From Acidobacteriota bacterium (GTDB lineage: Bacteria; Acidobacteriota; Terriglobia; Bryobacterales; Bryobacteraceae): a stretch of DNA of 37,382 nucleotides. Under the pieces are notes generated by a model that had not been told where the DNA came from, made no database searches, and was given only the letters and a program-made list of their open reading frames with translations. The DNA lies in the NCBI GenBank assembly GCA_021813825.1, contig JAKAJI010000008.1, positions 1 to 37,382 on the forward strand, given 5' to 3'. Made by a program: the position numbers and the translations under genes. This document shows, one piece after another, positions 1 to 37,382 of this stretch. Every line of letters begins with the position of its first letter. The stretch's first letter is position 1.

Positions 1-146
1 GCAGGGCGGGGGATTTTGCGTTTACAGATCCGTGGGACGGGACGGTGTATCCATCGTGCAGCCTAGCGGCGGACACCATGACGGAGACGTTTCTCGCGGA
101 GACGCAAGGGGCGACGGTGCTGACAGTGCGAGAGAACCGGAGCTGA
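1..146 (+). CDS. C-terminal end of a tail-module protein (partial)
   Basis: An open frame read from base 3 runs in from the left edge and stops at TGA 144-146. It gives about 47 residues, including FTDPWDGTVYPSC, and ends in ENRS. The next gene starts one base after this stop, so the two are probably co-translated parts of the tail module. The fragment is too short to place in a family; I call it a tail-module gene only because of its position. The start and the bulk of the protein are outside the window. Confidence 0.45.
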   Translation, partial: RAGDFAFTDPWDGTVYPSCSLAADTMTETFLAETQGATVLTVRENRS

Positions 147-147
147 G

Positions 148-945
148 ATGCTTTTCTATCCCCGATTGTCGAGCGGTGGCACGAGCCAGTTTCCGATTGC
201 GCGGCAGGAGACGCACAGGACGGTTCAGAGCGCGATGCCGAGCGGCGCGACGGTCCGCTCGTCGGATACGGGTGCGGACTCGGTGCAATGGAAGCTGACT
301 TACTCGCATCTGACGGATGCGGAGTGGGCGGCGATTGAGTCGCTGTACAAGGCGGCGCAAGGAAGGCTCAATGCATTTACATTTCTCGATCCAACAGACA
401 ACCTGCTGGTGTGGAGTTCGGACCTGACGAACCCGGTGTGGACGACGGACCCAATGGTGACGGTGGGAGCCGGGATTGGCGACCCGAACGGGGGGGCGGG
501 CGCGTTCCGGTTGACCAACGGCGGGCAGGCATTGCAAGGCGTGGGGCAGACGCTGCCGGCTCCGGCGGGGTTGATTTATGCCTTCAGTGTGTATGTGTCA
601 AGTACGGCGCCGGCGAGCGTGAGCTTAGTAGCGACGGACGGGACGGCCGTGCTGCACGACACGGTGAACGCGACAGCAGGGTGGACGCGAGTGCAGATGC
701 AGAGCCTGTTGCCGAGCAGCCAGGGGACGATCACGTTCCGGATAGAGCTTGGTCCCGGAGCGCAGGTGAATGTATTCGGGCCGCAGGTGGAGGCGCAGCC
801 GACGGCGAGTTTGTACAAAGCAACCGCGGGACGGGGTGGTGTGTATCCGGAAAGCCGCTTCGCACAAGACGAGATCCAGCGAGTGTCCACGGGCGTGAAT
901 CAGAACGCGGCGGTGATTCAGATCTTCACGACGATTCCGGATTAG
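148..945 (+). CDS. Phage minor-tail-like protein (gpM/DUF2460-like) with lectin-like C-terminal domain
   Basis: This 265-residue protein appears to have two parts. Residues 1-90 contain a segment ending in a Leu-Tyr-Lys-rich helix and an AFTFLDPTDN stretch. This resembles the end of distal-tail and minor-tail proteins of the lambda gpM and DUF2460 type, in which a helix precedes a strand with Phe and Asp/Trp. Residues 91-240 begin NLLVWSSDLTNPVW and are rich in alternating strands, like the carbohydrate-binding jelly-roll modules seen on phage fibres. The gene starts one base after the upstream stop and ends 15 bases before the gpL/gpJ-like gene. In lambda, M precedes L, so the order supports the call. 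No signal peptide is seen. The family assignment is by pattern only. Confidence 0.55.
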   Translation: MLFYPRLSSGGTSQFPIARQETHRTVQSAMPSGATVRSSDTGADSVQWKLTYSHLTDAEWAAIESLYKAAQGRLNAFTFLDPTDNLLVWSSDLTNPVWTTDPMVTVGAGIGDPNGGAGAFRLTNGGQALQGVGQTLPAPAGLIYAFSVYVSSTAPASVSLVATDGTAVLHDTVNATAGWTRVQMQSLLPSSQGTITFRIELGPGAQVNVFGPQVEAQPTASLYKATAGRGGVYPESRFAQDEIQRVSTGVNQNAAVIQIFTTIPD

Positions 946-960
946 AGGCGAAAGACCCAG

Positions 961-3900
961 ATGGCAACAATCGACACCCTGAAGAATCTCACGACACCAG
1001 GCACGCCATTATTCCTGTTTGACATTACCCTTTCAGATGGCCAAACGGAGGGTTATAGCACGCATAGTGTGACTTATAACGGGACGGCTTATACGGCGCG
1101 AGTGATGCAGCATAACCTGTTCGACCTGCGGGCGTCTTCCAACCAGGGAATCGACAGTCTGGCGAACGTGTCGATCACGCTGGGGAATGCGGATTCGATC
1201 TGCTCGGAGATCGAGCGGAACGTAGGGTGGAAAGGCGCGCTGGTTACGATTCAGTTCCTGTTCTTCGACCTGGTGAACGGGGTTGGATTGTCGGAAAGCG
1301 AGGTGGTGTTCCGGGGGGTGGCGAATCCGCCCGAGGAATCGACCGAGTCGAGTTTTCGGGTTAGTTTTGTCAGCCGGTTGAATCTGACGCGGGTGTATCT
1401 GCCGGAAGTGAGGATCCAGCGGCGGTGCCCGTGGCAGTTTCCTTCGACATTGGCACAGCGGCAGGAGGGTTTGAGCGGCGGGACCGAGGGACGGTATGAC
1501 ATGTTCTACCGGTGCGGGTACTCGGCGGACGTGGCGGGTGGCGTGGGGAACCTGAGCAATGGGGTGGCGTATACGTCGTGCGATTACTCGCGGGCTTCGT
1601 GCGAACAGCGGGGGATGTTCTCAGCCGACGCGCAGGGAAACACGACAGCGCGATTTGGCGGAATTGAGTATGTGCCGTCGCTGGTGCAAGTGCGGGGATA
1701 TGGACAGGGAGCGCGAGAGTGGTCGCCAGTCATTGACAACCAGGCGCGTTACAACGATTATGTTCCATTGATTTACGGTACGGGGTGGTTTGCACCTCCG
1801 ATCGTGTTTTCGCGCAACGACGGGAACTTGACGAGGATGCAGTTGCTGCTGGGGATGGGGCAGATCAACGGCGTGCTGAAGGTGATCGTCAACGACATTG
1901 AGATTCCCGCTGGGCAGCAAGGCGCGAACATGACCGCAACGGGTTGGTACAACCTGGTGACGGCCGGAGGGCGCGACGGAGCCTTTGACATGGATTTCAC
2001 CGACGCTCAAGGGAATCCGCTGGGAGACCCGTACGGCAGCATGGCGTATCTGAGCGTGGTGGCGCCGAACCGGATCAGCGACGGGATTACGCTGCCGCAG
2101 GTGCAGGTGCTGGTGCAGGGGATGTTGCTGGACAGGTATACGGCCGCGGGCGCGTATCAGGACACCGTTTTTACGAACAATCCGGCGTGGGTGATTTTGG
2201 ACGTGCTGCAGCGAAGTGGTTGGTCGACGGAGGAAATCGACTTAGTGAGCTTTGCGGCGGCGGCGGCGGTTTGCGACTCGCCGGTTCAGGGGGTGGATTT
2301 GAACGGGAATCCGGTGACTGTGCCGCAGTTTCAGTGCAACCTGATTTTGAATTTCCGGCGGCCCGCCTCGGACGTGGTGCGCGGCATTCGGAACGGGTCG
2401 TCATTGTACTTGACGATGAGCCAGGGTGGGCTTTTGCAATTGAAGGCGGAGGGGCCGATTGCGCAGCAGCAGCCGGCGCAGATCGCGTCGAGCAACAGCG
2501 TCGAGCCGATCAACGGGGGATGGCCGGCGTATGAATTCGGGGACAACTCATTTTCTGGGATTTTGCGGAGGAGTAATGGCGAATCGACGTTGAGGGTGTA
2601 TTCGCGGCCGATAGCGGATTCGCCGAACCAGATGGCGGTGGAGTTTCAGGACGAATTCAACGAATATCAACAGGACAGCATTTCGCTGGTTGACATCGAC
2701 GACGTGCAGTTGAGCGGGCAGCCGGTGACGACATCGCTGACGGCGCTGGGACTACCGAATTTTAACCAAGCCGCGCGGGCGATCACGCTGCAATTGAACA
2801 AGAGCGTGCAGGGAAATACGTACGTGGACTTTGAGACGAGCGTGAAGGCGTTCGGGCTAAATCCGGGGGATTTAATCACGCTGACTTATGCGCGGGAAGG
2901 GTGGACGAGGCAGTTATTCCGCGTGACGCGGATTGCGCCTGGGCCGAACTACCGGACGGCGATGATTACGGCGCAGATTCATGACGACGCGTGGTATGGG
3001 CCGAACGCGCTTCTGGGGAGCGGAGGAATCGGACGGCAGGCGGGGGCGGGGACGGGACTTCCGCGACCGCTGGCCGGGGCGACGACGGACGGAAGCGGGA
3101 AGCCGGAGTTCGCGATCACGGAAACCGACACGGAGAGCGCGGACGGAAGTTACATCGTAAGTCTGGCGGTTGGGTTTACTCCTCCGGCGAGGCCGGCGGC
3201 AAGCGCAGCGAACATTCCACTCGTTGGATTGAATCCTTCGATAGCGCTGAGCGGAGGAACTCTAGCCGGCGGGCAGACGCTCTATTACGCGGTGAGCGCG
3301 GTGGACGCTAACGGGAACGAGACGGCGCTGTCGTTTGTGGTGACAGCGACGATTCCCTCCGGGACGCAGACTAACGCAGTTACTGTGAGCGGGCTGAGTT
3401 TCTCGGCGACGACAGCCAGCTTCAATGTTTACCGGGGCGCGACGCCGCAACAGTTATATCGGATTGCGGCGGCGCAGGCGGTAGCAGTTGAATTTACCGA
3501 TAGCGGCGCGGCCGAGACGCTGGTTCCCCCACCGGACGCCAACTACGACCACGCCAATTTCTACTGGCGGTTTGAGTTACTTCCGCAGACGCCCGTGAAT
3601 ATCGAATCGGCGACGACGGTGGGGAACAGTCAGTTGCAGATGACGGCGAACGAGTTTCAGGGGATGATTGCGCGGATCAGCGCCGGGACAGGCGCCGGGC
3701 AGGAGCGGCAGATTCTGGCGAATACAGCGACGACATTGACCGTGGCGCAGAGTTGGACGGTGACACCGGACGGGACGAGCGAGTTTGTGGTGGTGGAGGC
3801 GGGGTGGCAATTCGGGTCGACGGCGAGCGTGAGTCCGGCGACGTTCACGGTGCCGGACCGGCCTGGAATGACGGTGGAGATTTCCGGGCGGGCGGCGAAC

Positions 3901-4884
3901 GTGCGCAACGAGGAGACGGACCCGGCGCTGTCGCCGATTACGTCCTGGCAGATCGGCGGGGCGACGGTGACGCCGGTGGACGCGAGCGTTCCGCCGGCGC
4001 CGGTGTTCGGGTTGAACGCGCCGGGCGAAGGGTCGGTGCAGGTGCAGGCGATCGGGTTCAACACGCTGACGAACACACGGACGATTACGGCGGGCACGTT
4101 GACACTGGGTTATTGGGACGAGTTGAGCGGACCGTCGACGGTGACTCTGAGCGCGGCGATCGCGGCGACGGATACGACGATTGTGACGGTGGGGCAGACG
4201 GGTGCTCAGCCGGGAGCGCTGTTGCAGGTGGAAGCGGAAGTAATGCTGGTGATCGCGGTGGCGAGCGATGGGGTGACGCTGACGGTTACGCGCGGGGAAT
4301 ACGGAACGACGGCCGCAAGCTACAACGCGGGGGTTACGGTTTGGGCGCTGACGCGGATGAGCTTTGTGCTGCCATTCTTCCCGGACTTTTTCGGGAGTCC
4401 GGAGAGCGGGAGTTACAGTTTTCCGATTCCGTTTGCGGACAAGCGGATTGTTACCGCTGACCTGTTCATGACCAACTCGCGGGGCAGCGGGCCGGCGGCG
4501 CAGGAAGCGTTTACCGGGACGACGGATTACGGACTGCGGACTTTGTCGGGTGGGCAGTTGACGATGCAGGTGGAGGGGCCGCTGGCGATTGAGACGAACG
4601 CGGCGGCGCCGCTGGTGGTAGACACGACGCACGCGGTGCGGGATATCTTTGCGATGGTGAAGCAGGCGCCGGGAGCGCCAGTAGTGGTGCAGGTGACGCA
4701 GAACGGCCAGACGTACGGGCCGCAATTGACGATTGCCGCAGGGCAGACGATGTCGAACGTGGTGGACGGAATGCCGCTGCCGCCGCTCGGGGATAAGGCG
4801 CAGATCGGGTTGAACATCGTGTCGGTAACTCCGGCATCGGATGTCGCGCCGGGGAGCGACCTGACGGTGACGATCCGGCTGTAG
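961..4884 (+). CDS. Tail-tip protein: gpL-like Fe-S domain fused to gpJ-like tail hub
   Basis: This is a 1307-residue tail-tip protein. Residues 1-150 resemble the N-terminal part of gpL/DUF2163-type minor tail proteins. Cysteines C156 (in RRCPW), C185 (in YRCGY), C207 (in SCDYS) and C214 (in SCEQRG) match the four-cysteine pattern of lambda gpL relatives, which bind an iron-sulfur cluster at the tail tip. From about residue 240 the protein looks like gpJ-type hub proteins, including a EFQDEFNEYQQDSISLVD segment near residue 567 that is typical of them. An FN3-like domain follows at about 735-850, then a long beta-rich C-terminus. In lambda, L and J are separate genes with K and I between them; here they are one polypeptide and no K or I is present between them. 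The gene is the middle member of a closely spaced trio. Confidence 0.75.
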   Translation: MATIDTLKNLTTPGTPLFLFDITLSDGQTEGYSTHSVTYNGTAYTARVMQHNLFDLRASSNQGIDSLANVSITLGNADSICSEIERNVGWKGALVTIQFLFFDLVNGVGLSESEVVFRGVANPPEESTESSFRVSFVSRLNLTRVYLPEVRIQRRCPWQFPSTLAQRQEGLSGGTEGRYDMFYRCGYSADVAGGVGNLSNGVAYTSCDYSRASCEQRGMFSADAQGNTTARFGGIEYVPSLVQVRGYGQGAREWSPVIDNQARYNDYVPLIYGTGWFAPPIVFSRNDGNLTRMQLLLGMGQINGVLKVIVNDIEIPAGQQGANMTATGWYNLVTAGGRDGAFDMDFTDAQGNPLGDPYGSMAYLSVVAPNRISDGITLPQVQVLVQGMLLDRYTAAGAYQDTVFTNNPAWVILDVLQRSGWSTEEIDLVSFAAAAAVCDSPVQGVDLNGNPVTVPQFQCNLILNFRRPASDVVRGIRNGSSLYLTMSQGGLLQLKAEGPIAQQQPAQIASSNSVEPINGGWPAYEFGDNSFSGILRRSNGESTLRVYSRPIADSPNQMAVEFQDEFNEYQQDSISLVDIDDVQLSGQPVTTSLTALGLPNFNQAARAITLQLNKSVQGNTYVDFETSVKAFGLNPGDLITLTYAREGWTRQLFRVTRIAPGPNYRTAMITAQIHDDAWYGPNALLGSGGIGRQAGAGTGLPRPLAGATTDGSGKPEFAITETDTESADGSYIVSLAVGFTPPARPAASAANIPLVGLNPSIALSGGTLAGGQTLYYAVSAVDANGNETALSFVVTATIPSGTQTNAVTVSGLSFSATTASFNVYRGATPQQLYRIAAAQAVAVEFTDSGAAETLVPPPDANYDHANFYWRFELLPQTPVNIESATTVGNSQLQMTANEFQGMIARISAGTGAGQERQILANTATTLTVAQSWTVTPDGTSEFVVVEAGWQFGSTASVSPATFTVPDRPGMTVEISGRAANVRNEETDPALSPITSWQIGGATVTPVDASVPPAPVFGLNAPGEGSVQVQAIGFNTLTNTRTITAGTLTLGYWDELSGPSTVTLSAAIAATDTTIVTVGQTGAQPGALLQVEAEVMLVIAVASDGVTLTVTRGEYGTTAASYNAGVTVWALTRMSFVLPFFPDFFGSPESGSYSFPIPFADKRIVTADLFMTNSRGSGPAAQEAFTGTTDYGLRTLSGGQLTMQVEGPLAIETNAAAPLVVDTTHAVRDIFAMVKQAPGAPVVVQVTQNGQTYGPQLTIAAGQTMSNVVDGMPLPPLGDKAQIGLNIVSVTPASDVAPGSDLTVTIRL

Positions 4885-4891
4885 GAGCGCC

Positions 4892-7618
4892 ATGGCGGAC
4901 ACGTTGACGAAGCTACGGCCCGACCGGGACTTGCAGTGTTACTACTTCCAGCCTTCGGCGATCGCCGCGCTGAGCGGGGCGTCGGCGACGGGATTCACGC
5001 TGTCGGGGACGTGGCGGCAGCAGTTCGACTGGGCGGTAGTGGAGTGGAACCGGGATAACACGTTTGAGCATCCGATGCTCCGGAATCTGCCGGACGGGGA
5101 CCTGAGCGGGATCACGCTGAGTTACCAGGAAACGCGGACGAACTGCATTCCGATGGACTCGGATCTGTATCCGACGGTGGACTGGCCCTCGCTGCGCATT
5201 TGGGCCGATCCAGGGACAGGGGAGCAGGTTTATTACGTCAAGCTGATGAATTACGCCAAGCCGGCGGCGGGAAGCTATGTGCCCGCGACGGCAACAATGA
5301 CGCTGGGAGGAACGCCGACGACGGGGGATTACATCGGCGTGTCGTTTTTGAGCGAGCAGTACAACTATCAGCTTTATGGGACCGACACGATCGACAGCGC
5401 GATCACGCAGCTTGCAGCGGCGGTGAATTCGTTCTCGCCGACGATGTCGGCGACGGCTTCGGGGAGTTCGATCACGCTGACGTACCTAGGGACGAAGACG
5501 GGAAGCAGCACGACGGGGGCGAGCGGGAACCGGTTGGGCGTTTACGGATTTGTTTCGGGTGCGGGAACCGAGCAGTGGGTGACGCCTTCGGCGCAGTTCA
5601 GCGGGGGACAATCGCCGACGGCGTGGGGCGTGACGCTACCGTTCGGGACGTTGACCGACGTGAACGGCGTGGCGGTGCCGACGAACGCGGTGCGGAAGAT
5701 GCGCTGGACCTACGCGGCGGACCTGCAGGCGGGAAGCTTTGTCCGAAGCGAGTTTTGGGTCGAGGTGACGCAGTGGAGCGTGACCGGGAGCAATTTGACT
5801 TACTCGGTGTCGGGACCGGGGAGCGTACGGATTGAGGACAACTCCAGCCAGATTGTCTACAGCGGGGCGTGGACGCAGGCGGTGGGGAACTTTTCGGGCT
5901 CTACGATTCACTACACGACGGAGAACGGCGATTCGCTGACGTGTTCGTATACGTTTGGGGCGGCGCACAGCCTATATCTGGGTACGAGGATTACGTACAA
6001 CAGCGGAACGGTTTCGGTTTCGGTGGATGGACAGGCGGCGGTGATGGTGAACCTGCTGTACGCGGGGGAAGACGTGCTGGTGCGGCACCTGCTGGAGGAC
6101 TTGGCGGCTGGCGCGCACACGGTGACCATCACATACACGGGACCGGCCGGAAGTTATTTTTATTTCGACTTTCTGGAAATGGCTATGCCGGCGCAGACGC
6201 TGCCTGTTCCGGCGACCAACGGCAAGGTGACGCTGGCGACGGATTGGGACACGGAACACTCGCAGGTATTGGCGGCGGAGCGGACGGCGTGGATCCTGGA
6301 TTCGCTGGGGTTTGCCGGACGGGCGAATCATTATGCGGGTGCGCTGTGGTTTTACGAGTTGACTTCGCCGGGGAATGTGTATGCTTCGGGGACGGTGACG
6401 TTCGGCGGGACGCCGGTGTTCGGGCAGACGACGACGATCACGCTGGACGGGACGGCAATTTCGCATCTGAACAACATTGGGGATACGGCCGAGACACTGG
6501 CGCTGGCGTTCGAGTTTCTGATCAATTACAACTCGACGGGGGTGTGGGCGCAGGCATCGGGAGCAACGCTGACGATCGTTTCGCGGACGATGGGTTCGGC
6601 GGGGAACGCGATGACGCTTGCGACGAGCGGAGGCGGGACGGGGTTCACGGTGACGGTGTCGGGCGCGACGCTTACCGGAGGCGTGGACGGGACGTGGCTG
6701 ACGGACCTGACAGCAACGCCGCGGATGAACCGGGCGGCGAGAGACTGGCACACGGCGTACTTTACGGCATTGAAGGGCTACGGAATCGATGTGGCGGCGG
6801 CGTTCAGTACGGAGTTAGGGAACGGCGATCCTTCGGTGAGCGCGGGCATCGGGCAGAGATATTTGAGCGGGGATCCGGTGTTAGTGAATACGCCGGCACT
6901 GCAGACGAATTTTTCGCCGCAGAGCCGCGCCTACTGGCAGGAAGTGTATCTTGAGATGGCTGGGTTGCAGGCGTCGGCGGGAGTTACGCCATACTTACAG
7001 TTTGGCGAAGTGCAGTGGTGGTATTTCCCTGAACTGGATGCACAGGGCAACCCGACCGGCATGACTTTTTACGACGCGTACACGACGAGCACGTTTGAGG
7101 CGCAGTACGGGAAGACGATGGCGCAAATTCTGACGAACACGGCCGACCCGTCGGCGACGCCCGACGAGGCAGCGTTTCTTCCAAGCCTGATCGGGGCGCA
7201 CACGGCGGCGATCCGCGCGTATGTGCAAGCGACGTACCCTAGCTGCCGGTTCGAGGTGTTGTATCCGCCGGATGTGAATAACTATGCGTTAACGCAAGTG
7301 ATCAACTATCCGACGGGCGACTGGACTCCGGCAAACCTGACGTGCCTGAAGACGGAGAACTTCGGGTTTACGCTGGGGCGGAACCTGGACCTGGTGCGAG
7401 CGGCGATTGAAGGAGGCTATGCGGCTGCGTTCCCTCCAGCGCAGCGCAGCCACCTGGTGGGGATCAGCGACGCATCGACGCCCTGGTTAAAGGAGAGCGA
7501 GATAGCGTTGGGGGATGCGCTTGAGTCGGTCGTGTTGTTCGCGCTCGACCAGTACTGTTTGATCGGGTATTCGACGCCGCTTGCCGCGCCGCCACGGCGG
7601 TCCTTGCAACTTGGCTAG
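4892..7618 (+). CDS. Large fibre-like tail protein with duplicated beta domain and glycosidase-like C-terminus
   Basis: This 908-residue protein starts 7 bases after the hub gene with a GGAG ribosome site, so it belongs to the tail module. Two copies of a phage-type beta domain are visible, at about residues 130-245 (starting ATMTLGGTPTTGD) and 498-602 (starting GTVTFGGTPVFGQ). Each ends near a Gly-Gly motif. Residues 610-900 alternate hydrophobic strands and helices as in a TIM barrel. Two glutamates at strand ends, E706 (FGEVQWW) and E822 (KTENFGF), could be the acid/base and nucleophile of a clan-A glycosidase. The likely role is receptor binding or polysaccharide cleavage at the tail tip. 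I do not recognise a named family for the whole protein; the glycosidase idea is inference. Confidence 0.55.
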   Translation: MADTLTKLRPDRDLQCYYFQPSAIAALSGASATGFTLSGTWRQQFDWAVVEWNRDNTFEHPMLRNLPDGDLSGITLSYQETRTNCIPMDSDLYPTVDWPSLRIWADPGTGEQVYYVKLMNYAKPAAGSYVPATATMTLGGTPTTGDYIGVSFLSEQYNYQLYGTDTIDSAITQLAAAVNSFSPTMSATASGSSITLTYLGTKTGSSTTGASGNRLGVYGFVSGAGTEQWVTPSAQFSGGQSPTAWGVTLPFGTLTDVNGVAVPTNAVRKMRWTYAADLQAGSFVRSEFWVEVTQWSVTGSNLTYSVSGPGSVRIEDNSSQIVYSGAWTQAVGNFSGSTIHYTTENGDSLTCSYTFGAAHSLYLGTRITYNSGTVSVSVDGQAAVMVNLLYAGEDVLVRHLLEDLAAGAHTVTITYTGPAGSYFYFDFLEMAMPAQTLPVPATNGKVTLATDWDTEHSQVLAAERTAWILDSLGFAGRANHYAGALWFYELTSPGNVYASGTVTFGGTPVFGQTTTITLDGTAISHLNNIGDTAETLALAFEFLINYNSTGVWAQASGATLTIVSRTMGSAGNAMTLATSGGGTGFTVTVSGATLTGGVDGTWLTDLTATPRMNRAARDWHTAYFTALKGYGIDVAAAFSTELGNGDPSVSAGIGQRYLSGDPVLVNTPALQTNFSPQSRAYWQEVYLEMAGLQASAGVTPYLQFGEVQWWYFPELDAQGNPTGMTFYDAYTTSTFEAQYGKTMAQILTNTADPSATPDEAAFLPSLIGAHTAAIRAYVQATYPSCRFEVLYPPDVNNYALTQVINYPTGDWTPANLTCLKTENFGFTLGRNLDLVRAAIEGGYAAAFPPAQRSHLVGISDASTPWLKESEIALGDALESVVLFALDQYCLIGYSTPLAAPPRRSLQLG

Positions 7619-7626
7619 CAGCCACG

Positions 7627-7640
7627 CGCTATAGTTAGCG
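7627..7640. promoter_or_regulatory. Short palindrome with -10-like TATAGT before the ABC ATPase gene
   Basis: A perfect inverted repeat, CGCTA-TAGT-TAGCG, lies 8 bases before the GTG start of the ABC ATPase gene. It contains TATAGT (7630-7635), which resembles a -10 box. A TTGCAA lies at 7604-7609, but the 20-base spacing is too long for a good sigma-70 promoter. It could be a small operator, a weak promoter for a near-leaderless transcript, or chance. Confidence 0.25.
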
Positions 7641-7648
7641 TTGCGGCT

Positions 7649-8887
7649 GTGATTTCCGTCCAAAACGTTTCCAAGTACTACCGTTTGTATGACCACGCGG
7701 CGGACCGACTGCGGGCGGCGCTGCCGTTTGTTTCCCGCGGGGCGAAGGCGACGGACTTCTGGGCGGTTCGCAACATCAGTTTCCGGGTTGAAAAGGGCGA
7801 GGTGGTAGCGCTTCTCGGGCCGAACGGAAGCGGAAAGAGCACGTTGCTGCAGATGGTCTGCGGCATTCTACAGCCGACCGAGGGCCGGGTGCTGGTGAAT
7901 GGACGGATTGCGGCGTTGCTGGAGCTAGGCGCGGGGTTCAGTCCGGAGTTTACCGGCCGTGAGAATGTCTATCTGAACGGCGAGATCCTCGGGCTTTCGC
8001 GGGCGGAGATCGACCGGGCGTTTCCGAAGATTGAGGCGTTTGCCGAGATCGGGCCGTTCATCGACCGTCCCGTGAAGGAATACTCGACGGGCATGTACGT
8101 GCGTCTGGCGTTTTCGACCGCGATTCACGTTGAGCCGGAAATTCTCGTGGTGGATGAGGCTCTGAGCGTAGGGGACGCGATTTTCGCGAGCCGGTGCATC
8201 CGGAAATTCGAAGAGATGAGAGAGCGGAACGTGACGGTGCTGCTGGTGTCGCACGACCTGGGGCTGGTGAAGAGGCTGTCGGACCGGGCGGCGTTTCTGC
8301 TGAACGGCGAGATGCAGATGATCGGGTCGGCGAACGACGCGGTCAACCGCTATATCGGGTTCGTGCACGAGCGGCAGAAGGGGATGGAGATCGAGCCGCC
8401 GGAAGGCACGATGGCGGGGGGGAGTTTCCGGCACGGGGACCGGACGAGCGAGATCGTCGAAGTTACCACGCTTGATACGAGCGATGAGCCGCGAGCGGTG
8501 TTCCGATGGGCGGAGACGATGCGGGTGCGGGTGCGGGCGCGGTTCCGGGAGGAGAGCGTGAATCCGATCGTGGGAATGTTGATCCGAAGCCGGCTGGGGA
8601 TGGACGTATTCGGGACGAACACGCGCGTGGAGGGGTTGGAACTGGGGACGGTGCGCGCGGGCGAGGAGCTGGAAGTGGACTTCGACATCCCCTGTCTGCT
8701 GACGCGGCAGGAGTACACGCTGACGGCGGCGACGCAGCACTGGGATGGGGCGAGCCAGGACTGGCACGACGACGTGCTTTCGTTTCGCGTGGCGGACGCG
8801 ACGGAGGTGGCGGGCGTGATGCGGATTCAGCCGAAGATCCAGTACCGGGTGGGAGCGGCGCGCGGGGAGCGGGCGCCCGTGCGGTGA
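7649..8887 (+). CDS. ABC transporter ATP-binding protein, Wzt/polysaccharide-export type
   Basis: This 412-residue protein starts at GTG. It has Walker A GPNGSGKST at 57-65, Walker B ending D169-E170 and the switch histidine H202. In place of LSGGQ it has the divergent signature YSTGM at 145-149, which is typical of ATPases that export O-antigen or teichoic acid. Residues 265-400 form a beta-rich extension like the Wzt C-terminal domain that recognises the polysaccharide's end in O-antigen exporters. The matching permease (Wzm type) and glycosyltransferases are not in the window, so this is an orphan ATPase here. It lies 30 bases after the tail fibre gene and overlaps the symporter gene by four bases. 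Confidence 0.88.
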   Translation: MISVQNVSKYYRLYDHAADRLRAALPFVSRGAKATDFWAVRNISFRVEKGEVVALLGPNGSGKSTLLQMVCGILQPTEGRVLVNGRIAALLELGAGFSPEFTGRENVYLNGEILGLSRAEIDRAFPKIEAFAEIGPFIDRPVKEYSTGMYVRLAFSTAIHVEPEILVVDEALSVGDAIFASRCIRKFEEMRERNVTVLLVSHDLGLVKRLSDRAAFLLNGEMQMIGSANDAVNRYIGFVHERQKGMEIEPPEGTMAGGSFRHGDRTSEIVEVTTLDTSDEPRAVFRWAETMRVRVRARFREESVNPIVGMLIRSRLGMDVFGTNTRVEGLELGTVRAGEELEVDFDIPCLLTRQEYTLTAATQHWDGASQDWHDDVLSFRVADATEVAGVMRIQPKIQYRVGAARGERAPVR

Positions 8888-10281
8888 TTTACGCGGTTGT
8901 CGTAACCACGGTGGCGGCAGTGCTGTTCGCCGTCACGGCGTACCGTGCGCTCGGGGTCAAGAACCAGGCGGACTTTCTGGTGGCGGGGCGTACGCTGCGC
9001 TGGCCCGTGCTGGTGTTCACACTGCTGTCTTCCTGGATCGGGGCGGGGAGCCTGTTTGCCGGGGCAGAGAACGCGTACCGGCACGGATTCGCGGCTCTGT
9101 GGCAGCCGGCGGGCGGGTGGGTTGGACTGATTGTCATCTTCTTTGTGGCCGGACGGGCGCGGAGGTTCGGACAGTTTACGGTGCCGGATCTTCTCGAGGC
9201 GCGGTATAACGCGGTAGCGCGCGTGATGGCCACGATCGCCATCGTGATTTCCTACACGATGATCACCAGTTATCAATTCAAGGCGGGCGGGGACATTGTG
9301 CATTTGATTTTCCCTAGCGTGGACCGGCTGACGGGGATGTACTGGATCGCAGGATTGGTGGTGGTGTTTACGGCCGCGGCCGGCATGGCTTCGATCGCGT
9401 ACCTGGATCTGATCATCGGCGGGATGGTGACGATCATTGTGTTATTTGCGGTGCCGGCGGTGATCCATGGCGCGGGCGGGTGGACCGGAATGAAGGCGGC
9501 GCTGCCACCGACGCATTTTGCGGTGTTCGGGAGCCTGACGCCGGCGCAGGCGCTGGGTTACCTTCTGCCGACGATGCTGCTGCTGGTGGGCAACCAGGGG
9601 ATGTACCAGAAGTTTTTCTCGGCGAGTTCGGAGAAAGACGCACGCAACGCGGTGGTGGGCTGGATTGTGGGCACCATGGTGCTGGAGACGCTGCTGGTAA
9701 CGCTGGCGGTGGCTGGGAGCGCGCGGTTTGATGTGCCGAACCCGAGGGAGATCATTCCGTACACGGCGCGGGAGGGTCTGCCGGCATTGGCGGGAGCGCT
9801 GCTGCTGGGTGGTATCTTCGCGAAGGTGATTTCGACCGCGAACAACTATCTGTTTTCGCCGGCGACGAATTTGATTCACGACGTTTACGCGCGGTTCATT
9901 CACAAGCGAGCGAGTGAGCGGTCGAGTTTGATCGCGTCGCGGGTGATCGTGGTGCTGCTGGGTGTGTTTGCGCTGTTGCAAGCGACGCAGTTCGAGTCGA
10001 TTCTGGCGGCGTCGCTTTACGCGTACACGGTATACGGCGCGGCAGTGACGCCTGTGGTGCTGGCGGTGTTTTTCTGGCGGCGGACGACGACGGCGGGAGC
10101 GGTGAGTTCGATTGTGCTGGGGACGGGGATGACGGTGGCGTGGCGGCTGATGGGATATGATCTCGATTACGCGGTGTACCCGGCGCTGGGCATTTCGCTG
10201 ATCGCTTTGATCGGGGTGAGCCTGATGACGAAGCCGCCCGAAGAATCCAAATGGCGTCCTTTTTTTACGACGGAGGGATAG
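8884..10281 (+). CDS. Sodium:solute symporter family (SLC5-like) permease
   Basis: This 465-residue membrane protein has about 13 hydrophobic segments. The opening IYAVVVTTVAAVLFAVTAY, then KNQADFLVAGR and the SSWIGAGSLFAGAENAY stretch in helices 1-2, are typical of the SSS family, which couples sodium entry to uptake of proline, sugars, pantothenate or other solutes. I place the start at GTG 8884, overlapping the ABC stop as GTGA. An upstream extension of the frame would run inside the ABC gene and has no transporter-like sequence. The Xaa-Pro-type peptidase gene begins one base after its stop, so the substrate could be proline or a small peptide product. That substrate is inference from context; the sequence does not fix it. 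Confidence 0.88.
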   Translation: MIYAVVVTTVAAVLFAVTAYRALGVKNQADFLVAGRTLRWPVLVFTLLSSWIGAGSLFAGAENAYRHGFAALWQPAGGWVGLIVIFFVAGRARRFGQFTVPDLLEARYNAVARVMATIAIVISYTMITSYQFKAGGDIVHLIFPSVDRLTGMYWIAGLVVVFTAAAGMASIAYLDLIIGGMVTIIVLFAVPAVIHGAGGWTGMKAALPPTHFAVFGSLTPAQALGYLLPTMLLLVGNQGMYQKFFSASSEKDARNAVVGWIVGTMVLETLLVTLAVAGSARFDVPNPREIIPYTAREGLPALAGALLLGGIFAKVISTANNYLFSPATNLIHDVYARFIHKRASERSSLIASRVIVVLLGVFALLQATQFESILAASLYAYTVYGAAVTPVVLAVFFWRRTTTAGAVSSIVLGTGMTVAWRLMGYDLDYAVYPALGISLIALIGVSLMTKPPEESKWRPFFTTEG

Positions 10282-10282
10282 C

Positions 10283-11464
10283 GTGGCTGCGGATCTGAGA
10301 GCGATCCAGGAGGCGCTGCGGGAAGAAGGGCTCGACGGTTGGCTGTTCTTCGACCATCATGAGCGCGATCCGCTGGCATACCGCACGCTGAAGTTCCGGC
10401 CGCAGGGGACGATGTCGCGGCGCTGGTATTATTTCCTGCCGGCGCAGGGAGAGCCGGCGGGACTGGTGCACCGGATTGAGCCGCATGTGATCGATGCGCT
10501 GCCGGGGGAGAAGCGGATTTATTCGGGATGGGCGGGGCAGTTTGACGGGTTGCGGGCTCTTGTCGGCGGGGCGCGGCGCGTGGCGATGCAGTATTCACCG
10601 AACTGCGCGGTGCCGTATGTGTCCATGGTGGACGGTGGGACGATCGACCTGGTTCGCGGACTGGGTGTGGAAGTTGCGAGTTCGGCGAACCTGATTCAGT
10701 TGTTCGAGGCGCGATGGAGCGCGGAGCAGTTGGAGATGCATCTCGAGGCCGGGCGGAGAGTGGATGCGGTGCGGGCGGCGGCGTTTGCGCGGGTCGGCGA
10801 GTTGCTAAGGGCAGGCAGCGCGGTGGGCGAGTACGACGTAAAGGTGTTCGTGCGGGAGGGATTTGAGAAGGCGGGACTCGAAACCGACCATGGGCCGATT
10901 GTGGCGGTGAATGCGCACGCTTCGGATCCGCATTACGAGCCGGAGGCGGCGTCGAGCGCGGAGATTCGGAAGGGCGACGCTTTGCTGATCGACCTTTGGG
11001 CGAAGCTGAAGCGGCCCGGCGCGGTGTACTACGACGTGACGTGGACCGGCTACTGCGGCGCGGCGGTTCCTTGGGAGATCGAGAACGTGTTCGCGGTCGT
11101 AGCCGGAGCGAGGGACCGGGCGGTGGAGCGCGTGAAGCAGGCGCGGGAGAGCGGAGCGGAGCTGCGTGGTTTTGAAGTCGACGACGCGGCGCGAGGCTAC
11201 ATCACGGCGCAGGGCTTCGGCGAGTACTTCGTGCACCGAACGGGGCACTCGATCGGAGAGGATGTCCATGGTACGGGCGCGAACATGGACAACCTGGAGA
11301 CGCACGATGAACGGAAGGTGATCGCCGGGACGTGCTTCTCGATCGAGCCGGGCATTTACCTGCCGGAGTTCGGGATCCGGAGCGAAGTGAATGTGTACGT
11401 GGAGGAGAAGGGCGCGCGAGTGACGGGGGAAATCCAAAAGGAGCTGATCAAGCTTTCCGTATGA
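10283..11464 (+). CDS. M24 family metallopeptidase (Xaa-Pro aminopeptidase/dipeptidase type)
   Basis: This 393-residue cytosolic enzyme starts at GTG. It has the two-domain layout of creatinase-fold X-Pro peptidases: an N-terminal domain of about 150 residues and a C-terminal pita-bread domain. All five dinuclear metal ligands can be placed: D237 (LLIDLW), D251 (YYDVTW), H322 (RTGHSIG), E355 (IEPGIY) and E368 (RSEVNVY). The enzyme should release an N-terminal residue before proline or cleave X-Pro dipeptides. It starts one base after the symporter stop, and its own stop overlaps the next start as ATGA, so it is translationally coupled to both neighbours. Creatinase-like or other M24 specificities cannot be excluded. 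Confidence 0.88.
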   Translation: MAADLRAIQEALREEGLDGWLFFDHHERDPLAYRTLKFRPQGTMSRRWYYFLPAQGEPAGLVHRIEPHVIDALPGEKRIYSGWAGQFDGLRALVGGARRVAMQYSPNCAVPYVSMVDGGTIDLVRGLGVEVASSANLIQLFEARWSAEQLEMHLEAGRRVDAVRAAAFARVGELLRAGSAVGEYDVKVFVREGFEKAGLETDHGPIVAVNAHASDPHYEPEAASSAEIRKGDALLIDLWAKLKRPGAVYYDVTWTGYCGAAVPWEIENVFAVVAGARDRAVERVKQARESGAELRGFEVDDAARGYITAQGFGEYFVHRTGHSIGEDVHGTGANMDNLETHDERKVIAGTCFSIEPGIYLPEFGIRSEVNVYVEEKGARVTGEIQKELIKLSV

Positions 11465-13011
11465 GATTCAGGGCAACGATGTGGGCCGCGGCGGCGTGCG
11501 CGGCGGCGATGGGAACGGTGTGGGCGGGGCAGTGGACGACGTTCGGATACGACCCGCAGCGGACCGGATGGGCGAAGACCGAAGAAGCGTTGAGCCCGGC
11601 GAATGTTTCGAAGATGAAGCTGGAGTGGTCGCTGAAGCTGGACAACCAGGCGCTCGAGTACAATGCGCTGACGGCGCCGATTGTGGCCGAGCGGGTGATC
11701 ACGCCGGAGGGGTTCAAGGACATTGTTTATGTCGCCGCGAGTTCGGATCATGTGTTTGCGATCGATGCGGACTCGGGAAAGCTGCTGTGGTCGAAGACGT
11801 TCACGCGGACGGCGGAGCCGAAGCAGAAGCCGCACTGGCTGTGCCCGAACGCGTTGAACGCGACGCCGGTGCTGGATAAGAGGGCGAAGACGATATACGT
11901 GGTATCGAGTGACGGGATGCTGCACTCGCTGAGTCTGGTGAACGGGGAGGACATGAAGCCGCCGGTGGCGCTGACGCCTCCGTTCGCAAAGATGTGGAGC
12001 CTGAACCTTTATGGGGGGATGTTGTACACGGTGACGTCGCAGGGGTGCAACGGGGTGAAGTCGGCGGTTTATGGGATGGACTTGAAGGATCCCGAGCGGC
12101 CGGTGAAGAAGTATCAGGTGAGCACGGCGGGCGGAGGGATCTGGGGGCGCGCGGGAGGGGCGGTCAGCGCGGTGACGGGGAACATTTATGTTGAGACCGG
12201 AGACGGTCCGTGGGATCCGGCGGCGGGGAAACTCGCGAATTCTTTTGTGGCCGTGACGCCGGAGTTGACGCTGGCCGATTACTACACGCCCGTGAATTAT
12301 CAGTGGATCGATAAGAAGGACCTGGACATGGGCGACATCAGCCCGGTGGTGTTTCCGCTTGGGAACAAGGAACTGGTGGCGGGCGGCGGGAAGGAAGGGG
12401 TGCTGTATCTGCTGGATGCGAAGTCGCTGGGAGGCGCGGACCACCGGACCCCGATGTACCGGAGTCCGCGGTTGCTGAACGACCGGGTGGATTTTGCGGG
12501 TCACGGATTCTGGGGCGCGCTGTCGACGTGGGAAGACGCGCAGAAGACGCGGTGGCTGCTGGCTCCGGCGTGGGGACCTCCGGCGGAGAAGGGAATGAAG
12601 TTCCCGGTGAGTTACGGGGCGACGCCGGACGGAAGCGTGATGGCGTTCAAGGTGGTGGAGAAGGACGGGCGGGCGGAGCTCGATGCGGCGTGGATGTCGG
12701 AGAACATGGAGGTGCCCGAACCAGTGGCGATCGCTAACGGCGTTGTGTTTGCGCTTTCGACGGGAGAGAATGTTCAGCAAGTGGACAGCGACGGCAACAT
12801 CCTGAATTCGACGCAGCGCGAGGCGGGGACGAAAGGGCACGCGGTGCTCTATGCGCTGGACGCCGAGACGGGGAAGACGCTGTATTCGAGTGGTGATGCG
12901 ATGCACGGTTTTGCACATTTCAGCGGGCTGGCGGTATCAAATGGAAGGGTGTTTGCGGTAACCCATGACTCGACGGTTTACGCCTTTGGCTTAGGGGAGG
13001 AGAACCCATGA
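11461..13011 (+). CDS. Exported PQQ-like beta-propeller protein
   Basis: This 516-residue protein starts at the ATG in the ATGA overlap with the peptidase gene. A signal peptide ends near VWAGQW, about residue 22, so it should act in the periplasm or outside. Repeats of the PQQ-enzyme or BamB type are visible, such as [46 protein letters not shown] and a last [13 protein letters not shown]. These are blades of an eight-bladed propeller. It may be a dehydrogenase-like domain or only a scaffold; I see no cytochrome domain or signal for a bound metal. Its stop overlaps the peroxiredoxin start (ATGA at 13008-13011), which suggests a joint periplasmic function and equal expression. Confidence 0.82.
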
Positions 13012-13550
13012 AGAGTGCGGCACGATGGATGATGCTGGCGGCGCTGGTGGTGGGCGGCGCGGCGGCTCAGGATGTTCAACCGGGAAAGACGTCGCTGAAG
13101 GTGGGCGACATGGCGCCGGACTTCACGTTGACGGACACGAACATGAAGCCGGTGAAACTGAGCGATTTCCGGGGGAAGAAGAACGTACTGCTGGCCTTCT
13201 TTCCGGCCGCGTTTACGGGTGGTTGAACGATCGAACTTACGGCGATCCAGTCTGGAATCGCGAAATTTAACGCGGCCGATACGCAGGTGCTGGCGGTGAG
13301 CACGGATTTCAACCCGACGCTGGAGCATTGGAAGAAAGAGCTGCATGCGGATTATCCGATGCTGAGCGACCACATGCGAAAGGTGACGGCGATGTACGGG
13401 GTGCTGATTCCGTCGATGGGGATCGCCAACCGGGTATCGTTCCTGATTGATACGGACGGCAGGATCACGGATATCTTTGAAAACAAAGAGGCGTTGGACC
13501 CGAGCGGGGCGTTGACGGCGTGCAGCCGGTTGAAGCATAAAAAGATCTAG
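13008..13550 (+). CDS. Exported selenocysteine-containing peroxiredoxin (TGA at 13224-13226 read as Sec)
   Basis: One 180-residue frame is interrupted only by TGA at codon 73. The frame before it ends PAAFTGG and the frame after continues TIELTAIQ, so the TGA stands exactly where the peroxidatic cysteine of the peroxiredoxin motif PxxxTxxC belongs (P66, T70, U73). The catalytic arginine R142 (NRVSFLID), the VLAVSTDF strand and a possible resolving cysteine C172 lie downstream. A signal peptide (residues 1-20, ending GGAAA) predicts export. A hairpin at 13242-13261 fits a bacterial SECIS element. Selenocysteine peroxiredoxins are an established family; they reduce peroxides using thiol donors. 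The gene overlaps the propeller gene by four bases. The alternative is a nonsense mutation or base error, which the intact downstream sequence makes less likely. Gene callers would report two fragments, 13008-13226 and 13287-13550. Confidence 0.85.
13242..13261 (+). promoter_or_regulatory. Candidate bacterial SECIS hairpin
   Basis: Bases 13242-13246 (GCGAT) pair with 13257-13261 (ATCGC). After a bulged A at 13256, CCA (13247-13249) pairs with TGG (13253-13255), leaving the apical loop GTC at 13250-13252. The loop begins 23 bases after the TGA, within the range known for bacterial SECIS elements, and it offers the unpaired G-U that SelB recognises in E. coli fdhF. The hairpin lies inside the coding frame, as bacterial SECIS elements do. 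Confidence 0.65.
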
Positions 13551-13596
13551 CGGGCGTGCGAAGACGCGCGTGTCAGCGTGCTCGCTTAAAAATCGC

Positions 13597-13625
13597 TTTA
13601 CATTCGGCCCTTGGTTTGCTAGGCT
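13597..13625 (+). promoter_or_regulatory. Sigma-70-type promoter for the rplA operon
   Basis: TTTACA (13597-13602) is followed after 17 bases by TAGGCT (13620-13625). A TGC directly before the -10 makes it an extended -10 element. Transcription would start near 13632, leaving a leader of about 76 bases before rplA. It lies in the 157-base gap after the peroxiredoxin gene. Confidence 0.55.
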
Positions 13626-13649
13626 AGAAAAAGCGTCTTACGCGACAAA

Positions 13650-13673
13650 CCCATCCCAATGGGAGGCGTTCCC
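13650..13673 (+). promoter_or_regulatory. Alternative hairpins in the rplA leader
   Basis: CCCAT (13650-13654) can pair with ATGGG (13659-13663). Alternatively GGGA (13661-13664) can pair with TCCC (13670-13673). The two share bases and exclude each other. L1 represses its own operon through mRNA binding in other bacteria, so this is a candidate control site, but I cannot match it to the known L1 target. Confidence 0.25.
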
Positions 13674-13707
13674 CGATGCGGGCCGCCGTCTGCACCAGTG
13701 AGGATAT

Positions 13708-14409
13708 ATGGCCACAGGAAAGAAATTCGAAGCTGCCGCGAAGCAGGTTGAGCGCCGTCCTTATGCGCTCGCCGAAGCGGTAACGCTCGTTCAGAAAATC
13801 AAGTTTGCAAAGTTCGATGAGACGGTTGAGGTGCATATGCGCCTTGGCGTCGATCCCAAGCACGCCGACCAGATGGTTCGCGGCACAGTGGTGCTGCCGA
13901 ACGGACTGGGCAAATCGAAGCGCGTGGTGGTGATCGCTTCCGGCGATAAGCAGCGAGAGGCGACGGAAGCCGGCGCGGATTTCGTTGGCGGCGACGACAT
14001 TGTCAACAAGATTCAGACGGAGAACTGGATCGACTACGATGCGGTGATTGCGACGCCGGACATGATGCGATCGGTGGGCCGGCTTGGCAAGGTGCTTGGT
14101 CCGCGCGGCCTGATGCCGAATCCGAAGACCGGAACCGTGACCACGGATGTGGCGACGGCGGTGAAGGAAATCAAGGCCGGTAAGGTGGAGTTCCGTGTGG
14201 ACAAGACGGGCGTGATCCACGCGCCGGTGGGCAAGGTGAGTTTTGCCAACGACAAGCTGCTCGCGAACGCCGAGAGCCTGATCCGGGCGGTGTTGAAGGC
14301 GAAGCCGGCGGCGGCCAAGGGCAAGTACGTGAAGAGCGTAACTCTGTGCTCGACGATGGGGCCGGGAGTGGCGCTGGATGTTGCGGTGTTCAACACCAAG
14401 GTGGAGTAA
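13708..14409 (+). CDS. rplA: 50S ribosomal protein L1
   Basis: This 233-residue protein has the usual L1 length and the signature [16 protein letters not shown] in the second domain. L1 binds the 23S rRNA stalk near the E site and often represses its own operon. The ATG follows GAGGAT with normal spacing. The gene is first in its transcription unit here: the rplK gene that normally lies directly upstream is absent, and a promoter is visible at 13597-13625. Codon choice shifts towards GGC, GTC and AAG compared with the genes to the left, as expected for a highly expressed gene. Confidence 0.97.
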
Positions 14410-14439
14410 TCAGGCCGGGAATCGGAACGAAGGTCATCG

Positions 14440-14967
14440 ATGAAAAAGAAATCGGATAAAGAGAAGGATCTTGCGGCGCTGCGCCAGGAATTCGAGAAGG
14501 CGCAACACGTGTTCCTGACCGGCTACGAAAAGCTAACGGTGCAGCAGGACTTTGAGCTGCGGAAGGCGATTCGGGCGGCGGGCGGGAAGTATCGGGTTGT
14601 GAAGAACAATCTGGCGGAGAAGGCGTCGGAGGGCACGGCGGCCGAAGGGCTGACGAAAGGCATTGCCGGGATGTCGTCGATTGCGTGGACGGAGACGGAT
14701 CCGGTGGCGCTGGCCAAGGCGTTAACAACGTACGCGAAGGCGAATCCGGCGTTTACGTTCAAGGCCGGGATGGTCGAAGGCCGTGTGGTGGATGTGCGTT
14801 CGATCCAGGATCTGGCGACGATGCCGTCGCGGGAAGAGATTCTGGCGAAGGTGCTGTTCCTGATCCAGGCGCCGGCGCAACGGCTTGTGACCGCGCTGAG
14901 CGGTGTAGGCAGGAATCTGGCCGTGGTCGTTGACCAGGCCGTGAAAGAAAACAAGTTTTCCGAATAA
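14440..14967 (+). CDS. rplJ: 50S ribosomal protein L10
   Basis: This 175-residue protein matches L10 in length and in motifs such as [12 protein letters not shown] near residues 49-60. It ends with a helical region (about 130-175) that binds L7/L12 dimers. L10 forms the base of the ribosomal stalk. The gap from rplA is only 30 bases, so there is no room for the long L10 leader that controls rplJL in many bacteria. Control is more likely shared through the rplA leader or a later attenuator. An AACGAAGG stretch lies before the start. Confidence 0.96.
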
Positions 14968-14985
14968 GAGGGAGTCGAAGGAATC

Positions 14986-15369
14986 ATGGCGGATATCAAC
15001 GCGATTGCGGAACAGATTCAAGGGCTGACGCTGCTCGAGGCGGCGCAGCTGGTTAAGACGCTGGAGGAGAAGCTCGGCGTGTCGGCGGCGGCTGCTTCGG
15101 TGGCCGTGGCGGCGCCGGCCGCTGGTGGCGCGGCGGCGGCTCCGGCGGCAGAGGAGAAGACGGAGTTCAGCGTGGTGCTTACCAGCGCGGGCGCGAACAA
15201 GATCAACGTCATCAAGGTGGTCCGAGAGGTCACCAGTCTCGGTCTGAAGGAAGCCAAGGATCTGGTGGACGGCGCTCCAAAGACTGTCAAGGAAGGCGTC
15301 AACAAGGAAGAAGCCGAGTCCATCAAGAAGAAGTTCACCGACGCCGGGGCGACTGTCGAGGTGAAGTAG
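14986..15369 (+). CDS. rplL: 50S ribosomal protein L7/L12
   Basis: This 127-residue protein has the N-terminal dimerisation helices, an Ala-rich hinge at about 38-55, and the C-terminal domain with [19 protein letters not shown] that recruits translation factors. It starts 18 bases after rplJ behind a GAGGGAG site. It is the last gene before a 479-base stretch leading to rpoB, which contains a hairpin, a promoter and a long leader. Confidence 0.97.
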
Positions 15370-15401
15370 TTTCGCGCGCCGTTCCGGGTGGCGGCGCGAA
15401 A
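15370..15401 (+). promoter_or_regulatory. Hairpin directly after rplL (possible attenuator or processing site)
   Basis: TTTCGCG (15370-15376) pairs with CGCGAAA (15395-15401), and the stem continues through C77-G94 and GCC/GGC with one bulged G. The loop is nine bases. Transcription would run into AAAATT, not a U-run, so it is not a classic terminator. In E. coli the rplL-rpoB gap holds an attenuator and a processing hairpin, so a similar role is possible. Confidence 0.45.
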
Positions 15402-15468
15402 AATTGGGGATTTTCGGTCCAGCGGCGGAACGGCCATAGCACGTTTCATGCCGTTGGGCCGATCTGGT

Positions 15469-15497
15469 TTGACCCGACAAACCGTGTTTGGTATTCT
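15469..15497 (+). promoter_or_regulatory. Strong sigma-70-type promoter for rpoB-rpoC
   Basis: TTGACC (15469-15474) and TATTCT (15492-15497) are separated by 17 bases. Both boxes match the consensus at five of six positions. The start site would fall near 15504, giving a leader of about 345 bases before rpoB. This would let rpoBC be transcribed apart from the ribosomal genes. Confidence 0.65.
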
Positions 15498-15503
15498 TGT
15501 GAG

Positions 15504-15848
15504 GTAGGCCGGATCCCGTCTCTCGTGACCTTTTCATCCTGCGTCTTTCCGGGCCGCCACGTCGCAGCGGCACTGGGTTTCGCCACATTTCCAGCCGTCT
15601 TACTATCCGTCTGTCCGGCCGGCACCGCCGCGCCCGGAGTTCGTTTCCCGCGTTCCGATCGTTTCCCGGTTCCCCGGCCTGTGGCGTTCGCGCCAGGGCC
15701 CGGTGAGGCTGGCGCGTGACGGTGGACGCCGTGTCCTAAGCGGCCGCCAGGGTGGCTGCTGTCCCGGCTTGCGATCCTGTAACGGATTGCGGCCGGGAAC
15801 ATGATTTGAGGGTGTTGTTTTTTGGGTCATTCCGTTGAGGAGCGCATG
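15504..15848 (+). promoter_or_regulatory. Long structured rpoB leader
   Basis: No convincing gene lies in this stretch. It contains a GGCG-TTCG-CGCC hairpin and a larger one in which 15763-15777 (starting CCCGGC) pairs with 15784-15797 (ending CCGGG), including one G-U pair and a loop of six bases. A T-run near 15817-15823 is about 20 bases beyond the large hairpin, too far for a standard terminator. The ribosome site GAGGAG is at 15837-15842. The length and stable hairpins suggest post-transcriptional control of RNA polymerase synthesis; this is inference. Confidence 0.4.
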
Positions 15849-20195
<4,347 letters not shown>

Positions 20196-20249
20196 TGGGG
20201 ATGGCGGCGGGATGCAGGGCAGTTGGGCAGAAGGGAAACAGGAGACATC

Positions 20250-24467
<4,218 letters not shown>

Positions 24468-24482
24468 CCCCGCGCTCCCGCG

Positions 24483-24522
24483 AAACGGCCCTCCGCGCCC
24501 ACCCTGGCGCCGAGGGCCGTTT
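24483..24522 (+). terminator. Intrinsic terminator-like hairpin after rpoC
   Basis: AAACGGCCCTC (24483-24493) pairs perfectly with GAGGGCCGTTT (24512-24522). An inner GCGCC/GGCGC stem caps it with the loop CACCCT. The 3' arm ends in TTT and is followed by GTCATTTG. The stem has 11 outer and 5 inner pairs and should be very stable. It closes the rplA-rpoC unit. Confidence 0.8.
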
Positions 24523-24561
24523 GTCATTTGACAGCTCTTTGCGGCGAAGGTACCGTGAAGG

Positions 24562-25461
24562 GTGGCCAACCGCCTTCCGACCTTAGATATTCTTGTTGCC
24601 GGTGATGTAAATGCGGATCTGCTGATCAACGGGCAGGCGCGTTTCGAGCAGGGCAAGGAGTTGCTGCTCGACGACGCGACGCTGACGCTCGGCGGATCGA
24701 GCAGCATCACGGCGTTTAACCTGGCCCGGCTTGGGGTGCGCACCGGGATGCTCGGCTGGGTGGGCGCCGACGCTTTCGGCCGCTTCGTTCGCGAGCGCCT
24801 CGAGGAGGCGGGTGTGGACGTGACGTGGTTGCGCGAGACCCGGGCCATGAAATCGGGACTGACGATCTGGGCGTCATCGGGGGCGCGGAAGGCCGGGCTG
24901 ACATATCCCGGAACAATAGCGAGGCTGCGCTCGCAGGATCTGACGGGAGAGGCCCTCGGCTGCGCGCGGCATTTGCACATCGGTGCGTATTTCCTGCTGG
25001 GCGGGTTGCACCGGGGCGCCGCCGCGGCGCTGGCGCGGGCAAGGCGGTGCGGCCTCACTACGTCGCTCGATTGCAACTGGGATCCGAGCGGCGCCTGGGA
25101 CTCGGGGATCCGCGCGGCGCTGGCGCATACGGATCTGTTCTTCCCGAACGAAGCGGAAGCGTTGCGTCTGACCGGACGCCGCAATGTGCGGGCGGCGGCG
25201 GAGGAGTTGGCGGCGCTGGCGCGCGTGGTTGCCGTGAAGCGCGGGGCAAAGGGAGCGCTGGTTTATAGCAAACTGGGCTGGCTGGAAGTGAAGGCTCCAC
25301 GGGTTCGAGCGATCGATACAACCGGGGCGGGGGACAGTTTCAACGCCGGTTTCCTGGCGGCGTATTTGGAAGGGAAGGATCTGGAAGCCTGTGCGGAGCG
25401 TGGTGTGGTGGCCGGGGCGCGTGCGGTGACCCGGGTCGGAGGGACGTCCGCCTTCGCCTAG
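24562..25461 (+). CDS. PfkB family carbohydrate kinase
   Basis: This 299-residue ribokinase-fold protein starts at GTG. It has the N-terminal GGSSSITAFNLARLG motif (from residue 44) and the C-terminal signature DTTGAGDSFNAGF with catalytic base D258 and the anion hole TGAGD. It should phosphorylate a sugar or nucleoside with ATP; the sequence does not define which one. The family includes ribokinase, fructokinase and 2-keto-3-deoxygluconate kinase. It starts 40 bases after the rpoC terminator stem and is followed by an exported peptidase 49 bases on. The GAAGG at 24546-24550 is the best ribosome site. Confidence 0.9.
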   Translation: MANRLPTLDILVAGDVNADLLINGQARFEQGKELLLDDATLTLGGSSSITAFNLARLGVRTGMLGWVGADAFGRFVRERLEEAGVDVTWLRETRAMKSGLTIWASSGARKAGLTYPGTIARLRSQDLTGEALGCARHLHIGAYFLLGGLHRGAAAALARARRCGLTTSLDCNWDPSGAWDSGIRAALAHTDLFFPNEAEALRLTGRRNVRAAAEELAALARVVAVKRGAKGALVYSKLGWLEVKAPRVRAIDTTGAGDSFNAGFLAAYLEGKDLEACAERGVVAGARAVTRVGGTSAFA

Positions 25462-25510
25462 CGCCGCGGCGTGGAAGCCTTCGGCCCGCGATACATTGAA
25501 GAGTTCCCCT

Positions 25511-27130
25511 ATGCGACGTTCCCTGTTGTTCTTGCTCGCCGCGGTGCTCGTGCTCGCGCAGAGCGGCTCGATTTCCGGCGCCCGGATCCGCGCCCATGTA
25601 CGCTTCCTGGCTTCGGATCTGCTGGAAGGGCGAGGTGTTGGCACGCGCGGCGGCGAGTTGGCGACGGAGTACATTGCGAGCCAATTCGATCTCGACGGAC
25701 TCAAGCCCGCCGGTGAAAACGGGACGTACTATCAGAAGGTTCCCCTGGTGGGGGTCACCACCGACCCGCGCACGACCTTGAGCGCCTCGCGGGAGGGTCT
25801 TGACACATCGTTCGCGTGGCTTGACGATTATGTCGGCGTGAGCCAACTCCAGGAACCCGAGGCGTCGATTGACGGCGATGTCCTGTTCGTCGGTCATGGC
25901 ATCACCGCGCCGGAGTTCCAGTGGAACGATTACGCGGGCGTGGACGTGAGGGGCAAGGTGCTGGTGATGTTCACTAACGAGCCTCCGTCGACGGACCCGA
26001 AGTTCTTCGCCGGCCCTGCCCTTACGTACTACGGGCGCTGGACCTACAAGTACGAAGAGGCGACGCGCCGGGGCGCCAAGGCCGTTTTTCTGCTGTTTAC
26101 GCGTGATACGGCGGGCTACGGCTACGACGTGGTGCGCAGTTCGTTCGGGAAGGAAGACCCGCAAATCGAACGGGCGCCGGGCGACGCAGCCCTGACCTTC
26201 GCTGGTTGGCTGAATCAGGGCGCGGCGGAGAAACTTGCGGTGATGGCCGGAACTACGCTCGAACAGATGCTGAAGGAGGCCAATACTCCAGGTTTTCGCG
26301 CGAGGCCGCTCGGCGTGCGCTTACACGGTTCGTTCCCCTCACGCGTGCGCAAGATCGTATCGCGGAACGTGGCCGGTGTGGTGCCTGGCAGCGACCCGAA
26401 GCTGAAGGACCAGGCGATTGTGTTTAGCGCGCACTGGGACCATCTCGGGATTGGCGACCCGGTGAATGGCGATGCGATTTACAACGGCGCCGTGGACAAC
26501 GCCACCGGCTGTGGAGTGCTGATGGAGATCGCGCGCGCCTGGGCCAATCAGCCCGAGAAACCGAGACGCTCGGCGCTGTTTCTGGCCGTCACGGCGGAGG
26601 AGGCCGGGTTGAGGGGGTCGGAGTACTACGCCCGGCATCCGATCATTCCCCCTTCCCGGCTGGCGTTGAATCTGAACTACGATGCTCTTTACCCGTTCGG
26701 CCGCACGGCGGATGTGTCGGTGACCGGGGCGGAGCGCACGACGGTGTGGCCGGTGGTGGAGTCGATCGCGCGGCGGATGGGGCTTTCGATCACGCCCGAT
26801 CCTCACCCGGGCCAGGGCCACTACTACCGTTCCGACCATTTCTCGTTTGCGCGTTTCGGCGTGCCTGCCTTTTCGATTAGCATGGGCACCCGGTTCGTAG
26901 GGAAGCCGCCCGAGTTTGCCGAGAAGGTGTTCGGCGAATACGTCGCGCGTCACTATCATCAGCCCTCGGATGAGTTCGACGAATCGTGGGACTTCTCCGG
27001 GGTGGAGCAGATGGCGCGGTTCGGGATGGAGATTGGGCTTGCGGTGGCGAATCAAACCGCGCTGCCCGGCTGGCGGCATGGCGACGAATTTTTCCCCGCG
27101 CGGCAGCGCAGCCTCACTGCGGGCAGGTAG
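25511..27130 (+). CDS. Exported M28 family zinc peptidase with PA domain
   Basis: This is a 539-residue secreted aminopeptidase-like protein. I chose the ATG at 25511, behind GAAGAG, because it begins a clean signal peptide (RRSLLFLLAAVLVLAQ); a TTG five codons upstream is less likely. A PA-type insert (about residues 110-200, around VLFVGHGITAPEFQW) precedes and splits the catalytic domain. The full M28 co-catalytic zinc set is present: H308 (AHWDHLG), D329 (AVDNATG), E363-E364 (TAEEAG), D391 (NYDAL) and H483 (YHQPSDEF). It probably degrades peptides outside the cytoplasm. It ends five bases before the convergent minus-strand nucleotidyltransferase gene, with no obvious terminator between. 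Confidence 0.9.
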   Translation: MRRSLLFLLAAVLVLAQSGSISGARIRAHVRFLASDLLEGRGVGTRGGELATEYIASQFDLDGLKPAGENGTYYQKVPLVGVTTDPRTTLSASREGLDTSFAWLDDYVGVSQLQEPEASIDGDVLFVGHGITAPEFQWNDYAGVDVRGKVLVMFTNEPPSTDPKFFAGPALTYYGRWTYKYEEATRRGAKAVFLLFTRDTAGYGYDVVRSSFGKEDPQIERAPGDAALTFAGWLNQGAAEKLAVMAGTTLEQMLKEANTPGFRARPLGVRLHGSFPSRVRKIVSRNVAGVVPGSDPKLKDQAIVFSAHWDHLGIGDPVNGDAIYNGAVDNATGCGVLMEIARAWANQPEKPRRSALFLAVTAEEAGLRGSEYYARHPIIPPSRLALNLNYDALYPFGRTADVSVTGAERTTVWPVVESIARRMGLSITPDPHPGQGHYYRSDHFSFARFGVPAFSISMGTRFVGKPPEFAEKVFGEYVARHYHQPSDEFDESWDFSGVEQMARFGMEIGLAVANQTALPGWRHGDEFFPARQRSLTAGR

Positions 27131-27135
27131 TCCGG

Positions 27136-27849
27136 TTACGACGACACTCGGAGATCGTCGACGAAACGGATGAGAGTCTGGACCGCGGTGAGGTAAGACC
27201 CGAAAAGCACGAAGGCGTCGACGGATTCGGGTTTGATCTTTCCTTCCCGGATGTCGAGCAGGGTGTGAAAGGCGTGGGAGTCGACGCCGAAGCCGCGCAT
27301 GACGTCGGCGGCGTCGCGCTTCCGCGGCCCGACGTCGAGGCCCGAGGCGAGCATGGCGTGACGGCCGAGGAGGCAGAAAGTCGACACCGAGTCGAGCATC
27401 AGTTCGAGCAGGCCTTTCCTGGTCGCTAGCAGAGGCGCCGCCTTGAGCCGAAGACGGAAGAGGCCAGCGCGGAGTTCCCGCTCAATCTGGGCGCGGTAGT
27501 TCGCCTTCGACACCTGGAGGCCGGCGATGGCGTCCACGCCGTACACTACTTTTCGCCGGTCCAAGATGTCGTGATACTCGATAGGAAACGCGTCAGCGGA
27601 GGCTTTCAGCTCATCGAGAGTCATAAGCATCGGCGCCGGGTTGTTCTGGCCGCGCCACCAGGCAAGAGCGGGTTCGGCCCGCATCAACTCGGCCGGACCC
27701 AACCGGCTGACCACGCAGAGCACATTCACGTCGCTGTACTTTCCGTGGTGGTCGCCGGAAGCTGCCGAACCGTAGATCATTACAGACAGAAGACCGTCGC
27801 CGAAGGCTTCCTTCAGCTTCGTGGTCAGATCCTTGAAGAGCTGTTCCAT
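27136..27849 (-). CDS. Nucleotidyltransferase-fold protein with altered DxD motif
   Basis: This 237-residue protein begins with an NT-fold motif: MIYGSAASGD (G27-S28) followed by SDVNV. Active members carry DxD after the GS motif; here the pair is D40 and N42, so one metal-binding aspartate is replaced by asparagine. The rest (about residues 130-235) is helical and resembles HEPN-like or substrate-binding regions attached to such domains. It may have lost transferase activity or bind nucleotides only. It is the last gene of a minus-strand operon, 14 bases after the TPM-domain gene. Its function is not identified. Confidence 0.7.
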   Translation of the reverse strand: MEQLFKDLTTKLKEAFGDGLLSVMIYGSAASGDHHGKYSDVNVLCVVSRLGPAELMRAEPALAWWRGQNNPAPMLMTLDELKASADAFPIEYHDILDRRKVVYGVDAIAGLQVSKANYRAQIERELRAGLFRLRLKAAPLLATRKGLLELMLDSVSTFCLLGRHAMLASGLDVGPRKRDAADVMRGFGVDSHAFHTLLDIREGKIKPESVDAFVLFGSYLTAVQTLIRFVDDLRVSS

Positions 27850-27863
27850 GTCTGCCGCACCCC

Positions 27864-28676
27864 TTACCAGTCGCTTGAAGCGCCGCCGCCTCCGGAGTCG
27901 CCACCGCCGAAACCTCCGAAGCCGCCGCCGCCGCCGAATCCGCCACCGCCCCAGCCGTCACCGCGGTAACCGCGGCCTCCGCCCCCGAACAGGTTCCCCA
28001 GGAACATCCCGGTGAGGAACCCACCCACTCCGCCGCCTCCCAGGAAGATACGGATCAGCAGCAGGATGATGAGGATGCCGATGATCTTTGACGCCAGCGA
28101 GCCACCGGAGCGCGCGCGGCGCTCGCTGGGCTGCTCGAGGGGTTGTGCGGGCGCGGCGTCGAGAGACACGTTCTTCGCCGCAGCGATCCGCTCAGCCATG
28201 GTCTGCGCCCCGGCCAGCATGGCGGCGCCGTACTGCCGTGCGCGCAGCGCCGGCCGCATCGAACGTAACGTGTCTCCGGCAAATCCATCGGGCAGGTCCG
28301 GCTCGAGGCCGTAGCCCACTTCGATGCGGCTCTTGCGGTCGTTGATCACGAGCAGCAGCAGAACGCCGTTGTCTTGCCCCTTCTTGCCGACGCCCCAGGA
28401 TCGGAACAGGTCGTTGGCGAAGTCCTCGATTGGGGCGCCATCCAGAGTCGGGATCGTCACCAAGGCCATCTGGGCCCCGGTGGCGCGTTCCACCCGTCCG
28501 CAGTAGTCTTCGATTTGAGCTTTTTCAGCCGGGCTCACCACGTGAGCAAAATCGCTGACGTAACCCTCGGGTTTCAGCGACTTGATATCGACCGCGCCAA
28601 GCGGGGCGGCAACGGCCGCCAGGACGAGCAGTAACGCGGCGAACCGGCCCAAGGCGAGTTTTCGAAAATGGGACAA
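27864..28676 (-). CDS. TPM-domain membrane protein with Gly-rich C-terminus (YgcG-like)
   Basis: This 270-residue protein has a signal peptide or anchor (about 10-29), a TPM domain (about 37-170, with GYVSDFAHVVSP and DNGVLLLLVINDRKSRIEVG), a transmembrane helix (about 195-212, IIGILIILLLIRIFL) and a Gly-rich tail that ends in SSDW. This layout is typical of the YgcG family, whose members are linked to membrane-protein quality control or phosphatase-like activity; the exact role is uncertain. The apparent start is TTG with a weak ribosome site. It begins 17 bases after the M16 stop, so it is co-transcribed with that gene. Confidence 0.82.
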   Translation of the reverse strand: MSHFRKLALGRFAALLLVLAAVAAPLGAVDIKSLKPEGYVSDFAHVVSPAEKAQIEDYCGRVERATGAQMALVTIPTLDGAPIEDFANDLFRSWGVGKKGQDNGVLLLLVINDRKSRIEVGYGLEPDLPDGFAGDTLRSMRPALRARQYGAAMLAGAQTMAERIAAAKNVSLDAAPAQPLEQPSERRARSGGSLASKIIGILIILLLIRIFLGGGGVGGFLTGMFLGNLFGGGGRGYRGDGWGGGGFGGGGGFGGFGGGDSGGGGASSDW

Positions 28677-28693
28677 GCGGACTCAGCCGGCGC

Positions 28694-30019
28694 TCAGCAG
28701 GCCAGCTCCTCACGGCGCAGGCGGAAATTGCCGAGATTGCCGAGCATGGCGAGGGTGATGTTTTTCGGATCCAGGAACTCGCCGGCCAACGTGCGTACCT
28801 GCTCCGCAGTCACCTGTTCGATGCTTTCGAGCATTTCGTCGAGCGAGAAGAACCGCCCGTAGTACATTTCCTGGCGCGCCAGGTGCGCCATCCGGCTAGA
28901 GGTCGACTCCAGACCCAGCATGAACGATCCCTTCATGTTGTCTTTCGCCCTGCGCAGTTCATCGGCGGGAATCAGGTCGTTCTTTAGAGCACGGAACTCT
29001 TCCATGATCAGGTCGACAACTTTGCGCGCCGACTCGAGCGACGTTCCGGCATAGACGGCCAGGCATCCGGTGTCCCGATACATGCTCAGTTCACTGAAGA
29101 CCGCGTAGGCAAGGCCGCGCTTTTCGCGGACGTTCTGAAACAGCCGCGAACTCATGCCACCGCCCAGCACCGTATTCAGCGTGTACCAGACGAAGCGGTC
29201 CTGATGCGGCAGCGGATGGCAAGGCACGCCGAGGTAAAGATGAACCTGTTCGAGGGAACGCTTGTTGCGGAACACCAGGCGGGCATGGGGAACCGGCCGG
29301 GAATCACCAGGCATGGCTACGCGCACGGGGAGCGCGGCGAAGGCGTCTTCGGCCAGTTTCACGAGCGCCTCGTGGGAAAGCCGGCCGGCCGCGCTGATCA
29401 GGATATTCGACGGCTCGTAGACGCGGGCGTAATACTCGTCGATCATGGCGCGGTGGAACTTGCGGATCGTGTCCTTCGTTCCGAGGATCGGCCGCCCAAG
29501 CTGGTGATCCTTCCAGAAATTGCTGGCGAAGATGTCGCTGAGCAGGTACTCCGGGTTGTCCACTTCCATCTTGAGTTCTTCGAGGATGACGCCCTTTTCC
29601 TTTTCGATGTCATCTTCGCGGAATAGAGGGTTCAGGACGAGGTCGCTCAGCACGTCGAAGGCGACCGGAAGATGCTCATCGAGCACCTTGGTCTGGTAAC
29701 TCACCATCTCCTTGGCGGTGAAGGCGTCGAGGTTTCCTCCGATCGAGTCGACGGACTTGGCGATCTCCTCGGCGGACCGATGCCGCGTGCCTTTGAACAC
29801 CATGTGTTCGATGAAGTGCGAAATGCCGGTCTCTTCGATCCGCTCGCGGCGGGAGCCGGTGGCGATCCACACGCCGACAGAGACGCTTCGCACGTGGGGC
29901 ATATATTCGCTGAGGATGCGAACCCCGTTTGGAAGCGTTGTGGTGAGGATCTCTCGCGGTGGGAGCGTGGTGGTGTCCGGGGAGGCGATCGTCAAAGACA
30001 TGCGGAAAACAGCTAACAT
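28694..30019 (-). CDS. M16 family zinc metallopeptidase (processing-peptidase type)
   Basis: This 441-residue protein carries the inverted zinc motif HFIEH (H68, E71, H72) and a downstream glutamate pair at 147-148 that supplies the third ligand. The second half holds the inactive-domain hallmark with Arg-Tyr-type contacts (REKRGLAYAVFS). It matches the bacterial PqqL/YmxG-like single-chain peptidases of about 420 residues. There is no signal peptide, so it is probably cytosolic. Two starts are possible, 30019 and the ATG at 30001; if TACAAT at 30021-30026 is the -10, the later one is used. It is the first gene of the minus-strand operon. Confidence 0.9.
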   Translation of the reverse strand: MLAVFRMSLTIASPDTTTLPPREILTTTLPNGVRILSEYMPHVRSVSVGVWIATGSRRERIEETGISHFIEHMVFKGTRHRSAEEIAKSVDSIGGNLDAFTAKEMVSYQTKVLDEHLPVAFDVLSDLVLNPLFREDDIEKEKGVILEELKMEVDNPEYLLSDIFASNFWKDHQLGRPILGTKDTIRKFHRAMIDEYYARVYEPSNILISAAGRLSHEALVKLAEDAFAALPVRVAMPGDSRPVPHARLVFRNKRSLEQVHLYLGVPCHPLPHQDRFVWYTLNTVLGGGMSSRLFQNVREKRGLAYAVFSELSMYRDTGCLAVYAGTSLESARKVVDLIMEEFRALKNDLIPADELRRAKDNMKGSFMLGLESTSSRMAHLARQEMYYGRFFSLDEMLESIEQVTAEQVRTLAGEFLDPKNITLAMLGNLGNFRLRREELAC

Positions 30020-30020
30020 T

Positions 30021-30026
30021 ATTGTA
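30021..30026 (-). promoter_or_regulatory. Possible -10 box for the minus-strand M16 operon
   Basis: The minus strand reads TACAAT here, five of six positions of the consensus. I see no good -35 at 16-18 bases upstream. Transcription would begin near 30014, leaving a very short leader before the ATG at 30001. The divergent rlmN gene starts at 30079, so the 59-base gap must serve both directions. Confidence 0.3.
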
Positions 30027-30078
30027 CCTGTTCTCTGCGCGGGCCCGGCCCAAAGCTGCGATAAACTGAAAGTGAAGT

Positions 30079-31134
30079 ATGAATAAATCTCCTCAAGTCA
30101 TTCTGGGGATGGACCTTATCGATATCAAGAACGCTCTTGGTCCAGGTGGTCCGCCGTACCGCGCCCAGCAAGTCTATCGGGCCGTGTACGGACGCCGTGT
30201 GGAGCGCATTGCGCAGATCACCACGCTGTCGAAACCTGAGAGGGCGGAGATGGAAGCGCACCTCGCTCTCGGCTGGCCGACGGAGGCGGCGCATTTTGAT
30301 TCGACCGACGGCACGCGCCGCTACTTGTTGCGGCTTGCCGACGGGCGGACGGTGGAAACGGTGCTGATGCCGGAGGAGTCGCGCGATACGATCTGCATCT
30401 CGAGCCAGGTGGGCTGCCCGGTGAACTGCCGCTTCTGCCTGACCGCATTGATGGGGCTGGAGCGGCACCTGACCGCAGGAGAGATCGTCGGGCAGGCCTT
30501 GTACGTGATGCGCGAGCACGGGCTCGACCCGCGGCGGTCGCAGACGAACATCGTCATGATGGGGATGGGCGAGCCGCTGCTTAACCTGGCGAACGTTCTG
30601 AAGGCGGTGCGCTTGCTCACCGACGAAGAGGGCATCGGGATGTCGGAGCGGAGGATCACGGTCTCGACGTCGGGGATTCTTCCGGCGATCGAGGAACTCG
30701 GACGAGCCGAAGTGCGGCCGAAGCTTGCGATATCGCTGAATGCTTCGACCGAGGAGCAGCGACGGGAACTGATGCCGATCACGCGGAAGTACCACCTGCG
30801 CGACCTGCTCGATGCCTGCCGCGCCTATCCGTTGCGCCCCTGGGAGAAGCTGACGTTCGAGTATGTGCTGTTGAAGGACGTCAACGACACGGATGCCGAT
30901 GCCCGGCGGGTGGCGCGGATGCTGGGGAATCTCCGGGCGAAGGTAAATCTGATTGCGTTGAACCCGGGGCCGGGAATTCCGTACGACACGCCGGAGAACG
31001 AACGCGTTTCGGCGTTTCAGGCGATTGTACGGAAGACGGTGCCGTGTTTTGTGCGCAAGCCGCGCGGGCGCGACATTTATGCGGCCTGCGGCCAGCTCAA
31101 GCGTATTGAGAGTGTAGCCGGCGAAGCGATATGA
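30079..31134 (+). CDS. rlmN: Dual-specificity 23S rRNA/tRNA adenine C2-methyltransferase RlmN
   Basis: This 351-residue radical SAM enzyme methylates C2 of A2503 in 23S rRNA and A37 of some tRNAs. The cluster motif is C113-x3-C117-x2-C120 (CPVNCRFC). The methyl-carrying cysteine is C337 in AACGQLKR near the end. MGMGEPLLN, which positions SAM, is present. Length and motif positions match the family. The ATG follows AGTGAAG. It is divergent from the M16 gene and 10 bases ahead of an esterase gene. Cfr is excluded as the more likely reading because the context and length fit housekeeping RlmN. Confidence 0.95.
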
Positions 31135-31144
31135 TTTCCGTCGG

Positions 31145-32425
31145 ATGACGGATCGAAACATTTGTCCACTTGTGTGCCTGGCGCTTTGGCTGGGGATCCC
31201 CGCCGCATTCGCCGCACCGGCCGATGCCGAAAAACTGATCGCCCTGGCCCGTGAGCATCCGGATTCGGCGGAGTTGGCCTCGGCCATCCGCGACGCCTTT
31301 CCGGCGGCGGAGCTTGCCAAGGGGACAGCGGTGGCCGAGCAGGGGCCGGATTTCTTCTTTGCTGTGGAATCGCCCGCCGAACCGCAGATCGTGGTCGACG
31401 AAGACGCTGCGGCGCCTACCGCCCCGCTCGATTCCGGCCGGCTGCACTACTACATTGCCTCGCTCACCACTTCCCGCACGCATAACTTTCATTACGTGAT
31501 CGACGGTGCATCCTTCGGCGGGAAGTTCAACGTGATTGCCTATGGGCCGGAGTCCTATCTTCGCCCCGGCGTAAAGCCCGGCCACCTGACTGAGAAGCGC
31601 GTACACACGAGCACGATCTATCCGGGCATGCAGAGCAATTACTGGATCTACACCCCCGCCGGATACGACCCGAGGACGCCGGCGGCGGTGATGATATGGC
31701 AGGACGGTGAGGCGCAGGTGGAGCGGGACGGTCCGTCGCGCTCACTGAATGTCATCGACAACCTGACGGCGGAAAAGAAAATTCCGGTCATCGTTCACAT
31801 CTTCATTTCGCCGGGGACAATGAACGGCAAGCGCATGCGTTCGGTCGAGTACGACACGGTTTCGGATCGGTATGTGCGGTTCCTGCTGGAAGAAATTCTT
31901 CCGTTGGCCGCGCGCGAGTACAACCTCCGCACGGACGCCTACAGCCGGGCGATCGCCGGGGAAAGCTCGGGCGGCATCTGCGCGTTCAACGCCGCCTGGT
32001 TCCGGCCCGACGCCTTCAGCCGGGTGATTTCGCGGGTGGGCAGCTTCACCAGTATTCAGTGGGAGAAGGAAGCGCCGGAGGGCGGCAACGACTATCCGTT
32101 CAAGGTCCGGCGCGAGGCCAAGCGGAACATCCGTGTCTGGCTACAGGACGGGTTCAACGACCTCGAAAACCAGTTCGGAAGCTGGCCGCTGCAGAACATC
32201 GAGATGGCGAATTCGTTGAAGTACCGCGGGTATGATTTTCACTTGAGCTTTTCAAACAACGCGCATGGCCGTACGCCGGGTTTTGCCGAAGACGCCGAAG
32301 AGCTGACCTGGCTTTGGCGTGACTACGATGCGTCGGAGACGAGCGAGGAGTTTCAGATGGACCCGGCGGAGAAGAACCTGCCGTATTACCGTGTCCGTTT
32401 GGCCGAGAGGAGCCCGGAAAAATGA
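31145..32425 (+). CDS. Exported esterase-D-like alpha/beta hydrolase
   Basis: This 426-residue protein has a signal peptide ending near AAFAAPAD (about residue 22). From about residue 170 it matches the putative esterase family (enterochelin-esterase type) with YWIYTPAGYDP, then the nucleophile S274 in GESSGG and the histidine H374 in NAHGRTPG. An N-terminal region of about 140 residues resembles the beta-sandwich domain that precedes such hydrolases. The substrate is unknown; ester bonds in plant or microbial polysaccharides are plausible for this family. The start of the next gene overlaps its stop as ATGA at 32422-32425. Confidence 0.82.
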   Translation: MTDRNICPLVCLALWLGIPAAFAAPADAEKLIALAREHPDSAELASAIRDAFPAAELAKGTAVAEQGPDFFFAVESPAEPQIVVDEDAAAPTAPLDSGRLHYYIASLTTSRTHNFHYVIDGASFGGKFNVIAYGPESYLRPGVKPGHLTEKRVHTSTIYPGMQSNYWIYTPAGYDPRTPAAVMIWQDGEAQVERDGPSRSLNVIDNLTAEKKIPVIVHIFISPGTMNGKRMRSVEYDTVSDRYVRFLLEEILPLAAREYNLRTDAYSRAIAGESSGGICAFNAAWFRPDAFSRVISRVGSFTSIQWEKEAPEGGNDYPFKVRREAKRNIRVWLQDGFNDLENQFGSWPLQNIEMANSLKYRGYDFHLSFSNNAHGRTPGFAEDAEELTWLWRDYDASETSEEFQMDPAEKNLPYYRVRLAERSPEK

Positions 32426-32910
32426 GTACCACCCGACGCGATGCGCTGAAAGTGCTGGCGGCGACGACCTCGTTGCCTTTCGCGGCGCAGGGGGCGACGG
32501 AGCCGAAGAACTTCACGGCCGAGGAATTCGCCGTACTTTCCCGCCTGTCCGACCTGATCCTTCCGAGGACGGACACGCCCGGCGCAGTCGACGCTGGAGT
32601 TCCGGCGATTCTCGATGACGCCGCCGGCCGTTCCCCCGCCCTGCGGAACACACTGCGCGAGGGCATCGCATCCTTGGGCGGAGCGAAGTTCCTTACGGAA
32701 TCGGAAGCTAGCCAGAACCAGGCCCTTCGTCGAATCAGTGGTCTGGATGGCGCCGCTCCGACACCGTTCTTCACGGCGCTCAAGAATGAGGTCATCGACG
32801 CCTACTATTCGACCCGCGAGGGGCTCGTGGCCGAACTCGGCTATCATGGCAACGTCCCACTGGCCGAGTTTCCCGGATGTACCCATCCCGAGCACCAGCG
32901 CCTGGACTAG
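32422..32910 (+). CDS. Tat-exported gluconate 2-dehydrogenase subunit 3-like protein
   Basis: This 162-residue protein starts inside the esterase stop (ATGA). It begins with a twin-arginine signal, [20 protein letters not shown]. The rest, from [19 protein letters not shown] onward, matches the gluconate-2-dehydrogenase subunit 3 (gamma) family, small proteins that accompany GMC flavin dehydrogenases. These subunits carry the export signal for their partner, which has none. The GMC gene follows after five bases, so the pair should form an exported complex. Confidence 0.88.
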
Positions 32911-32915
32911 CCCGT

Positions 32916-34562
32916 ATGCAAATTCGAAGTTCTCCAGAGATCGCGGACGTGCTCATTGTCGGCAGTGGGGCTGCCGGTGGGATGGCCGCCTGGAACCTGA
33001 CGCGGCAGGGTGTGAACGTCACGCTGCTCGATGCCGGCGAGCGATTCAACCGCGCCCGGTTCTGGACTCACGTCCGGCCGTGGGAACGGCGCGCTCGGGA
33101 AGCCCGCGGTCTTCATCCGCCCGAATTCTATCTTCAGGCTTCCGAGCAGCCGGTCCTGACGCCGCCCGGCCGTCCGTTCGACCTTACCCGGGTTTGGGGG
33201 CGGGGCGGCAAGACGAATGTTTGGGGACGTGTCGCACTGCGTTACTCGGACTTGAATTTCCATGAGCCGGCACTCGATGGCTGGGAGATTCCCTGGCCGG
33301 TGACCTATGCCGAGATGGCTCCCTACTACGATCGGGTAGAGCAGTTGATCGGCGTATGCGGCGGGGATGACGACGAGCCATTCCTGCCAGGCAGCCGGTA
33401 CCATCTGCCTCCACCGAATCCACGCTGCGGCGAGTATCTCATACGGCGCGCGGCCCATCATGCAGGCGTGAAGATCGTCGCCGGCCGCCGCGCGGTGGTC
33501 ACGCGCGAGCACAATGGCCACGGTCCGTGCCACTATTGCGGCGCCTGCGGACGCGGGTGCGACATCGCGGCGTTTTTCAACTCGAGCGACTACCTGCTTG
33601 AACCGGCGCTCGCCACGGGACGTCTGACCATCGTCGACAACGCGGTGGCGGCGGAGATCCTCACCGGCGACGATGGCCTCGCCAGCGGCGTGCGGTATTT
33701 TGGACGCCACAGCCGGGACGAGCACACCCTCCGCGCGCGGCGGGTTGTCGTGGCGGCATCCTGCGTTGACTCGACCCGGTTGCTTCTCAACTCCCGCGGC
33801 GCGCGCCATCCCAACGGCATTGCCAACTCGAACGATGTGATCGGACGCTATCTTTGCGAGCAGATCCGCTTTCATATGTACGGTTTTGTGCCGGAACTGA
33901 TGGGCGGGCCGGTTCACAACGACGATGGCATTTCCGGCGCTCATATTTATATGCCCCGCTTTGTTCCGCCGGGCGGAAAGGGCCGCGATTATCTGCGCGG
34001 GTACGGAATGCAGTTCTGGGGCTTTGGCGCGGGGGCGGGCGCTTCGTTCGGCAAGCAACTTCCCGGCTTCGGCGCAGGCTTGAAGCGTGGCATCAAGCAG
34101 CGTTATCCCGCCCTGGTTGCTTTGCACCCGTACGGCGAAGTGCTGCCGCGCGCGGATAACCGCATCACGCTCGACCCGGTGCGCAAGGATGCTTACGGCA
34201 TCCCCTTGATGCGCATCGATTATTCAATCGGGGAGAACGAGCGCAGGATGGCCGAAGCGATGTATACGACCTGCGAGGAAATCCTCCATGCGGCCAAGGC
34301 CGAGGTGTTGCCTTATCAACGCGGCTGGCTCGATGTGAACGGCGCGGCGATTCACGAACATGGCACCTGCCGCATGGGCTCCGACCCGAAGCGCAGTGCC
34401 CTGAACAAGTACTGCCAGGCGCACGAAGTGAAGAACCTGTTTGTTGTCGATGGGGCGTCGTTTCCGACCTCGACGGAGAAAAACCCGACGCTCACGATCC
34501 TGGCTAATGCCTGGCGCGCCACCGACTACATGGCCGCCGAGATGGCTGCCGGCCGGGTGTGA
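32916..34562 (+). CDS. GMC family FAD-dependent dehydrogenase with ferredoxin-like Cys cluster
   Basis: This 548-residue flavoprotein starts at ATG 32916; an upstream extension of 13 residues overlaps the subunit 3 gene and is unlikely. It has the FAD-binding VGSGAAGG at about 13-20 and the C-terminal GMC motif [11 protein letters not shown], with a later [11 protein letters not shown] helix. At C205, C208, C211 and C215 ([11 protein letters not shown]) it carries a ferredoxin-style CxxCxxCxxxC set. Related FAD dehydrogenases (glucose, fructose) bind an iron-sulfur cluster near this point that passes electrons from FAD. There is no signal peptide, so export should depend on the Tat signal of subunit 3. 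The sugar or alcohol substrate cannot be read from the sequence. Confidence 0.88.
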
Positions 34563-34580
34563 CCGCTACACTGAAAAGGT

Positions 34581-35063
34581 ATGGCCAAACAATACGCGGC
34601 CCCGCCGCCGATGGCGATTGACGCCTCGAAGAAGTATACCGCCACGTTTGAAACGTCCCGCGGAAACATCGTTTGCGAACTATTCGCCAAGGACGCGCCG
34701 AAAACGGTGAATAACTTTGTTTTTCTTGCGCGCGAAGGCTTCTATGATGGGACGACGTTTCACCGCGTGATCGCGAACTTCATGATTCAGGGCGGCGACC
34801 CCACCGGTACCGGCCGCGGAGGTCCGGGCTACCGGTTTGAAGACGAGCTCGCCGGCCGGGAAAACCGTCACCAGGTGGGTTCGCTTTCGATGGCGAACGC
34901 CGGCCCGAACACGAACGGCAGTCAGTTCTTCATCACGCACGTTGTGACCGAATGGCTTGACCCGAAACACACGGTATTCGGCCAGGTGACCGCCGGCCAG
35001 GACGTGGTGAACGCGGTGCAGCAGGGTGACACCCTCAAGACAGTGACGATCCAGGAATTGTAG
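34581..35063 (+). CDS. Cyclophilin-type peptidyl-prolyl cis-trans isomerase
   Basis: This 160-residue protein covers the small bacterial cyclophilin fold. [14 protein letters not shown] contains the catalytic arginine, and [16 protein letters not shown] the substrate groove. There is no signal peptide, so it is cytosolic. It starts 18 bases after the GMC stop on the same strand and may be read through from that unit. The gene has no specific link to the dehydrogenase that I can see. It is followed by a 138-base gap with a structured element. Confidence 0.93.
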
Positions 35064-35080
35064 GATAGAAGTTTACCCAC

Positions 35081-35113
35081 GGAACAGAGCCCCGACCGCG
35101 AGGGAGGGGTTCC
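35081..35113. repeat. GNRA-capped hairpin, possible dispersed repeat unit
   Basis: CCCC (35090-35093) pairs with GGGG (35106-35109). A symmetric GA/GA internal loop and a CC/GG pair follow, closed by the tetraloop GCGA (35098-35101). The outer GGAA (35081-35084) pairs with TTCC (35110-35113) past a five-base bulge. Tandem GA pairs and a GNRA loop make it a stable RNA fold. No second copy is seen in this window. I recall similar short hairpins scattered in Solibacter-type genomes, but this is memory, not proof. Confidence 0.4.
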
Positions 35114-35201
35114 GTCCCAGCGATCCGGTGCGACCGAAGCGACCACTTTGGATGCGCCAACATCATTGAAGAAGTTCACGAATGGGAGGAAGCATCGAAT
35201 C

Positions 35202-35525
35202 ATGCGCAAGTTCATTGTGCCCGTCGCTCTGTCGGCGCTCGTCGCGGGAGGCCTGAGCCTCGCTGCTCCGAAAGGCGACGCCACGAAAGGCAAGGAAACC
35301 TTCGAACAGTGTGGAGTTTGCCATAACGTAGACAACGACGAGAAGAAGGTTGGCCCTTCGCTGAAGGGATTGTTCAAGCACGCCAAGCTCAAGAACGGAA
35401 AGCCGGTCACGGACGCGAACGTACTCGAGCTGATTAATGCCGGCGGGAATGGTATGCCGTCTTACAAAGACATTCTTTCTGACGAAGAGAAAGCCAACGT
35501 CATTGCGTACCTGAAGACGATCTGA
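35202..35525 (+). CDS. Small class I c-type cytochrome
   Basis: This 107-residue protein starts at the ATG at 35202, after GGGAGGA; the frame extends upstream but that part has no signal-like sequence. A signal peptide (residues 1-21, SALVAGGLSLAA) is followed by one heme motif, C37-G-V-C40-H41, and the likely axial methionine M85 in GNGMPSY. It is a monoheme periplasmic electron carrier. It lies downstream of the GMC dehydrogenase and could accept its electrons; this is inference from position, since the cyclophilin gene and a hairpin lie between. Confidence 0.92.
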   Translation: MRKFIVPVALSALVAGGLSLAAPKGDATKGKETFEQCGVCHNVDNDEKKVGPSLKGLFKHAKLKNGKPVTDANVLELINAGGNGMPSYKDILSDEEKANVIAYLKTI

Positions 35526-35573
35526 GTGGCATGTTTCTAGTAGGAAGCCTTACATTTTCGCCCCTGTGTCTCC

Positions 35574-35603
35574 TTGACACACCTGTGGCGATTGGCGTAT
35601 CCT
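35574..35603 (+). promoter_or_regulatory. Sigma-70-type promoter for the M23 peptidase gene
   Basis: A perfect TTGACA (35574-35579) and TATCCT (35598-35603) are separated by 18 bases. The start site would be near 35610, giving a leader of about 92 bases. The gap of 176 bases after the cytochrome gene contains no gene. Confidence 0.65.
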
Positions 35604-35701
35604 TACCTTTCGTTAATTTTTAGAAGATTCTCCGGCGAGCGGGTTGCATCACGCCATCCACCCCGATGCGGCCCAAGCCGAATTCATTAAATAGGAGAAA
35701 C

Positions 35702-36595
35702 ATGCATCAGGAGCCGTACTTCGTAGTCGTTCTTGCGCATTCCTTGCATGGGAGGCTACGGCGGATCCACATCCCGCATCGGGCCATCTACGCGGTTCTG
35801 GTTCTGGCTTTAATCGGACTCGTTACGGTATGTGGTTTTGCCTTCAGCTACGCCCGCATGACCTGGAAGGTGGCCCGGTATAATTCGCTTCGCCGCGAGG
35901 TGGACGTTCTGCGCACGCGCTATCGGGATCTGCAAACTCAGAACCGGCAGAAGACCGAAGAGCTTGCCACGCTCCAGCTATTTGCGAGTGAAGTGCGCCT
36001 GGCATACGGCCTGGACAACAAGGCGACGCCCGATGGCGGCCACGACGAGGACCCCGCGCTCATTCCCTCCTATCACGAGTCCCTCGAGGATTACGCTGTT
36101 TTGGAAGATGCCTCCTCGACACGCGTCCTGCACCAATACCCGAAGCAGTGGCTTGCCAACCTCCGCCCAAGCATGTGGCCGCTCGATGGCCGCCTGCTGA
36201 GCCCGTTCGGCGCGCGAACCGATCCGTTTTCGGGTGAAGGTGCGATTCACACAGGCGTCGACATCTCGGCGACGATTGGGACCCCGGTTCGCGCGACGGC
36301 GGACGGGATAGTCGCTTTCGCCGGATGGATGTCGGGCTACGGCCATCTGCTCGAGATCGAGCATGAGAACGGGATGCGGACCTACTATGCGCACTTATCG
36401 GCATTCGAGGTTGTGCCGGGTCAAGAGGTGCGCCGCGGGGAGGTTGTAGCGTTGAGCGGCGCCTCCGGTCACGTAACCGCGCCGCATCTGCACTACGAGG
36501 TGCGCATCGGAGGTACGCCTGTGAACCCGTATCCGTACCTGGCTCACAGCGCGATCGCTACCGCCGGTCCGGTCCACAAAGATTTCCCCTTCTAG
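35702..36595 (+). CDS. Membrane-anchored M23 peptidase (LytM/murein endopeptidase type)
   Basis: This 297-residue protein starts at ATG 35702, five bases after AGGAG. It has one transmembrane helix (about 28-52), a coiled coil (about 55-95) and a C-terminal LytM domain. The zinc ligands are H183 and D187 (HTGVD) and H264 in HLHYE, with H262 as the catalytic histidine. Such proteins cut peptide crosslinks in peptidoglycan or activate amidases during division. It is expressed from its own promoter at 35574-35603. Confidence 0.93.
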   Translation: MHQEPYFVVVLAHSLHGRLRRIHIPHRAIYAVLVLALIGLVTVCGFAFSYARMTWKVARYNSLRREVDVLRTRYRDLQTQNRQKTEELATLQLFASEVRLAYGLDNKATPDGGHDEDPALIPSYHESLEDYAVLEDASSTRVLHQYPKQWLANLRPSMWPLDGRLLSPFGARTDPFSGEGAIHTGVDISATIGTPVRATADGIVAFAGWMSGYGHLLEIEHENGMRTYYAHLSAFEVVPGQEVRRGEVVALSGASGHVTAPHLHYEVRIGGTPVNPYPYLAHSAIATAGPVHKDFPF

Positions 36596-36643
36596 CGGCC
36601 ACGTTGATTTAATCGGAGTTTGGTCCGGCGACGGGCCTGCGGC

Positions 36644-36649
36644 GATAAT
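36644..36649 (+). promoter_or_regulatory. Possible -10 box before the last gene
   Basis: GATAAT lies 51 bases before the ATG at 36701. A weak TTGGTC (36620-36625) stands 18 bases upstream. The match is modest, so this is a candidate only. Confidence 0.3.
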
Positions 36650-36700
36650 GGAATCAGGCGTGGCGTTCCCGCAGAGGTGACGCAGGGCGCCTTCCCCTGG

Positions 36701-37382
36701 ATGCAGAGCCGCCGCGAGTTCTTACTGACCACTCTGATGGTTCCCCTATCGGCGGCGGCCGGCAGCGTGGTCCCATCCGAGCGGCGTGTGATCATCGACC
36801 CGACGACCGAGTTCCGGATGGTCCGGCTCACGGATCCCTCCCATGCCAGTTTCCTGCCGGCGCCAGCCAACCGAGCCGTAGCCCGGCGTGGGCAGTTTCT
36901 GGTGTACTCGGCGGATCGGGACGGCGTCATGCAGCCTTACCGGATGGAGACCGGCAGCGGGGTGGCCAGGCAGATCGTGCAAACCGAGGGACTCAAGCCA
37001 GAGTCGCTCTGCCTCACGGCCGATGACAAGTTGCTGTTTTTTGCCGACTCGGCTGGTATCCACCGCACACCGTTCTCCGGCCGGGACCGGGAAATCTACC
37101 ATTGGGCCGAGGGTTATGGAGGCGGCTCCGGACTGGGCCTCTCGCTGGATGGAATGCACGCCGCCACCGTGGAAACGAAATCGGACCACTGGCGTTTACG
37201 CCTGGTGAGCGTGCGGAACCCTCCGGTCACTCTGGTTGAAAGCGACGAGCCGATTTCCTTCCCCTCGATCCGCCCAAGACGGGACAGCGTGGCTTATCGC
37301 CGTGGGGACTCGTCGCTGTGGCTGGTGAACTTCGACGGGAGTCAAAATCGCAGGCTGGCGCTCGCCGCCGGCGGACTTGGTC
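36701..37382 (+). CDS. Exported TolB-like beta-propeller protein (3' end outside window)
   Basis: An open frame starts at ATG 36701 and runs to the right edge without a stop, giving 227 residues. It begins with MQSRREFLLTTLMVPLSAAA, a Tat-type signal (SRREF). The mature part repeats short strands ending in signatures such as FLVYSADRDGVMQPY, LLFFADSAGIHRTPF and LWLVNFDGSQNRRL, as in TolB/WD40-like propellers. The family of oligogalacturonate-lyase-like proteins has this form, but the fragment is not enough to name it. The M23 gene ends 105 bases upstream. Confidence 0.7.
   Translation, partial: MQSRREFLLTTLMVPLSAAAGSVVPSERRVIIDPTTEFRMVRLTDPSHASFLPAPANRAVARRGQFLVYSADRDGVMQPYRMETGSGVARQIVQTEGLKPESLCLTADDKLLFFADSAGIHRTPFSGRDREIYHWAEGYGGGSGLGLSLDGMHAATVETKSDHWRLRLVSVRNPPVTLVESDEPISFPSIRPRRDSVAYRRGDSSLWLVNFDGSQNRRLALAAGGLG

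Follow-up and report, generated by a model that had tools for sequence, protein, structure and literature searches.

The open reading frame at positions 961 to 4,884 of the window (the whole 37,382-nucleotide stretch analysed here) is almost certainly the single-chain tail hub of a phage-like particle, and what is new here is less the fusion of domains within this hub than the order-wide, vertically inherited cluster of virion genes to which it belongs. The source, thought from the letters alone to be acidobacterium-like, is indeed a member of the acidobacterial order Bryobacterales, where the cluster has very likely been domesticated and kept by vertical descent. Overall, the best explanation is that it is probably a domesticated element of independent origin resembling a gene transfer agent (GTA), with the hub as its tail tip. 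GTA-type DNA transfer appears its likelier use, and we lean towards an ancient GTA lineage that has a P22-type coat, was domesticated independently and has been passed down vertically throughout the order. The relevant features of the window are as follows.

1..146, + strand: 3' end of cluster gene 12 (small tail protein of 119 aa), from tblastn of relatives and the overlap with contig C19 of the same genome (G000:C19)
148..945, + strand: DUF2460 distal tail protein, 265 aa (Pfam PF09343, E 6e-7)
961..4884, + strand: single-chain tail hub, 1307 aa, ATG start (profiles, conservation, AF2 model, Foldseek)
961..1680, + strand: hub residues 1-240, gpL/DUF2163-like and cysteine domain (Pfam PF09931, E 1.4e-3; Foldseek 8iyk_L, TM 0.64)
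1426..1602, + strand: codons of C156 (1426-1428), C185 (1513-1515), C207 (1579-1581) and C214 (1600-1602), predicted [4Fe-4S] ligands (invariant in 135/135; lambda gpL motif)
1681..3135, + strand: hub residues 241-725, gpJ-like core (PHROG 31, PF13550, Foldseek T5 pb3 and lambda gpJ)
2581-2934, + strand: Phage-tail_3 within the gpJ-like core (PF13550)
3136..4881, + strand: hub residues 726-1307, C-terminal extension with weak similarity to tail-fibre proteins (PHROG 1101/7578/11439)
4892..7618, + strand: N4-type non-contractile tail sheath-like protein, 908 aa (Pfam PF23845, E 9e-15; PF23844)
7649..11464, + strand: host flank, outside the element (Pfam)
7649-8887, + strand: Wzt-like ABC transporter, host flank (Pfam)
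8881-10281, + strand: Na:solute symporter, host flank (Pfam)
10283-11464, + strand: M24 peptidase, host flank (Pfam)

The hub has cysteines at positions 81, 156, 185, 207, 214, 438 and 459, among which only C156, C185, C207 and C214 are 100% invariant in an alignment of 135 full-length homologues. The initial annotation had likened these four to the cysteine pattern of lambda gpL relatives, and the likeness holds: the C207-x6-C214 spacing, with the last two cysteines seven apart, equals that of C205-x6-C212 in lambda gpL, where C173, C182, C205 and C212 are the cluster ligands (PMC10721106), and the two proteins share the local motif C[PT]Wx[FY] ... CGYS ... Cx6Cx2R ... FGG. The first cysteine pair is 29 apart in the hub and 9 apart in lambda, and the hub therefore carries an insertion of about 20 residues. 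At the level of profiles, the hub N-terminus matched Pfam DUF2163/phiJL001_Gp84_N (PF09931) with an E-value of 1.4e-3 and 19.2 bits, below the cut-off of 26, and since a profile alignment of the hub with lambda gpL did not reach significance, fold and motif are used for that comparison. The region thus has the gpL fold and would work like gpL, but is not a Pfam-level member of the family. The middle of the chain, by contrast, matched PHROG 31 ('central tail fiber J') with E 2e-22 and Pfam Phage-tail_3 (PF13550) with E 6e-7 and 30 bits, above the cut-off of 23, and has the gpJ hub fold, which places it in the gpJ/Phage-tail_3 hub family. The profile searches bore out the continuation of the chain into a gpJ-like hub, while the gpL/DUF2163 match for residues 1-240 fell short of the cut-off.

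An AF2 model of hub residues 1-725 (pLDDT 85, pTM 0.86) found its best structural match by Foldseek in the T5 hub pb3 (T5/DT57C; about 800 columns, E 4e-32), which spans the whole modelled length, with further matches to lambda gpJ (E 6e-19), to the hub chain 6tba_8A of the Rhodobacter capsulatus GTA (RcGTA; E 3e-16) and to the entire lambda gpL (8iyk_L; TM 0.64, 3.8 Å, 232 columns). Like the hub, pb3 (7zqp, 7zhj; DT57C 8hqz) holds gpL-like and gpJ-like domains in one chain, at about 15% sequence identity; fused hubs are commonplace, being found in T5 and most phages, so that the fusion, which had been presented as unusual, is in itself unremarkable. Lambda shares the gpL Fe-S cysteine motif and the gpJ core fold with the hub, but keeps gpL, gpI and gpJ as separate chains, and its genes L and J are parted by K and I. 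Because T5 pb3, with cysteines at 22, 158, 316 and 327, lacks the four-cysteine motif, its retention in a hub made of one chain is a small departure from the usual: a T5-like hub of this kind can keep a lambda-like Fe-S motif, which helps in asking what that cluster does.

The hub is part of a set of about 15 collinear genes spanning 13-17 kb, in the order candidate TerS, TerL, portal, scaffold-like protein, P22-type coat, connectors, tube, short tape-measure-like protein, DUF2460 protein and hub, often ending with the N4-type tail protein. Profile matches identify TerL (phrog_2, E 1.5e-38), portal (phrog_145, E 1.7e-49), coat (phrog_283, E 6.7e-42; PF11651, E 2e-18) and tube (phrog_290, E 2e-12), whereas the TerS, scaffold and tape-measure labels follow from position and sequence character; the nearest known phage coat is about 30% identical. 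Both halves of the cluster are present in the window's own genome, the head genes being intact on contig C19 and the rest lying in the window; C19, which holds the 5' part of gene 12 (locus L405), shares about 152 bp with the start of the window. No cluster gene was recognisable as a lambda-K-like peptidase or as a separate gpI, in keeping with the K/I-less tail tip noted initially. No integrase or replication genes occurred in or adjacent to the cluster in the genomes inspected (the integrases of the window's own genome sit on other contigs), none of its genes could be assigned to lysis or regulation, and searches of Pfam and PHROGs recognised no effector or toxin gene among its members. A longer ancestral tape measure (family f2), suspected from locus L223, was rejected, as the extra length proved to be inserted genes.

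The DUF2460 protein upstream of the hub, kept in about 60 genomes, belongs to the family of RcGTA gp12 and occupies the corresponding position, and its C-terminus resembles a carbohydrate-binding module (CBM_4_9, E 0.011). The gene downstream of the hub closes the cluster and is variable; of 60 clusters sampled, 38 have it. Its product combines an NCTSP N-terminus, a carbohydrate-binding-like jelly roll and a TIM barrel in which E641, E706 and E822 are invariant. Its AF2 model (pLDDT 90) matched N4 tail chains by Foldseek (9yf5_SA / 9lc0_M, TM 0.61), the TIM barrel being common to both; unlike the sheath of phage N4, however, this protein follows a siphophage-type hub and bears carbohydrate-binding-like domains.

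The cluster occurs in 172 of 212 Bryobacterales genomes and in 68 of 73 genera, mostly as a single copy (few genomes have more than one match), whereas the sampled remainder of the Acidobacteriota yielded just two remote hub matches and one remote coat match, so that it is almost absent there. Across the order the 3.9-kb hub frames are intact, with no internal stops among the matches listed, and almost all of the 60 genomes sampled are collinear in gene order, with 12.9-14.1 kb from the start of TerL to the end of the hub. Carriers include the cultured Bryobacteraceae strain F-183 (AP025252, locus L040). The hub is missing from about one fifth of Bryobacterales genomes, and in 17 of 21 checked the coat gene was missing too; the element is therefore dispensable. 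In its own genome the cluster lies between an antiporter, recognised from its own sequence and from a relative in G107, and the Wzt/SSF/M24 genes, after which come rplA, rplJ, rplL, rpoB (by TIGR02013) and rpoC. Of the 39 genera sampled, 16 have at least one of the three downstream genes after the cluster; this flank is absent from G107, a genome of the same genus as the window.

Descent was followed by comparing cluster trees with those of rpoBC. Of 42 splits they had 25 in common (mean 0.19 and maximum 3 when labels were permuted), an agreement about equal to that between rpoB and rpoC themselves (23 of 41), and all cluster genes passed a Mantel test. Forcing the cluster onto the host topology lowered the log-likelihood by 866 units, whereas permuted host trees lowered it by about 25,000. 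An AU test (p 0.001, from 1000 replicates, which the program warns are too few) rejected the hypothesis that the cluster tree is exactly the rpoBC tree, and among the 34 supported splits of the cluster tree, 6 clash with supported host splits, so some exchange or tree error has to be allowed for. Mean identity was 78% for the coat against 83% for rpoB, and TerL, portal and coat were the best conserved cluster genes (58-78%). Values of dN/dS, quoted for close pairs only since distant pairs are saturated, were mostly 0.01-0.3 (hub, window vs L003: 0.075), so that the cluster genes are under strong purifying selection. The conservation and low dN/dS of TerL, portal and coat indicate that DNA packaging has apparently been kept.

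Among the marks by which GTAs have been defined (PMC9662315) are particle proteins derived from Caudoviricetes, full endogenisation, and mostly vertical inheritance with co-diversification; the definition further includes encapsidation of mainly random host DNA, an element too big for full packaging, and delivery of the DNA to other cells. Here, profile and fold assign TerL, portal, coat, tube and hub to the first; core host genes flank the cluster on both sides, downstream neighbours are shared in 16 genera and the cluster holds no integrase; and inheritance is mostly vertical, with co-diversification with hosts, though the trees are not identical. We suggest that a domesticated prophage may give rise to small tailed particles loaded with host DNA, which TerL would package. 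The ORF would form the trimeric baseplate hub: by homology, its gpL-like first domain would cap the tail tube beneath the DUF2460 ring, with the four-cysteine Fe-S domain next and the gpJ-like domains closing the tip. The short tail bearing this hub would carry the DNA into relatives, with the variable TIM-barrel protein acting on surface polysaccharide, either by binding it or by cutting it.

The initial annotation named a streamlined phage, a tailocin and a GTA as options, of which the last fits best. A family of ordinary temperate phages or proviruses that is restricted to Bryobacterales and repeatedly infects and integrates is quite unlikely: intact virion genes throughout, hundreds of cluster contigs listed as 'viral' in IMG/VR, some tree conflicts and the occasional genome with more than one match all speak for it, but it sits poorly with a cluster mostly in one copy per genome across nearly all genera, with congruence to the host tree on a par with rpoB vs rpoC, with the host neighbours shared across 16 genera, and with the lack of integrase and replication genes in or beside the cluster. 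The largest cluster contig in IMG/VR, among the best listed, is 21.2 kb. The same observations contradict a streamlined active phage. A tail-only bacteriocin might be read from the window by itself, where only tail genes are visible, yet the head genes are intact on C19 and in nearly all sampled relatives; because purifying selection acts on the genes for TerL, portal, coat and the scaffold-like protein, we rejected the tailocin as extremely improbable.

Decay into a functionless prophage remnant, suggested by the missing replication, integration and recognised lysis genes and by real losses in some genomes, is very improbable given hub frames intact order-wide, strong purifying selection and conserved gene order and length, and was likewise rejected. 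Unlikely, too, is a domesticated particle kept for some other use (competitor killing, protein or effector carriage, or phage protection) with DNA packaging incidental. Transfer is predicted here from the genes, and a variable last gene for a surface-polysaccharide-type protein would suit a targeting role, but conservation is highest in TerL, portal and coat, whose dN/dS is low, and no effector was recognised.

Should the GTA-like reading be correct, it would mean an independent GTA origin in Acidobacteriota, a dominant soil phylum in which Bryobacterales are abundant, and a gene-exchange route for bacteria with large genomes. Hundreds of IMG/VR contigs labelled 'viral', together with a provirus group already in the literature, may then be host genes, and soil virus counts perhaps biased.

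That group is the Bryobacterales provirus 'group (i)', described as order-specific provirus-like regions with a shared gene order in hosts including Ca. Solibacter usitatus, KBS 96 and Paludibaculum (PMC11924767, Microbiome 2025); judged by description, it is probably the same element. The authors present it as proviruses, and the term 'gene transfer' is absent from their text; we found no literature describing an order-wide GTA-like set in Acidobacteriota as such. Three GTA lineages have formal recognition, two of them alphaproteobacterial and the third from spirochaetes (PMC9662315). Another GTA-like operon from outside Alphaproteobacteria, the Faecalibacterium FpGTA (PMC12946183), has been put forward recently, but it is podovirus-like and spread at genus level. 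It has packaged-DNA evidence, whereas for the cluster, in this respect unlike RcGTA too, production and transfer are predicted from the genes. RcGTA (Rhodogtaviriformidae, g1-g15) resembles the cluster in its roughly 15 virion genes of similar order, with DUF2460 followed by the hub, in its Fe-S hub protein, short tape-measure-sized gene and order-wide vertical descent, and its hub chains match the hub by fold. The two differ in phylum, in the hub, which is a single chain in the cluster and gp13 plus gp15 in RcGTA, and in the coat, which is of the P22/phrog_283 type in the cluster and of the HK97 type in RcGTA (g5, HK97-MCP; PMC9662315).

The hub protein encoded at 961-4884 contains seven cysteines, of which C156, C185, C207 and C214 are invariant across 135 full-length homologues, with no further invariant cysteine in that set, and these four occupy the same motif as the cluster ligands of lambda gpL. 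In profile searches, residues 1-240 gave a weak match to a DUF2163-type profile and residues 240-730 a strong match to gpJ families. An AF2 model of residues 1-725 (pLDDT 85, pTM 0.86) matches pb3, the baseplate hub of T5/DT57C, along its whole length, as well as lambda gpJ, the hub chains of the Rhodobacter capsulatus gene transfer agent (RcGTA) and the entire lambda gpL; comparison with viral predicted structures gave the same answer as these experimental chains. Cysteines, profiles and fold thus confirm the initial annotation of a gpL-like Fe-S-type domain and a gpJ-like hub in one chain, and the fold match predicts that the four cysteines cluster. Neither of the two outcomes named beforehand as refuting it, profiles that hit neither family or a structure with scattered cysteines, was observed. 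The fusion itself is not special: the T5 hub is likewise one chain, and a 2026 paper treats this as the usual arrangement, lambda's split being the exception (PMC13243795). Since T5 pb3 lacks the four-cysteine set, retention of the gpL-type motif in a one-chain hub amounts to a small variation.

The window comprises a complete contig from an acidobacterial MAG of 5.1 Mb and starts inside the virion gene cluster, whose other half is found on C19, a contig from the same MAG that overlaps the window by ~152 bp. On C19, a divergent antiporter precedes the cluster, followed by candidate TerS, TerL, portal, scaffold-like, coat, connector, tube and small tail genes; the window continues with gene 12, a DUF2460 distal tail protein, the hub and an NCTSP-like protein, then host genes. 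The identities of TerL, portal, coat and tube come from profile searches in relatives, and the TerS, scaffold and tape-measure labels are positional; the tape-measure-like gene encodes ~225-245 aa, close to the size of its RcGTA counterpart.

C19 (locus L405), 9077-9472, minus strand: candidate TerS, a small ORF overlapping the TerL start
961-4884: hub ORF, 1307 aa
4892-7618: N4-type NCTSP-like protein, 908 aa, combining a TIM barrel similar to that of the N4 sheath with carbohydrate-binding-like parts
7649-24467: host genes, namely a Wzt-like ABC transporter, symporter, M24 peptidase and BamB-like gene, which bridge the ~6 kb behind the cluster, and then rplA/J/L, rpoB and rpoC

Across ~20 genomes the candidate TerS has a conserved C-terminal motif (IRLLQL...EI.V.WVE) and a variable N-terminus. 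The NCTSP-like gene occurs in 38/60 clusters and is absent from whole genera; its product, with E641, E706 and E822 invariant in the TIM barrel and a carbohydrate-binding-like jelly roll, may serve as a hydrolase of surface glycans or as a receptor module. Neither a regulator nor a lysis gene was found for the cluster, and the only integrases found in this genome lie elsewhere.

The hub is present in 172 of the 212 genomes of the order Bryobacterales (68/73 genera), mostly as a single copy and without internal stops among the matches listed. Because 17 of 21 hub-less genomes checked in the order also lack the coat, losses are real. Outside the order, 247 genomes sampled across the phylum yielded only two remote hub matches and 197 a single remote coat match. 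The remote hub relatives (loci L174-L176, genomes G397 and G253) could represent the nearest phage or a sister element. A further hub, 47% identical, comes from a contig of 3.6 kb that bears the label Polyangia (Myxococcota; L047), reflecting either a binning error or transfer beyond the phylum. In nearly all of 60 genomes sampled the TerL-to-hub order is retained, spanning 12.9-14.1 kb from TerL start to hub end; downstream host neighbours are shared by 27/61 genomes (16/39 genera), and the flank differs in G107, from the window's own genus. In one cluster of the order's second family (L223, G200), inserted genes separate the tape-measure-like gene from gene 12; their products, two of which measure 601 and 242 aa, are possibly fibres.

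FastTree phylogenies built from MAGs were compared on 45 genomes. The cluster and rpoBC trees share 25/42 splits, against a label-permuted mean of 0.19 (maximum 3), and the rpoB and rpoC trees share 23/41. Imposing the host topology costs the cluster data 866 log-likelihood units, versus ~25,000 for permuted host trees; exact identity of the trees was rejected by an AU test, whose number of replicates was too small for precision. Every cluster gene passed a Mantel test against rpoBC (r 0.24-0.55). Mean coat identity is 78%, near the 83% of rpoB, the closest sequenced phage coat being ~30% identical, and cluster dN/dS is mostly 0.01-0.3. We consider it highly likely that these features mark a vertically kept, domesticated virion cluster. 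Between L215 and L217 (G166, G172), synonymous divergence is 0.16-0.21 in TerL, portal and coat and about double in rpoB (0.43), which may be a sign of head-gene recombination between close relatives.

IMG/VR files the element as viral contigs; those listed as its best matches measure ~21 kb at most, and many end at cluster boundaries. Hundreds of these 'viral' contigs are the apparently host-inherited cluster, many of 13-17 kb (e.g. L064-L143, L297-L374), which likely inflates soil virus catalogues. A Bryobacterales-specific provirus group reported in 2025, without a test for domestication (PMC11924767), is very probably the same element. We found no paper describing a gene transfer agent (GTA) in Acidobacteriota in the open-access literature.

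By homology, TerL would fill coat shells through the portal, and the short tail would end in a DUF2460 ring and a hub trimer, with the Fe-S domain probably exposed on the hub exterior, its position in lambda (PMC10721106); the product of the cluster's final gene might bind or cut at the surface. Six features define GTAs (PMC9662315); we tested three and found all of them, and since the other three are experimental in kind, we call the cluster GTA-like rather than a GTA. Its coat is P22-type, whereas that of RcGTA (g5) is HK97-type (PMC9662315), which, together with the absence of close phage relatives, argues for an origin independent of RcGTA.

Follow-up and report, generated by a model that had tools for sequence, protein, structure and literature searches.

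A peroxiredoxin of Acidobacteriota predicted to be exported and to carry selenocysteine at its peroxidatic position

We analyzed a 37,382-nucleotide stretch of DNA from an Acidobacteriota bacterium (contig JAKAJI010000008.1 of assembly GCA_021813825.1), referred to here as the window. One of its genes very probably encodes an exported peroxiredoxin with selenocysteine (Sec) at the peroxidatic position, both the incorporation of selenium and the export being predicted from sequence. The features of the gene and its surroundings are listed in Table 1. The reading frame contains a single internal stop, a TGA, and when this codon is read as Sec the translated protein, which we call Sec-Prx, has the peroxidatic motif PAAFTGG-U73-T and also includes the segment ANRVSFLID. 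No further stop interrupts the frame, and Pro66, Thr70, Arg142 and Cys172 lie where an earlier note on this DNA had placed them.

Table 1. Features of the Sec-peroxiredoxin gene and its upstream neighbour in the window
Feature	Position	Strand	Basis
PQQ/BamB-type beta-propeller gene, upstream neighbour	11332..13011	+	Pfam PQQ_2, E 6.5e-13
Ribosome-binding-site-like stretch GGGGAGGAG	12994..13002	+	read from sequence
Sec-peroxiredoxin gene	13008..13550	+	translation with UGA read as Sec, 180 aa
Start codon ATG	13008-13010	+	read from sequence
Signal-peptide-like N-terminus, no lipobox Cys	13008..13070	+	sequence; simple rule
In-frame TGA, predicted Sec73, peroxidatic residue	13224..13226	+	TGA in 85, TGC/TGT in 15 of 100 relatives
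SECIS-like hairpin GCGAUCCA-GUC-UGGAAUCGC	13242..13261	+	family-level conservation with compensatory changes
Arg142, catalytic arginine of peroxiredoxins	13431..13433	+	invariant, 100/100 relatives
Cys172, proposed resolving cysteine, C-terminal helix	13521..13523	+	Cys in 98/100; aligned to PRDX5 Cys151
Terminal stop TAG	13548-13550	+	translation

The 399 genomes of the class were searched for relatives of Sec-Prx, which were found in 221 of them at E <= 1e-25, and nearly all of these relatives, among the matches listed, carry one internal TGA. We then extracted and aligned 100 acidobacterial relatives. The earlier note had proposed that homologues be aligned to see whether TGA alternates with Cys codons, and this is what the alignment revealed, since codon 73 is TGA in 85 sequences, TGC in 14 and TGT in one. 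Residue 70 is Thr or Ser in every relative, while Pro66 is present in 64. The Cys forms (for example L046, L054, L056 and L117) resemble the Sec forms in length, signal peptide, Arg142 and Cys172, but have Cys at position 73. Extra TAG or TAA stops were noted in some homologues; in those that were read, these were normal terminal stops. A tree built without the Sec column requires at least eight changes between Sec and Cys, three of which are forced by strongly supported branches, and the number of changes leaves their direction undecided. With midpoint rooting, each side of the root includes Sec forms, and the Cys forms fall within one part of the tree.

Tandem pairs of Sec-peroxiredoxin genes were also present in one family (f5; L088, L090, L091, L094, L106, L109 and L113). 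In four of these pairs the second copy has no signal peptide, and two of those four second copies also lack Cys172. This suggests that the second copies may represent a cytoplasmic 1-Sec paralogue.

Fold and the second conserved cysteine

Sec-Prx matches the Pfam AhpC-TSA family (PF00578) with an E value of 6.5e-33 over residues 32-155, and its AlphaFold2 model has a pLDDT of 90.7. The closest fold identified by Foldseek is that of AhpE of Mycobacterium tuberculosis (Rv2238c; TM 0.90, rmsd 1.5-1.7, 39% identity). The AhpE chains are likewise the closest solved relatives in single-sequence comparison (91 bits), and in profile comparison AhpE shares the top position with chain 2ywn, a peroxiredoxin-like protein. 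The in-frame TGA falls exactly on the peroxidatic cysteine of AhpE, bearing out the earlier claim that it replaces the catalytic Cys. AhpE and Sec-Prx share the PxxFTGxC motif as well as the fold, but AhpE is described as a 1-Cys enzyme in its PDB titles, whereas Sec-Prx combines a predicted Sec as catalytic residue with a second Cys near the C-terminus.

This second cysteine, Cys172, occupies the only conserved Cys/Sec column besides column 73 in the 100 aligned relatives, and its conservation extends to Sec and Cys forms alike. The AhpE-subfamily trait of a single Cys with no candidate resolving Cys is therefore not seen in this family, and the Prx5-type trait of a second Cys in the C-terminal helix is, Cys172 corresponding to residue 147 of the AlphaFold2 model, within the helix spanning residues 141-153. 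A profile alignment to human PRDX5, an atypical 2-Cys peroxiredoxin, placed Sec73 on the peroxidatic Cys and Cys172 on the resolving Cys151. The PRDX5 query sequence used for this alignment agreed with PDB entries 1h4o/1hd2 at 161/161 residues. PRDX5 matches Sec-Prx at the position of Cys151 but differs from it in other respects: the two proteins are 28% identical, Sec-Prx is nearer overall to the AhpE/BCP-type chains, and Sec replaces Cys. Because a conserved Cys172 in the last helix aligns with Cys151 of PRDX5, we propose that, if the protein is a selenoenzyme, the selenenic acid formed on Sec73 (Sec73-SeOH) would probably be resolved by Cys172.

It is also possible, though we consider it rather unlikely, that Sec is inserted and the protein acts as a 1-Sec counterpart of the 1-Cys enzyme AhpE. 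A small thiol or a periplasmic redoxin would then reduce the selenenic acid directly, and Cys172 would have some other use, such as a structural role or a dimer contact. The best folds and closest solved relatives, which belong to a 1-Cys enzyme, are in keeping with this alternative, as are two divergent second copies that keep Sec and have no Cys172. It would leave unaccounted for the retention of Cys172 in 98 of 100 relatives as their sole other conserved Cys, as well as its alignment with a known resolving residue, and these observations argue for resolution by Cys172.

Predicted export and genomic neighbourhood

The earlier note had proposed a signal peptide for this protein, and a simple rule that looks for charge at the start, a hydrophobic core and small residues at the cleavage site supports that proposal. 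The window protein and 90 of the 100 homologues pass the rule, and export is predicted on this basis; the clear exceptions are the four second copies in tandem pairs. We know of no exported form of AhpE. The hydrophobic N-terminus could instead reflect a mis-assigned start on a selenoprotein that stays in the cytoplasm, as the second tandem copies beginning with no signal peptide might suggest, but this is improbable given the ribosome-binding-like stretch ending 5 nt ahead of the ATG and the prevalence of signal-peptide-like N-termini among the homologues.

The beta-propeller gene upstream ends in a TGA that overlaps the ATG of the Sec-Prx gene by 4 nt, as ATGA, and the peroxiredoxin had previously been described as coupled to this PQQ-like propeller. 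When the neighbours of the different loci were compared, the two genes adjoined each other only in the window and in the near-identical records L032 and L033. The arrangement is thus local and the coupling was rejected: the propeller is a neighbour of Sec-Prx, and its membership in the same system is not supported beyond near-identical relatives. Clustering of the neighbouring ORFs, performed to identify a conserved operon partner or reductant, yielded no family that recurred at over 8 loci out of about 90. Many of the top clusters look like ORFs in non-coding frames.

Two other groups of genes were observed in the window. Three phage-tail-like genes occupy 148-7618 (+), several kb upstream of the rplA-rplJ-rplL-rpoB-rpoC cluster. 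Their products are a DUF2460-like protein, a tail protein of the Phage-tail_3 / phrog_1101 type and a TIM-barrel protein of non-contractile tail sheaths, and the group may be what is left of a prophage, a gene-transfer agent or a tailocin module. Genes for a gluconate 2-dehydrogenase subunit 3-like protein, a GMC oxidoreductase, a cyclophilin and a cytochrome c follow one another at 32422-35522 (+), and this row is a possible periplasmic sugar-oxidising unit.

Reading of the UGA codon

A SECIS-like hairpin follows the UGA in the window, its stem beginning 16 nt past the codon and its GUC loop at 13250-13252. An Rfam scan of the window gave no match, and by single-sequence folding the window hairpin alone is unexceptional (z of -0.1 and -0.6). 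Family-level covariation was therefore used, and the case for the hairpin rests on the family. The consensus hairpin found after the UGA of Sec genes is of the type GGCG-UACCA-GGC-UGGUA-U-CGCC. With a divergent branch of seven set aside, 68 of 78 Sec genes form this hairpin, compared with 6.3 +/- 2.3 expected from synonymous codon shuffles (n=500, in which the maximum was 14 genes), while it is missing from 14 of the 15 Cys genes. The pair formed by positions 20 and 28 is C-G in 61 Sec genes and U-A in 17, with no mismatches. This pair joins the third base of a codon, usually Tyr, to the second base of a Gly or Asp codon, such that for the most part Tyr TAC occurs with Gly GGT or GGC, and Tyr TAT with Asp GAT. 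A silent site is in this way tied to an amino-acid change, as expected of an RNA structure under selection. The same hairpin was present beside the Sec form in most loci read from other acidobacterial classes.

The seven sequences of the divergent Sec branch (L118, L124, L125, L126, L129, L130 and L131), which come mostly from f10 and in one case from an f6 genome, do not have the consensus hairpin. They contain another potential hairpin with a larger loop 3' of the UGA, and the SECIS of this branch may have been remodelled. One Cys form (L041:1501-2019) retains a SECIS-like hairpin (GGAUACCAGGCUGGUAUUC) and looks like a recent change from Sec to Cys.

A search for the sel genes, suggested by the earlier note, was successful for all but SelB. 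The source genome (G000) is a 5.1 Mb draft in 563 contigs, 94.6% complete. It contains a tRNA-Sec with anticodon UCA that scores over the cut-off (76.8 bits), a SelA apparently split over two contigs, and a SelD at L028:1411-2430 (-). The SelD gene has its own in-frame TGA at the catalytic position (AAG-U-AAKLSP), and SelD is thus itself a predicted selenoprotein. SelB gave no match over the cut-off in this draft assembly. Two SelB-like fragments were not counted: one (L019) looks, on inspection by eye, like the beginning of a CysN-type protein, and the other (L021) closely follows tRNA genes, a place where elongation-factor genes often sit. Since full-length SelB is present in a genome of the same genus (G326), in the sister genomes G399 and G400, which carry near-identical copies of Sec-Prx, and in 279 of the 399 genomes of the class, a gap in the draft assembly is the simplest reading. 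The Sec-bearing genomes of the sampled set with no SelB match (G000, G234, G381, G132 and G015) are drafts of about 80 to 610 contigs. G063, a genome in 4 contigs that also has no SelB match, has a Cys form, as have G261 and G387.

Selection on the gene was assessed 5' and 3' of the TGA in 14 closely related pairs. In both parts dN was much lower than dS; examples 3' of the TGA are a dN of 0.004 with a dS of 0.193, and a dN of 0.008 with a dS of 0.376. This result argues against a pseudogene. UGA is a stop by default, and the failure to find SelB in the source draft might be taken to favour a pseudogene, or termination that leaves a product of 72 residues. We nevertheless consider a true stop very improbable, because purifying selection continues past the UGA, the UGA occupies this exact codon phylum-wide and alternates only with Cys codons, the hairpin tracks it, and the remaining Sec machinery is present, with SelB in related genomes. 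The observations that the earlier note had named as counting against a selenoprotein were not encountered, in that sel genes are present, Cys codons alternate with TGA and the downstream codons show no decay. A sequencing or assembly error converting TGC or TGT to TGA can be set aside even in so fragmented an assembly, since the same TGA is found in copies 96-98% identical from two other genomes (L032 and L033), as well as in most of the aligned relatives.

Proposed mechanism and relation to known selenoproteins

In the mechanism that we propose, codon 73 would be read by SelB and Sec-tRNA(Sec) under the direction of the hairpin that lies 16-35 nt 3' of it, and the product would reach the periplasm through the Sec pathway, as its signal peptide suggests. 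Sec73 would attack H2O2 or an organic hydroperoxide within the PxxxTxxU/Arg142 site. Cys172, the putative resolving residue in the C-terminal helix, would then resolve the resulting selenenic acid as a selenenylsulfide, in a Prx5-like geometry, and regeneration may depend on a putative periplasmic thioredoxin-like or DsbD-CcdA-type reductant. A broader and more tentative suggestion is that a phylum-wide, ancestrally Sec-dependent periplasmic peroxiredoxin, with a Prx5-like Sec-Cys resolving pair on an AhpE scaffold, might be what chiefly protects Acidobacteriota against peroxide outside the cytoplasm, might help explain why the Sec machinery has been kept in these soil bacteria, and might repeatedly have become a Cys enzyme, losing the SECIS hairpin in the process.

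Peroxiredoxins with the TxxU motif are an established selenoprotein family according to the text passages of three papers, which report 43 'Prx, TxxU' genes in the Sargasso Sea (PMC1088965) and 12 Sec genes of TxxU peroxiredoxin (PMC1794560), and which describe PxxxTxxU and cite PrxU of E. acidaminophilum (PMC13188914). The passages of PMC1794560 assign three selenoprotein families and four selenoproteins to Acidobacteria and do not name them, so an acidobacterial Sec-Prx may already be included in its supplement. PrxU of Eubacterium acidaminophilum (NCBIfam NF040737) resembles the window protein in having a peroxiredoxin fold and a peroxidatic Sec in PxxxTxxU; unlike PrxU, the window protein is predicted to be exported, is built on an AhpE-like scaffold and has the conserved C-terminal Cys172. 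It scores 77.5 bits against NF040737, below the cut-off of 270, and no NCBIfam equivalog captures this family of Acidobacteriota Sec-Prx. No paper on an exported acidobacterial Sec-Prx was found in the part of the literature covered, which comprised main texts. Sec peroxiredoxins as such were already known, and the present family is an AhpE-like variant of them, predicted to be exported and to use two residues, that occurs across Acidobacteriota.

An annotation that stops at the UGA would split this enzyme in two. The family represents a predicted selenoenzyme maintained throughout a dominant soil phylum. The many switches between Sec and Cys, with the SECIS kept or lost, offer a natural experiment for asking what makes bacteria retain or abandon Sec. 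If the exported Sec-Cys mechanism is true, Sec, a residue usually associated with anaerobes, would help soil bacteria to counter peroxide outside their cytoplasm.
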